From contig JAFAPR010000216.1 in the NCBI GenBank assembly GCA_019247075.1, positions 1 to 53,851 on the forward strand: a DNA stretch of 53,851 nt. The letters run 5' to 3'. The first letter of the stretch is position 1. The number at the start of each line of letters is the position of its first letter. A program made the translations under genes and the position numbers. This document shows, piece by piece, positions 1-53,851 of this stretch. The notes beneath the pieces are model-generated. The model had not been told where the DNA came from. It worked only from the letters and a program-made list of their open reading frames with translations, and did not search any database. This stretch comes from Solirubrobacterales bacterium. Its GTDB lineage: Bacteria > Actinomycetota > Thermoleophilia > Solirubrobacterales > Solirubrobacteraceae.

Positions 1-498
1 CGGTTGCGTGAGCAGGCCTATCTGGACGCAATCGCCAGGGAAGCGCTGCGCGTCCGCACCGTCATCCCTGGCGTCGGACGGGTGGTTCAGGATCGGCCGT
101 TTGCACTCAACGGCTACGAGGTCCCGGTCGGCATGGAGATAAACCCGTCGATTCAGACCATGCACATGCGCGCGGATCTGTATCCACAGCCGAGGGTCTT
201 TAAGCCCGAGCGTTTCCTGGGCTCCAACGCGCCGGACACCTACGCCTGGCTGCCATTCGGTGGGGGCACCCGCCGGTGCCTGGGCGCGAGCTTCGCGATG
301 ACAGAGATGCGGGTCGTGCTCGACCGCGTGCTGGAGCGCGCCAGCCTGGTCGCCGCCGACCCCAAGACATCGAAGGTCCAGTTCCGGGTGATCACGCTCG
401 CGCCCAAGAGCGGGGTGCGCGTCGTGCAGACCCGGCCGCCGAAGGAGGCCCGGCGGAGCGTGGCGAACGAATTCGTCGCGGTGTCGGTGGCGCCTTAG
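1..498 (+). CDS. Cytochrome P450, C-terminal part (5' end outside window)
   Basis: The frame is open at the left edge, so this is the last ~165 residues of a P450, a haem-thiolate monooxygenase. Visible in order: the helix-K ExxR motif (EALR, residues 14-17 of the visible part), a KPERF motif near 68-72, and the haem-binding loop FGGGTRRCLG with the cysteine ligand at about residue 93. The gene ends at TAG 496-498, convergent with a VOC gene. Substrate cannot be inferred from this part. The family call is secure; the gene is incomplete only because of the window edge. Confidence 0.93.
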   Translation, partial: RLREQAYLDAIAREALRVRTVIPGVGRVVQDRPFALNGYEVPVGMEINPSIQTMHMRADLYPQPRVFKPERFLGSNAPDTYAWLPFGGGTRRCLGASFAMTEMRVVLDRVLERASLVAADPKTSKVQFRVITLAPKSGVRVVQTRPPKEARRSVANEFVAVSVAP

Positions 499-549
499 CG
501 TTCCATGTCCCACGGCGCGTCCCAACCCGGGCGCCACTCCAGCACGACG

Positions 550-915
550 TCACATCGCTTTGGGGTCGCCGGCGTCCGCGCCGGGATCCTTACGTGCCAA
601 GCCGAACGGGCTTCCCTCAGAGTCCTTACAGACCGCCCACTGCACACCCGGGTGGACCACGCTCCCGCCCAGCGCCCTGACTTGCTCAAGCGCCGCCTCG
701 AGATCGCCAACCGAGAAATACGGCAGCGAGGCCGAGTCTCCGGGCCCGCGACCACGGGGGTGCAGGCCGACGGCGGAACCCTCCCCGCGCGTCTGCCAAC
801 CCTCCCCTTCGCTCTCGGCACGAACGTCGAACGTCGCGCCGAGAAAGTCAGACCAAAAGTGCCGCGCGCGGTCAGGGTCGTCGGCTGGAAACTCGATCAG
901 CGATAGGTGGCCCAT
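550..915 (-). CDS. VOC-family (glyoxalase/bleomycin-resistance-like) protein
   Basis: A 122-residue single-domain protein of the vicinal oxygen chelate fold. It opens with a typical first strand (MGHLSLIEFPADDPDRARHF), where the metal-ligand histidine or glutamate usually sits, and later has the DLEAALEQVRALGG helix and DSEGSPFGL motif near the end. The reading frame extends upstream to 1170, but the family similarity begins at ATG 915-913, which I take as the start. It is divergent from the SHOCT gene at 1067 and convergent with the P450. The substrate is unknown; VOC proteins of this size range from dioxygenases to resistance proteins. Confidence 0.8.
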   Translation of the reverse strand: MGHLSLIEFPADDPDRARHFWSDFLGATFDVRAESEGEGWQTRGEGSAVGLHPRGRGPGDSASLPYFSVGDLEAALEQVRALGGSVVHPGVQWAVCKDSEGSPFGLARKDPGADAGDPKAM

Positions 916-1066
916 GGCGCACACCATAACCCCGGACATACAAGCGGGTCGCGAGGGGGCCCCCTTGCGAGACGTGGCGTCCGGCGGGATGATTAGAGGA
1001 AGAAGGAGTTCGAACAAAGCACGCGAATGAATTCGAACCAACGGACCGGACCGGAGGCGAACCCAA

Positions 1067-1477
1067 TTGCTGATCACTGCGGCGTCGTATCCCTTCCTGA
1101 ATGTCCTCTGGGACATCCTCATCGTCTGTGCATGGATCATCTTCATCTGGCTCGCAATCACCGTTTTCATCGACCTCTTTCGCCGTCACGACACCTCGGG
1201 CTGGGCCAAAGCTGGGTGGGTGATCTTCATCGTCGTTCTCCCTTGGATCGGCGTCCTGGTCTACCTGATCGTCAATCACGCCGGGATGGCTGAGCGAAGG
1301 ACCAGGGAGACCCAGGCCGCGCAAGCGCATTTGGACGAGTACGTGCGCAGGACCGCCGGCACCGGCGGACCGGCGAGTGAGATCGAGAAGGCCAAGCAGC
1401 TGCTCGACAGCGGCGCGATCACGCAGGCGGAGTTCGACGCGATCAAGGCCAGGGCGCTCGGGAGCAGCGCCGTCTGA
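1067..1477 (+). CDS. Two-helix membrane protein with C-terminal SHOCT domain
   Basis: 136 residues. Two hydrophobic helices (about 9-36 and 45-67) resemble the phospholipase D N-terminal (PLDc_N) transmembrane pair, with the RRHDTSGWAKAGW linker typical of that family. The C-terminus (about 105-131) is a SHOCT domain, with LLDSGAITQAEFDAIK visible. I choose the TTG at 1067 because GGAGG at 1053-1057 sits nine bases upstream and the helix pair begins straight after; the ATG at 1027 is in another frame. Such proteins are common in actinobacteria and their role is not known. Confidence 0.82.
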   Translation: MLITAASYPFLNVLWDILIVCAWIIFIWLAITVFIDLFRRHDTSGWAKAGWVIFIVVLPWIGVLVYLIVNHAGMAERRTRETQAAQAHLDEYVRRTAGTGGPASEIEKAKQLLDSGAITQAEFDAIKARALGSSAV

Positions 1478-1554
1478 TTCTGGACTCGTGCGGGCTGACC
1501 CGCTGCGACGGGGTTGCGGGCTGCGCCTCGGTTAGGGCCTGGGCCGCGCTCCGT

Positions 1555-2031
1555 TTATACGACGGGGCCCTGGCTTGGAGCCGGCGCGGGTGTGGGGGCA
1601 CTCGGCGGTTGCCGTCCGCTTCCGGGGTTGGGCAGCCTTCGCCATTCGGCGATCTTGCCGTCGCGGATCAGAAACGCGGTCGCGGCGAGAGCGCCGGTAC
1701 CCGCGCCGCAGTCGCCGCCGACGCGCTGCGTGAGGCGGAACGTGGCGTACGTGTAGACGCCACGGCGTACGGTCGCGACCAGCCGCGCGCCGCACGGAAG
1801 CAGCTGGTTGAACTCCAGCACCTGCGCGCGACTCGTGACGCGGACCGGCGGGGTCCCATTCTCGACGATGGCAGGTAGGGTGAAATACGAGGCCGCCTTC
1901 TCAAGCTCGCCGGCCGTGAGCGCGCGCGCCCATGCGCGAATCACATCGGGGTGCATGGCTGACCCGCAACCGAAACACGCCAGAGCTCCCGCGATCGCGA
2001 ACGCGGCAAGCGGGTCATGACGAGCGCGCAC
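1555..2031 (-). CDS. Putative NTF2/SnoaL-like lipoprotein or secreted protein
   Basis: The frame is open from 2166, but its first part overlaps the plus-strand YciI gene, so an internal start is needed. GTG at 2031 gives a short hydrophobic leader ending in ALACFGCG, a possible lipobox with cysteine; ATG at 1956 would remove it. The body (HPDVIRAWARALTAGELEKAASYF ...) looks like the alpha+beta barrel of NTF2-like proteins, ending in an IRDGKIAEWRRL segment typical of SnoaL-like sequences. A proline-rich tail follows. Substrate and role are unknown; the start is uncertain. Confidence 0.6.
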   Translation of the reverse strand: MRARHDPLAAFAIAGALACFGCGSAMHPDVIRAWARALTAGELEKAASYFTLPAIVENGTPPVRVTSRAQVLEFNQLLPCGARLVATVRRGVYTYATFRLTQRVGGDCGAGTGALAATAFLIRDGKIAEWRRLPNPGSGRQPPSAPTPAPAPSQGPVV

Positions 2032-2140
2032 CGGCTGATCGTCGCACAGCCAACGCGCCCGAGCGAATGACCTCGAGTCGCCGGTCGACGTTGAGATCAG
2101 ACGCGCGACGATGACCGCCAGCCGGCGTAGAGTCCGCTGC

Positions 2141-2440
2141 ATGCCCACCTTCGTGCTGCGCCTCATCGCTCCGCGCCCGAACTTCGCTCAGACTCTGACC
2201 GACTCGGAGCAGGCGATCATGAACAGCCACGCCGCTCACTGGCGCCCCTACCTCGAGCGTGGCGACATGGTCGTGTTCGGACCTGTCCTCACCGACGAGG
2301 ACTCGTACGGCATCGCGGTTGTCGAGACGGACGACGAGCAGGCGCTGCGCGAGTTCGCCGCCCAGGACCCGGTGGTGACGACTCGAACTGCGGCCTTTGA
2401 GCTAGGGCGGCTGGCCGCGGGCCACGTCCGCGTACGCTGA
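2141..2440 (+). CDS. YciI-like (YCII domain) protein
   Basis: A 99-residue YciI-type protein: the HAAHWRPYLERGDMVVFGP stretch carries the conserved histidine and the G-D-...-GP pattern of the family, followed by a ferredoxin-like second half (IAVVETDDEQALREFAAQDPV). The length is normal for the family. ATG 2141 is used because the family starts there; the ten extra upstream codons do not fit. Members are small dimeric enzymes of mostly unknown substrate. Divergent from the NTF2-like gene. Confidence 0.82.
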   Translation: MPTFVLRLIAPRPNFAQTLTDSEQAIMNSHAAHWRPYLERGDMVVFGPVLTDEDSYGIAVVETDDEQALREFAAQDPVVTTRTAAFELGRLAAGHVRVR

Positions 2441-2519
2441 CCGGCGTCGAACATGTGTGAGTCAATAGAGCGCAGCGCTGGATACGACCCGCCGCAGCAC
2501 CAGGCGGCATGCCACCATG

Positions 2520-2621
2520 ATGGCCGTGAACGCCCAAAGGGCTAGCCGCCCCGTCAGCCACATCAGCCGGGCCTACAGCGACAGGGTCGAGGTGCGGGGC
2601 GGGATCTGTGCGGAGAGGTGA
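2520..2621 (+). pseudogene. Displaced N-terminal fragment of the citryl-CoA-lyase-like gene
   Basis: From ATG 2520 this frame encodes about 33 residues ending ISRAYSDRVEVRG before it runs out at TGA 2619. The main frame, starting from roughly 2600, reads RDLCGEVMGRLSFTEYF. Joined, the two give one continuous N-terminus (DRVEVRG-RDLCGEVMG) as expected for the family. One base added near 2597-2601 would restore it. This is either a true frameshift or a sequencing/assembly error. Confidence 0.6.
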
Positions 2622-3322
2622 TGGGCAGGTTGAGCTTCACGGAGTATTTCCACCTCTTGCTGACCGGGCGTGAGCCGACGGACGATCAGCGCTTCTTCCT
2701 GGACCTGCTCCTGATCGCAATCGCCGAGCACGGGATGATGCCGAGCAATGTCGCGGCACGGATGACGCTCGCTGCCGATCCGGGATCACTTCAAGGCGCT
2801 GTCGCGGCGGGGATCCTCGGCTGCGGTCCGGTGATACTGGGCACGTCGGAGGAATGCGCGCGGCTCCTCGAACAGGCCCAGGGCGAAGTGGCCGCCGGCG
2901 GTGTGGCCGAACAGGTTGCGCAGGGAATCGCGCGCACCGTCCACGCCTCAGGGAGGAGGATGCCCGGCTTCGGTCATCCGATCCACCGCCCCATCGATCC
3001 CCGCGCCGAACGAATCCTTGAGCTGGCTGATGCTCGCGGGGTAAGCGGATCGCACCTCCTGCTCGCTCGCAGTTTCCGTGAGGCCGTGGCGAAGGCCTGG
3101 GGCAAGCCGCTCACCATGAACGTCGCGATGCCTATCGCCGCCGTCATGCTCGACCTCGGCTTCTCTGCGGCCACGGTGAAGGCCGTGCCCATCCTGGCAC
3201 GCACGGCCGGTCTGCTCGCGCACCTCGCCGAGGAGCGAAAGCATCCGGCTGGCTTCTTCATGGCGGCTAACGCCGAGCAGGCGGTCGACTACGAGCGCCA
3301 GCCCGAGGAGGATGTTCGCTGA
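2618..3322 (+). CDS. Citrate synthase-like / citryl-CoA lyase family protein (main frame)
   Basis: 234 residues of the citrate synthase superfamily in the shorter citryl-CoA lyase branch. Visible features: FTEYFHLLLTGREPT near the start, an AEHGMMPS loop, and the active-site GFGHPIH segment with histidine near residue 120. The first start codons in frame (GTG 2618, ATG 2621) fall inside the conserved region, and the missing N-terminus lies upstream in another frame, so the intact gene probably began near 2520. The family cleaves or forms citryl-CoA-like thioesters. The stop overlaps the start of the next gene, a CoA ligase, which suggests a joint acyl-CoA pathway (inference). Confidence 0.78.
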   Translation: MMGRLSFTEYFHLLLTGREPTDDQRFFLDLLLIAIAEHGMMPSNVAARMTLAADPGSLQGAVAAGILGCGPVILGTSEECARLLEQAQGEVAAGGVAEQVAQGIARTVHASGRRMPGFGHPIHRPIDPRAERILELADARGVSGSHLLLARSFREAVAKAWGKPLTMNVAMPIAAVMLDLGFSAATVKAVPILARTAGLLAHLAEERKHPAGFFMAANAEQAVDYERQPEEDVR

Positions 3323-4623
3323 AGCCTGGGTCCGCGGCCCAAACGCTGCCCTGGGCCGAGCAGCTCGCCGGCGATGAGACGGCGTATCACCGCCAACTCG
3401 GCTACCTGTTCGACCGCTCGCCGTTATATCGCGAGAAGCTAAGAGCGGCGGGGTTCGGTTCGGCCCGTGCCGCCGGAGGGCTGGCGGAGATCGGGCAATT
3501 ACCGCTCACCGAGAAGCGAGAGATCAGTGAATCCTGCACGAGCGAGAACCCGATCGGCGCTCATGTGTGTGTGCCCCCGGACCAGATCGTCCGGATCTAC
3601 TCCACGAGCGGTACCGCCGGAACGCCCGCCTACATTCCCCTCACCGCGAGTGATCTCGAGAACTGGGTCCTGGGCTCGTCGCGCAGCTACGGGGCCTCCG
3701 GAATCACCTCCGGGCAGCGCATCGTCAGCACCTATAACGCCGGCCCGTTCGTGGCCGGCGCGGCACTTGCCGCCTTCGAGCGCCTAGGCCTCTTGCACAT
3801 CCCAGTTGGAATCGGGAGCACCGAGCGCCTGATGCGGGCGGTCGAGCTGCTCAGACCCGAAGCGGTTGCGCTCACACCCTCGTACGCCGCCTACGCGGTG
3901 GAGTGGGCCGATGAGCGCGGATTCGATCTCCGCGGTTCGAGCGTCGAGCACCTGCTCGTTGCGGGAGAGCCTGGCGGTGGGGAGCCGGCCTTTCGTACGC
4001 ACCTTGAAAGATCATGGGGTGCGCTCGTCACCGAGGCGATGGGGGTTGGCGACATCGGCCCATCGCTGTTCGGCGAGTGCGAGCGCAAGCAAGGGATGCA
4101 CCTGGGCGCACGGGGCTTCGTTCACATGGAGCTGATAGACCACGAGACCGGCGCGATCGTCGAGATGCAGGACGGCGCGACCGGCGAGCTGGTCCTGACC
4201 CACCTTTGCCATCGCGCCGCCCCACTGCTGAGATTCCGCACCCGCGACCACGTTCGCGTATGGACGAGCCCGTGCAAGTGTGGTCGCACCAGCCCGCGGC
4301 TGCGGTGCATCGGCCGCACCGACGACATGCTCATTGTCCGCGGCGTCAACGTCTTCCCCGCGGCGATCCGCGAAGTGGTGAGTGCCTTCGCGCCCGATGT
4401 CAGCGGCCACATCCTGGTTAGACCGCAGACCCCAGCCGTCAAGCAGGATCCACCGCTTCCGGTCGCGGTCGAGCTGGGCCGCGGGCGAGCTGCAGATTCC
4501 TCGCTCGCCGATGCCATTCGTGAGAGACTGCGCGAGGTGCTCATCGTCCAGACACGGGTGGATCTGGTGCCGTGGGGCAGCCTGGAGCGCAGCGAATACA
4601 AATCGAAGCTCGTCGAACGCTGA
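3319..4623 (+). CDS. Phenylacetate-CoA ligase-like AMP-forming acyl-CoA ligase, probable CTG start
   Basis: Adenylate-forming ligase of the PaaK type, 434 residues if started at CTG 3319. The N-terminal part (LPWAEQLAGDETAYHRQLGYLF ...) is typical. The ATP-binding loop YSTSGTAGTP is near residues 93-102, and a C-terminal domain with CKCGRTSPRLRCIGRTDDM and VRGVNVFP follows. No ATG, GTG or TTG occurs in this frame between the stop at 3268 and GTG 3565, yet the conserved N-terminus lies in that interval. GAGGAGG at 3305-3311 is seven bases before CTG 3319, and CTG overlaps the TGA of the upstream gene. The acid substrate is unknown. Confidence 0.82.
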   Translation: MKPGSAAQTLPWAEQLAGDETAYHRQLGYLFDRSPLYREKLRAAGFGSARAAGGLAEIGQLPLTEKREISESCTSENPIGAHVCVPPDQIVRIYSTSGTAGTPAYIPLTASDLENWVLGSSRSYGASGITSGQRIVSTYNAGPFVAGAALAAFERLGLLHIPVGIGSTERLMRAVELLRPEAVALTPSYAAYAVEWADERGFDLRGSSVEHLLVAGEPGGGEPAFRTHLERSWGALVTEAMGVGDIGPSLFGECERKQGMHLGARGFVHMELIDHETGAIVEMQDGATGELVLTHLCHRAAPLLRFRTRDHVRVWTSPCKCGRTSPRLRCIGRTDDMLIVRGVNVFPAAIREVVSAFAPDVSGHILVRPQTPAVKQDPPLPVAVELGRGRAADSSLADAIRERLREVLIVQTRVDLVPWGSLERSEYKSKLVER

Positions 4624-4711
4624 CGCGGTGCCCGAGGGACTAAAAGCTCCGCGTGGAGCCGACGAGTACAGCATCGGCCCATACCACGACAAGCGAGAGA
4701 ACGAGGATCAG

Positions 4712-5404
4712 ATGGCTGATAACACGTTGAGCATCCTGACGCCTAGCGTCAACAACCTGACCGTTCGGATCCTGGTCCGAGCTGCTGGGCTCGATTTCGA
4801 GGAGCGCGACGTTTGGGGAAAGAAGGACGAGCCGGCCTTTATCGCTAAGGACCCCGCGCAGCTGACGCCGCTACTCGAGGAGGAGGGCCTTCCCAACGGC
4901 TCGCTCTGGGAGAGCTGCGCGATCATGGCCTACCTCTGTGACAAGCACCGGCTCGACCACCTCTACCCCCAAGATCTCGGAGAGCGGGCGATGCTCAACA
5001 GCGCGATGTTCTACCTGATCGGCACGCTCTACCCGTACGTCGCTCGAGCCACCTACCCCGTGCTGAGCTTCCCGCAATACGCCGGCGAAGTCGCGACTGC
5101 TCCCGACGCCGATAGCGCCATGAAAGCGCGGGCTCGGGACGACGCAGAGGCGGCGCTGGCAAAGCCGCTCGAGGCCTTCCACACGTTCTTCATCGGCGAC
5201 AAGCAGTTCATCGGCCGCAACGCACCGTCGATCGCCGACATACGCCTGGCCGCGACGCTCGAGTTCCTGCGCGCGATCGACTACGACCTCCCGGCCTGGG
5301 CTGAGGAATACATGACCGCTGTCGAGACGGCGCTCGGAGACGCCTACTCGGAGCCGGCTTCGGATGTGCGCGGCTATGTATCGTCGGTCAGGGCGCCCGC
5401 TTGA
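4712..5404 (+). CDS. Glutathione S-transferase-like protein
   Basis: 230 residues with a GST architecture. The N-terminal thioredoxin-like fold (STPSVNNLTVRILVRAAGLDFEERDVW type, about 1-80) carries the ES..I motif (LWESCAIMAYLCDKH). An all-helical C-terminal domain (FIGRNAPSIADIRLAATLEFL) has the conserved SIAD N-capping box. Start at ATG 4712, five bases after GAGG; the upstream open frame overlaps the ligase. Actinobacteria usually lack glutathione, so a different thiol or a non-catalytic role is possible. Confidence 0.85.
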   Translation: MADNTLSILTPSVNNLTVRILVRAAGLDFEERDVWGKKDEPAFIAKDPAQLTPLLEEEGLPNGSLWESCAIMAYLCDKHRLDHLYPQDLGERAMLNSAMFYLIGTLYPYVARATYPVLSFPQYAGEVATAPDADSAMKARARDDAEAALAKPLEAFHTFFIGDKQFIGRNAPSIADIRLAATLEFLRAIDYDLPAWAEEYMTAVETALGDAYSEPASDVRGYVSSVRAPA

Positions 5405-5461
5405 CAGCGACCCGGCGGCTCACCGGCCGCGGGCGGACCGCGGCGATCGGAGCGTGCTCGC

Positions 5462-5779
5462 TCAGCCGGCGAGCATCGGCGACGGCGGGATCCGCGTGTT
5501 GCCGTGGATCTCGGAGATGATCATGCCTACCTCGTCCACGTAGCACCAGCTCCACTCCTCGCCCGGTTCCAGCGAGCGGATCAGGGGGTGGCCGGTCGCT
5601 CGCTCGTGGGCGGTGGCATGGCGATTTGGGGAGTCGTCGCAGCAGCCCACGTGCCCGCAGGTCAAGCAGATGCGGAGGTGCAGCCAAACACCCCCGTCGC
5701 GCAGGCAATCCTCACACCCGGCGACGCTCCCGGGCAGCTGCAGAACTTTGATCTCGTCCAGATGCGTGCAGGTAGCCAT
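5462..5779 (-). CDS. UBP-type zinc finger protein
   Basis: 105 residues with the zinc-finger UBP pattern: CTHLD at the N-terminus, then CEDCLRDGGVWLHLRICLTCGHVGCCDDSPNRHATAHERATGHPL, which gives the Cys/His metal ligands in the expected order. ATG 5779 is preceded on the minus strand by AGGGGA with good spacing. Stand-alone UBP fingers are common in actinobacteria and their function there is not established. It lies downstream of the dienelactone hydrolase on the same strand, with a 28-base gap. Confidence 0.85.
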   Translation of the reverse strand: MATCTHLDEIKVLQLPGSVAGCEDCLRDGGVWLHLRICLTCGHVGCCDDSPNRHATAHERATGHPLIRSLEPGEEWSWCYVDEVGMIISEIHGNTRIPPSPMLAG

Positions 5780-5807
5780 ATGGCTTCCCCTTTCCGGGTT
5801 TAGGTCC

Positions 5808-6548
5808 TCAGGAGAGCGTGCGCGCCAACAGCGCGCGTAGCTCGCGAAAGTGGCGCTCCCGCGCGGCTTCGTTGTAGGCGGGGGTGTCCGCCATCGTGTA
5901 CCCGTGCTGGGCGCCGGCGTAGACATCGGCGCTGTAGCGGGCGCCGGCTTCACTCAGTGCCTGCTCGAGCGTGGAGATCTGCTCCGGGGTCATGCTCCGA
6001 TCCTGGTCGGCGAAGCCGAAATAGAGCTCGGCCTTGATGTTGCCCGCCGAGAGATGCGGGCTGTCCGGAGCGTCGGTGACGAGCCCACCGGCGTGGAAGC
6101 CGGCCAGCGCGGCGACCCGGTCGGGGTGGGCCGCCGCGATCCGCCAAGCGAGGCGCGCGCCCATGCAGTACCCGGTGATCGCCACCGGTCCCTGAGCCCC
6201 AGTCCGCGCGAGGTAATCCAGATAGGCGGCCCCGTCGGCGGCGAGTCGCTCGGCCGTGAGCTCGTCCATCAATGGCCGCAGCGACTGGAAGAAGCCCGCG
6301 CGCTGTTCGGGGTCGCTCATGTCCGGCACCGGTGGCACCGGCGAGCGGCCCGCGCGGTAGAAGACGTTCGGGGCGAGCACGATGTAGTCGTCGGAGGCGA
6401 TACGGTCGACCATCTCATCGATCGTGGGACGCAGCCCGTAGGCATCCATGATGAACAGGACGCCCGGGTGGGGATCGTCGTCTGGCCGCGAGAGATAGGC
6501 GTTGGCGACGCCATCGGGGGTGGTGATGTCGACGCTTGAGCTGTTCAT
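5808..6548 (-). CDS. Dienelactone hydrolase family protein
   Basis: 246 residues, alpha/beta hydrolase of the dienelactone hydrolase family. The nucleophile elbow GYCMGA places cysteine at 128; the acid is in FADQD (181 or 183) and the histidine at 215 in AQHGYTM, the Cys-Asp-His triad of the family. ATG start at 6548. It follows hpnH by 58 bases on the same strand, so it may be read with the hopanoid operon, but no functional link is evident. Substrates of such enzymes range from dienelactones to other small esters. Confidence 0.88.
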   Translation of the reverse strand: MNSSSVDITTPDGVANAYLSRPDDDPHPGVLFIMDAYGLRPTIDEMVDRIASDDYIVLAPNVFYRAGRSPVPPVPDMSDPEQRAGFFQSLRPLMDELTAERLAADGAAYLDYLARTGAQGPVAITGYCMGARLAWRIAAAHPDRVAALAGFHAGGLVTDAPDSPHLSAGNIKAELYFGFADQDRSMTPEQISTLEQALSEAGARYSADVYAGAQHGYTMADTPAYNEAARERHFRELRALLARTLS

Positions 6549-6606
6549 TGCCGAAACGATCGCATGCCGGTCGCGCGGTCCGGGGGCTAACGCGAGTCCA
6601 GCGGCC

Positions 6607-7611
6607 TCAACTGCGCAGCGTCGCGGCGAGCGCTCTGTGGGGCGCGCGCACCATCTCCGTGATCGCTGTGGGCTCGTAGCCGCAGTGAGCCATGCAGTTG
6701 TCGCAGCGGGGGTCGCGGCCGCGACCGTAGCGGTCCCAGTCGGTCTCCTCGATCAGCTCGCGGTAGCTCTTCGCATAACCGTCGCCCATCAGGTAGCAGG
6801 GTCGCTGCCAGCCGAAGATCGAGTAGCTAGGGATTCCCCACGCGGTGCACGGGAAGTCCACTCGTCCCTCGAGAAAGTCCAGGTAGAGAGGGGAGTGGTT
6901 CAGTCGCCAGCGTCGCCGCCGGCCGTCGGCAAAGGCGGCTCGGAACAGGCGACGGGTCTGCTCGACGCCGGGAAAGTGGTCCTGGTCGGGGGCTTTCTCG
7001 TACGCGTAGGCGGGTGAGATCATCATCTGATCGACCCGGAGCTCGTCGTTGAGGTAGTCGAGCACCTCGCGGATTGTTTGCGGGGTGTCGTGCGAGAAGA
7101 AGGTCGTGTTGGTGGTTACGCGAAAGCCGCGCCCCTTGGCCTCTAGGATCGCCTCCACCGCCTTGTCGAAGACCCCCTCGCGGCAGACCGAGCGGTCGTG
7201 GCGCTCGCGCAAGCCATCCATGTGCACGGCCCACGCGAAGTAGGGAGATGGCTTGAAGCGGTCCATCTTCTTGCCCATCAGAAGAGCGTTGGTGCAGAGG
7301 TAGACGAACCGCTTGCGCCCTATCAGCTCGGCGGCGATCAGGTCGATCTCGGGATGGACCAGCGGCTCGCCACCTGCGATCGAGACTACCGGCGCACCGC
7401 ACTCCTCGACGGCGGCGATCGCGTCCTGCACCGGCATCCGCCGCTTGAGGACGTGGTCCGGGTGCTGGATCTTGCCGCAGCCGGCGCAGGCCAGGTTGCA
7501 CTGGAACAGTGGCTCGAGTTCGAGCACGAGCGCGTACTTGTGTCGCCGTCGGAGGCGCTGCGAGACGATGTAGCCGCCAACCTTGACGCTCTGCCTGACC
7601 GGGACCGCCAT
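6607..7611 (-). CDS. hpnH: HpnH, adenosyl-hopene transferase (radical SAM)
   Basis: 334 residues. The radical SAM cluster motif CNLACAGC gives cysteines 38, 42 and 45, followed by [12 protein letters not shown]. The C-terminal [12 protein letters not shown] cysteine set is typical of HpnH. The enzyme joins a 5'-deoxyadenosyl group from SAM to diploptene to give adenosylhopane, the first step of extended hopanoids. ATG 7611 is three bases after the stop of the HpnG-IspH gene, so this is the last gene of the hopanoid operon. Confidence 0.95.
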
Positions 7612-7614
7612 CGG

Positions 7615-9243
7615 CTACACCATACCCTCCGACTCGAGAGTACGCGGGACGCCGGGCGCCAGGTCATCCGCGGTCTGCGCCCTCACCTCGCGCGGCAATG
7701 CGAACCGGACCGTCTCTTCTGCGACCGAATGCTCCGATCGATTCAGCGGCCCCAGCACCTCCAACGCGCCGAGCATGCGCTGGAGGACCCGTTCGGGGCT
7801 GGATGCCCCGGCCGTGATCCCGACGCGGCCCACGCCCTGGAGCCACGCCGGGTCGAGCTCGGACTCGTCGTCCAGCAGCCGGGCGGTGGCGCCGCTGCGG
7901 CGGGCGACCTCGACGAGGCGGTTGGAGTTCGAGGAGTTGCGCGATCCGACGACCAGCACGAGCTCGCATTGGGCGGCCAGCCCCCTGACCGCGTCCTGAC
8001 GGTTTTGGGTCGCGTAGCAGATGTCGTCCGAGCGCGGACCCGCGATCTCCGGGAAGCGGGCACGTAGGCGCTCGATCATGCCGCGCGTCTCGTCGACCGC
8101 GAGCGTGGTCTGGGTGAGGTAGGCGACGCGGGCCGAGTCCGGCGCGTCCAGGCCATCCAGATCGCCCTCGGGGTCGATCACCCGGATGTGGTCGGGGCGC
8201 TCGCCGAACGTGCCGTCGACCTCCTCGTGGCCTTCATGGCCGATGAGGAAGATCGTGTAGCCGTCGGCCGCGAACCGGCGCGCTTCGGCGTGGACCTTGT
8301 TGACCAGCGGACAGGTCGCGTCGACGACCTTGAGGTTGCGACCTTCGGCCTCCGCGCGCACCCCGGGGGAAACGCCGTGCGCCGAGAAGACGACGGTGGC
8401 GCCGTCGGGCACCTGACCGAGCTCGTCGACGCAGACGGCGCCGCGCCGTTCCAGCTCGTCGACGACGTGCCGGTTGTGGACGATCTGTTTGCGCATGTAG
8501 ACGGGGGGCCCGTAGCGCTCCAGCGCCCGCTCGACCACCTCGATGGCTCGCTCCACGCCGGCGCACGACGCCCGCGGTGAGGCCAGCACCGCCTCGCGCG
8601 GGCTTATCCCTTCCCCCCACTGCGCCAGCACGCTCGCCGCGACGCGCAGTGTCCGGGCCGCCCGCAGGGCTCCCCTTCCCGCCGCCGCTAGCCGGCGAAG
8701 CTGCGCGCCGGGGGGCCTGCTGAGCAACCCCGAATATCTCCTGGTCTCATTGAAGTCTCCCTGCGCGCCAAGGGCGTCCAGCACCACGCGGAGCACCACA
8801 AACGGGCGCCCCGCGGCCGCAGGCGCGAGCCACGCCGACTCCATGTCCACGAGCAGGGCGCCGCTCTCTCGCAGCCGCCTGCGGGCCCGGCCAACCGCCG
8901 GTCCGCGCACGGAGACGATCGGTCCTGCGTGAGCGTCGATCCCGCTGCGCCGCAGCATGCCGGCGATCACGGCAGCGCCGGGAAAGCGGTGGAGCACCCG
9001 CCCGTCAGGCGCGCGCACCTCGCTGGCGACGACCACATCGCCCGGGCGCAGCTCCGCTGACAGCGCGCCACCGAAGCCGGCGACGGCCAGCCCGGCGGCG
9101 CCCTCAACCGCCGCCCGTGCCGCAGCTCGCGCCGCGCGCCGCGGCCCCATGCCAGTCCTCACCACGTTCGCCGCCGGCGCGCCGCTGCGCGCGAGCGCGG
9201 CCTCTATTCCCGTCGGGGCGAAGAGGAGCAGCCGCTGCCTCAC
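7615..9243 (-). CDS. ispH: Fusion of HpnG-like nucleosidase with IspH (HMBPP reductase)
   Basis: 542 residues from GTG 9243, which overlaps the hpnE stop as GTGA. Residues ~1-190 resemble the MTAN/phosphorylase-like HpnG: RTGMGPRRAARAA near 30-42, GFGGAL, and VDMESA at 132-137 with the base-recognising glutamate. HpnG removes adenine from adenosylhopane. Residues ~217-520 are IspH: cluster cysteines in SCAGVERAI (C227), DATCPLVNKV and DDICYATQNR, plus GHEGHEEVDGTFGE, GSRNSSNSNRL and TAGASSPE. IspH makes IPP and DMAPP in the MEP pathway. The two domains sit in one uninterrupted frame. The frame also extends upstream to 9594, but that part overlaps hpnE. Confidence 0.92.
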   Translation of the reverse strand: MRQRLLLFAPTGIEAALARSGAPAANVVRTGMGPRRAARAAARAAVEGAAGLAVAGFGGALSAELRPGDVVVASEVRAPDGRVLHRFPGAAVIAGMLRRSGIDAHAGPIVSVRGPAVGRARRRLRESGALLVDMESAWLAPAAAGRPFVVLRVVLDALGAQGDFNETRRYSGLLSRPPGAQLRRLAAAGRGALRAARTLRVAASVLAQWGEGISPREAVLASPRASCAGVERAIEVVERALERYGPPVYMRKQIVHNRHVVDELERRGAVCVDELGQVPDGATVVFSAHGVSPGVRAEAEGRNLKVVDATCPLVNKVHAEARRFAADGYTIFLIGHEGHEEVDGTFGERPDHIRVIDPEGDLDGLDAPDSARVAYLTQTTLAVDETRGMIERLRARFPEIAGPRSDDICYATQNRQDAVRGLAAQCELVLVVGSRNSSNSNRLVEVARRSGATARLLDDESELDPAWLQGVGRVGITAGASSPERVLQRMLGALEVLGPLNRSEHSVAEETVRFALPREVRAQTADDLAPGVPRTLESEGMV

Positions 9244-10595
9244 GCGGCGACCTCTTGGATCGCGCGCTCCGCGCCGAGTGCGCGCAGCGCAACCGCCGCC
9301 GCCGCGCGGCCCGAGCGCACGGCGCCCTCCATCGTCGCCGGCCATCCGGTGTCGGTCCAGGCGCCGGCGAGCGCCAGGCCGTCGACAGCGGTCTGCGGGC
9401 CGGGACGCGAGCACCATGCACCCGGGGCGGCGCGAAAGGTCGCGAAACGCTCCCGCGTGACCACAAATCGCTCGACGGTCGCCGGACGCGCGGCGGGTAA
9501 CAGCTGTGCCAGCGCATCGCTGAATCTCGCCTCGAGCTCCTCGGCGGGGGTGTCGATCTCGGCGTCGGCGGCGGACAGCGAGACGGCAAGACATTGACCG
9601 CGATGAAGGCCGGACGAGGCGGTACGGTCGAACACAAACTGGAGCGGCGAGTTGACCGCGGCGACGAATTCCCGCGCGAGCACCGGCCGGTCATAGACCA
9701 GGTGGAGGTTGACGATCGGGGAGGATCCCAGTCGCTCGATTGCGCCGACGTCGCGCACCGCCCCCTCGGGTAGGAGGCCTGGAGCGCGGTCGTTGGGGAC
9801 GGCGAGGACCACTGCCGAACTCAGGAAGCGCTCTCCCTGACCGGATACAAGCAAGCCTCCATCCCGCATGGTTTCGAGCCGCTGCACGCGTAGGCCGAGG
9901 CGCACCTCAACGCCCGCGTCGGACAAAGCCCTAAGCGCGGCATCGCCGTGGATCCGTTGAAGCGGCACGCGCGCGTACCCGAGATCCCCCGCGTCGGCAT
10001 GCTCGAGTAGCCCGGCGCGGAAGACGAACGCCGCCGCTGCGAGCGAGCTGTCGTCGGAGTCGAGATTGAGGGTGGGGCGGCCGATCAGCTCCCACAGCCC
10101 CTCGATCGCGGCCGGGCTCTGGTGCCTGCGGCGCAGCCACGCACCAAAGCTCTGCCGGTCGGCCTCCGCGTCTCGGGGCGAGACCTTGGCCAACGCGCGC
10201 GCGGCCGCGGCCGCCCCGAGGCGTTCGCGGGTGTTGAGGTGTCGGTAGCGCAGCAGCGAGCCGGCGAGGTGCAGGGGCGCGGGCAGTGCACTGCGGCGCA
10301 GCCACGCCACCCGACCGCCCGGCGCGACCACGGGTATCGACAGGCGCGGTTGGAGGACTGTGTCGGCTTCGGTACCGAGCCGCGGGAGCAGCTTGCGGTA
10401 TTCGGTACAGCAGCGCAGGAAGACGTGCTGGCCGTTGTCGAGCCACAGGCCGTCGCGCTGGAAGGAGTAGGCGGCGCCGCCGAGACGAGGCCGAACTTCC
10501 AGCAGCGTTACCGGCGCGCCGGCGTCGGCCAGCTCGAGCGCCGCCGCGATGCCGGCAAGACCGCCGCCGATGACCGTGACGGCGCGCTCTCTCAC
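9240..10595 (-). CDS. hpnE: HpnE, squalene-forming FAD-dependent desaturase/oxidase
   Basis: 451 residues, FAD-dependent amine-oxidase fold: dinucleotide-binding GGGLAG at 10-15, followed by LLEVRPRLGGAAYSF and NGQHVFLRCC. Near the end LALAGAWTDTGWPATMEGAVRSG is the C-terminal FAD motif. HpnE reduces hydroxysqualene to squalene in the HpnCDE route. GTG 10595 is chosen because it overlaps the hpnD stop as GTGA and starts exactly at the FAD-binding strand; the longer frame to 10823 would overlap hpnD. Confidence 0.93.
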   Translation of the reverse strand: MRERAVTVIGGGLAGIAAALELADAGAPVTLLEVRPRLGGAAYSFQRDGLWLDNGQHVFLRCCTEYRKLLPRLGTEADTVLQPRLSIPVVAPGGRVAWLRRSALPAPLHLAGSLLRYRHLNTRERLGAAAAARALAKVSPRDAEADRQSFGAWLRRRHQSPAAIEGLWELIGRPTLNLDSDDSSLAAAAFVFRAGLLEHADAGDLGYARVPLQRIHGDAALRALSDAGVEVRLGLRVQRLETMRDGGLLVSGQGERFLSSAVVLAVPNDRAPGLLPEGAVRDVGAIERLGSSPIVNLHLVYDRPVLAREFVAAVNSPLQFVFDRTASSGLHRGQCLAVSLSAADAEIDTPAEELEARFSDALAQLLPAARPATVERFVVTRERFATFRAAPGAWCSRPGPQTAVDGLALAGAWTDTGWPATMEGAVRSGRAAAAVALRALGAERAIQEVAA

Positions 10596-11503
10596 CGAGC
10601 CACCGCCGCTGTCTCGGGCGTCCTCGCCCACCCCGCCTTGAGGCTTTGGAACGCCACCCAGGTCTTTTCCCAGGCAGGCAGCGAGACGCGGCGTTCGAGC
10701 ACCGTGGCGGGGTCGCGCTCGATGCGGTCGAGGACGCGGCGGTAGATCCCGGTCATCGCGCCCACGCAAGCGCCGCTGCGCCCGTCGATCAGGTCGAGCA
10801 GCTCCAGCCCGTGGTCGAACCACTCGCGGGCGCGGCCGACTTCGAAGGCGATCAGCGCGGCGAACGGTGCAGCCGGGGCCGCCGCGGGGTCAACGCAGCC
10901 GAACCTTTCCAGGTCCTCGCTGGGGAGGTATACGCGGCCTCGGTCGAGATCCTCGCGGACGTCGCGAAGGATGTTCGTGAGCTGCATCGCCACGCCGAGG
11001 TCGTCTGCCAGCGGCTCGGCGCGTGCGCGGTCGCTGGTGCCGAAAATCGCCAGAGACAATCGGCCGATCGAGCCCGCCACTCGGCGACAGTAGACGACGA
11101 GCTGCTCGAACGTCGCGTATGTCTCGCCCCGCACGTCCATCTCGACGCCGCAGAGCAGATCCAACAGCGCGTCGTGAGGAAGGTCGAAGCGGCGCTCGGC
11201 GTCGGCCAGCGCCAGCGCGCGCACGTCTCCGCCGCGGATCGCGGGCTCGCCGCTGGCGATGGGGCCCTCGAGCTCGTCCCTGGAGCCGCTGAGCAGAGCG
11301 AGCTTCCGTTCCGTAGGCTCGTCGCCGTCGCCGATATCGTCGATCCGCCGAGCGAACGCGTAGACGGCGCACATGGCCCGTCTCTTCGGCCCCGGGAGCA
11401 GCCGGATGCCGTAGTAGAAGTTGGCGGCCCGGGCCCTGGTGACGGCCTCGCACGCGCGGTAGCCCTCCTCGACCGCTGCCATCGGTGTGCGCACAGCGCT
11501 CAC
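10592..11503 (-). CDS. hpnD: HpnD, presqualene diphosphate synthase
   Basis: 303 residues, trans-isoprenyl diphosphate synthase of the squalene/phytoene synthase family. The first aspartate-rich motif is DDIGDGD at ~55-61. The second region NILRDVREDLDRGRVYLP carries the other Mg-binding aspartates, and AFEVGRAREWF follows. HpnD condenses two farnesyl diphosphates to presqualene diphosphate. GTG 11503 overlaps the hpnC stop (GTGA). HpnC and HpnD are paralogues; I assign D to this copy by its position next to hpnE and its fuller aspartate motifs. Confidence 0.92.
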   Translation of the reverse strand: MSAVRTPMAAVEEGYRACEAVTRARAANFYYGIRLLPGPKRRAMCAVYAFARRIDDIGDGDEPTERKLALLSGSRDELEGPIASGEPAIRGGDVRALALADAERRFDLPHDALLDLLCGVEMDVRGETYATFEQLVVYCRRVAGSIGRLSLAIFGTSDRARAEPLADDLGVAMQLTNILRDVREDLDRGRVYLPSEDLERFGCVDPAAAPAAPFAALIAFEVGRAREWFDHGLELLDLIDGRSGACVGAMTGIYRRVLDRIERDPATVLERRVSLPAWEKTWVAFQSLKAGWARTPETAAVAR

Positions 11504-12393
11504 CGCGATTCCGGCCGCAGGAGGGTGGCCAAGAGCTGCTGGGCGCGCAGCGCGGCCCCGGGGCGGGGACGCGAGGCGAGGACGTCGAAGTCGGCCCGCT
11601 CGACCGCCAGGAGCGCGGCGCGACCGCCGGCGACGAAGGCGGCCACCGCAAAGGCGGACCGGCCGCGAAGGGTCCTGACAAGTGGCGCGCCTTCGCTCAG
11701 CATTCCTCGCGCGCGGGCGACCTCGAACGCCATCAGCCGCTTGAACGACTCAGTGGCGGCATGATCTGCCAGCTCTTGGTCTAAAACGCCGAACCGTTCC
11801 AGGTCCTCCGCCGGCAGATAAACCCGTCCGCGCCTGTGGTCTTCCGCGACGTCCTGCCAGTGCTCGACGAGCTGAAGGGCGCTGCAGATCCGATTTGACA
11901 GCTCCAGCCGCCGCGGCGTGGCGGCATCGAGGATCCCCAGCACGAGCTCCCCGACGGGATTCGCCGACAGCTCGCAATAGCCCAGCAGCTCGGCGAAGGT
12001 CTGGTATCGGTGAACCAGCTGGTCGCGGCGGTTGGCCTCGATCAGCGCACGGAAGGGCTCGATCGGCAGGGAGCGGCGTGCGATCGTCGGGCGCAGCGCC
12101 GAGATCAGCGGATGCGAGGGCGCTCCCCCACGGACGAAGGCGGCTTCGAGATCGCCCTCGAGCTCGTCCAGGAGCGCAAGTCGGTCGCCGGATGCCTCAT
12201 CGCCGGCGTCGTCGACCAACCGCGCAAAGCCGTAGACGGCGAGGAGGTCCGCGCGCACGGTTCTTGGCAGCAGCCGGCTGGCGACGGGGAAATTCTCCGA
12301 GGACGCCTGGGCCATCACCTCCGGCGGCTCCGCTGCCGACGCCGATCCCTTGCGGCCACCGGTGCTCGCGGTGGATGGAGCCGACGCCGTCAC
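11500..12393 (-). CDS. hpnC: HpnC, hydroxysqualene synthase
   Basis: 297 residues, second squalene/phytoene-synthase paralogue. SENFPVASRLLPRTVRADLL is typical of HpnC, and the motifs are VDDAGDE and EHWQDVAEDHRRGRVYLP. HpnC converts presqualene diphosphate to hydroxysqualene. Start GTG 12393 overlaps the shc stop as GTGA; the longer open frame is antisense-free but overlaps shc heavily. The first ~25 residues are low-complexity Ser/Ala/Pro before the conserved SSENFP segment. Confidence 0.92.
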   Translation of the reverse strand: MTASAPSTASTGGRKGSASAAEPPEVMAQASSENFPVASRLLPRTVRADLLAVYGFARLVDDAGDEASGDRLALLDELEGDLEAAFVRGGAPSHPLISALRPTIARRSLPIEPFRALIEANRRDQLVHRYQTFAELLGYCELSANPVGELVLGILDAATPRRLELSNRICSALQLVEHWQDVAEDHRRGRVYLPAEDLERFGVLDQELADHAATESFKRLMAFEVARARGMLSEGAPLVRTLRGRSAFAVAAFVAGGRAALLAVERADFDVLASRPRPGAALRAQQLLATLLRPESR

Positions 12394-14324
12394 GCCGCTC
12401 GAGCGTCCTCCAGGCACCGGCCAAGCGCCATCAGCGGGAACATCAGCCGGTACAGGTGGTAGTTGATATAGAAGTCGCCGGGGAAGCCGGTGCCGGTGTA
12501 CTGCGGCTCCTCCCAAGTTCCGGCTGCGAGCTGCGTGGCGCAGAGCCAGTCGATGCCCCTGCTGGCGGCGTCGGAGCGAGACTCGCCGGCGGCGTGCAGA
12601 GCGATCAGGGCCCAGGCGGTCTGCGAGGGCGTACTCTCGCCGCGGCCGATCCATTCGGGATCGCGGTAGGAGCGGCAGTCCTCTCCCCATCCCCCGTCGT
12701 CGTTCTGGTTGGCTTTGAGCCACCACACCGCCCGGCGGACGCGGGGGTCATCTGGCTGCACGCCTGCCGCCTGCAACGCGCACAACACCGACCACGTGCC
12801 GTAGATGTGGTTAACGCCCCAGCGTCCGAACCAGGAGCCGTCGCGCTCCTGCGCCTGATCAAGCCAGGCCATGCCCGCGGCTAAGCTGAGCCCCGCGCCG
12901 AGGCCGCGCTCGGCCGCCAGCGCCTCCACAACGTGGGCGGTGACATCGGCGCTGGGTGGATCGATCACCTCGCCAAAGTCGCAGAACGGCAGTTCTCTGA
13001 TCAGCGTGCGGGTGTTGTCGGCGTCGAATGCACCCCAGCCTCCAGTGCTGCTCTGCATCGCCACCATCCAGTCGATGGTTCGCTTCAACGCCCGTTCGAC
13101 GCGCTCGGGGTCGGGGTGCGCTACGCGGCGCAGCGCCAGCGCGCATACCGCCGCGTCGTCGATGTCGGGGTAGTTGACGTTGTGATATTCGAACGGCCAG
13201 CCCCCGGGCGCCACGCCGGGCCGGCGCACCGCCCAGTCGCCGGCGACATCTGTGACCTGGCGGTCAAGCAGCCAGTCCGCGGCCCGCACGAGCGCGGGAT
13301 GGTCAGGCTCGAGCCCGGCATCCCAGAGGGCCAGCACCGCCAGCGCGGTGTCCCAGACCGGCGATTGGCAGGCTTCGAGCCAGACCATCGCCTCATCCCG
13401 GACTGTGAAGCGGTCGATACCTTCGAGACCCGCTCGCATAAGCGGGTGGTCGACCGGATATCCCTGAACGTTCAGGGCCATCAGCGAGTAGACCCACGGC
13501 GGCTGGATCCCTCCCCAGCTGCCGTCCGCCTCCTGGCGCTGTATGACCCAACGTTCCGCCGCCCGTAGGGCGTGGCGCCGCAGCGGCGCGATCGGCCTGC
13601 GCTCGTAGACACGCGCCAGGCGATCGAGGATCGTCAGCGTTCGAGCTCTCGTCGTGGCGGGCCGCTGCGGCGGCGCGGGGGGTCCGGGGCCCAGCTCCTC
13701 GAGCGTAATCCCGAGCGGGCGGACGGGGCGGTGGGAGCGCACCACCGTCAGCGCGACGATGGTCTGCCGCGCCCAGCACGCATAGTCGTACGGATTGAGC
13801 GGAAACCAGCTCGGCAGCAGCACCAGCTCGGGCGGCAGCGCGGGCACTTCTTCCCACGGCCAGAGACCGAAGAGTGCCATCCAGATGTGGGTGAAGACTC
13901 GTGCCCGGCGCGGGCCCCCACGCTCCCTGATCCATCCCGCCGCCCGTTCCATGTGGTCCGCACGGCGGTCGTCCCCGGCCACGCGCAGCGCCCAATAGGC
14001 CTCCACCGTGGTCGAGATGTCGCCGGGGCCGCCGGCGAAGTTCGCCCAGCTTCCGTCGGGGCGTTGGTTGGAGCGAATCCACGCCGCCGCGCCGCGCGCG
14101 CGGTCCTCCTCCCGGATCCCGAGGAACTCACGGAGCAGCAGATCTTCGGCGTCCATCGACACATTGGTCTGGAGCAAGCCGCGCCAGTGGCCGTCGGGCT
14201 GCTGGAGCGCGAGCAGATGATCGCGAGCGTGGTCTCGGGCGAGCGCCGCGGGGTCGTGCCGCAGCGATAGAGAAACGGGTGACACACTCAAGTCATAAGC
14301 TCTGGCGACCGCGCGACTCGGCAT
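12390..14324 (-). CDS. shc: Squalene-hopene cyclase
   Basis: 644 residues, a full-length class II triterpene cyclase. The protonating DXDD motif is DIDD at 387-390 (in NVNYPDIDDAAV). QW repeats are visible at many places, for example QPDGHW, RPDGSWANFAGG, EADGSWGG, STGGWGAF and NDDGGWGED. It cyclises squalene to hopene/diplopterol at the membrane. ATG 14324 follows GGAGGAG closely on the minus strand. It is first in the hopanoid operon and divergent from the TetR gene. Confidence 0.97.
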   Translation of the reverse strand: MPSRAVARAYDLSVSPVSLSLRHDPAALARDHARDHLLALQQPDGHWRGLLQTNVSMDAEDLLLREFLGIREEDRARGAAAWIRSNQRPDGSWANFAGGPGDISTTVEAYWALRVAGDDRRADHMERAAGWIRERGGPRRARVFTHIWMALFGLWPWEEVPALPPELVLLPSWFPLNPYDYACWARQTIVALTVVRSHRPVRPLGITLEELGPGPPAPPQRPATTRARTLTILDRLARVYERRPIAPLRRHALRAAERWVIQRQEADGSWGGIQPPWVYSLMALNVQGYPVDHPLMRAGLEGIDRFTVRDEAMVWLEACQSPVWDTALAVLALWDAGLEPDHPALVRAADWLLDRQVTDVAGDWAVRRPGVAPGGWPFEYHNVNYPDIDDAAVCALALRRVAHPDPERVERALKRTIDWMVAMQSSTGGWGAFDADNTRTLIRELPFCDFGEVIDPPSADVTAHVVEALAAERGLGAGLSLAAGMAWLDQAQERDGSWFGRWGVNHIYGTWSVLCALQAAGVQPDDPRVRRAVWWLKANQNDDGGWGEDCRSYRDPEWIGRGESTPSQTAWALIALHAAGESRSDAASRGIDWLCATQLAAGTWEEPQYTGTGFPGDFYINYHLYRLMFPLMALGRCLEDARAA

Positions 14325-14343
14325 TTCTCCTCCAAGTCCGAGA

Positions 14344-14357
14344 GGCCCCGCGGGGCC
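14344..14357. repeat. 14-bp perfect GC palindrome upstream of shc
   Basis: GGCCCCGCGGGGCC reads the same on both strands. It lies 20-33 bases upstream of the shc start, within the probable leader of the hopanoid operon. It could be an operator or a leader hairpin; nothing distinguishes these here. Confidence 0.6.
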
Positions 14358-14386
14358 CGGGAGCGTGAATCAGCAACTCTTCCACC

Positions 14387-14406
14387 ACCGGAGCGCTCGC
14401 TCCGGT
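14387..14406. promoter_or_regulatory. Probable TetR operator (9-bp inverted repeat)
   Basis: ACCGGAGCG and CGCTCCGGT are perfect inverted arms separated by CT, 20 bases in all. The site lies between the divergent shc and tetR genes, 20 bases upstream of the tetR GTG. A TACGAT -10-like hexamer at 14414-14419 lies just downstream, so binding would block tetR initiation. Spacing and symmetry match a TetR dimer site; the link to this regulator is inference. Confidence 0.7.
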
Positions 14407-14425
14407 TTGAGACTACGATCATACC

Positions 14426-14989
14426 GTGAGGTCCCTACGACTCGATGCCCGCCGCAATCGCATCAGGATCGTGCGGGCCGCGCGGCTGTCGTTCGCCGAA
14501 CGTGGGCTGGGCATCGCCGTACACCGGATCGCCGACCGCGCGGGAGTCGGGATCGGCACCCTGTACAGGCACTTCCCGAGCAAGCAGTCGCTGATCGACG
14601 CCGCGCTCGCCGACCGCCTCGATGAGCTCCAACCGGCGATCGACCGAGCGCTCCAGTCGGAGGATGCCTGGGCCGGATTCGCCGAACTGCTGCTGGCGAT
14701 GGTCGCCGCGCAAGTCCAGGATCGCGGTTTCTCGCAGATGCTCGGGGTGAGCGATGGCGGAGAGGTCTACGAGCAGTTGCGCGGGCGGTTGCTGCGTCCT
14801 TTCGAGCAACTCATGCGCGAGGCACAGGCGTCCGGCCGGATGCGAGCCGACCTCGCGCCGGGCGACTTGCCGGTGATCTTGCGCATGGCCGGAGCGGCCG
14901 CGCAGCAGGCCGGCCCTCCTCAGAACTGGCGGCGGCACGTGGGGCTGCTGCTCGACGGCTCCAAGCCCTCCGCGCAAGCGACTCCCTGA
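14426..14989 (+). CDS. TetR-family transcriptional regulator
   Basis: 187 residues. The N-terminal helix-turn-helix (RIVRAARLSFAERGLGIAVHRIADRAGVGIGTLYRHFPSKQSL, ~15-57) is classic TetR. The C-terminal ligand domain (AMVAAQVQDRGFSQML ...) is like the SBP/TetR_C subgroup. GTG 14426 is the first start before the helix-turn-helix. It is divergent from the hopanoid operon with a perfect inverted repeat between, so it may repress itself and shc. Ligand unknown. Confidence 0.92.
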   Translation: MRSLRLDARRNRIRIVRAARLSFAERGLGIAVHRIADRAGVGIGTLYRHFPSKQSLIDAALADRLDELQPAIDRALQSEDAWAGFAELLLAMVAAQVQDRGFSQMLGVSDGGEVYEQLRGRLLRPFEQLMREAQASGRMRADLAPGDLPVILRMAGAAAQQAGPPQNWRRHVGLLLDGSKPSAQATP

Positions 14990-15028
14990 GCAGTCCTTGG
15001 GGGCCCACTGGGTCGGTCCCCGCTGGCG

Positions 15029-15676
15029 CTATGCGGCGACGTTGCGCTCGCTCAGGTGGTGCGAGACCTTGCGCTTGACACGCTGCAGGGCGTTGTCGAC
15101 AGTCTTGCAGTCGCAGCCGAGCCGCCGCCCGACGTCCTCGTAGGAATGGCCATCCAGATACAGCGCCAGCACGTGTGACTCGAGCTCCGACAGAGTGGTC
15201 GAGATGCAGCCCACGAGCGCGCGCAGCTCCTCGGAGGAGATCACTTGAGTGACGGGGTCGTGTACCGGTGACCCCGGCAGCAGCTCATCGAGCGTGGCCT
15301 CGGTCTCCTGCCCGGCTCCCGCCGGAGCGCTCGAGAACGAGACGTAGGTGTTCAACGGCACGTGCTTGTTGCGGGTTGAGGTCTTCACCGCCGTGATGAT
15401 CTGACGCGTGATGCACAGCTCGGCGAAGTTACGGAAGCTCGACTCACGGTCGGAGCGGTAGTCCCGCACGGCTTTGAAGAGGCCGATCAACCCCTCCTGG
15501 ATGAGGTCGTCGGCGTCGCCGCCGGCGAGAAAATAAGACGACGCCTTGAGACGCACGAAGCCGTGGTAGCGCCGCACGATCCGGTCGTACGCGACGGCGT
15601 GGCCCTGTTTAGCCAGCGCGATCAGGTACTTGTCATCAACCTGAGGTCGAGCCTGATAGGAGGGAGCCCTTGCCAC
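15029..15676 (-). CDS. sigH: SigH-type RNA polymerase sigma factor
   Basis: 215 residues, sigma-70 family of the sporulation SigH type. Region 2 is KQGHAVAYDRIVRRYHGFVRLKASSYFLAGGDADDLIQEGLIGLFKAVRDY. Region 4 with helix-turn-helix (LSELESHVLALYLDGHSYEDVGRRLGCDCKTVDNALQRVKRK) is near the end. GTG 15676 is preceded by AAGGA at good distance. It follows rlmB, the same order as in Bacillus. Whether it has a stress or developmental role here is unknown. It is the last gene of the conserved block. Confidence 0.9.
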   Translation of the reverse strand: MARAPSYQARPQVDDKYLIALAKQGHAVAYDRIVRRYHGFVRLKASSYFLAGGDADDLIQEGLIGLFKAVRDYRSDRESSFRNFAELCITRQIITAVKTSTRNKHVPLNTYVSFSSAPAGAGQETEATLDELLPGSPVHDPVTQVISSEELRALVGCISTTLSELESHVLALYLDGHSYEDVGRRLGCDCKTVDNALQRVKRKVSHHLSERNVAA

Positions 15677-15749
15677 TGATGATCCTTTCTGGTCCCAACC
15701 GGACCGTCACGGACGTGGCGCGTCACCTCCCCTGGCGCCGCTTGGTGTT

Positions 15750-15804
15750 GCCGCTAGCTAGCGGCGACGGACTGCGGGAGCCTCAAGCTCCAGTTGAAGT
15801 TCAT
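15750..15804 (-). promoter_or_regulatory. sigH leader: 16-bp palindrome at the end of a 16-codon open frame
   Basis: GCCGCTAGCTAGCGGC at 15750-15765 is a perfect palindrome in the ~185-base rlmB-sigH gap. A small open frame (ATG 15804 to TAG 15754, peptide MNFNWSLRLPQSVAAS) ends inside it. Just upstream, GCTTGACA (15819-15826) and TGTCAAGC (15841-15848) form an 8-bp inverted repeat. Together they look like a leader that could control sigH, but this is inference. Confidence 0.4.
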
Positions 15805-15860
15805 CTCTCCCGCCGCGAGCTTGACAGAGGCGCACCTTGTTGTCAAGCGTGGCGCCCCCG

Positions 15861-16595
15861 CTATCCCGACGGACCGCGTTCTCGGCGAGCGGCGTACAAG
15901 AGGACCGCCGCGACGGCTCCAACGCCCAGCGATGAGACCTTCCCCCGCATCGGTACGTGGAGCAGCAAATCGCAGGCTGCCGCCACGCGCGGGCGCATCC
16001 CCTTCCCCTCCGAGCCCAGTACCAGCACCGCGCCGCCGGCGAAGTCGACCTCGTCGTAGGCGACAGGGGCATCGGCGTCGGCTCCGTAGCACCACAGTGA
16101 GGCTGCCTTCGCCTCGCTGAGAAAGTCGACCAGGTTGCGAACGCGGGCGATGGGAAGATGCTCGACGGCCCCTGCCGACGCTTTGCAGACCGCGGCGGTC
16201 ACGCCTGCCGTGCGCCGTTCGGGCAACACCACCCCGCTCGCGCCGGCGCACTCGGCCGTTCTGCATATTGAGCCTAGATTCTGAGGATCCTGGACCTGGT
16301 CGAGCGCGACGATCAGCGGCTCGGGCCGGGAGAGCAGGTCGGCGCCGTCGAGATACCGAAACGGCTCGACCTCCGCGCAGATGCCTTGATGGGCTCCAGA
16401 GCCGCATAGCGCCTCGATCTCCGCGGCGGGCGCGACGATCATCTCGGGCGCAGCGGTCCCCGGCGACATTCGCTGGCCGGCATTACCTCCCCCGAGCCGG
16501 GGCTCGCGCGCGGCGGTCTTCGTCGCCCACACCCGCAGCACCTGCCGTGGTCCGCGCAGCGCCTCGCGAACCGGGTTGCGGCCGTAGACGATCAT
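15861..16595 (-). CDS. rlmB: RlmB-type 23S rRNA 2'-O-methyltransferase (SpoU/TrmH family)
   Basis: 244 residues. An N-terminal substrate-binding part (MIVYGRNPVREALRG) is followed by a SPOUT domain with LDQVQDPQNLGSICRTAECAGA (motif 1), VLGSEGKGMRPRVAAACD (motif 2) and VPMRGKVSSLGVGAVAAVLLY (motif 3). It methylates a 23S rRNA guanosine ribose using SAM. The usual SLNVS of motif 3 reads SLGVG here, with the asparagine replaced, a deviation worth noting. ATG 16595 overlaps the cysS stop (ATGA). Confidence 0.9.
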   Translation of the reverse strand: MIVYGRNPVREALRGPRQVLRVWATKTAAREPRLGGGNAGQRMSPGTAAPEMIVAPAAEIEALCGSGAHQGICAEVEPFRYLDGADLLSRPEPLIVALDQVQDPQNLGSICRTAECAGASGVVLPERRTAGVTAAVCKASAGAVEHLPIARVRNLVDFLSEAKAASLWCYGADADAPVAYDEVDFAGGAVLVLGSEGKGMRPRVAAACDLLLHVPMRGKVSSLGVGAVAAVLLYAARRERGPSG

Positions 16596-17962
16596 CGCCC
16601 CAGGGGCAGGAGCTCCGGTCCGGTTGGGCTGTCGCGAACCTCCCACCCCAGGGCTGTGATGCGTTCGCGGACCGCGTCGGCCTCCTGGTAATCGCGCGCT
16701 CGGCGCAGCCGTTCCCGCTCCTCCAGAAGCTCGAGCACGTCCGAGGGCGGTTCGCGCTCGTCCTCGCCGAGCAGGTTCTCCAAAGCGAGCACGGAGAGCA
16801 TCTCGCGCAGGTCTGCATCTCCCACGGCCGCCGGTGCCCCGCTCGCCCGGTCGCGGTTGGCCTCCCGCACCCAATCGAAGACGGCGGCCAGAGCGGCCGG
16901 GGTGTGGAAGTCATCCGCGAGCGCCTCGAAGAACCGCTCCCGCAGCGGCGCCGACCACCGCGGAGAGGATCCGACGGTGAGGCCTCGGGCGGCGTCCCTG
17001 ATCCGTCTCACCCCTACCTGCGCCGCGGCCAGGTGTTCGGGGTCGAACTCGAGCGGTTGGCGGTAATGGCCACCGCAGAGGTAGAGGATGAGAGCGTCGC
17101 GTCCGTAGGTCGAGATCGCCTCGTGCAGCAGGAAGATATTGCCGCCGGACTTGGCCATCTTCTCCCGGTCGAGGTTGACCATCCCGTTGTGAACCCACAG
17201 CCGGGCGAGCGGCGTTCCGCGGGCCGCTTCGGTCTGCGCGGCCTCGTTCTCGTGGTGGGGGAAGATGAGGTCGCTGCCTCCGCCGTGGACCTCGAACACC
17301 AACCCCAGGAGCTGCTCCGCCATCGCCGAGCACTCGATGTGCCACCCAGGGCGACCTCTACCCCAGGGCGACTCCCACGAACTGTCCTCGCCGGGCTTGT
17401 AGGCTTTCCACAGGGCGAAGTCGGCCGGATCACGCTTGCGCTTCGCGCCTTGCACTCCCTCGCCCTGGTCAAGCTCCTCCACGCGCCGATGAGAGAGTTG
17501 TCCGTACGGCGGGTACGACGAGACCGAGAAGTAGACATCGCCGTCCGCGGGGTAGGCGTGACTCGACTTGACCAGTTGCTCGATCAGCTCGATTATGGGC
17601 TCGATCATCTCGCTGGCCAGAGGCTCATGGTCGGGCCTGCCGAGTTCGAGCGCGTCGGTGTCCTGCACATACTCTTCGGTCATCGCGGCGGCCAACTCGA
17701 TACTGCTGAGCGGGGTGTCGCGGGCCGCCGCGTAAATCTTGTCGTTGATATCGGTGATGTTCATGACGAGAGTGACTTCGAAGCCCTCGTGCACAAGGAA
17801 CCGTTTGAGTAGCGAGAACACGACGTACGGCCGGGCGTTGCCGACGTGAATGCGCCCGTAGACGGTGGGCCCGCAGACGTAGATTCCGACCCGCCCGGGC
17901 TGACGAGGCTGCAATGGTCTAAGTCCGCCGGTCAGCGTGTCGTGGAGCAAGATCTGACGCAC
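16592..17962 (-). CDS. cysS: Cysteinyl-tRNA synthetase
   Basis: 456 residues, class I synthetase. Zinc ligand in YVCGPTVYGRIHVGNAR, which also holds the HIGH signature (HVGN). Further motifs are GRPGWHIECSAM, HHENEAAQ and the KMSKS loop as KMAKSGGN. A C-terminal helical domain ends in RRARDYQEADAVRERITALGWEVRDSP. GTG 17962 starts directly before ILLHDTLTGGLRPL; the longer frame overlaps ispF. It charges tRNA-Cys. Order ispF-cysS-rlmB-sigH as in Bacillus (which also has gltX and cysE). Confidence 0.95.
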   Translation of the reverse strand: MRQILLHDTLTGGLRPLQPRQPGRVGIYVCGPTVYGRIHVGNARPYVVFSLLKRFLVHEGFEVTLVMNITDINDKIYAAARDTPLSSIELAAAMTEEYVQDTDALELGRPDHEPLASEMIEPIIELIEQLVKSSHAYPADGDVYFSVSSYPPYGQLSHRRVEELDQGEGVQGAKRKRDPADFALWKAYKPGEDSSWESPWGRGRPGWHIECSAMAEQLLGLVFEVHGGGSDLIFPHHENEAAQTEAARGTPLARLWVHNGMVNLDREKMAKSGGNIFLLHEAISTYGRDALILYLCGGHYRQPLEFDPEHLAAAQVGVRRIRDAARGLTVGSSPRWSAPLRERFFEALADDFHTPAALAAVFDWVREANRDRASGAPAAVGDADLREMLSVLALENLLGEDEREPPSDVLELLEERERLRRARDYQEADAVRERITALGWEVRDSPTGPELLPLGR

Positions 17963-17990
17963 CGCACCGCACCCTAGCGGGGCCTGTAAC

Positions 17991-18500
17991 TCAGCGGAGG
18001 CGAGCGGAGCGCACGGTCGCGACCGCCACGGCGGCGATTCCCTCCTCGCGTCCGACGAACCCCATCCCCTCGCCGCGAGTGGCCTTGATGCTGACGTGCT
18101 CGCCTGGAAGGCCCAGCGCCGAGCCGAGGCGCGCGCGTATGGCCCCACGAACCGGCGCGATCGCCGGCCGCTCTATCACGATCGTCGCGTCTACGTGGTC
18201 CACCGTCAGCCCGCGCTCCGAGAGCATCGCGACGGTGGCGTGCAGCAGCGCGATCGAGTCCGCTTCCCGGTAGCGCTCGTCGGTATCGGGAAAGTGATGG
18301 CCGATGTCCTCGAGCCCGGCGGCTCCCAGCAGCGCATCGATGACCGCATGCGTGACGACGTCGGCGTCTGAGTGTCCCTCCAGACCGCGCGGGTGATCGA
18401 GCTCGACGCCGCCCAGGACGAGCCGTCGCCCCTCCGCGAAGCGGTGGGAGTCGTAACCGATGCCGGTGCGCACGCCGCCGGGCAGCGACTCTCCGTTCAT
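17991..18500 (-). CDS. ispF: IspF, 2-C-methyl-D-erythritol 2,4-cyclodiphosphate synthase
   Basis: 169 residues. GIGYDSHRFAEGR carries the zinc ligands Asp and His (DSH). LEGHSDADVVTHAVIDALLGAAGLEDIGHHFPDTD is the active-site core, and KATRGEGMGFVGREEGIAA is near the end. It closes the ring of CDP-ME phosphate in the MEP pathway. ATG 18500 overlaps the ispD stop (ATGA), as in many bacteria where ispD and ispF are joined. Confidence 0.96.
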   Translation of the reverse strand: MNGESLPGGVRTGIGYDSHRFAEGRRLVLGGVELDHPRGLEGHSDADVVTHAVIDALLGAAGLEDIGHHFPDTDERYREADSIALLHATVAMLSERGLTVDHVDATIVIERPAIAPVRGAIRARLGSALGLPGEHVSIKATRGEGMGFVGREEGIAAVAVATVRSARLR

Positions 18501-19180
18501 AGCGCGAGGCCCGCTCCCGCCAGCAGCAGTTCCGCAAGGCGGAGATCCGTCTGCGTCGTGACCTTGAAGTTGAGCTCGTACGAGGCGACGATCCGCACCG
18601 CCCCGCCGGCGCGCTCGATCAGCCATGCCTCGTCCGTGGCAGCAGCTAGGACCTCCTCCGGGGAGTCGCGCAGTACCCGCTCAAGCGCCTCTCGCCTGAA
18701 CACTTGCGGAGTCTGCGCCGCCCAGAGGCGAGTCCGCTCGAGCGTGCGCCTGACCGTGTGCCCGTCGCCGCCGATCTCTTTGACAGTATCTGCAACTGCC
18801 GCGGCGGCGATCACCGCGTCGACGCGGTGGCGCTCGATTTCTTGGAGGGCCGCAGCGAACACAGTTGCCGGCGCGAGCGGCCTCGCCGCGTCGTGGACGA
18901 TCACCGGCGCCCCCCGGCCGACTGCGTGAAGCGCCGCGCGGACCGACTGCGAACGGACAGCGCCGCCGGCCACGCACTTGACGCCCGGGAACTCCTCTCC
19001 AGCACGAGCCATGATCTCCGGCGGCAGAGCGAGGGCGATGTCGGTGACGGCGTCCAGCGAGCGCACCGTGTCCAGGCTCCATTGGACCAAGGGCTTGCCC
19101 GCCACCGTGACCAGCGCCTTGGGCGTATCGAGCTTCAGGCGCTCGCCACGGCCCGCGGCGACGATCAGCGCGACCGCCAT
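18497..19180 (-). CDS. ispD: IspD, 2-C-methyl-D-erythritol 4-phosphate cytidylyltransferase
   Basis: 227 residues with the nucleotidyltransferase signature IVAAGRGERLKLDTPKAL (the usual Gly-Ser pair is relaxed here), VIVHDAARPL, and the late TDEAWLIERAGGAVRIV segment. It makes CDP-ME from MEP and CTP. ATG 19180 is preceded by GGGAGGG. It is co-transcribed with ispF and probably with carD, 34 bases upstream. Confidence 0.95.
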   Translation of the reverse strand: MAVALIVAAGRGERLKLDTPKALVTVAGKPLVQWSLDTVRSLDAVTDIALALPPEIMARAGEEFPGVKCVAGGAVRSQSVRAALHAVGRGAPVIVHDAARPLAPATVFAAALQEIERHRVDAVIAAAAVADTVKEIGGDGHTVRRTLERTRLWAAQTPQVFRREALERVLRDSPEEVLAAATDEAWLIERAGGAVRIVASYELNFKVTTQTDLRLAELLLAGAGLAL

Positions 19181-19214
19181 CGCACCCTCCCCAAGAGGAG
19201 GATCCGGTCTATCG

Positions 19215-19913
19215 CTACTCCGGCGAGAGGGCTAACTCGCTCTCGGAGCTGCGCGAGCTCCCGTTGTTCGAGCCCACTTTGCCGCCGCTGGCGGCCGCAG
19301 CGGCAGCGGCGGTCCCGGCCTTACTCCCCGAAGGACGCAGCTTGCCGTTGGTCGTGGCGACCCTGCCGTTGCGAGCCGGGGCGCCTCCCGGATCGTAATT
19401 CTCCAGCAGGAGCGAGTCGAGGTGGTGCTCCACCTGCTCGGCCGTCATCGCAAGCGCGTACATCAGCTCCGATGCGAGGATCTTCCTCGCCCGCGTGAAC
19501 ATCTGCTTCTCGCCCGTGGAGAGACCCTTCTCCGCCTCACGAATCGCGAGGTTGCGAACGACCTCGGCCAGCTCATACACATCTCCCGTCTTGATCTTGT
19601 CCCGGTTGTGCTTGAAGCGACGGTTCCAGTTCTTGGGCATCTCCGAGCACTCGTCCTGAAGCACGGCGAGCACCTTCTTGACCGTGTCCTCGTCGATCAC
19701 GCGGCGCAGCCCTGCGAGGGCGGCGTTAGCCGTGGGAACCATCACCGTCATATCGTTGTGAAGGATCTTGAGCGTGAGGTACTCACGCCGCTCACCCAGT
19801 ACTTCCTTGACCTCCTTGCGCACTACCTGCCCGGCCCCATGATGCGGATACACGACGCTGTCGCCGATCGAGAACTCGATCGTCTCGATCGTCTCGACCG
19901 CCTCCAGCGCCAC
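19215..19913 (-). CDS. carD: CarD-family transcription regulator
   Basis: 232 residues from GTG 19913. The N-terminal RNA-polymerase-interacting domain (FSIGDSVVYPHHGAGQVVRKEVKEVLGERREYLTLKI, ~14-60) is followed by the DNA-binding helical domain with the WNRRFKHNRDKIKTGDVYELAEVVRNL motif. A low-complexity Gly/Ser/Ala tail of ~50 residues has no family counterpart I know. CarD stabilises the open promoter complex. A strong AGGAGG lies 27 bases further upstream, five bases before an in-frame ATC at 19940-19938. An ATC start would add nine residues (MTELIEEHA) and is a serious alternative. Confidence 0.93.
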   Translation of the reverse strand: MALEAVETIETIEFSIGDSVVYPHHGAGQVVRKEVKEVLGERREYLTLKILHNDMTVMVPTANAALAGLRRVIDEDTVKKVLAVLQDECSEMPKNWNRRFKHNRDKIKTGDVYELAEVVRNLAIREAEKGLSTGEKQMFTRARKILASELMYALAMTAEQVEHHLDSLLLENYDPGGAPARNGRVATTNGKLRPSGSKAGTAAAAAAASGGKVGSNNGSSRSSESELALSPE

Positions 19914-19984
19914 AGCGTGCTCTTCGATTAGTTCTGTGATGGTGTCCTCCTCTTACTCACGCCAGCGCACGAGGTGCCGGCTTC

Positions 19985-21100
19985 CTAGGTCTGCAGGTAC
20001 CGGTCCACGAGGTTGATCTCCTGCTGGCGGCGTAGACCCTCCCGGATGTCCTTTGCCCGGATGTCGCCCACCCCCTCGACCGTCTCCAGTTCGCCGTCTG
20101 TGGCTGCAAGCAGCTCCTCGAGGCCCCCGAACTCCTCCACGATCCGCTCTACCACAAGCTTCGGTAGCCGTGGAATCCGGCCGAGGATGCGGATTCCGCG
20201 TGGCGACACCGGATAGTCGAGCGTATTGAGCTTGCGGTCGTAACCGAGCAGCTCAGCGAGCCGGCCGAAATCCAGTAGGTCCTGGTGCGACAAGCGAACC
20301 AACTGGTTCAGCGCGCCTTGGTAATTGTGGTCTAAGTCGTCCACGAGATAGTCGTGGACAAGCGCCGCCTTGTCCGCGGAGACGCCTACCATGGTCTCGT
20401 CGAGCTGCATTTCGATCAGTCTTCCCTCCGATCCCAGCTCGACGATGTGACGCTCGATTTCCGCGGCCATGCGGGTAACGAGCTCGGCCCGCTGGAGGAC
20501 CGTCAACACATCGTGCAACGTGACGCCGCCCTCGAACTCCAGCGCCGTGAGCCTGGTCGAGACCTGATCCAGCCGGCTGCGGTACTTGTCCAGCGTGGCC
20601 AGCCCCTGATTGGCCTTGGCAAGGACGACCGGGATGTCATCGAGGATGTACTTGATCGCGTCCACGAACAGCGAGACGACCTCGCGGCGTTCGGAAATCG
20701 CGATCACCAGCGCGTCCGTCTGCTTGGCCGTGCGAGCCGCGGTCCGATGGCGTGTGCCGGTCTCGAGCGTCAGGATCGTGGGGTCCGGCGTCAGCTGGAC
20801 GTTGGCATGGACGATCTTGGTCGCGTTGGAATTGAGCACGATCGCGCCGTCCATCTTCGCCAGCTCGTACAGAAAAGCGGGCGAGTAGTCGAGCTCGAGC
20901 TTGATGCCCCCCGAGAACAGGAACGCCAGTTCATCTGGGTCGCCGATCACGATCATGCCGCCGGTGCGCGCGTGCTGGATGTTGTCCAGCCCCTCGCGCA
21001 ACGCTGTTCCGGGTGCCACCATCTCCAGCGCCCTGACGAGGCGGGACGTCTGGCGAGACTCGAGCTCTGTGGTGAGCTCTTCCCCGGGACGTGGCGCCAT
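19985..21100 (-). CDS. disA: DisA, DNA-integrity-scanning diadenylate cyclase
   Basis: 371 residues. The N-terminal diadenylate cyclase domain has the DGA motif at 84-86 (KMDGAIVLN) and RHRTA at 117-121. A middle helical spine follows, and the C-terminal DNA-binding helix-hairpin-helix is visible as ELETVEGVGDIRAKDIREGLRR. It makes cyclic di-AMP and pauses at branched DNA. ATG 21100. It sits directly after radA in its own direction, as in Bacillus, where RadA and DisA interact. Confidence 0.96.
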   Translation of the reverse strand: MAPRPGEELTTELESRQTSRLVRALEMVAPGTALREGLDNIQHARTGGMIVIGDPDELAFLFSGGIKLELDYSPAFLYELAKMDGAIVLNSNATKIVHANVQLTPDPTILTLETGTRHRTAARTAKQTDALVIAISERREVVSLFVDAIKYILDDIPVVLAKANQGLATLDKYRSRLDQVSTRLTALEFEGGVTLHDVLTVLQRAELVTRMAAEIERHIVELGSEGRLIEMQLDETMVGVSADKAALVHDYLVDDLDHNYQGALNQLVRLSHQDLLDFGRLAELLGYDRKLNTLDYPVSPRGIRILGRIPRLPKLVVERIVEEFGGLEELLAATDGELETVEGVGDIRAKDIREGLRRQQEINLVDRYLQT

Positions 21101-21202
21101 GAAGGCCGATTTTACCCTTGGCGGAGGGGTTTCGCGTCGCCGCCGGGCCCTCGCGCCGTGATCTCCTGCTCGCGTTTCGGCGCGCTCGCGACCAACGCGT
21201 CC

Positions 21203-22591
21203 TCAAGCAGCCGCTTGGCTCTCGCTCGCTCGCGTGCCCTCCAACTGCTGTCGCTCGAACGCGACCGCGAGCGCGTCGTGGAGCGTGCCGTGGGACTCGG
21301 GCGACAGCACGGGGTCGAGGCCGAAGCGGCGCGCCTCTGCCAGCCTCCGCTCGCCGTGGGCGACGGTACGGAGCTCACCTGTCAAGCCCAGCTCGCCGAA
21401 GCACGCAAGCGGCAGTGATCGATCGGCGCCCCCCAAGCGCGCCCCTTTCGCCGCGCTCGCGACGGCCAGCGCGATCGCCAGGTCGGCACCCGGCTCGTCC
21501 ACGCGCACCCCACCGACCACATTGACGAACACATCGGCCACGCCGAGGCCGATCCCCGCATGGCGACCAAGCACCGCGAGCACCAGGGCAAGTCGGTTCC
21601 GGTCAAGACCCGAGGCAACGCGCCGCGGCGGCACGAGCTCTGAGCGCGACACCAGCGCCTGGACTTCCACCAGCAGGGGGCGCGAACCCTCCATCGCGCA
21701 GAGGACGACGCTCCCAGGAGCGCGCGTGGCCTCGCCAACGAACCGAGCGGAGGCGTCGAGCACCTCGACCAAGCCGTGGTCGCGCATCTCGAAAACTCCC
21801 GTCTTTTCGATCGAGCCAAACCGGTTCTTGACGGCTCTCAGGGTGCGGAAGGTGCGCTCGCGCTCCCCCTCGAACTGGAGCACGCAGTCGACCAGGTGTT
21901 CGAGTGCCATCGGTCCCGCGAGCGCCCCGTCCTTGGTCACGTGACCGACGAGCAGGACCGCGATCGTGCGGGCCTTGGCCACGCGCATGAGCTCGGCGAC
22001 AACCTCCCTGACTTGCGCGACCGAGCCGGCCGCGCTCTGGAGCTCGCCCGAACGCAATGCCTGCACCGAATCGATCACGCACACCTTGGGCCGTTCGCGG
22101 TCGAGCGTCGCGCTCACCGCCTCGAGCTCCGTCGCGGCGATCACCGGCACGGCGAGGGGCCTTCCCTCGCGCAGGCGCTGTGCGCGCAGCCGGATCTGGG
22201 CGGCGGACTCCTCCGCGGAGACGTACAGCGTGCGCGACTCCGCGGCGGCCAGGTTTCCCAGGACCATCGTGGTCAAGGTTGACTTGCCGATCCCGGGGGC
22301 GCCGCCGATCAACACCAGCGACCCCGGCACGAGCCCGCCGCCGAGCACGCGGTCGAGCTCGCGGATCCCGGTGCTGAGACGGGGCTCCCGCGCGGTCGCG
22401 ACGTCCTCCAGCGCGACGGGCTCGATTGCCCGCCCGGCGGTTTGGCGGCCGCGGTCAGTCGAGCGCGTCTCCAGGCGGCGAGCCTCTTCGACAAGCGTGT
22501 TCCATTCCCTGCAGGCAGGACACCGCCCGGCCCAGCGCGGCGTCTCGCTGCCACACGCCGAGCAGACGAAGATCGAGGAGGTTCGGACCAT
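21203..22591 (-). CDS. radA: RadA, DNA repair/recombination ATPase
   Basis: 462 residues. N-terminal C4 zinc finger (C10, C13, C24, C27 in VCSACGSETPRWAGRCPAC). RecA-like core with Walker A GGAPGIGKST and the RadA-specific KNRFG motif (VKNRFGSIEKTGVFEM). C-terminal Lon-protease-like domain (VFVNVVGGVRVDEPGADLAIALAVASA). It branch-migrates recombination intermediates. ATG 22591. It is separated from clpC by ~180 bases that hold a strong hairpin. Confidence 0.96.
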   Translation of the reverse strand: MVRTSSIFVCSACGSETPRWAGRCPACREWNTLVEEARRLETRSTDRGRQTAGRAIEPVALEDVATAREPRLSTGIRELDRVLGGGLVPGSLVLIGGAPGIGKSTLTTMVLGNLAAAESRTLYVSAEESAAQIRLRAQRLREGRPLAVPVIAATELEAVSATLDRERPKVCVIDSVQALRSGELQSAAGSVAQVREVVAELMRVAKARTIAVLLVGHVTKDGALAGPMALEHLVDCVLQFEGERERTFRTLRAVKNRFGSIEKTGVFEMRDHGLVEVLDASARFVGEATRAPGSVVLCAMEGSRPLLVEVQALVSRSELVPPRRVASGLDRNRLALVLAVLGRHAGIGLGVADVFVNVVGGVRVDEPGADLAIALAVASAAKGARLGGADRSLPLACFGELGLTGELRTVAHGERRLAEARRFGLDPVLSPESHGTLHDALAVAFERQQLEGTRASESQAAA

Positions 22592-22685
22592 GTCGGGACT
22601 TTATGACGCGGGGCCGACGTGACGGCCGAAGTCCTGAAAGCTCGCCCCACATTCGTTGCGCGGCTTGACTACTCCTCGCCAGATC

Positions 22686-22734
22686 GAGGCTGGGCGAATA
22701 AACGACAGCGGGCGTCGTTTATTCGCCCAGCCTC
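22686..22734. repeat. Perfect 21-bp hairpin between clpC and radA
   Basis: Arms 22686-22706 and 22714-22734 are perfectly complementary over 21 bases with a 7-base loop (AGCGGGC). The arms start GAGGCTGGGCGA on the left and end CGCCCAGCCTC on the right, with an AT-rich centre. There is no U-tract on either side. It lies 36 bases after the clpC stop. It may be a rho-dependent pause, an RNA-stabilising 3' structure, or a miniature repeat element. Confidence 0.85.
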
Positions 22735-22770
22735 CCCAGGCGGGCGCACGAGAACCGCTGAAAAGAGCGC

Positions 22771-25338
<2,568 letters not shown>

Positions 25339-25371
25339 GGCTGCGGTGGGCTAAAGGCGGGTCTTGGATGA

Positions 25372-25386
25372 ATCATCGACGATGAT
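25372..25386. promoter_or_regulatory. Inverted repeat in the clpC upstream region
   Basis: ATCATCG and CGATGAT flank a single A, 34-48 bases upstream of the clpC start. The 266-base region 25339-25604 holds no gene that I can support, so it is the likely clpC promoter region. On the minus strand TATCAT in this repeat could serve as a -10. The repeat does not match the HAIR or CtsR consensus that I know. Confidence 0.4.
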
Positions 25387-25604
25387 AGAGACGACTCTCG
25401 CTGGTACCTATTGCTTCCCGGTTACGAAGGGTGTCATTCGGGGACGTCGACGGTCCGGCTTCGCCGCGATGCTCCGCCCTGAGGCCGATGTCGCAGCGAG
25501 ACCGGGACTGTTCTCGGGCCATGGGCCAGTCTACCAACCCGGGTCGCGGCTCCCGCCGGGTCAGCCGGCGCCGTCCCCGCGGCGCTGCCAGGTGGCGTAC
25601 GCGC

Positions 25605-26003
25605 TCACCGGCTCGTCACCGAGTCGATCTTCCACTGGCCGGATTCCTTGACGAAGTGGAAGATGCCGCTGCCTTGACCCGGCGCTGATGCCTTCAAGGT
25701 CGCCGTGTTGCCCTTGACTTCGACGTGGTCGATCCGCAGTCCAGGGGGGAGCGAGACGCTGTGCTGGCTTGTGTGAGCGCGGCACGTGGCCAGCGCGGCC
25801 TGGTAGTTCGCCTGGCCGGTGTTCTCGACTGCATAGCGTTTAGAGAACAGCTCGCAGGCGGCGGGGTTTCGGTCGGCCAGCTCGTGTACCACCTTATTGA
25901 ACGTGCTGCGTACGCCTTGCTGGTTGCTGGCCGTCCCGCCGCCACCGCAGCCGGCGGCGGCCATGGCTACCAGCCCGATGGCGAGCGAGGCCTTGGTCTT
26001 CAT
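25605..26003 (-). CDS. Putative lipoprotein
   Basis: 132 residues with a clear lipoprotein signal: short basic start (MKTKAS), hydrophobic stretch LAIGLVAMAAAGC with lipobox cysteine near 20, then a glycine-rich linker. The rest (VRSTFNKVVHELADRNPAACELFSKRYA ... FHFVKESGQWKIDSV) resembles extracytoplasmic NTF2-like domains found in actinobacterial lipoproteins. ATG 26003 is preferred over GTG 26006 because GGGA then has normal spacing. No specific function can be given. It lies between lysS and clpC. Confidence 0.75.
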   Translation of the reverse strand: MKTKASLAIGLVAMAAAGCGGGGTASNQQGVRSTFNKVVHELADRNPAACELFSKRYAVENTGQANYQAALATCRAHTSQHSVSLPPGLRIDHVEVKGNTATLKASAPGQGSGIFHFVKESGQWKIDSVTSR

Positions 26004-26129
26004 CACTTTCCCTTTCGCCCTCCGCGACGCACCTGGTCTCCGGTCAGGCGGGCCAGGGTACAGGAGTTCGTGAAGCGATCCCGGCAGCCGGCCTAGTGGC
26101 CGCCACGGTCACATTCGAGCGGCCTCCGA

Positions 26130-27587
26130 CTAGTCGCGCATGGCCGGGAAGAGAATGACTTCGCGGATCGACCGCATCCCGGTGAGAACCATCACCAGCC
26201 GGTCGATTCCCACGCCGATCCCGCCCGTGGGCGGCATACCCAGCTCGAGGGCCTGCAGGAACGCCTCGTCAAACGGCTGGGCCTCGACGTCGCCGAGACC
26301 AGCGAGCGCGCGCTGCTCTTCAAACCGCCGCCTCTGCTCGTCGGGATCGTTGAGCTCCGTGAACGCGTTCGCGATCTCCACGCCGCCGATGAACGCCTCG
26401 AAGCGCTCCGCCAGCCCCGGCTGCACTCTGTGCTGCTTGGCGAAGGGAGACATTTCCACGGGATAGTCGAGTAGGAATGTGGGCTTTACCAGTTGCGGCT
26501 CGACGTACTTGGAGAGCAGCTGGTCCACTAGCTGCGGCCAGGTGTCGCCCTCCGGGGCCGGGACTTCGTGGGCGCGCATCTCCTCGGCAAGCGAGGCGCG
26601 GTCGCGGAAGCGCAAAATGTCCACCCCCGTGCGGGCATGAATGGCGTCCCGCAGAGTCTCCCGTCGCCAGGGCGGGGAGAGGTCGATCGAGCCGGCATAT
26701 CCCGACTCGGAGGCGGCGAAGGCGACGGAGTGCTCACAGAGGGCCGCCATGTCCAGGTAGTCCGCATACGCCTGGTAGGCCTCGAGCATCGTGAACTCGG
26801 GGTTGTGCACCTTGTCGATGCCCTCGTTGCGGAAGTCCTTACCGAGCTCGTACACCCGCTCGAGCCCCCCGACGATCAGCCGCTTCAGGTACAGCTCGGT
26901 GGCGATGCGCAGGTAGAAGGTGCGGTCAAGCGCGTTGTAGTGGGTCGTGAAGGGGCGCGCGGCGGCGCCACCGTAGATGGACTGGAGCACGGGCGTCTCG
27001 ACCTCCACGAACCCCTCGGAATCGAGGAACCGCCTTACCGAGGAGATCACCCGCGCACGCCCGAGGAACAGCTCCCGGACCTGTTCGTTGGCGACCAGAT
27101 CGTCCTCGCGGTGGCGGAAGCGGGTCTCCACGTCTTGCAGGCCGTGGCGCTTTTCGGGCGGCGGTCTGAGTGACTTAGCCAGCAGAGCAAACTGCCCGAT
27201 GCGCAAGGTCAGCTCCCCGCGCCGGGAACGGAACGTGGTGCCATCGATGCCAATCAGGTCGCCGAGGTCGAGGCCCAAGAGCAACGCCAGTCCCTCGTCT
27301 CCGAGCTCGTTCACCCGCGCCTGGAGCTGAATACGGCCGGTCCGATCAGCCAGGTCCAGGAAGGCCATCCTGCCTTGCTCCCGGCGCGCCACCAAGCGGC
27401 CCGCGACCCGGTGCTCCGAGACGCTTTCCTCCCCGGGCGCCAACGCCTCGTGGGCGGCGCGCACCCCCGCGATCGGCTCGACGCCTGCGAACTGGTGTGG
27501 GAAGGGCTCGATCCCCCCGGCGCGCAACTCTTGAAGTTTGCGCCGCCGCGCGGCGAGGAGCTCCGAGGCGGGGGGCTCCCCGCCCAC
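26130..27587 (-). CDS. lysS: Lysyl-tRNA synthetase, class II
   Basis: 485 residues. N-terminal OB-fold anticodon domain (VAGRLVARREQGRMAFLDLADRTGRIQLQAR), then class II core motifs: FLDSEGFVEVETPVLQ (motif 1), FRNEGIDKVHNPEFTMLEAYQAYADY (motif 2) and GGIGVGIDRLVMVLTG (motif 3). It charges tRNA-Lys. GTG 27587 abuts the greA stop with no gap, so the two genes are translationally joined. Confidence 0.96.
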   Translation of the reverse strand: MGGEPPASELLAARRRKLQELRAGGIEPFPHQFAGVEPIAGVRAAHEALAPGEESVSEHRVAGRLVARREQGRMAFLDLADRTGRIQLQARVNELGDEGLALLLGLDLGDLIGIDGTTFRSRRGELTLRIGQFALLAKSLRPPPEKRHGLQDVETRFRHREDDLVANEQVRELFLGRARVISSVRRFLDSEGFVEVETPVLQSIYGGAAARPFTTHYNALDRTFYLRIATELYLKRLIVGGLERVYELGKDFRNEGIDKVHNPEFTMLEAYQAYADYLDMAALCEHSVAFAASESGYAGSIDLSPPWRRETLRDAIHARTGVDILRFRDRASLAEEMRAHEVPAPEGDTWPQLVDQLLSKYVEPQLVKPTFLLDYPVEMSPFAKQHRVQPGLAERFEAFIGGVEIANAFTELNDPDEQRRRFEEQRALAGLGDVEAQPFDEAFLQALELGMPPTGGIGVGIDRLVMVLTGMRSIREVILFPAMRD

Positions 27588-28061
27588 CTACTTGGATGCT
27601 TCGATCTTGGTTATCTTCAGCCGCCGCTCGCCCTTGGGCGTGGTGAAGGTGACTTCCTCCCCGCGCTTGTGGCCGAGCAGGGCCTTTCCGATCGGCGACT
27701 CGTTCGAGAGCTTGAGCTCGGCAGGCTTGGCCTCGGCCGAACCTACGATTGTGTACTTGGTGGACTTGCCGCTTTCCCTTACGTGGACGACCGAGCCGAC
27801 CCTGACCACGTCGGTGGCAAGGTCGGAGGCGTCTATGACAGTCGCCGACCGAAGTCGCTCTTCGAGCTGCGCGATCCTGGCTTCCAGCATCGCCTGCTCG
27901 TTCTTGGCGTCGTCGTACTCAGCGTTCTCGGCGATGTCCCCAAACTCTCTTGCCTCTCGGATCCTCGCGGCCACCTCGCGGCGACGTGTGGTCGACAGGT
28001 GCTCGAGCTCGGACTTCAGGTTGGCCAGTCCTTCGGGAGTGAGAATGACGTCCTTGGGCAT
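27588..28061 (-). CDS. greA: Transcription elongation factor GreA
   Basis: 157 residues, normal GreA length. Coiled-coil N-domain with the acidic tip (REAREFGDIAENAEYDDAKNEQAMLEARI), then the FKBP-like C-domain with GSVVHVRESG, ESPIGKALLGHKRGEEV and TPKGERRLKITKIE. GreA rescues backtracked RNA polymerase by stimulating cleavage. ATG 28061 begins the canonical N-terminus (MPKDVILT). A terminator-like hairpin lies 40-60 bases upstream in its leader. Confidence 0.96.
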   Translation of the reverse strand: MPKDVILTPEGLANLKSELEHLSTTRRREVAARIREAREFGDIAENAEYDDAKNEQAMLEARIAQLEERLRSATVIDASDLATDVVRVGSVVHVRESGKSTKYTIVGSAEAKPAELKLSNESPIGKALLGHKRGEEVTFTTPKGERRLKITKIEASK

Positions 28062-28099
28062 TAGATGGCTCTTCAGACTCTGTATCGGGGGCTTTGGAC

Positions 28100-28123
28100 A
28101 AAAAAGCCCGCTCGGACGGCGGG
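28100..28123 (-). terminator. Intrinsic-terminator-like element upstream of greA
   Basis: Read on the minus strand: CCCGC - 7-base loop - GCGGG, followed by C and a run of six T (28105-28100). It sits between dus and greA, 39 bases before the greA ATG. It could end dus transcription or act as an attenuator in the greA leader. The stem is short but GC-rich. Confidence 0.6.
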
Positions 28124-28128
28124 AAGGC

Positions 28129-28162
28129 CGCGGGCCGCCTGGAAGCACCTCCGCGGCCCGCG
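28129..28162. repeat. 10-bp GC hairpin adjoining the greA leader terminator
   Basis: CGCGGGCCGC (28129-28138) pairs perfectly with GCGGCCCGCG (28153-28162) around a 14-base loop. On the minus strand this hairpin comes first and the terminator-like stem follows five bases later. The pairing layout resembles a leader with two tandem structures. Confidence 0.6.
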
Positions 28163-28231
28163 TGGCCGCGGAAGTATAGAGATTCGCGGTCCTGGCCTTG
28201 ACGGCCGGCGCCGGCGAGCGGGCGGCGCGTG

Positions 28232-29284
28232 TCAGGCGTCCAACAGGGCCGGCTCAGTGGCTCCGTCGAGTGCGACCGCCTCCCGGATCAGGGCCCGAGC
28301 GCTGTGAAAAGTGGACGCGGTCTGAAGCGCGGCGAGAAGCTTGCCCTCCGTCCTGCGCGCGTGGAGGCGCGGAGCCTCCGCGCTTGAAATCCGCTCCTCG
28401 AGCAAGCGCTCGAGATACCAGGGGTAGAACTTGCGCAGGTAGCGCGTGGCGCGCTCGGCGCCCAGGTGCGCGACGGCGCGTTCGATAACCCAGTCGAGTT
28501 CCGCTAGGACCTGCTCGGCGCTGGGTCGTGTGTCGGTCCCCTCAACCAGCTGCGCGAACAGCCAGGGATTACCCAGCGAACCTCGAGCGAGCAGCACCGC
28601 GGCTGCGCCAGTCGCAGCGAACGCGCAGCGGACCTGCTCGGCCGTGTGCAAACCGCCCGAGACCAGCACGGGCACGGGCAGCTCGTCCACCAGGGAGCGG
28701 ACGAGGTCGTAGTTGGGCACCCCCCGGTGGCCCTGCGAGGCGTGGCGGGGGTGGATCGAGACTCCGGCGACGTCGGCGCGTTCCATGAGTGCCCGCGCCA
28801 GGCGAAGACCGCGCAGATCGCCGGCGTGCAGGCCAGAACGCAGCTTGACCGTCACGGGTAGTCCGCTGCCCCTCGCGGCCGCCCGAGCCACCTCCAGGGC
28901 GCGGTCTTCGTCCTCGAGCAGCGCCGCGCCCGCTCCTGTCTTACAGACCTTCGGCACTGGGCAGCCCATGTTCAGATCGAGCACGTCGGCACCGGCGGCC
29001 GCGACCCGCTCCGCGGCCGAGGCCATCACGTCGGGATCTGCTCCAAAGAGCTGCATCGAGACCGGGTGCTCGTCGGGATGTATGCGCAGCAGCTCGCGGC
29101 AGGTGCGCTCGTTGCGGTAGTGGACGGCGAAGCTTGAGACCATCTCGGAGACCACCAGGCCCGCCCCATAGCGCTTGGCCTGAAGCCGGACGAACCAGTT
29201 GCCGATTCCAGCCAGCGGGGCGAGCACAACCCTGTTTGGGATCGAGACCCCGCCCAGCTTCCAAGGATCCGTAAGCGTGGGCAT
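28232..29284 (-). CDS. tRNA-dihydrouridine synthase (Dus family)
   Basis: 350 residues, FMN TIM barrel. IPNRVVLAPLAGIGNWFVR is the FMN-binding N-terminus. DLNMGCPVPKVCKTGAGAALL carries the catalytic cysteine (in KVCKTG), VTVKLRSG is the next strand, and VSGGL and RGSLGNPWLF bind phosphate. It reduces uridines in the tRNA D-loop. ATG 29284 starts MPTLTDPWKLGG; the longer frame overlaps the divergent amidohydrolase. Same position as dusB upstream of lysS in Bacillus. Confidence 0.93.
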   Translation of the reverse strand: MPTLTDPWKLGGVSIPNRVVLAPLAGIGNWFVRLQAKRYGAGLVVSEMVSSFAVHYRNERTCRELLRIHPDEHPVSMQLFGADPDVMASAAERVAAAGADVLDLNMGCPVPKVCKTGAGAALLEDEDRALEVARAAARGSGLPVTVKLRSGLHAGDLRGLRLARALMERADVAGVSIHPRHASQGHRGVPNYDLVRSLVDELPVPVLVSGGLHTAEQVRCAFAATGAAAVLLARGSLGNPWLFAQLVEGTDTRPSAEQVLAELDWVIERAVAHLGAERATRYLRKFYPWYLERLLEERISSAEAPRLHARRTEGKLLAALQTASTFHSARALIREAVALDGATEPALLDA

Positions 29285-29309
29285 AGCGCTTTCATGGTAC
29301 GAATCACGC

Positions 29310-30515
29310 ATGAGCACGCGGGAGGCGCAAACCGAAATCGGGCGCGAGCCCCACGCCGACGACGCCGCCCGGAGCCCGGCGAGCGACCGTACCGCCGCCG
29401 AGCTCGCAGGAGTGCTGAGCGCGTTCAACCAGGTCGTGCTCGACCACATCCCCGGTCTCGAGCTGTTCGATGCCCACACCCACCTGGGACAGAACGACCC
29501 CGACGGGATGCGCCAGCGGCCCGAGGAGCTCCTTTCCGGCCTGACGCTGGCGCACGCGAGGGGAGCGTTCGTGTTTCCGATGCACGAGCCCGACGGCTAC
29601 TGCAACGCCAACGACATGGTGCTTGCGGCCGCACGCGACTCAGGGGGCGCGTTGGTCCCGTTCGCGCGCGTAGACCCTCACCAGCGGCCGGTCCCGGAGG
29701 CGGAGCGATGCCTCGATGCAGGGGCCCGCGGGATCAAGCTGCATCCGCGTGCCGAGCAGTTCACGCTCGATCACCCCGCCGTGCGCGACCTCGTCGCGCT
29801 GGCCCACGAGCGCCGCGTCCCGGTCCTGATCCACGCCGGGCGCGGCATCCCGGCCCTTGGGGTGCACGCGGTCGAGCTCGCTGGCGCGTTCCCGGAGGCG
29901 CGCCTGATACTGGCCCACGCCGGGATCTGCGATCTGTCATGGATCTGGGAGGCGGCGCCTGACCATCCCAACCTCCTCTTCGACACCGCCTGGTGGATGC
30001 CGACTGATCTGATCACGCTGTTCTCGTTGGTGCCGGCGGGGCAGGTCGTGTTCGCCTCCGACTCACCGTACGGGAGCACGCTGATGTCGTCGTCCTTTCA
30101 GCTCCGGCTCGCGCTGCAGGCCGGGCTCTCGGGCGACCAGATCCGGTCGGTTGCGTCGGGCCAAGCGCTCAGGCTCGCCGCGGGCGAAGCGCTGCTGCCG
30201 GCCGGACCGCCGCTGGGCGAGCGCGAGCAGGCGCCCCACGTGCTGCTCGAGCGTCTGGCTCAATTCGTGCTGCTGGCGGTGATTGAGCTGTTCCGAGGCG
30301 GCGATGGGGCGGAGATGCTGGCACTCGCGCGGCTGGCGTGCGACATCCCTTCGGACATCGACGACGCCCCCGTGTTCGCCGCGGTGCTGGGTCTGCTCGA
30401 TCTCCACGCGCGGCTCTCGGCTGCCAATCCAGACGACCGCCGGGTCCGCGCCCTGCTGATCCTCGCAGCTTCGGTGGCCCGAAGTCCGGACGTACCGCTG
30501 CCACCAGTCCAATAA
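29310..30515 (+). CDS. Amidohydrolase family 2 (TIM-barrel metal hydrolase)
   Basis: 401 residues. The first ~45 are not conserved; then FDAHTHLGQ holds the HxH metal site, GIKLHPRAEQF the third ligand region, LIHAGRGIP and ILAHAGICD the later histidines, and FASDSPYGS the catalytic aspartate. The C-terminal ~120 residues form an extra helical part (LLAVIELFRGGDGAEMLALARLACDIP). Start ATG 29310, 25 bases from the divergent dus start. The reaction (hydrolysis or decarboxylation) cannot be fixed from sequence. Confidence 0.82.
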   Translation: MSTREAQTEIGREPHADDAARSPASDRTAAELAGVLSAFNQVVLDHIPGLELFDAHTHLGQNDPDGMRQRPEELLSGLTLAHARGAFVFPMHEPDGYCNANDMVLAAARDSGGALVPFARVDPHQRPVPEAERCLDAGARGIKLHPRAEQFTLDHPAVRDLVALAHERRVPVLIHAGRGIPALGVHAVELAGAFPEARLILAHAGICDLSWIWEAAPDHPNLLFDTAWWMPTDLITLFSLVPAGQVVFASDSPYGSTLMSSSFQLRLALQAGLSGDQIRSVASGQALRLAAGEALLPAGPPLGEREQAPHVLLERLAQFVLLAVIELFRGGDGAEMLALARLACDIPSDIDDAPVFAAVLGLLDLHARLSAANPDDRRVRALLILAASVARSPDVPLPPVQ

Positions 30516-30529
30516 CCTTTGGCAGCGAC

Positions 30530-30817
30530 ATGGAGGACGAGACCCCGACCCTTTTTGTGTGCCATGGCGACGACGGGGGGCCGAAGATGCATCCGTGCCG
30601 GCGGGTTCAGGAGGCGCTCCGCGCCGCCGGCATCGAGTACCACAAGGTGATCGCCGGTCACGGCAGCCCGTTCCCCTTCCTGCGCAAGGGTTCGCGCGAG
30701 GAGCTTCGGGCGGCGACCGGCGACACCAAGCTGCCGGCGCTGAAGCTCTCCGACGGGACGGTCATCACCCAATCTCGCGCGATTCTGTCCTGGATCGAGC
30801 AACAGCGTCAGCCGTAG
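30530..30817 (+). CDS. Glutaredoxin/GST-N-like small protein
   Basis: 95 residues with a thioredoxin-type fold of the GST N-terminal/glutaredoxin class: TLFVCHGDD strand, HPCRRVQEALRAAGIEYHKVI helix and strand, then KLPALKLSDGTVITQSRAILSWIE with the conserved cis-proline and glutaredoxin-like glycine. Cysteines occur near positions 11 and 23. Follows the amidohydrolase by 14 bases. Its 3' end overlaps the convergent coaX gene by ten bases. Confidence 0.78.
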   Translation: MEDETPTLFVCHGDDGGPKMHPCRRVQEALRAAGIEYHKVIAGHGSPFPFLRKGSREELRAATGDTKLPALKLSDGTVITQSRAILSWIEQQRQP

Positions 30818-31590
30818 CCGGCGACGTTGCGCTCCCAGATCAGACGCAGGCCGGTCAAGGTCAGCAGGTCGTCGACTTCCTCGATCGTTTCGCGGACGAA
30901 GGGCACCAACAATGCGGCCAGTCCGCCGGTGGCGATCACCGTCACATCCGCCCCGAGCTCGTCGCGCAGGCGGCGGACGATTCCGTCGACCTGGCTTGCG
31001 AACCCGTAGACGATCCCGCTCCGGATCGCGTCCACCGTCGACTTCCCAATCAACGACCGCGGGCAAGCCAGCTCGACCTTGGGCAGCTTCGCGGCGCGAT
31101 CGTAGAGCGCGTCGATCGAGATCTCCGCCCCCGGGGTGATGATCCCGCCGAGGTACTCGCCTGTCGCAGACACGACGTCGTAGGTAATCGCCGTCCCGAA
31201 GTCGACGATCACGCAGGCCCCTTGGACGCGGTCGTAGGCGGCCACGGCATTGACGAGCCTGTCTGCGCCGACCTCGTGCGGGTTGTCGACGCGGATCGCC
31301 ATCCCGGTGCGGATTGCGGGCCCCACGACCAGCATCTCCTGGTCGAGGTAGCGGTGCGCCATCGCCCGCCACTCGTCGGACAGCTGTGGGACGGTCGAGG
31401 ACACGATTGTCCCGTCGATGTCGGCGAATCGCAGCCCGCGCAGCGCGAGCAGGTTGGATAGCACCGCTCCGAGCTCGTCACGAGTGGACTCCCGGACCGT
31501 GGCAAAGCGCCAGTGCTCCAGTCTGCCATCACCATCTGCGAAGACGCCGAAGTGCGTCTGGGTGTTGCCGACGTCAACCACCAGCAGCAT
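30808..31590 (-). CDS. coaX: Type III pantothenate kinase CoaX
   Basis: 260 residues of the ASKHA fold: DVGNTQTHFGVF near the start is the phosphate-binding loop, PHEVGADRLVNAVAAYD the dimer/substrate motif, VDFGTAITYDVV the second phosphate loop, and GGIITPG and VIATGGLA later. It makes 4'-phosphopantothenate, the first step of CoA synthesis. ATG 31590. It lies after folK on the minus strand; in Bacillus coaX is also next to ftsH and the folate genes. Confidence 0.95.
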   Translation of the reverse strand: MLLVVDVGNTQTHFGVFADGDGRLEHWRFATVRESTRDELGAVLSNLLALRGLRFADIDGTIVSSTVPQLSDEWRAMAHRYLDQEMLVVGPAIRTGMAIRVDNPHEVGADRLVNAVAAYDRVQGACVIVDFGTAITYDVVSATGEYLGGIITPGAEISIDALYDRAAKLPKVELACPRSLIGKSTVDAIRSGIVYGFASQVDGIVRRLRDELGADVTVIATGGLAALLVPFVRETIEEVDDLLTLTGLRLIWERNVAGYG

Positions 31591-31635
31591 GTGCGGATTA
31601 TGTTCCTCACGCCACCAGCGGTGCCCGAACGGCGC

Positions 31636-32142
31636 TCAGACCAGCGGTGGCGCCGCCCGGCGCACTTCCTGTCCGGGCGGGAGGCCATCCAGAGCCGGGC
31701 CCAACGCCCTGCCGTCGGGCAGCGTCAGGGACGGATCCAACTCCAGCAGCGGTATGAGTACGAACCGCCGCTCCAACACCGAGGGATGGGGAACTGTCAG
31801 TCGTCCCGAGGCGTGAACCACGCCGTCCAGAATCAGTACGTCGACGTCGATTTCCCTGGGCCCATGGCGAACGCCGGTCGCTCGCCGGCCGAGCTCTCGC
31901 TCGACTTCCTTGCAGGCCTGAAGCAGCTGCCCTGGGGCAAGCTCGGTCACGATCCGCACGCAGGCGTTGAGGAAATCCCGCTGTTTGGCGACCGGCCCGA
32001 CCGGTTCTGTCTCGTACACCGACGATGAGGCGAGGACCTCGACCCCATGTCCGGGCAGTGCGGCGACAGCGTCCTTCAGGTGAGCCAGCCGGTCCCCGAC
32101 GTTAGAACCGAGACCCAGATAACCGCGGCGGCGCCGGATCAC
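31636..32142 (-). CDS. folK: FolK, HPPK (7,8-dihydro-6-hydroxymethylpterin pyrophosphokinase)
   Basis: 168 residues. Family motifs: GYLGLGSNVGDR, SSVYETEPVG, FLNACVRIVT, and GVRHGPREIDVDVLILDG with the conserved DxD magnesium ligands, then VPHPSVLERRFVLIPL. It passes pyrophosphate from ATP to the pterin in folate synthesis. GTG 32142 is the only usable start before GYLGLGSN. No clear ribosome site; 40 bases after folB. Confidence 0.95.
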   Translation of the reverse strand: MIRRRRGYLGLGSNVGDRLAHLKDAVAALPGHGVEVLASSSVYETEPVGPVAKQRDFLNACVRIVTELAPGQLLQACKEVERELGRRATGVRHGPREIDVDVLILDGVVHASGRLTVPHPSVLERRFVLIPLLELDPSLTLPDGRALGPALDGLPPGQEVRRAAPPLV

Positions 32143-32182
32143 CGCAACCGGTTTGCACCCGAGACGCTGGAGGCGGCGTCCC

Positions 32183-32614
32183 TCACTCGCTCTCGCGCCA
32201 GACCTCCACCGAGACCTCCTCGACCGGGAGCGCCAACGGGGGCTCGGGCTTGGCGGCCTTAACCCATACGGAATAGACGTCGTAGCGCTCCAGCAGCCGG
32301 TCCGCGACCGCCGTGCAAAGGCGCTCGAGCGTCCTGTAGCTGCGCTGCTGGGCGACGAGGTTGGCAGTGTCGCAGACCTCCGCGTAATCCACGGTGTCCT
32401 CCAGCCGATCGGTGACCGTGGCGTCGCTTTCCTCGAGGTCCAAACGCAGGTCGAGCAGCAGCCGTTGCCCGACCTCACGCTCCGCGGCCGTAACGCCGAC
32501 GTGTGTGAACAGCGACAGCCCGCTGATCTCGATCGTGACCTCGGGTTCGGAGGGCGTTCGCTCGCGCCGCTCGTCTACGTCGTCGAACTCCCCTGGCTCG
32601 TCGTCGCCGTCCAT
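32183..32614 (-). CDS. folB: FolB, dihydroneopterin aldolase
   Basis: 143 residues. The first ~25 are acidic and not conserved; from IEISGLSLFTHVGVTAAEREVGQRLLLDLRL the family pattern is clear. It continues as DTVDYAEVCDTANLVAQ and TLERLCTAVADRLLERYDVYSVWVKAAKPEPPL, with the catalytic lysine in KAAKP. ATG 32614 lies inside the 3' end of folP, so translation is coupled to it. Confidence 0.93.
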   Translation of the reverse strand: MDGDDEPGEFDDVDERRERTPSEPEVTIEISGLSLFTHVGVTAAEREVGQRLLLDLRLDLEESDATVTDRLEDTVDYAEVCDTANLVAQQRSYRTLERLCTAVADRLLERYDVYSVWVKAAKPEPPLALPVEEVSVEVWRESE

Positions 32615-33462
32615 CGGCGGCGGACCGTAGCAGCCGCGACGGCGAGCGCGTCGTGGGCGGCAGCGACGTCATGAACGCGAAATATCCGGGCCCCGCCCGC
32701 GTAGGCGAGGACGTTTGCGGAGATCGTGCCTGCCAGGCGGTCACGGACCGACCGGTCCGTCAGGCGACCGATGAATGACTTGCGCGAGCTGCCGACAAGC
32801 ACTGGACGGCCCAGTGCGGCCAGCTCGTCGATTCGGGCCAGCAGCTCCAGATTGTGCTCGACGGTCTTTCCGAAGCCAATCCCGGGGTCGAGCATGATCC
32901 GCTCCTCGCGAATGCCCTGCGCAGTGGCGAACGCCAGCCGCTCCTCCAGGAAGGCCTTGACCTCGCTTACAACGTCTTCATATCGGGGGTCGTCCTGCAT
33001 CGTGCGGGGGTCGCCGAGCATGTGCATGAGGCAGCAGTCGGCTGCGCTTGAAGCGACGATGCCGACCATCTCGGGGTCTCCGCGCAGGGCGGTGACGTCG
33101 TTGACGAACGTGGCGCCCGCCTTGACCGCGCGCGCCGCGACTGCAGCTTTGGCGGTATCGACCGAGAGCTGGGCGCGTGTGCCGGCCGCCGCCAGCCCCT
33201 CGATCACGGGGACGACCCGTTCGAGCTCCTCCTCGACCTCCACGGGCGGGGCGCCTGGGCGGGTCGACTCGCCTCCGATGTCCAGGATCGAGGCCCGCTG
33301 CTGCTCGAGCTCGAGCCCGTGCGCGACAGCCGCTCGAGGATCGAGATAGCGGCCACCATCGGAGAAGGAGTCGGGAGTCACGTTGACCACCCCCATCACG
33401 AGGAAGTCGACGCCCGGGGAGGCCAGCAGCGCAGAGGCACGTGGCGGGGTACCGGCGCTCAC
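32575..33462 (-). CDS. folP: FolP, dihydropteroate synthase
   Basis: 295 residues, TIM barrel. Motifs VMGVVNVTPDSFSDGGRYLD (diphosphate loop), LDIGGESTRPGA, LSVDTAKAAVA, LMHMLGDPRTMQ, LDPGIGFGKT and VGSSRKSFIG. It joins p-aminobenzoate to the pterin, the sulfonamide target. GTG 33462 overlaps the stop of the small membrane gene (GTGA). Its 3' end overlaps folB by ~40 bases. Confidence 0.96.
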   Translation of the reverse strand: MSAGTPPRASALLASPGVDFLVMGVVNVTPDSFSDGGRYLDPRAAVAHGLELEQQRASILDIGGESTRPGAPPVEVEEELERVVPVIEGLAAAGTRAQLSVDTAKAAVAARAVKAGATFVNDVTALRGDPEMVGIVASSAADCCLMHMLGDPRTMQDDPRYEDVVSEVKAFLEERLAFATAQGIREERIMLDPGIGFGKTVEHNLELLARIDELAALGRPVLVGSSRKSFIGRLTDRSVRDRLAGTISANVLAYAGGARIFRVHDVAAAHDALAVAAATVRRRWTATTSQGSSTT

Positions 33463-33695
33463 TCTTCTGGATTCTCGTCGGGCCAGCGACCGTGACGGGC
33501 GAAGTAGTCGCGCGCTCGCTCTTCCTCGTCCCGCTCGCGGTTGCTCTGAAGGCTAAGTCGGAACAGCCAATTGACCATCCACACGATCAGCGCGACGATC
33601 AGCAGCCCGACGCCGGTCGCGGCCTCGGCGGTGCGACCGCGCCCCAAAATGATCGCCACGATCCCTGCCACCGCGATGGCGACGGGAAGCCACAC
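33459..33695 (-). CDS. Small two-helix membrane protein between ftsH and folP
   Basis: 78 residues: two hydrophobic helices (about 2-18 and 26-45), then a charged cytoplasmic tail (NRERDEEERARDYFARHGRWPDENPEE). GTG 33695. The frame continues upstream as TLTRLALIATR before it, so an upstream CTG at 33725 could be the true start; no ribosome site settles this. The stop overlaps folP (GTGA), and it lies right after ftsH, so it is in the operon. Function unknown. Confidence 0.75.
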   Translation of the reverse strand: MWLPVAIAVAGIVAIILGRGRTAEAATGVGLLIVALIVWMVNWLFRLSLQSNRERDEEERARDYFARHGRWPDENPEE

Positions 33696-33748
33696 CCGGG
33701 TGGCGATAAGCGCAAGACGCGTCAGCGTGCCGCGAGGCCCCGTCGGAC

Positions 33749-35695
<1,947 letters not shown>

Positions 35696-35827
35696 AGCGG
35701 CAAATCGTGCCTCCGGCACGCTGCGGTCAAACCGGGAATAGCCAAGCGTAGCAGTCCAGTTTGTCCGCGCGAAGACGATGTAGCGCGCAATTCACACGCC
35801 CGCTAAGGGCCGGCGCACAGGCCGATC

Positions 35828-36358
35828 TCACTGCTTCAGCGCCGCCACGTATCGCAGGTTGCGGTAGCGCTCGCGGTGGTCGAGCCCGTACCCGATCGCG
35901 AAGCGATTGGGGATCTCGAACCCCACGTACCGCGTGCGCAGCTCCACTTTGCGGCGTTCGGGCTTGATCAGGAGGGCGCAGACCTCCAGCGAGCGCGGGT
36001 TCCGGGCGCCTAGATTGCGCAACAGGTACTGGAGCGTCAGTCCGGAATCCACGATGTCCTCGACGATCAGCACGTCCCTGCCCTCGATCGCCGCGTCGAG
36101 GTCCTTGAGGATCCGCACCACGCCGCTCGACTTCGTCGCCGAGCCGTACGAGGCCACGGCCATAAAGTCGAGCTCAACCGGCACTTCCAGCGCCCGCATC
36201 AGGTCCGAGAGGAAAAAGACCGCGCCCTTGAGCACGCCCACGAGCACCAGGTCCTTGCCGGCATAGTCGCGCGAGACCTCGGCTGCCAGCTCGCAAACGC
36301 GGCGCTCGAGATCCTCCGCTGAGACGAGGATCTCCCCGATCGCGTCGTCGGCGTCCAT
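35828..36358 (-). CDS. hpt: Hypoxanthine phosphoribosyltransferase
   Basis: 176 residues. PRPP-binding motif VLIVEDIVDSGLTLQYL is clear, GVLKGAVFF is the nucleotide loop, and DFMAVASYGSATKSSGVV is the flexible active-site loop. It salvages hypoxanthine and guanine. ATG 36358. tilS lies 22 bases upstream, the same pair as in Bacillus. Confidence 0.95.
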   Translation of the reverse strand: MDADDAIGEILVSAEDLERRVCELAAEVSRDYAGKDLVLVGVLKGAVFFLSDLMRALEVPVELDFMAVASYGSATKSSGVVRILKDLDAAIEGRDVLIVEDIVDSGLTLQYLLRNLGARNPRSLEVCALLIKPERRKVELRTRYVGFEIPNRFAIGYGLDHRERYRNLRYVAALKQ

Positions 36359-36380
36359 TACGGCGGTGAGTGTATGGGCC

Positions 36381-37349
36381 CTAGGGCCGCCTGATGAAGC
36401 GGAGCGATCCCTCCTCGGCGAGGGCTCTTACGCCGTGAGGGAGGTCGATCGCCGCCTTGCCGCGCTCCGGCAGCGAGAGCAGTTCCTTGAGCCGGCGGGC
36501 GGTACCCGGCGCAGGCTCCCCGGCCGCGTCGTCGGCCAGGCGCTGGACGACCAGACGCGCGAGCGCGGGAGGAAGGGATCGCAGGCGCGCGAGCGGGACG
36601 TCCGCAGTGCCGGCCAGGACGTCAGCGACCAGCTCGTCCAGCACATCAGCTTCCGCGCGGAGGATTTGCGCCAGCGCGAGCACGTTGCGCTCGGCGGCGG
36701 GATGGATCGCGCGCAGCGCCGGCACGAGCGCGGCGCGGATCCGGCTACGGGCGAACTGCTCCTGTTCGTTGGTTTCGTCCTCCCGCCACACCAGTCCGTG
36801 GGTGCGGCAATACGTGGCGGTCTCGGACCGGGTGACGTTCAGCAGCGGCCGCACCAGCCACCGGTGGCGATCCTCGCCGAGCCGGTCGCGCGCGCGCATA
36901 CCGAGCAGGGCCCGGCGGCTGGGCGAGGAGGCGAGCCGGTACAGAATCGTCTCAACCTGGTCCGTGGCGGTGTGGCCCACGGCGATATCGGCGTCGAGAG
37001 TGCGGGCCAGGTCGCCGGCAGCCCGATAGCGGAGCTGGCGCGCCCACGCCTGGAGGTTGCCCTTGTGCTCTGCGGGCGCCCGCTTCACCGCGAGCTCGAC
37101 CCCCAACCGTTCACACAGCCGCTCGCAGTGACGCTGGTCCTCATCACTGCCCGGGCGCAGGCCATAGTTGACGTGCAGCGCGCTCACCGACCCCCGGCCG
37201 GCCACCCGGACCGCCACGTCTAGCAGGCAGACTGAGTCGCGGCCGCCGGAGAGCATCACGAGGACGCGGCGACCGGGAGCGAGCAAACCCTCCGCCGCGA
37301 CCAATCGAAGTACGTCGTCCGGCTCGTCGGCCAGTTCTTCGTGCATCAT
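36381..37349 (-). CDS. tilS: TilS, tRNA(Ile)-lysidine synthase
   Basis: 322 residues. N-type ATP-pyrophosphatase with the PP-loop SGGRDS at 34-39, then LHVNYGLRPGSDEDQRHCE and GHTATDQVETILYRL. It attaches lysine to C34 of tRNA-Ile. Start at the ATG pair 37349/37346 after AAGG. The C-terminal domain is shorter than in E. coli, as in many actinobacteria. First gene of the conserved block; a 32-base palindrome lies in its leader. Confidence 0.94.
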   Translation of the reverse strand: MMHEELADEPDDVLRLVAAEGLLAPGRRVLVMLSGGRDSVCLLDVAVRVAGRGSVSALHVNYGLRPGSDEDQRHCERLCERLGVELAVKRAPAEHKGNLQAWARQLRYRAAGDLARTLDADIAVGHTATDQVETILYRLASSPSRRALLGMRARDRLGEDRHRWLVRPLLNVTRSETATYCRTHGLVWREDETNEQEQFARSRIRAALVPALRAIHPAAERNVLALAQILRAEADVLDELVADVLAGTADVPLARLRSLPPALARLVVQRLADDAAGEPAPGTARRLKELLSLPERGKAAIDLPHGVRALAEEGSLRFIRRP

Positions 37350-37389
37350 TGCGCCTTTGCGGCGTCCCCTGGCATGGGCTGAGCAGTTA

Positions 37390-37421
37390 GGCGGCGGGGT
37401 TCCAGCTGGAGCCCCGCCGCC
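37390..37421. repeat. 32-base near-perfect palindrome upstream of tilS
   Basis: GGCGGCGGGG at 37390-37399 pairs with CCCCGCCGCC at 37412-37421, and the centre TCCAGCTGGA is itself a palindrome; the only non-complementary pair is T/G at 37400/37411. It lies 41-72 bases upstream of tilS in a 260-base divergent gap. It would fold as a very stable hairpin in RNA or a cruciform in DNA. Role unknown. Confidence 0.75.
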
Positions 37422-37617
37422 CGCGGGCGTCACGGCCCGCTCCGTCGGCCGTTGGCGCTCGTCGCCCGGCGGCGGCGCCTCGCGAGCGTTAATCCGACGA
37501 CATCGCGCTGGTGAACCGGCGCGGCCGGCTATACGCACACGCTCCGGCCTGTTGCCATATGTCTGCCCTGTGAGGTCTACTCCGCAGTGAGCTCCCTGTC
37601 AATGGCAATTGTCCGCC

Positions 37618-38346
37618 GTGAGCCCGATAAGGCCATCGCTGACCTCGCCAATTCACATCCATCCGACTGCGCCTCTCGCGGCGCGAGTACTGCTACCTGG
37701 TGATCCCGGTCGAGCGCTGATGCTCGCGCAGACCCTGCTTGACCGACCCCGGATGTTCAACCACAACCGCGGACTCTGGGGCTATACCGGAACGGCTCCC
37801 GACGGAACGCAACTGACAATCCAGAGCAGCGGCATGGGAGGCCCCAGCGCGGCGATCGTGGTTTCCGAATTAGCCCAGCTTGGAGCGCGGAGCATCGTGC
37901 GCGTGGGGACCTGCGGGGCGCTTGACGTCTCGCTTGAGCTTGGCCAGCTCGTGCTCGTCGGCCAGGCCGTGGCCGCCGATGGCACCAGCCGTGCGCTCGG
38001 GGCAGGCGAGCGCGTGCAGGCCGATCCTGGGCTGCTGCGCGCCTTCGCTCGAGCAGGAGCCCCTGCTGCGCAGACCGTAGTCTCCAGCGACCTTTTCTAC
38101 GACCCCAACGCGGGACGCGAGCAGGCTTGGCGCGAGGCTGGCGTGGTGGCGGTCGAGATGGAGTGCGCGACAGTGTTCGCGCTCGCGGCCAGGCTCCGGC
38201 TGACAGCGGCCGGGGTCCTGGTGGTGTCGGATCTGCTGGGGCGCCGGCGGGTGCGCATCACCAAGGACGGTCTGAGAGCCGCGGAACGCCGCATGGGCGA
38301 GCTCACGACGCGCGCCTTCGCGCTGACGGGAGACGGTCCTGGTTGA
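37618..38346 (+). CDS. Nucleoside phosphorylase family protein (PNP/uridine phosphorylase type)
   Basis: 242 residues. VLLPGDPGRALMLAQTLLD matches the phosphate-binding N-terminus, NHNRGLWGYTGT follows, then GMGGPSAAIVVSEL, VGTCGALD, and VVAVEMECATVFALA with the base/ribose glutamate (MEC). VLVVSDLLG supplies the catalytic aspartate. It phosphorolyses purine nucleosides or uridine. TTG 37609 is an in-frame alternative; neither has a ribosome site. Divergent from tilS. Confidence 0.87.
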   Translation: MSPIRPSLTSPIHIHPTAPLAARVLLPGDPGRALMLAQTLLDRPRMFNHNRGLWGYTGTAPDGTQLTIQSSGMGGPSAAIVVSELAQLGARSIVRVGTCGALDVSLELGQLVLVGQAVAADGTSRALGAGERVQADPGLLRAFARAGAPAAQTVVSSDLFYDPNAGREQAWREAGVVAVEMECATVFALAARLRLTAAGVLVVSDLLGRRRVRITKDGLRAAERRMGELTTRAFALTGDGPG

Positions 38347-38349
38347 GCG

Positions 38350-38763
38350 CTACGGCTGGGAGCCGAGGGGCTTGTCGGTGGCCAGCGCGGACTCGACCCG
38401 TGCGAGCGCAGCCTCCAGGGCGTCCAGGCGCACCTCGACCGTGGGTATACCGCGCTCGCTTTCGCCAAGTTGGTCCAACCTATCGGTCCGCTGCTCGAGG
38501 CGGTCGAGCCCGTCCTCGACGGCCTCGAGCCGCTGGGAGACGTTGCGCAGGCGCCGGGTGATGCGACCGAGATCGCCGGCGGAGGGAAGGTTGAGCGCGG
38601 AGAGAGCGAGTTCCTGGGCTCGCATCGCCCGCTCCCTGGTCTCGAATGCCGCGGACAGCGCGCCCGTTACCACGGAGCTTTCGAGCAGTTCCTGTGCGAG
38701 CTTGCCAATCGCTTCCTCGCCCTGGCTGACGACCCGCTCGTGTAGGGGCTTGTCCGCATCCAT
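38350..38763 (-). CDS. Coiled-coil protein of unknown function
   Basis: 137 residues, almost entirely helical with heptad-like pattern (RLEAVEDGLDRLEQRTDRLDQLGESE; VEVRLDALEAALARVESALA). Charged and without membrane segments. It recalls phasin-like or cell-division coiled coils but no family is recognised. ATG 38763. Convergent with the phosphorylase (three-base gap) and divergent from the next gene by only 18 bases. Confidence 0.65.
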   Translation of the reverse strand: MDADKPLHERVVSQGEEAIGKLAQELLESSVVTGALSAAFETRERAMRAQELALSALNLPSAGDLGRITRRLRNVSQRLEAVEDGLDRLEQRTDRLDQLGESERGIPTVEVRLDALEAALARVESALATDKPLGSQP

Positions 38764-38781
38764 CGGGGCAACTGTAGCTGT

Positions 38782-39723
38782 ATGGCGAGGTGCTTTGTCG
38801 AGCGGGCTTCGGATCAACGCTCGTCTCTCTCGGGTTCGGGGATCGCGTTGGCCGTGAGCGCAGGACCGCGGCTATTTCGCTTCGCACAGGTCGAGTATCC
38901 GTGGCCGCTGGGACCGCCAGACGGCCGCTACTTACTGCGCAGGCCAGATGACTCCGAGCGCGCTGAGCCCACTCACGTGCTCGTGTTCGCGACCCTTGCG
39001 GCCCCCGAGCGCCGGCGCCTGCTCCGCGGGCGCCCAAAGCGCAGGGCTGCGCCCGAGCCGGACCCCGCGCCGGTGCCGACTGGCCGGGCAACGGTGATTG
39101 ACGTGGGCAGGCCCTTCCCTGACGAAGACGAGGCCGGGCGGTGGCTGGCCCGGGCCGGTGAGCCCGACCTGGAGGCCGGCATCGCGGTGCTCAACAGCGC
39201 GCTGCACGCTTTCAGGTTGGTCAGCGCCGACCCCTATCTCCGTCCGGTCGGCCGCCGCCACGCGCTGGTCGCGCGGCTCGGGTTCGGCGCTGGCGAGCAG
39301 GTCGCGGATGGGCACTGGACGCAGGCACGAGAGTTGATCGCGGCCAGCAGGCGGCAACGTCGCGCCAGCGCCCTCCAGCCGCAGGCCCGCCTGGCCGCGG
39401 TGCTGGGCGGCCGCGAGCCGCTACTCGTGAGCGAAGAGCTCGCGCTGAGGGCGCGAGTCGACCTCGACCAGGGTCGCGAGCGGGAAGCAGCATTGCAGCT
39501 GCAGGTGGCGCTCGACGCGGCGCTTGCCGAGCTGCAGCTCGACCCGGTCGCGGCCACGATGTCCCAGAGGTTGGACGAGCTGCGCGCGCAGCGCGAAGCG
39601 GTTGCCGGTGCCGCCCAGTCGGCTCTCGCTGGACCGCTTGAGCCACCCGACCGGGAGACCGTCGCCTTCACGCTTGGCCGCATCGAGGCGGCACTCAGGG
39701 CCAGGGCGCTGGCACAGGCATAG
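38782..39723 (+). CDS. Hypothetical protein
   Basis: 313 residues, no recognised domain. The N-terminal third (ALAVSAGPRLFRFAQVEYPWPLGPPDGRYLLR ... THVLVFATL) looks globular, with an Arg/Pro-rich linker around 78-100. The rest is alpha-helical with charged heptads (AALQLQVALDAALAELQ). A conserved actinobacterial protein seems likely. ATG 38782. The 18-base gap from the divergent gene means their promoters must overlap coding or each other. Confidence 0.6.
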   Translation: MARCFVERASDQRSSLSGSGIALAVSAGPRLFRFAQVEYPWPLGPPDGRYLLRRPDDSERAEPTHVLVFATLAAPERRRLLRGRPKRRAAPEPDPAPVPTGRATVIDVGRPFPDEDEAGRWLARAGEPDLEAGIAVLNSALHAFRLVSADPYLRPVGRRHALVARLGFGAGEQVADGHWTQARELIAASRRQRRASALQPQARLAAVLGGREPLLVSEELALRARVDLDQGREREAALQLQVALDAALAELQLDPVAATMSQRLDELRAQREAVAGAAQSALAGPLEPPDRETVAFTLGRIEAALRARALAQA

Positions 39724-39858
39724 GTAAGCGTTCCCGCTCACTCGCTAAGTGGCCCCATAAGGAGATTCGGCCAGATCTCCCGATGTATCCGGAGGCGGCT
39801 TAGCCAAGAATGGTCGACAGGTCAGAAGAGACGCAACTTTCCAGACAAGGAGGCAGAC

Positions 39859-40053
39859 ATGACCACCACCAAGTCTCGCGCGATTCGCATGGCCCGAGGG
39901 TTCAAGCGCGCCTGGAGGGACATGGATTACGCGCAGCGGCGCATGCTCGAGATCAGGCTGGGGATGCCCTTGGAGGAGCTCAGGGTCCGCGAACCCGCGC
40001 GGAGCCAGATCGACGAGCTCGAGTCGCTTTTCCGGCGCAGCCCCGGTAGCTAG
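39859..40053 (+). CDS. Small basic protein with strong ribosome site
   Basis: 64 residues, basic at the start (MTTTKSRAIRMARGFKRAWR), then a helical part (YAQRRMLEIRLGMPLEELRV). Strong AAGGAGG lies seven to eight bases upstream of the ATG, which supports expression. Followed at once by a terminator-like hairpin, so it is probably a monocistronic unit. No family recognised. Confidence 0.65.
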   Translation: MTTTKSRAIRMARGFKRAWRDMDYAQRRMLEIRLGMPLEELRVREPARSQIDELESLFRRSPGS

Positions 40054-40059
40054 AAAGAG

Positions 40060-40092
40060 CGGCGGAGACCACCTTCGGCGGGGTCTCCGCCG
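40060..40092 (+). terminator. Hairpin after the small protein gene
   Basis: Stem CGGCGGAGACC (40060-40070) pairs with GGTCTCCGCCG (40082-40092) over 11 perfect base pairs, loop 11 bases. No U-run follows, so it is a hairpin-only terminator candidate, common in high-GC genomes. Confidence 0.6.
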
Positions 40093-40126
40093 GGCCCCGG
40101 GGCCAGACTTTGCGCGACCGGAGATG

Positions 40127-40155
40127 TTCACGGCCGCCGCCCGGCGAGGTATGAT
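40127..40155 (+). promoter_or_regulatory. Sigma-70-like promoter of the APC permease
   Basis: TTCACG (40127-40132) and TATGAT (40150-40155) are spaced by 17 bases. This is one of the best -35/-10 pairs in the window. It would start RNA about 33 bases before the permease ATG. Confidence 0.6.
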
Positions 40156-40194
40156 CGGCGCCCCAACCATCGTCCACTCGAGGAGGGGAAGCCG

Positions 40195-41934
40195 ATGTCG
40201 ACAGGAGTCTCGGCGGCGCAGCAGGCGGCAGAACCAGTTCTGGAAGCCGATCGCCTGGACCGAGGAGTTGGATTCCTAGGACTGTTGTGGGCGTCAGAGG
40301 GCTCGATCATCGGGTCCGGCTGGCTGTTCGGTGCGCTGACGGCCGCCGCGATCGCCGGTCCCTCGGCGATCATCGGCTGGGGACTGGGCTCGGTGATCAT
40401 TCTGCTGCTGGCCCTAATCCACGCCGAACTGGGCCCGCTCTTCCCGGTCAGCGGTGGCACCAGCCGCTTTCCGCACTACGCCTTCGGCAGCTTCGCCGGG
40501 GCAACGTTCGGCTGGATGTCCTATCTACAGGCGGCCACGGTGGCGCCGATCGAGGTGCTGGCCGCGATCCAGTACCTGTCGCTCGCGAGCTTCGCGCACG
40601 GCTGGTACAACTCGGGTAAGGGGACCCTCAGCGGGACCGGCATCATCGCCGCGGTCGTGCTGATGGCGATCTTTGTCGCCATCAACCTGATTGGCATCCG
40701 TTGGCTGGCGCGGGTCAACAACGCCGCCACGTGGTGGAAGGTGCTCATTCCGATCCTGGTGATCATCGTGTTGATGGTCAGCAACTTCCACAGCCAAAAC
40801 TTTGGCCATGCCGCCGGTGGCTTCTTCCCGGTCAAGGGCGACGTGGTAAAGCCGATTCTGTTGACGCTGCCGGCCGGGATCGTGTTCGCGCTGCTGGGCT
40901 TCGAACAGGCAGTTCAGCTCGGCGGCGAGGCCGCGAACCCCAAGCGCGACCTCGCCCGTGCGGTCATCGGCTCGATGATCCTTGGCGCGATCATCTACAT
41001 TCTCGTCCAGGTCGCCTTCATCGGCGCGATGAAGCCAAGCCTGTTGGCCTCGCAGCATGGCTGGCTCAACATGGGAGCGACCAACACCAACCCGCAGGTG
41101 GTGAACGTCAACAAGGGGCCGTTCTGGACCGTCGCCACCCTCGCCGGTATCGCCTGGCTCGCCACGCTGTTGCGGATCGATGCTGTAGTCTCCCCCAGCG
41201 GCACCGGGCTGATCTACCTGACGTCATCCTCGCGGTTGAGCTTCGGGCTGAGCAAGAACGGCTCTGTCCCCAGTGCGTTCGAGAAGACCGACAGCCGCAC
41301 GCGGGTGCCGGTGTTCGGGCTGATCGTCTGCGCGATCATCGGCCTGCTGTTCCTGCTGCCGTTCCCGAGCTGGGCGAAGCTCGTCGGCGTCGTGACCGAT
41401 GCCTCGGTGCTGATGTATGCGGGCGCGCCTCTGGCGTTGGGGGCGCTGCGCAAAACGAAGGCCGACCTTCCGCGCATCTACCGGTTGCCGTGGGCACCGG
41501 TGCTGGCGCCGCTGGGATTCATTGCTGCGAACCTGGTCGTCTACTGGACCGGCTGGCAGATCTACTCGACGCTGATGATCGCGATGCTCATCGGCTATGC
41601 GCTGATGGCGCTTTCGTACGCACTCCATCTCAACCCCAACCGGCCCGAGATCGACTGGAAGGCGGCCTGGTGGATCTTCCCTTACCTGATCGGGATGGGA
41701 TTGATCTCGTACTTCGGTCAGTTCCCCACCCCGGCGGGGGGAATCCTCGACGGCGTCGGGGTCTTCAAGACGGTTCTCGTCGGCCCCAACTTCGACATTC
41801 CGTTCTACGTGGATTTGGCCGTGGTCGCGGCTTTCAGCCTGGCGATCTACTACGCGGCGATCCACCTCCGGCTGCCCGAGCGCAAGGTCGATAAGTACGT
41901 CGAAGAGGTGTATCCGCCGCCTGTGACCGAGTAG
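40195..41934 (+). CDS. APC-superfamily amino acid permease
   Basis: 579 residues with 12-14 hydrophobic helices. The first (FLGLLWASEGSIIGSGWLFG) carries the unwound GSGW motif of APC transporters, and ISG-type PVSGGTSRFPHYAFG follows. FEQAVQLGGEAANPKRDLARAV is the TM6-TM7 loop typical of the family. ATG 40195 follows GAGGAGGGG at good distance. Substrate not determinable; an amino acid or amine is likely. Confidence 0.9.
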   Translation: MSTGVSAAQQAAEPVLEADRLDRGVGFLGLLWASEGSIIGSGWLFGALTAAAIAGPSAIIGWGLGSVIILLLALIHAELGPLFPVSGGTSRFPHYAFGSFAGATFGWMSYLQAATVAPIEVLAAIQYLSLASFAHGWYNSGKGTLSGTGIIAAVVLMAIFVAINLIGIRWLARVNNAATWWKVLIPILVIIVLMVSNFHSQNFGHAAGGFFPVKGDVVKPILLTLPAGIVFALLGFEQAVQLGGEAANPKRDLARAVIGSMILGAIIYILVQVAFIGAMKPSLLASQHGWLNMGATNTNPQVVNVNKGPFWTVATLAGIAWLATLLRIDAVVSPSGTGLIYLTSSSRLSFGLSKNGSVPSAFEKTDSRTRVPVFGLIVCAIIGLLFLLPFPSWAKLVGVVTDASVLMYAGAPLALGALRKTKADLPRIYRLPWAPVLAPLGFIAANLVVYWTGWQIYSTLMIAMLIGYALMALSYALHLNPNRPEIDWKAAWWIFPYLIGMGLISYFGQFPTPAGGILDGVGVFKTVLVGPNFDIPFYVDLAVVAAFSLAIYYAAIHLRLPERKVDKYVEEVYPPPVTE

Positions 41935-41943
41935 TCGAGGTCC

Positions 41944-42726
41944 TCATTGGCCGGCGCATAGCTCGAGCTCGGCGACCAGCGCCTCGAGCTCATCTACGAC
42001 GTCGCCGTCGAGCCGCACGGCGGCGCGCTGGTCGAGCGGGGTCGGCCCGCGCGTGAGGATCGCGATCTGGCCGCCCCGGGCCAGCGTTCGCAAGGGGAGC
42101 TCGGCGACCGGGTAGACCTCGAGCGAGGAGCCGATGCACAACATCAGCTCGGCTTCCTCGGCCAATCGCTGCGCGCGCTCGAGCGCCCTCACGGGGAGGT
42201 ACTCGCCGAACAGCACGACGTCGGGCTTGAGCGGCCGGCCGCAGTCACACCGAGGGACGCCCCGCGGATCGGCGGCCTGGCGCGTGCGCACCTGATGGAG
42301 CGGATGTGACGCCCCGCACCGCTGGCAGGAAGAGTGGGCGATGGTCCCGTGGACCTCGACCAGCTCGCGCGTGCCCGCGCGGCCGTGAAGGCCGTCGATG
42401 TTCTGCGTGATCACCGCGCGCAAGAGGCCTACCTGCTCGAGCAGGGCGAGCAGCTCGTGTGCCCTGTTGGGCTGCTTGTCGCGGAGAGCCTCGAAACGGG
42501 CGCCGTAGAAGCCCCAGAACCGTTCGGGCTCGCGGCGGAAGACGTCGATGTGCGCCACTTCCATCGGATCGACGCGCTCCCAGAGGCCGGTTTTCGGCGA
42601 GCGGAAGTCGGGAATCCCCGAGGGCACCGAGATCCCTGCGCCGGTCAGCGCGACCGTCCTGCCCGAGGCGAGGATCAACCTGGCCAGATGGCCCACAGGG
42701 CCGCGGCGCCGGACGGCGGTCGTCAT
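41944..42726 (-). CDS. Sir2-family NAD-dependent protein deacylase
   Basis: 260 residues. NAD-binding GAGIS and GIPDFRSP near 30-45, catalytic TQNIDGLH and the histidine in VEVHG, then a four-cysteine zinc ribbon (CQRCG ... CDCG) and GEYLP, followed by IGSSLEVYPVAELP. It removes acyl groups from lysines. ATG 42726 overlaps the stop of the chimeric gene (ATGA). Convergent with the permease. Confidence 0.93.
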   Translation of the reverse strand: MTTAVRRRGPVGHLARLILASGRTVALTGAGISVPSGIPDFRSPKTGLWERVDPMEVAHIDVFRREPERFWGFYGARFEALRDKQPNRAHELLALLEQVGLLRAVITQNIDGLHGRAGTRELVEVHGTIAHSSCQRCGASHPLHQVRTRQAADPRGVPRCDCGRPLKPDVVLFGEYLPVRALERAQRLAEEAELMLCIGSSLEVYPVAELPLRTLARGGQIAILTRGPTPLDQRAAVRLDGDVVDELEALVAELELCAGQ

Positions 42727-43190
42727 CGTCCACTGAAGCGAGCTGTCCGCTTCTCGAGGAACGCCCCGATCCCTTCGCGGGCGTCCTTGGAGCCGAACAC
42801 CTCGGCGAATGCCTCCTGCTCGGCCTCGATCCCGGCATCGAGTCCTTGGGCGGCCGAGACACGCTTGATCTGCTGCACCGCCAGCGGCGCCTGACCGGCG
42901 AGCCTCCGTGCCCACAGAAGCGCCGTGTCGAGCAGCTCGTGATCCCTGACGACGCGGTGAGCGAGGCCCAGCTCGTAGGCGGTCTGGGCGGAGATCGACT
43001 CGCCCGTCAGGTTCATCTCGCCCGCCTCGACGCGGCTGCGCCATAGCGAACGGGCCCTCTGAATTCCCCGCTCGACGTACCGCTGCTCGATGTCCTTTAG
43101 GACCACGGGGATGTCCGCGTTCGCGATCGCCTGTGCGATCTCGCCGCCCATGGTGCCGGCACCAACCACCGCGGCCTTGGACACGAACAT
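42723..43190 (-). CDS. Chimeric remnant: start of hydroxyacyl-CoA dehydrogenase joined to end of enoyl-CoA hydratase
   Basis: 155 residues in one open frame. Residues 1-58 are the NAD-binding beginning of a 3-hydroxyacyl-CoA dehydrogenase (AAVVGAGTMGGEIAQAIANA ... RSLWRSRVEAGEM). Residues 60-155 are the last third of an enoyl-CoA hydratase (NLTGESISAQTAYELGLAHRVV ... GIGAFLEKRTARF). Everything between is missing, including the dehydrogenase His/Glu pair and the hydratase glutamates. FadN-type enzymes have this domain order at ~700-800 residues, so an in-frame deletion is likely. Direct repeats CTCGCCCG at 42999-43006 and 43017-43024 flank the joint. Probably inactive. Confidence 0.75.
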   Translation of the reverse strand: MFVSKAAVVGAGTMGGEIAQAIANADIPVVLKDIEQRYVERGIQRARSLWRSRVEAGEMNLTGESISAQTAYELGLAHRVVRDHELLDTALLWARRLAGQAPLAVQQIKRVSAAQGLDAGIEAEQEAFAEVFGSKDAREGIGAFLEKRTARFSGR

Positions 43191-43199
43191 CGCTCTACG

Positions 43200-43658
43200 C
43201 TACCTGACGCTTGGCCGGCGGGATGCCTGGAGCTCGGCGCCGAACCGCGACAGCGTTTGCTCGAGCGACTGGGTCATCGCGCGGCGGATGAAGAGCAGAT
43301 CGACAAGCGCCAGCAGCGGCGAGCGGCGCTTGAGCTCATAGGCGAGGCGCAGCGTCACCGCGACGTCTCCGTTCCGTGGCACGAAGGCGACCGTCTGCCT
43401 TCCCCTGATGGAGTCGTCCTCGACCTCGACCGTCTGGCCAACCAGGGGCTCGAAGCTGACCACCCGCTCGACCACCACTCCGCGGCCGGCGGGCCCCGAC
43501 TCCCAGCGCACCTGCCCGGCCTCCGGCCAGGCCTCGCTTGCGCTGTGCACGTAGGCGAGCCCGGCCACCCACCGCGGCCAGCGCTCGACGTCGTACCAGA
43601 CCGCCGCCGCCTCGTGCACCGCTCCGGGGAAATCGCCCGCGGCTTGGACCACTCGCAT
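43200..43658 (-). CDS. SRPBCC-family (START-like) protein
   Basis: 152 residues. VWYDVERWPRWVAGLAYVHSA is the typical first helix-strand of polyketide-cyclase/START-like proteins (D..RWP.W), then alternating strands (VVERVVSFEPLVGQTVEVEDD) and a long C-terminal helix (FIRRAMTQSLEQTLSRFGAEL). Binds a hydrophobic ligand in known members. ATG 43658. Divergent from the ABC transporter genes. Confidence 0.8.
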   Translation of the reverse strand: MRVVQAAGDFPGAVHEAAAVWYDVERWPRWVAGLAYVHSASEAWPEAGQVRWESGPAGRGVVVERVVSFEPLVGQTVEVEDDSIRGRQTVAFVPRNGDVAVTLRLAYELKRRSPLLALVDLLFIRRAMTQSLEQTLSRFGAELQASRRPSVR

Positions 43659-43749
43659 GGCGAGTAATTTTCACTAAAGAGCGCCAGATGTCCTGGGCCT
43701 CTCCCGCGAGCTTCGGCAACCCTCAGACAGCGTATTATTTGTGACGCGA

Positions 43750-44763
43750 ATGATTTCGCCCACCGACGGCAACGACGCACGACCGGCGATCGCCGTCCAC
43801 GCCTTGGCCAAGGACTACGGGGAGGTCCACGCAGTGCGCGGCGTCGACTTCGATGTCGCGCCGGGCGAGGTTTTCGGGTTTCTCGGCCCCAACGGGGCCG
43901 GGAAGACGACCACCATCAACATGCTCTGCACGCTCACCAAACCGACGAGCGGGTGGGCCACGGTCGCGGGACACGACGTGGTGCGCGAGCGCGACGACGT
44001 GCGGCGAAACATTGGGCTGGTGTTCCAGGACCCCACGCTCGACAGCTACCTCACCGGCGCCCAGAACCTCAAGCTGCACGCCGAGCTCTATGGCGTGCGG
44101 TCGGACCTGGTGAAGCCGCGGATGGAGCAGGTGCTTCGCATGGTGGGGCTGTGGGAGCGCCGCGACACCAAGGTGATGACTTTCTCGGGCGGCATGCGGC
44201 GCCGGCTCGAGATCGCGCGGGGGCTGATGCATTCGCCTCGTGTGCTGTTCCTCGACGAGCCCACGATCGGGCTTGACCCACAGACCCGGCGCTCGATCTG
44301 GAGCTATATCCGTCAGCTCAAGGAGCAGGAGGAGATCACGATCTTCATGACCACGCACTATATGGACGAGGCCGAGTGGTGCGAGCGGATCGCGATTATG
44401 GACCACGGCGAGATCGTCGCGCTGGATGCTCCCGAAACGCTGAAGGCAGAAGTGGGGACCGATCGCGTCACGATTCACACCGCCGACGACAGTGCGGCCA
44501 TCGTCGCGCTGGAGCAACGGTTCGGGATCGAGGGCCGCGTCTCGGAGGGGGCGCTCACGTTCGGAGTCGCCGCGGGCGAGGAGTTTGTGCCGCGGCTGTT
44601 CGCGGAGCTGGGCGTCAGCATCCGCTCGGTCCACGTCTCCCGCCCCACACTCGACGACGTGTTCATGTCCTTCACCGGCTCGACCATTCGCGACGCGGAG
44701 GAGGACCACGCCAAGCATCGCAACCGGGTGATGATGCAGGTGATGAGCGGGATGCGCCGATGA
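43750..44763 (+). CDS. ABC exporter ATP-binding protein (DrrA type)
   Basis: 337 residues. Walker A LGPNGAGKTT, signature FSGGMRRRLEIARGL, Walker B VLFLDEPTIGLDPQ and H-loop MTTHYMDEAE, in the order of the DrrA/NodI family, followed by the C-terminal domain of that family (DDVFMSFTGSTIR). TATTAT at 43733-43738 is a likely -10, which would start RNA close to ATG 43750, so the message may be leaderless; GTG 43741 is in frame but too close to the -10. Stop overlaps the permease (ATGA). Confidence 0.92.
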   Translation: MISPTDGNDARPAIAVHALAKDYGEVHAVRGVDFDVAPGEVFGFLGPNGAGKTTTINMLCTLTKPTSGWATVAGHDVVRERDDVRRNIGLVFQDPTLDSYLTGAQNLKLHAELYGVRSDLVKPRMEQVLRMVGLWERRDTKVMTFSGGMRRRLEIARGLMHSPRVLFLDEPTIGLDPQTRRSIWSYIRQLKEQEEITIFMTTHYMDEAEWCERIAIMDHGEIVALDAPETLKAEVGTDRVTIHTADDSAAIVALEQRFGIEGRVSEGALTFGVAAGEEFVPRLFAELGVSIRSVHVSRPTLDDVFMSFTGSTIRDAEEDHAKHRNRVMMQVMSGMRR

Positions 44764-45668
44764 GCACGACCGCCCCGACCGGTCCGCCCCAGGCGCCGGT
44801 CGAAACCGCTCCGGGCGCCGTCCCGGTCGTCAAGGTCAGCGTCCCGCGCCGCACCGTCTTCTCGGAGCTGCGGGCGATCCGGATCGTGTGGCGGCGCGAG
44901 CTGATCCGCTTCGCCTCAGACCGGCTGCGGATCGTCACCTCGCTCGTACAGCCCCTCCTATTCCTGTTCGTGCTCGGGTCCGGCTTACAGCGGCTGGCCA
45001 GCGCGGGCACCCACGGCGTGAGCCTGAGAACGTTCCTGTATCCGGGGATTCTCTGCATCTCGGTGATGTTCATCGCGATGTTTCAGGCGGCGTCGATCGT
45101 GTGGGACCGGGAGTTCGGCTTCCTGCGCGAGATGATGGTCGCGCCCGTGCGGCGCAGCTCGATCGTGATCGGCAAGTGCCTTGGCGGCGCGACGGTGGCC
45201 GGGTTTCAGGGCGTGATCGTGCTCGCGCTCGCCGGTCTGGTGAACGTTCCCTACGACCCGCTCCTGATCCTCGGCGTGTTCGGGCTGCAACTGCTCCTCG
45301 CCTTCACGATCACGGCCTTTGGCGTGATGATCGCGATTCGGATCAAGCAGATGCAGTCATTCATGGGCGTGATGCAGATGATCATCACGCCCATGTTCTT
45401 CCTCGCCGGCGCGCTGTTCCCGCCGTCGGGGCTGCCCGGCTGGTTGACCGTGCTGAACCGGGTCGACCCGCTGACCTACGCGGTCGACCCGATGCGGCGG
45501 CTGGTGTTCGCGCACCTGACGATCCCGCCGCTCGCGCGCCACGCGCTCGACTCGGGCGTGACCTGGTGGGGCTGGCGGGTGCCCAGCCTGGTGGAGGTCG
45601 CGGTGATCTTCGCCCTCGGCCTGCTCATGCTCGGCATCGCGATCTGGGAGTTCAGCGTCACCGAGTAG
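44760..45668 (+). CDS. ABC-2 type exporter permease (DrrB type)
   Basis: 302 residues. A ~40-residue proline-rich cytoplasmic start is followed by six hydrophobic helices. DREFGFLREMMVAPVRRSSIVIGKCLGG is the ABC-2 cytoplasmic coupling motif, and the LFPPSGLPGWLTVLNRVDPLTYAVDPMR loop is typical of DrrB. With the preceding ATPase it forms an exporter for a drug, lipid or polyketide-like substrate. Confidence 0.92.
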   Translation: MSTTAPTGPPQAPVETAPGAVPVVKVSVPRRTVFSELRAIRIVWRRELIRFASDRLRIVTSLVQPLLFLFVLGSGLQRLASAGTHGVSLRTFLYPGILCISVMFIAMFQAASIVWDREFGFLREMMVAPVRRSSIVIGKCLGGATVAGFQGVIVLALAGLVNVPYDPLLILGVFGLQLLLAFTITAFGVMIAIRIKQMQSFMGVMQMIITPMFFLAGALFPPSGLPGWLTVLNRVDPLTYAVDPMRRLVFAHLTIPPLARHALDSGVTWWGWRVPSLVEVAVIFALGLLMLGIAIWEFSVTE

Positions 45669-45689
45669 GCCCGCGGGCGCGCTTGGGGG

Positions 45690-46181
45690 CTACTGCTCCT
45701 CGATGCCTCTGCCGAGCTTCGCCAGCTCGCGCAAGAAATCCTTTCCGATCAGGCCCATCGAAAGCAGGGAGCCGAACAGGACCACGGCATCGATGCTCTC
45801 GCGCCCCTGCTTGGCCCAGTAGACATCCTGGAGGTTCAGCCAGAGCGCGAATTCGTCGAGCGTCAACGCGGCGCCGGCTCCATAGGTGGCCGAGGTCAGG
45901 CGCGAGCTGCGGCGGTCGTTGGTGGCGGTGCCGATCTCGAGCATCCACAGGTAGCCGACCAGCAGCAGACCGAGGATCCCGAACGTCATGTGGTGGATGT
46001 GGCGTCCTCCGGGCGTCACATTGCGGAAAGGACCCACGCCGGCCCGGATCGCGTGCGTGATCGCGCGCACGGTCGCGAATGTGACGAAGAAGGATGCGGA
46101 GCTCAGAAGCTGGCGCTCCTTGCGGTAGTCGGCGAAGTGCTTGCGATAGAGGGCGCGGACCTGTCGCGCGCGGCGGCGCAT
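45690..46181 (-). CDS. Conserved membrane protein of unknown function
   Basis: 163 residues, four hydrophobic segments with FFVTFATVRAITHAI, an HIHHMTFGILGLLLVGYLWML segment, ALTLDEFALWLNL and AVVLFGSLLSMGLIG. The HIHH cluster and conserved D/E residues in helices (LDEFALW) recall integral membrane proteins found in many actinobacteria but give no function. ATG 46181, seven bases after the acyl-CoA dehydrogenase stop. Confidence 0.72.
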   Translation of the reverse strand: MRRRARQVRALYRKHFADYRKERQLLSSASFFVTFATVRAITHAIRAGVGPFRNVTPGGRHIHHMTFGILGLLLVGYLWMLEIGTATNDRRSSRLTSATYGAGAALTLDEFALWLNLQDVYWAKQGRESIDAVVLFGSLLSMGLIGKDFLRELAKLGRGIEEQ

Positions 46182-46188
46182 CGACGTG

Positions 46189-47361
46189 CTACGCCGCCGC
46201 CGGTGCGGGTTGATCGACGCGCCGTGGCAAAAGCACCTCGCGCGCGATCACGAGCCGCTGGATCTGAGCGGTTCCCTCGTAGAGCTGGAGGATCTTGGCG
46301 TCCCGCATCAGCTTCTCGACCGGATAGTCCTTGATGAAGCCGTAACCACCATATATCTGGACGGCGTCGGTGGTGACTTCCATCGCGATGTCGGCCGCGA
46401 AGCGCTTGGCGTGTGAGGACTCGATTGTGTTGCGCTTGCCCTGATCGATCAGCACGGCCGACTGCCAGGTGGCCAGCCGCGCGAGGTGCACCTTGGTTGC
46501 CATGTCGGCGATCATGAACTGGATCGCCTGGTGCATCGCGATCGGTACGCCGAATTGGACTCGCTCCTTGGAGTAGTCGACAGCGAACTCGAGCGCCGCC
46601 CGCGCCACGCCGGTGGCCATCCCTGCCACCCCAGGCCGCGTGTGGTCCAGCGTCATCATCGCGATCTTGAAGCCCCGGTTCTCCTCGCCGACGAGATGGT
46701 CGAGCGGGATCTCGACGTCGTTGAAGCTGACCGTGGCCGTGTTCGACGCCCGCTGACCCATCTTGTCCTCGTGCTTGTCGACCGTCACGCCGGCGTCCCG
46801 GGGGACGATGAAGCAGGAGATGCCGCGATGGCCGGCCTCCCTGTCGGTCTTGGCGTAGACCGTGTACCAGTTGGCGTACTCACCGTTGGTGATGAACGTC
46901 TTGGTGCCGTTGAGCACCCACTTGTCGCACTTGCGCACGGCCGTCGTTTTCATCCCCGAGACGTCCGAGCCGGCGTCCGGCTCGGTGAGGCAGAAGGACG
47001 CGAGCAGGGGGGCCTCGCTCAAGCGCCCGAGGTAGTCCTTCTTCAGCCGCTCCGAGGCCGCCAGCATGATCGGCGTGCTCGCGAGCTTGTTGCACGACAG
47101 CGACGTGCCGATGCCCGAGCAGCCCCAGGCGATCTCCTCGCCAACCAGCACGCCGTCGAAGACGGCCAGCCCGGGGCCGCCGTATTCGGATGGAAGGAAG
47201 CCGTTGAGCAGGCCGAGCTCCCAAGCCTTCTCGATGATCTGCTGGGGCCAGGTCCCGTCTCGGTCGTACTCCCATGCAACCGGTCGGATCTCCTTCTCGG
47301 CGAACTCGTGAGCCAGCTCGCGGATGCTCTGCTGCTCCTCGGTGAGCGTGAAATCGACCAC
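46189..47361 (-). CDS. Acyl-CoA dehydrogenase
   Basis: 390 residues. FTLTEEQQSIRELAHEFAEKEIRPVA start, FCLTEPDAGSDVSGMKTTA FAD/substrate loop, GQRASNTATVSFNDVEIP, and YEGTAQIQRLVIAREVL with the catalytic glutamate near the C-terminus. It oxidises acyl-CoA in beta-oxidation, with electrons to ETF. ATG 47361. An inverted repeat of TetR/FadR type lies 54-71 bases upstream. Confidence 0.95.
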   Translation of the reverse strand: MVDFTLTEEQQSIRELAHEFAEKEIRPVAWEYDRDGTWPQQIIEKAWELGLLNGFLPSEYGGPGLAVFDGVLVGEEIAWGCSGIGTSLSCNKLASTPIMLAASERLKKDYLGRLSEAPLLASFCLTEPDAGSDVSGMKTTAVRKCDKWVLNGTKTFITNGEYANWYTVYAKTDREAGHRGISCFIVPRDAGVTVDKHEDKMGQRASNTATVSFNDVEIPLDHLVGEENRGFKIAMMTLDHTRPGVAGMATGVARAALEFAVDYSKERVQFGVPIAMHQAIQFMIADMATKVHLARLATWQSAVLIDQGKRNTIESSHAKRFAADIAMEVTTDAVQIYGGYGFIKDYPVEKLMRDAKILQLYEGTAQIQRLVIAREVLLPRRVDQPAPAAA

Positions 47362-47414
47362 TTGGTTTCTCCTTCGCGGCTTCTCTGGCGCGCCGCCGCC
47401 GAGGCGCGCGGTCG

Positions 47415-47432
47415 ATTGACTAGTCAGTCAAT
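47415..47432. promoter_or_regulatory. FadR/TetR-type operator upstream of acyl-CoA dehydrogenase
   Basis: ATTGACT and AGTCAAT are perfect inverted arms around AGTC. The pattern TTGACTAGTCAGTCAA resembles operators of TetR-type fatty-acid regulators (Bacillus FadR has TGAATGA-n4-TCATTCA). It sits in the acyl-CoA dehydrogenase promoter region. Which regulator binds is not visible here. Confidence 0.6.
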
Positions 47433-47520
47433 GGACTTAGACTAGCGTCTTTGCGGCCCTGCGCGACACAGCGACCGTCCTGGGCACCACTGATCCGCCC
47501 GCGGAAGGCATACTTAATCC

Positions 47521-47622
47521 ATGAACGTCCCGGGTGCGTTCAAACCGGTGTTATTCGTCGTGTGTGGGCTGGGAATCCTGGCGGCGCTGGGTGCGGAGCT
47601 GACCACGCTCCCGGAGGCTTAG
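47521..47622 (+). CDS. Possible 33-residue membrane peptide
   Basis: ATG 47521 to TAG 47620. The peptide is a single hydrophobic helix (FKPVLFVVCGLGILAALGAEL) with short flanks. It ends four bases before the next gene, whose GGAGG ribosome site lies inside it, so it may be translationally coupled. TACTTA just upstream could be a -10 of a nearly leaderless message. Too short for a firm call. Confidence 0.42.
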   Translation: MNVPGAFKPVLFVVCGLGILAALGAELTTLPEA

Positions 47623-47626
47623 CGAC

Positions 47627-47929
47627 ATGGCGGATGCGCGCCAAATCCAGTTGGACGAACTGCTGAACCGGCCCGGTACCTACTTCAACCCGCAGACGGA
47701 AATCCTTGTGGTGGTCGACGACTCTCCCGAGCTGGACGCGGAGATCTTCAACATGGAGGAGTTCGAGGGCGCCGATTGGGTCCAGATCTCAGACGAGGTG
47801 CCCATCGACGAGGATCGCCGCGACGAATTGCTGGAGACCTTCCAGGTCGACTACCACGCCAGCGCACCAGATGCCGACGAGGAAGCCGACATGCTCGAAG
47901 AGGACGAGCAAGAGGTAGGGAGCGAATAG
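47627..47929 (+). CDS. Small acidic protein of unknown function
   Basis: 100 residues, strongly acidic (EEADMLEEDEQEVGSE tail). The core LNRPGTYFNPQTEILVVVDDSPELDAEIFNMEEFEGADWVQISDEVPID looks like a compact domain. ATG 47627 is preceded by GGAGG at 47613-47617. No family recognised; probably a conserved actinobacterial protein. Confidence 0.68.
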   Translation: MADARQIQLDELLNRPGTYFNPQTEILVVVDDSPELDAEIFNMEEFEGADWVQISDEVPIDEDRRDELLETFQVDYHASAPDADEEADMLEEDEQEVGSE

Positions 47930-47977
47930 CGGTCCCGCGTCCGCCCACGGCGAGGGCTGCTGCGGGCCCGCGAGCTT

Positions 47978-49117
47978 CTAACCGCCGTTCAAGATGCCGG
48001 CGCAGCGCTGCATCTTGGCGACGTCCCCTCCGGCTGACTGGATGCATTGGCTGTAGCGCTGAAGCTGGCCACTCGTGGTCCCGCCGGACGATCCGCTCCC
48101 GTTAGAAAGCGTCGCGCCGGCGAGCGTGCCCTGGAGGCCCTGGAGAAGTTCCTGGAGCTTCGATGCAAACTGGCTGAACGGCTTCGACGAGGCCGGCGCC
48201 GTGATGGTCTGGGGCTGGTTGATATGGCTGTACTGCATCACCAGCGCGAGCTGCGCCGCTCGCACCCCGCCGAGCAGCGTCGAGGAGGAGCCGCTTACCG
48301 GCAGGCCGAGGTTGACGTCGAGCCGGCGCAGGGTGTGGTCTGTGCTGCCGGTCCATACATCGATCGTGGGGTTGTGCACGTTGCGCGCGATTCGGGCGCG
48401 CGCCGAGCTCGAGATCCCCGACGTCACCCGGTTCGCGCCGGAGATCCCCAGCGACGAGGTCCTGTGGAGGACCGCGTTGAGGTCCACAAGCAGCTTGGCG
48501 ACGTTGATCCCCGCATAGATGTGGGTCGTGTTCGCGCCGTCGATCGTCTGGGTGCCGACCACGGTCGGGTTGTTCAGCCACCTGAGCGGGCTGACGCCGA
48601 GCTTCCCCAGCAGCCCCGAGCTGGACCTTGACCGCGACGAGCTGGTCAGCCCAGACAAGCTCGCTTCGAGCCGCCGGAAGGTGGCGGCCGGAAGCTGGTA
48701 GGCGGTGCCGTCGAGGGTCACGTAACCCTTGGTCCCGGTCGAGAGCACGCCCAGCGAGCCGGTTCTCCCGAGCGCGCTGAGGGTGATGGTGAAATCAGAC
48801 CGGGGCGGGCGCCCGTTGCCGAGGCCCTGAAACGGACCCCCGAAGCGCAGCGCGATGGGCCCGTTGAGCGTCTGCGAGCCCGAGGGCTTGACGGCCAGCT
48901 CGAGGTGGAGAACACCGCTGTTGACAGGGTGGGAGCCGCCGAAGGTTTCGCGCAGCAGCGCCGTCGCCTGGCCGGAGGTATTCCCGCCGCTTGCGCCGCA
49001 CGCGGCGATCAGCACTGCGGCCAGTGCGGCGACTGTGAGCGACCGCGCGAGCCGCTTTCTGAGTGGTGCAAAGACCAGCACGCGCCGCGAATCTAGCACC
49101 CGCATCGCGGTCCGCAC
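47978..49117 (-). CDS. LppX/LprG-like lipoprotein
   Basis: 379 residues from 49117; ATG 49102 is an alternative. A basic segment then LARSLTVAALAAVLIAACGASGG gives a signal peptide with lipobox cysteine. The body (GVLHLELAVKPSGS ... LGVLSTGTKGYVTLDGTAYQLP, then DGANTTHIYAGINVAKLLVDLN) has the half-barrel pattern of LppX/LprG lipid carriers. A short C-terminal tail has a cysteine pair (QCIQSAGGDVAKMQRC). Lipid transport is possible but unproven. Confidence 0.75.
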   Translation of the reverse strand: MRTAMRVLDSRRVLVFAPLRKRLARSLTVAALAAVLIAACGASGGNTSGQATALLRETFGGSHPVNSGVLHLELAVKPSGSQTLNGPIALRFGGPFQGLGNGRPPRSDFTITLSALGRTGSLGVLSTGTKGYVTLDGTAYQLPAATFRRLEASLSGLTSSSRSRSSSGLLGKLGVSPLRWLNNPTVVGTQTIDGANTTHIYAGINVAKLLVDLNAVLHRTSSLGISGANRVTSGISSSARARIARNVHNPTIDVWTGSTDHTLRRLDVNLGLPVSGSSSTLLGGVRAAQLALVMQYSHINQPQTITAPASSKPFSQFASKLQELLQGLQGTLAGATLSNGSGSSGGTTSGQLQRYSQCIQSAGGDVAKMQRCAGILNGG

Positions 49118-49160
49118 GCCGGTGCAAGTGGGCCGCCACGGCGGTCCAGGTGCGGCCGTG

Positions 49161-50132
49161 ATGCGGCTTTTGCCCGTGCCTGCGAGCGGGAACGTCGCCT
49201 GGGGAAGCCTATATTTGGGCTTGACCTTGCGCGCTGCTCCGCGACCGCCCGCCTTGCTGCCCGCGTCCGCCGAGGATGTGTCAGCAGGTCTGCGCGCGAC
49301 CGGCTATCTCGCGGAGTCCTCCATCTCGCTCGTCTCCTTCCTCGCCACCAAGCTCGCCAAGCCGGTGCTGGTAGAGGGGCCCGCCGGGGTTGGAAAGACC
49401 GAGCTCGCCAAGGCTCTGGCTCGCTATCTCAACCGACGCCTGGTGCGGCTCCAATGCTACGAGGGCCTCGACGAGGCCAAGGCACTTTACGAATGGAACT
49501 ACCGCAAGCAGCTTTTGAGGATTCAGGCGGAATCCGACGGCGCGGGCTGGGATCAGGTACACGAGGACATCTTCGGCGAGGAGTTCCTTTTAGAGCGGCC
49601 GCTGCTGAGCGCGATCGTCGCCGAGCGGCCCGTGGTGCTGTTGATCGACGAGATCGACAAGACCGATCAGGAGTTCGAGGCGATGCTGCTCGAACTGCTC
49701 TCGGATTTCCAGATCTCGATCCCCGAGCTCGGCCGCATCGAGGCCAAGACGCACCCGGTCGTGGTGCTCACCTCGAACAACACCCGCGAGCTCACCGAGG
49801 CCCTCAAGCGACGGTGTCTGTATCTGTGGCTCGACTACCCGACTCTCGAGCACGAGCTCGAGATCGTGCGGCTCCACTGTCCCGATCTCACGGAGGTGGT
49901 GGCTCGCCGGCTCGTCGAGGTCGTCCAGCACGTGCGCCAGCTCGACCTGAAGAAGCCCCCGAGCATCGCGGAGTCGATCGACTGGGCGCGCTCGCTCGTC
50001 CTGCTGGGGGCGAATGAGATCGATGAGCGGCTGTTGCGCGAGACGATGAGTGTGATCGTCAAGCACCGCACCGACCTCGACACGGTCGCCGAGCGGGTGG
50101 GCGTCGTGCTGGAGCCCGCCTCAAGCGCATGA
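49161..50132 (+). CDS. MoxR-family AAA+ ATPase
   Basis: 323 residues from ATG 49161. The family homology begins about residue 42 (GLRATGYLAESSISLVSFLATKL). Walker A EGPAGVGKTELAK, Walker B VVLLIDEIDKTD and the sensor region VVVLTSNNTRELTEALKRRCLYLWLDYP are clear. The first ~40 residues are not conserved, so GTG 49278 is an alternative start. Partner of the VWA protein 19 bases downstream. Confidence 0.88.
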   Translation: MRLLPVPASGNVAWGSLYLGLTLRAAPRPPALLPASAEDVSAGLRATGYLAESSISLVSFLATKLAKPVLVEGPAGVGKTELAKALARYLNRRLVRLQCYEGLDEAKALYEWNYRKQLLRIQAESDGAGWDQVHEDIFGEEFLLERPLLSAIVAERPVVLLIDEIDKTDQEFEAMLLELLSDFQISIPELGRIEAKTHPVVVLTSNNTRELTEALKRRCLYLWLDYPTLEHELEIVRLHCPDLTEVVARRLVEVVQHVRQLDLKKPPSIAESIDWARSLVLLGANEIDERLLRETMSVIVKHRTDLDTVAERVGVVLEPASSA

Positions 50133-50151
50133 ACGCGGGCGCATCCGATCA

Positions 50152-51534
50152 ATGACTGGCGCAATCTATGGCGGCTTGCCGGAGCTCGGTTCGCCGAGCT
50201 TCGACGCCCAGCTGCTCGCTTTCGCGGAGGACCTGCGCGGGGAGGGCGTCGCGGTCGGGACCTCCGAGATGCTCGACGCTTTCGCCGCGCTGCGTCACGT
50301 GTCCTGGCGCGCGCAGGCTGACTTCCGCGAGGCGCTTGGCGCCACGCTGGCGAAATCTCCCGAGGATCGACTGACCTTCGACCTGGTTTTTGACCGTTTC
50401 TTCTTCCGCGCCACCGAAGCCGAGGCGGCTCGACGGGAGCCGGATGGAGGCCGCCGAGACGGCGACGGAAGCGCCCGCTTCGGTCTCGATGCGCTGCGGC
50501 GCCAGATCGCCGCGGCGCTGGCGGACGGCACCGAAGGCACGCTGCGCGACCTGGCCCGGCTGGCGATCGCCGCCCTCGCGGGGGAGGGCTCGGGCGTCGT
50601 CGGCGTCGACGTGCAACGGATCCGTCGGGCACTCGGCCTGAGGACAGAACCACGGCCGCAGCTGCCCCCGGAGGACCCGCGCCGCCGAGGGCTGCCGCGC
50701 GAGCAGCTCAGGCGCTTCGAGCACCACCTCCGGCGGGAGCTCGAGCGCGAGGCAATCGCACGGACCGCGACGCTGCCGCCTAAACGCCCGCTGTCCGAGC
50801 TCGAGCGGGCGCTGCCGTCGGGTCCGATCCAAGACTTGGCTGCCGTCCATTGCGTGGTCGCTCAGATGAAGCGGGCGCTCGCTACCGAGGGTCACGTCCT
50901 GCGCGGCCGCCGGCGCCACGCGCACGTCGACGTGCGGCGCACCATGCGGGCATCGCTGCAGACCGGCGGCGTGCCAGTCGAGCTCAAGTACCGCCCACAC
51001 CGTCCCCGGCGCCCCGAGATCTTCGTCCTTTGCGACGTCTCCACCAGCGTCACCTCGGCGAGCACCTTCTTTCTCTCGGTCCTGCACGCGCTCCACGACG
51101 CCTTCCGCAAGCTGCGCTCGTTCGTGTTCATCGAGCGGATCTCCGAGGTGACCGACGTGTTCGAGCGCGAGCGCGACTTTCGCGCAGCGAGCGATGCCGT
51201 CTCACGCACCGCCGGCGTCGCCGATGTCTCTGGCTACACCGACTACGGTCGGGTATGGAGCGAGTTTTTGGGGCTCGTGGAAGCGGAGCTGCACCCCCGG
51301 GCGACGGTGATCGTGCTCGGCGACGCACGCACCAACGGCCGCCCTCCGCGCGAAGAGGCGTTCGCCGCGATCACCAGCCTCGCGGGACGCACGTTCTGGT
51401 TGAACCCCGAGCCCCGGCTGTACTGGAACTACGGCGACTCCGTGATCGCCCGCTACGAGCTGCATTGCACCGCCTTCGAGTGCTGGCGAACGGACCAGCT
51501 GGAGGGATTCGTCAAGGCTCTGGCGCGGATGTGA
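50152..51534 (+). CDS. VWA-domain protein (CoxE-like), MoxR partner
   Basis: 460 residues. A ~270-residue helical part is followed by a VWA domain with the MIDAS motif DVSTS (in IFVLCDVSTSVTSASTFFLS), and a later threonine and aspartate (GYTDYGRVW, VLGDARTN). The arrangement MoxR-then-VWA is that of CoxD-CoxE systems, which insert metals or remodel complexes. No CO dehydrogenase genes occur in the window. ATG 50152. Confidence 0.87.
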   Translation: MTGAIYGGLPELGSPSFDAQLLAFAEDLRGEGVAVGTSEMLDAFAALRHVSWRAQADFREALGATLAKSPEDRLTFDLVFDRFFFRATEAEAARREPDGGRRDGDGSARFGLDALRRQIAAALADGTEGTLRDLARLAIAALAGEGSGVVGVDVQRIRRALGLRTEPRPQLPPEDPRRRGLPREQLRRFEHHLRRELEREAIARTATLPPKRPLSELERALPSGPIQDLAAVHCVVAQMKRALATEGHVLRGRRRHAHVDVRRTMRASLQTGGVPVELKYRPHRPRRPEIFVLCDVSTSVTSASTFFLSVLHALHDAFRKLRSFVFIERISEVTDVFERERDFRAASDAVSRTAGVADVSGYTDYGRVWSEFLGLVEAELHPRATVIVLGDARTNGRPPREEAFAAITSLAGRTFWLNPEPRLYWNYGDSVIARYELHCTAFECWRTDQLEGFVKALARM

Positions 51535-51584
51535 GCTCGGTCCAGCGCAGGCCCGCGAACCACACGCGCTAGCATCGGTGACCC

Positions 51585-51690
51585 ATCAACAGGGGTGCTG
51601 GCGGGAGAGCCGGCTGAGATAGCGCCTCGCAACCCGGCGCTGACCCTTCGAACCTGTGGGGTAATGCCCGCGAAGGGAGTGACGCAGACA
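51585..51690 (+). promoter_or_regulatory. TPP riboswitch (thi box)
   Basis: The consensus is easy to see: AGGGGTGCTGG, then GGCTGAGATAGCGCC (with CTGAGA), a stem AGCGCC/GGCGCT, then ACCCTTCGAACCTGTGGGGTAATGCC and CGAAGGGAGTG. These match the P2-P5 regions that bind thiamine pyrophosphate. It lies directly upstream of a nitrate/sulfonate/thiamine-type ABC ATPase, so TPP probably turns the transporter off. Exact ends of P1 are approximate. Confidence 0.95.
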
Positions 51691-51738
51691 TCCATCGAGG
51701 TCCGCCGCAAGCGGCCTCGCGACGGTCAAAACATCGGC

Positions 51739-52452
51739 GTGCACGTCGAGGCGGTGGCGCGTACGTTCACTACGCGGCGCGCGACGGTCGTCGCCCTTGA
51801 GGGCATGACGCTCCGGGCGCGCGGGCGGGAGATCGTCGCGGTCGTGGGTCCCAGCGGCTGCGGCAAGACCACCTTGCTCGAGCTGATCTGCGGGTTGCAG
51901 CGGCCCGATGCCGGAACGGTGCGGGCGGCTCCGGCGGCACTGATGCCCCAGCGCGACCTGCTGCTTCCGTGGCTGAGCGCCCTGGACAATGCCTGCCTTG
52001 CCCTCCGCGCGCGGGGGCTCTCGCGCGCTGCCGCCCGCGCGGCCGCGGCGCCATGGCTCGAGCGGTTTGGCCTCCAGGGATTCGAGCGCAACCGGCCAGC
52101 CGAGCTCTCGGGCGGCATGCGGCAGCGGGTTTCGTTCCTGCGCTCGCTGCTCGCCGGTAAGCCGGTGCTGGCACTGGATGAGCCGTTCGCGGCGCTCGAC
52201 GCGATCACCCGGCTGCAGATGCAGGGCTGGCTGGGTCGCGTGCTCGAGCGCGAGCCGCGCACGGTCGTGCTCGTTACGCACGACGTCGAGGAGGCGGTTA
52301 TGCTCGCCGACCGGGTGGTCGTGATGTCGCCGCGGCCGGGCCGGGCGGTGGCGGAAATCGACGTTTCGCTGCCGCGCCCGCGACATCGCACCGACCCGGA
52401 GGCGGTGGCCCTGCGAGAGCGGGCGCTGGCTGCCCTCGGAGTGCCGGTATGA
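51739..52452 (+). CDS. ABC transporter ATPase, probable thiamine-precursor uptake (ThiZ-like)
   Basis: 237 residues from GTG 51739 (the frame is open further up through the riboswitch). Walker A GPSGCGKTTLL, signature LSGGMRQRVSFLRSLLAGKP, Walker B VLALDEPFAALDA, H-loop LVTHDVEEAVMLADRVVVMSPRPGR; this is the SsuB/TauB/ThiZ branch. The TPP riboswitch makes a thiamine precursor (HMP-type) the likely substrate. Its stop overlaps ATG 52449 of the next gene, which is broken by an IS element. No ribosome site was found, so the start is uncertain. Confidence 0.88.
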   Translation: MHVEAVARTFTTRRATVVALEGMTLRARGREIVAVVGPSGCGKTTLLELICGLQRPDAGTVRAAPAALMPQRDLLLPWLSALDNACLALRARGLSRAAARAAAAPWLERFGLQGFERNRPAELSGGMRQRVSFLRSLLAGKPVLALDEPFAALDAITRLQMQGWLGRVLEREPRTVVLVTHDVEEAVMLADRVVVMSPRPGRAVAEIDVSLPRPRHRTDPEAVALRERALAALGVPV

Positions 52453-52463
52453 GCCGTCCTGTG
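52449..52463 (+). pseudogene. First codons of an interrupted permease gene
   Basis: ATG 52449 overlaps the ATPase stop as ATGA, the usual ATPase-permease coupling in this family. The frame reads MSRP before the IS110 element begins. The rest of the gene is absent or lies beyond the element, outside the window. Inference from gene order; no permease domain remains visible. Confidence 0.45.
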
Positions 52464-53717
52464 TCAACCCGTGTGTGGGATTGTGATTGTGAGTTGGCGT
52501 TGGAGGGCGTTGTGGCGGCTGGGGTCGTAGGGGGTGTGGTGTTGCCAGCATTGCCAGAGGACGCGGCTCCATGCGCGTCCGACGGTGCGGATCGCTTTGG
52601 GGTGGTCGTGGCCGCGGGCGGTGGCGTCGGCGTAGTGGCGGTGCGCCCAGGGGTGCCAGTGGCGTGTGCTGTCGGCGAGTGTGGTGAAGGCGCTGCGGAG
52701 CCGGTGGTCGCAGCCGCGGCGGAAGCAGGCGACTTTGCGTTTGCCGGATTCCACGGCGACGGGGGTCATGCCGGCGTCGGCGGCGAGGTGCTCGGGGGTG
52801 GGGTAGCGCGCGCGGCAGTCGCCGATCTCGGCCAGCAGGGTGGCGGCGCAAATCACGCTCTTGGGGTCTTTGAACAGCGAGAGGAAGATCTCGCCGTCGG
52901 GGTGGGTTCGGACGGCGTGCGCGATCTCGGAGGTGAGCAGGCGAATCTGTTCGACGATCGGCTTGAGCGCGGCGACCAGGGCGAGCACGATTCCGCGACG
53001 AGCGTCGGCCTCGAGCTGTGCGGCTCGGCCAGAGGGCGCGGATCGAAGACGATCGAGCAGCTCGCTGACGCCGCGGCGTCCGCAGTAGTGGTGGCGGGCG
53101 AGGAACTGGGCGAGTCGGCGTTCGCCCAAGCTGCGGGCATCGAGGGGAGAGGGATACCGCTCCAGGAAGGCGAGCGAGATCGGGCTGTCGAGCTCGGAGA
53201 AGATCTCGATTGCGCCGGGCCAGAACCGCTGGAGTTCAGCGCGCAGCTGGTTGCACAACGCAACGCGCTGCTCGACGAGCAGCTCCCGTCCACGGGTGAG
53301 CGCCCGCAGCGCTTTGGTCTCATCCCGGTCGGGAACCAGCACGCGAAAGCGGTGATGGTCGGTGCGAGCCAGTTCGCTCAGCACAAACGCGTCGAACCGA
53401 TCGGCCTTGCCGCCCGCAGGGCCGAAGCGGGGGCGCGCGGCGTGCACCTGGTTGGGGTGCAGCGCGAGCACAGTGAGCCCAGCGTCCAGGAGACGCTCGA
53501 CCAGCAGCCCATCAGGGCGCTCCACCGCGACGCGCTCGACACCGAGCGTAACCAGCGTCCGGCACAGCTTTCTCAGCCCGCACTCGGTGTGGGCGATCGT
53601 CTCGGCCCACAGCCGCTCACCGTCCCCGTCAGCGACCCACACATCGTGAGTGTCGCTCGCCCAATCCACTCCTGCACAAGCCGCCACCTGTTCACCTCCG
53701 CTCGCCTCGCTCGACAT
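52464..53717 (-). CDS. IS110-family transposase (DEDD recombinase)
   Basis: 417 residues. N-terminal RuvC-like DEDD domain begins GVDWAS with D18; later acidic positions fit VERPDGLLVERLL and KADRFDAFVLSELA. The C-terminal Transposase_20 domain (LLAEIGDCRARYPTPEHLAADAGMTPVAVESGKRKV) carries the serine near the end (VESG). IS110 enzymes recombine circular DNA using a bridge RNA encoded in the element. ATG 53717. The frame is intact, so the element may be active. Confidence 0.95.
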   Translation of the reverse strand: MSSEASGGEQVAACAGVDWASDTHDVWVADGDGERLWAETIAHTECGLRKLCRTLVTLGVERVAVERPDGLLVERLLDAGLTVLALHPNQVHAARPRFGPAGGKADRFDAFVLSELARTDHHRFRVLVPDRDETKALRALTRGRELLVEQRVALCNQLRAELQRFWPGAIEIFSELDSPISLAFLERYPSPLDARSLGERRLAQFLARHHYCGRRGVSELLDRLRSAPSGRAAQLEADARRGIVLALVAALKPIVEQIRLLTSEIAHAVRTHPDGEIFLSLFKDPKSVICAATLLAEIGDCRARYPTPEHLAADAGMTPVAVESGKRKVACFRRGCDHRLRSAFTTLADSTRHWHPWAHRHYADATARGHDHPKAIRTVGRAWSRVLWQCWQHHTPYDPSRHNALQRQLTITIPHTG

Positions 53718-53851
53718 GACGCCAACCGGGAGCTACCGTTGCGGATGCTCATTGACGGGCCCTCACCAGGGCTACGTCCTGTTGCCGCTTCAGGCAGCCC
53801 CCACCGTCGGGAGGGGCAGGTCTCATACAGGCCCTCGAACGAGCAAGCGTC
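53718..53851 (-). ncRNA. Candidate bridge RNA region of the IS110 element
   Basis: The non-coding end upstream of the transposase, the place where IS110-group elements encode their bridge RNA. On the minus strand it can fold: GCCCC/GGGGC, CCTG/CAGG and GCCCT/AGGGC hairpins are visible, the last with loop GGTG. The octamer CGTCCTGT (53775-53782, plus strand) also spans the inner IS junction at 52455-52462. The 5' end of the RNA is outside the window. Confidence 0.5.

What the first reader, a model, noticed from the sequence alone, without database searches (positions are those of the whole stretch)
53718..53851. Candidate bridge RNA in the transposase-upstream end
IS110-group recombinases use an RNA made from this end to choose donor and target DNA. 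The region is structured and non-coding. This would be an RNA-guided recombination module in an actinobacterial genome outside the well-studied examples.
Basis: partly seen in the sequence, partly recalled or inferred. Interest (0 to 1): 0.7.

Follow-up and report, generated by a model that had tools for sequence, protein, structure and literature searches.

The report
Operon-junction jumping gene with guide RNA
The stretch is most of the guide RNA of a bacterial jumping gene that tends to insert where one gene's stop overlaps the next gene's start, and whose opposite strand has in most copies been kept free of stop signals from end to end, as if to let ribosomes read straight through.

Summary
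The region is most of a bridge RNA upstream of an IS110-group transposase (52464-53717, minus). The element's left end runs 74 nt past the contig end and is recovered from two other contigs (208 nt in all). A two-loop fold is supported by compensatory changes (14 of 36 pairs; 0 of 500 shuffles). All four guide segments match their own insertion site or element end better than shuffled pairings (0 of 20,000 each); the window copy's own left-target guide is weak (3 of 7).

Beyond the finding: these elements insert at NTGAG, where one gene's TGA stop overlaps the next gene's start. The opposite strand of the whole element, bridge-RNA region included, is then one reading frame, from the target's start codon to the TGA overlapping the downstream start, in 15 of 19 full-length copies with NTGAG at both ends (0 of 7 other class copies). 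Codons that would close it are absent from 10 transposases (0 of 521 CTN/TCN codons; 37 expected, about 19 by host usage) but not from 13 other relatives (47 of 578). I read this as selection to keep operons translatable through the insertion. IS900's hed ORF is the precedent; the mechanism is inferred, not shown.

The parts
53718..53851 (-). left end (LE) of the element as far as the window holds it; 74 nt more lie on contigs C334/C152
53724..53851 (-). in-window part of the bridge RNA core (LE positions 49-202 in all; transcript start near LE position 22 is inferred from the -10-like hexamer)
   Evidence: model R1 match 53724-53850, 80.1 bits, the contig end cuts the RNA; fold and coordinates
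53846..53851 (-). 3' part of the left-target guide (LTG AACGACGCT, whole stretch 53854-53846)
   Evidence: only 3 of 7 with either left flank
53822..53828 (-). right-target guide (RTG GTATGAG); 7 of 7 with the window's own right target CTCATAC
53774..53781 (-). left-donor guide (LDG CAGGACGT); 7 of 8 with the right end CAGGACGG
53748..53754 (-). right-donor guide (RDG CAATGAG); its reverse complement CTCATTG is the first 7 nt of the left end
   Evidence: sequence (the window copy is not a row of the tests)
52464..53717 (-). IS110-group transposase (417 aa), DEDD residues D18, E66, D106, D109 and serine S324
   Evidence: PF01548, PF02371; NF033542 above cut-off; profile match to IS621 8wt6; residues invariant in A3
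52462..52467 (-). TTGACA, possible -35 box of the promoter that the circle junction would form (17 nt to CATCCT in LE)
   Evidence: function inferred
52454..52461 (-). right-end donor stretch CAGGACGG
52449..52453 (.). right-end core ATGAG: stop (TGA) of the ATPase gene overlapping the start (ATG) of the antisense ORF
52449..53851 (+). antisense ORF through the whole element (491 codons with the C334 part; 467 in the window)
51595..52452 (+). host ABC ATPase gene upstream of the insertion (true start probably further in, since this ORF start lies in the TPP riboswitch match)
   Evidence: permease partner on C334

Best explanation
The region is the greater part of a bridge RNA of an IS110-group insertion sequence in an actinobacterium of the Solirubrobacteraceae kind. 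Shown by sequence: a two-loop RNA fold in the long left end; a target loop and a donor loop whose guides follow each element's own insertion site and ends. Inferred from IS621: the circular element forms a promoter across the joined ends, the RNA is made, and the recombinase uses it to pair element and target. Shown in addition: most copies of this group sit at an overlap of a TGA stop with an NTG start (NTGAG, mostly NTGAGC) and, where host genes could be named, lie antisense to them; the antisense strand of the whole element is then, in 15 of 19 full-length copies, a stop-free frame that begins at the target's start codon and ends at a TGA overlapping the next gene's start. Inferred: ribosomes leaving the upstream gene re-start in the antisense frame, cross the element and re-start on the downstream gene, where the left end also supplies an AGG-type Shine-Dalgarno, so the operon stays transcribed and translated and the insertion costs little.
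For: Transposase family. Full left end from two contigs and insertion between ABC ATPase and permease; in 12 of 14 related loci examined the ATPase lies directly upstream of the permease, and in all 12 its stop is an NTGA (7 ATGA, 4 GTGA, 1 TTGA). Fold: 90.9% of cells paired, 45 cells with double changes against 15.2 in shuffles, 0 of 500; slid structures 39.5-46.2%. Guides: LTG 4.34 of 7 vs 2.61 permuted (41 sites); RTG 6.29 of 7 vs 4.33 (17); LDG 7.62 of 8 vs 6.84 (16) and RDG 6.08 of 7 vs 4.97 (36); 0 of 20,000 each. Antisense ORF: 10 of 11 class copies with NTGAG at both ends and 0 of 7 others; 5 of 8 such copies outside the class. Antisense-stop codons: CTA+TCA 0 of 521 against 37.3 expected (about 19 if scaled by host ORFs), vs 47 of 578 in 13 relatives. 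Left-end part alone: 0 stops in that frame in 10 of 10 copies. The spacer from left terminus to RNA core varies from 24 to 135 nt yet is a multiple of three in 25 of 26 copies with an ATGAG left core; in the 15 copies with other cores it is in 6. Tree: five relatives not shown to sit at such overlaps nest inside the start-targeting set, beside L023. Left-flank ORFs sent to Pfam (chosen for length) all hit: 15 of 15.
Against: The window copy's left-target guide matches its two left flanks at only 3 of 7 positions each, near the permuted mean of 2.6. No RNA or protein data. Four of 19 full-length copies with NTGAG at both ends lack the exact frame: L071 (damaged transposase), L127 (internal stop), L126 (intact, but CTGAG at the right end) and L129 (intact transposase, 61% GC, 14 stops in the frame), the last a plain counter-example. 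Over all 13 transposases from outside the class CTA+TCA are 17 of 638, fewer than the 52 expected but not absent. In the GC-rich flanks another frame is open almost as often as the gene frame (17 vs 19 of 26), and 7 of 26 ATGAG left flanks show no long ORF. In five of the ten copies one further antisense frame is also free of stops across the left end. Host-like ORFs in the window also use CTA/TCA less than other A-ending codons (0.041 vs 0.080). The -10 hexamer is weak and not kept in five of six distant copies.
Confidence: 0.85

Rival explanations
1. The antisense ORF encodes a functional protein of the element (as first proposed for hed of IS900), and the element targets start codons to get it expressed.
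For: Same logic is in the title of Doran et al. 1997 (seen only in reference lists); the frame is kept in 15 of 19 copies.
Against: No Pfam match up to E 0.1 for the 467 codons in the window. Identical-residue 4-fold sites look no more conserved in start-targeting pairs than in other pairs of similar divergence (read from the pair tables, no formal test), although codon-aligned antisense coding would constrain them.
Confidence: 0.2
2. The antisense ORF is a by-product of GC-rich codon usage and has no function.
For: Codon-aligned antisense frames of GC-rich genes are often long; stops there need TTA, CTA or TCA, which are rare. The one lower-GC copy with NTGAG at both ends, L129, has the frame closed.
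Against: 0 of 521 where 37 are expected from other A-ending codons (about 19 by host usage), and 47 of 578 in relatives of the same genus with similar composition; exact end at the left-end TGA in 15 copies of differing length, all 2 mod 3; spacers in multiples of three; also open across the left end outside the transposase gene.
Confidence: 0.06
3. The structured upstream region only regulates the transposase (leader, attenuator or antisense sRNA as in ISPpu9) and is not a guide.
For: ISPpu9 has regulatory RNAs next to its transposase (abstract seen in the listing).
Against: Four guide segments follow each copy's own target and ends; regulation would not give this.
Confidence: 0.03

Closest known systems
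IS621 and the IS110 group bridge RNA systems (Durrant et al. 2024 PMC11208160, sections 5, 6, 12, 20 read; Hiraizumi et al. 2024 PMC11208158, passages read)
   Same: DEDD plus serine recombinase, long LE with bridge RNA, target loop then donor loop, CT core, a promoter-like pair of hexamers across the joined ends.
   Different: Target is a stop/start overlap of genes, not REP elements; the opposite strand of the whole element is a selected open frame; a conserved 5' stem-loop was not established here.
IS900 with its hed ORF (Mycobacterium avium subsp. paratuberculosis; PMC8141618, passages read; Doran et al. 1997, title only)
   Same: IS110-type element said to aim at translation start signals, with an ORF across the whole complementary strand that lacks its own start codon.
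   Different: IS900 motif is CATGNNNNNNTCTCCTT, which I read as start codon plus Shine-Dalgarno of one gene; here the target is NTGAG, start and stop overlap, and both ends rebuild it. The papers seen in the searches gave no bridge RNA analysis of IS900.
seekRNA of IS1111 and IS110 types (Siddiquee et al. 2024 PMC11187229, passages read)
   Same: RNA from the non-coding region with short target matches to both strands; natural re-targeting between relatives.
   Different: IS1111 members carry the RNA downstream of the transposase and have subterminal inverted repeats.

Membership tests
IS110 group of the IS110 family | DEDD RuvC-like N-terminal domain (PF01548) | tested here: met
   E 1.8e-30
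IS110 group of the IS110 family | C-terminal Tnp domain with conserved serine (PF02371) | tested here: met
   E 5e-13; S324 invariant in 16 sequences, aligned with the ESG motif of IS621
IS110 group of the IS110 family | long LE, short RE, bridge RNA in LE | tested here: met
   LE 208 nt, RE about 15 nt before the stop codon; RNA fold in LE
IS110 group of the IS110 family | two internal loops whose guides match target and donor | tested here: met
   the window copy's own LTG is weak (3 of 7)
IS110 group of the IS110 family | 5' stem-loop ahead of the two loops | tested here: inconclusive
   a hairpin is predicted in the window copy, not tested for conservation
IS110 group of the IS110 family | junction promoter in the circular form | tested here: inconclusive
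   17 nt after TTGACA lies xAnnnT in 16 of 16 class copies (TTGACA itself was part of the pattern that found the right ends); only 1 of 6 distant ones; no RNA data
IS110 group of the IS110 family | RNA bound by the recombinase, RNA-guided recombination | not testable with these tools
   needs experiment
IS1111 group | bridge RNA in RE | tested here: not met
   RE about 15 nt
IS900-like start-targeting elements | antisense ORF across the whole element, start supplied by the host | tested here: met
   window copy and 14 more of 19
IS900-like start-targeting elements | target motif CATGNNNNNNTCTCCTT | tested here: not met
   target here is GCTCAY, that is NTGAGC, in most copies

The most novel reading that the evidence does not exclude
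A widespread actinobacterial branch of RNA-guided IS110 elements has evolved translational transparency: the guide RNA is tuned to the four-base stop/start overlap of operon genes, and the whole opposite strand, including the template of the guide RNA itself, is kept as a stop-free cistron that starts where the upstream gene stops and stops where the downstream gene starts, so the element sits in operons without polarity. The same DNA is read as transposase, as guide RNA and, antisense, as a passage for ribosomes. (Odds lowered from 0.60 to 0.57 on the final recount, which added two full-length copies without the frame.)
Probability: 0.57. Interest if true: 0.82.

Novelty: new variant of a known kind. 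Interest (0 to 1): 0.65.

Why it matters
It gives a natural set of IS110 elements whose guides can be read against their own targets, with re-targeting inside one family (stop/start overlaps versus other sites). It also offers a testable answer to how an insertion sequence can live inside operons without killing the downstream genes, and a possible selective reason for the hed ORF of IS900. If it holds, some bridge-RNA loci are under three overlapping constraints at once, which matters to anyone mining or reprogramming them.

Tried and rejected
Rfam search of 51500-53851 found no bridge-RNA family; the one strong match is a TPP riboswitch nearby. Single-sequence PDB search of the transposase gave nothing; the profile did. 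A scan of genome contigs with the protein gave one relative only. The order scan added no new loci. The idea that the antisense ORF is only GC bias was largely rejected; that it encodes a conserved protein is not supported. A first column-based donor test used wrong columns and showed nothing (LDG and RDG lines); with the right columns it agreed with the hand-read test. A pattern of mine placed the left end of L122, L128 and L130 four bases off (corrected) and missed that of L129 (found). Rows dropped before counts: LTG test 41 of 45 model hits (4 without a recognisable left end); RTG 16 of those 45 with a right end found, plus the window; LDG 16 (lost L073 and had the window instead; one search has L073 and not the window); RDG 36 of 41 (5 cut RNAs dropped). 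In the first RDG test (31 rows) the guide was found by motifs that resemble left ends, so one search is the fairer one. LTG and RTG were read by hand to a positional rule; with model columns gave the same result (41 and 16 sites). Full-length copies with both ends found: 16, L071 and L091 added, and of the 13 distant loci those. L077 has NTGAG at both ends but is deleted to 424 nt and is not counted. The 13 'other' relatives include truncated and stop-containing copies; both ends were seen in 7 of them.

Full report
What is at the coordinates. The window ends inside an insertion sequence. Its transposase (52464-53717, minus, 417 aa) matches PF01548 and PF02371 and NCBI's IS110 equivalog model above cut-off. 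A profile of 16 relatives matches the solved IS621 and ISCro4 transposases, and D18, E66, D106, D109 and S324, invariant in the 16, line up with the DEDD residues and serine of IS621 (catalytic residues named in PMC11208158, passages read). The finding's 134 nt are the left end (LE) as far as the contig goes. Contigs C334 and C152 of the same genome share 73 nt with 53779-53851 and then 74 identical nt with each other, after which they diverge behind ATGAG. So the LE is 208 nt, and two insertions with identical ends over 147 nt exist in the assembly.

The bridge RNA. Eighteen LE cores were aligned. A structure drawn by hand on the window copy (36 pairs: target-loop stem, its apical stem, donor-loop stem, its inner and apical stems) is kept in 90.9% of cells, with 14 pairs and 45 cells changed on both sides; none of 500 shuffles reaches these values, and sliding the partner by 1-3 columns drops pairing to 39.5-46.2%. 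Thirty-three of the 36 pairs are in the free-energy minimum of the window copy. A covariance model found the RNA in 21 of 399 genomes of the class (E 1e-6), 10 of 28 of the genus (E 1e-4) and 11 of 396 of the phylum (E 1e-4), the own genome counted in each. In 8 of the 10 other phylum genomes the match lies directly upstream of a transposase 43-48% identical to this one.

Guides. In the IS110 model (PMC11208160, sections 5, 6, 12 and 20 read) one loop carries left and right target guides, the other left and right donor guides. Read from the loops and compared with each element's own flanks and ends: LTG against left flank, 41 sites, mean 4.34 of 7 against 2.61 (sd 0.18) for permuted pairs; the 26 sites with CTCAT alone give 3.23 of 6 against 1.99. 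RTG against right flank, 17 sites, 6.29 of 7 against 4.33. With guide positions fixed by model columns: LTG 41 sites again 4.34 against 2.61 and RTG 16 sites 6.25 against 4.31, LDG 16 copies 7.62 of 8 against 6.84, RDG 36 copies 6.08 of 7 against 4.97. No permutation of 20,000 reached any of these; permutations do not remove relatedness among copies. The window copy itself: RTG 7 of 7 and LDG 7 of 8, RDG 7 of 7 over the first seven bases of the left end (sequence), but LTG only 3 of 7 with either left flank, C334 or C152, which is near chance. Of five relatives whose left core reads GTAAG, four match a different left target (CTTYGGG before the core) at 6 of 7 and one at 3 of 7, so re-targeting has happened within the family.

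Ends and promoter. The right end is about 15 nt. Joined RE and LE read TTGACA, 17 nt, then xAnnnT in 16 of 16 class copies, which fits the junction promoter described for IS621; TTGACA was part of the pattern by which I found the right ends, so only the spacing and second hexamer are informative. In the distant copies the second hexamer is GCACCA or GCACCC in five of six. Transcription was not tested.

The target. In the window the RE core ATGAG contains the TGA stop of an ABC ATPase gene; the flank on C334 begins ATGAGC and encodes a transporter permease (PF00528). Of 23 other places in the genus with a permease match, 14 were fetched; in 12 of the 14 the ATPase lies directly upstream, each time with an NTGA at the ATPase stop (7 ATGA, 4 GTGA, 1 TTGA; in L112 the permease match starts about 260 nt further on). 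So the insertion split this pair at the overlap. Other copies look alike: 15 of 15 left-flank ORFs sent to Pfam (chosen for length) hit a family (SDR, sulfatase, NADH dehydrogenase 4L, glycogen branching enzyme and others), and 3 of 4 right-flank genes that end at the core TGA. Of 26 left flanks with ATGAG, 19 are open for 60 codons or more, or to the end of the DNA held; the other 7 are L060, L066, L067, L068, L069, L071 and L079. Because another frame is open in 17 of 26, ORF length alone is weak evidence. On the host-sense strand the LE carries AGG about seven bases before the start codon (for example AAGGTTGACCTATGAG) in 25 of 26 copies with ATGAG and 4 of 4 with GTGAG, but in 4 of 11 with other cores.

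The antisense frame. Reading the host-sense strand from the NTG of the RE core, 10 of the 11 full-length class copies with NTGAG at both ends are open for 490-534 codons and stop exactly at the TGA of the LE core; the lengths between cores differ (1469-1601) but are all 2 mod 3. The eleventh, L071, has a damaged transposase (only residues 137-411 align) and a frame closed at codon 320. None of 7 class copies with other cores does this. Outside the class, L120, L122, L125, L128 and L130 do (494-498 codons), while L127 (internal stop in the transposase, length off by a frame), L126 (CTGAG/GTGAG, intact transposase) and L129 (GTGAG/ATGAG, intact transposase, 61% GC, 14 stops in the frame) do not: 15 of 19 in all. 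L122 and L130 are two copies in one genome, and L047 and L120 have one stop each in their transposases. The spacer between left terminus and RNA core runs from 24 to 135 nt and is a multiple of three in 25 of 26 copies with an ATGAG left core (L073 is the exception), against 6 of 15 copies with other cores.

Codon avoidance. The frame is aligned codon to codon with the transposase, so a stop inside the gene needs TTA, CTA or TCA. CTA and TCA are 0 of 521 CTN/TCN codons in the 10 class copies where 37.3 are expected from the A-ending share of other four-fold codons (Fisher 2.7e-15); 0 of 84 in two partial copies; 47 of 578 (34.9 expected) in 13 other relatives; 48 of 1167 in host-like ORFs of the window, where the same reckoning gives about twice as many, so a host-scaled expectation for the 521 is about 19. 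The five distant copies with the frame have no TTA, CTA or TCA in 1971 codons (13.1 expected); all 13 distant transposases together have 17 CTA/TCA of 638, about 52 expected. Fisher values treat codons as independent, which related copies are not. The tree shows long separate branches in the start-targeting set, with L024, L025, L026, L030 and L041, relatives not shown to sit at such overlaps, in one clade with L023 inside it. The LE part outside the gene is free of stops in this frame in 10 of 10 copies; other frames have up to 4, though in five copies one of them is free too.

Reading. Shown by sequence: fold, guides, target class, open frame with exact ends in most copies, and avoidance of the codons that would close it. 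Inferred: production of the RNA, RNA-guided recombination, and use of the frame by ribosomes. I think the frame is kept because translation across the insertion prevents premature termination of the operon's transcript and hands ribosomes to the downstream gene: the frame ends at the downstream start rather than anywhere; relatives with other cores do not keep it; and four-fold sites look no more conserved than in other relatives, where a functional antisense protein would constrain them. L129 shows that the frame is not indispensable.

Known relatives. IS900 is the nearest precedent: its hed ORF lies on the complementary strand, spans the whole element and has no start of its own, and its target motif reads to me as a start codon with a Shine-Dalgarno (PMC8141618, passages; Doran et al. 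1997 seen as a title only). The present group shares the idea but not the motif. I found no paper in the listings, or in the passages read, that links bridge RNA guides, stop/start overlaps and a selected antisense frame; the library lacks most subscription journals.

Noticed in passing
window 51581-51694 (+): TPP riboswitch match (54.1 bits, gathering score 54.3, E 3e-9) at the head of the ABC transporter operon that the element splits.
   Followed up: partly
own genome C223, C98, C68, C361, C189, C277, C216 (L002-L008, L011): Relatives of the element on seven contigs, 68-78% identical in DNA where matched, some cut by contig ends.
   Followed up: partly
L086, L087, L091, L093, L095: Sister copies whose left core reads GTAAG and whose left-target guide reads TTTGGGCT; none has the AGG before the core, and the three with both ends found lack the open antisense frame.
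   Followed up: partly
L066, L075, L076, L077: Bridge RNAs with no or only a remnant transposase match downstream: possible non-autonomous copies or decay.
   Followed up: no
L058-L063, L065, L070, L073, L079, L080, L085 left ends: Spacers of 75-135 nt between left terminus and RNA core, against 48 in the window copy; what the extra sequence does is unknown.
   Followed up: partly
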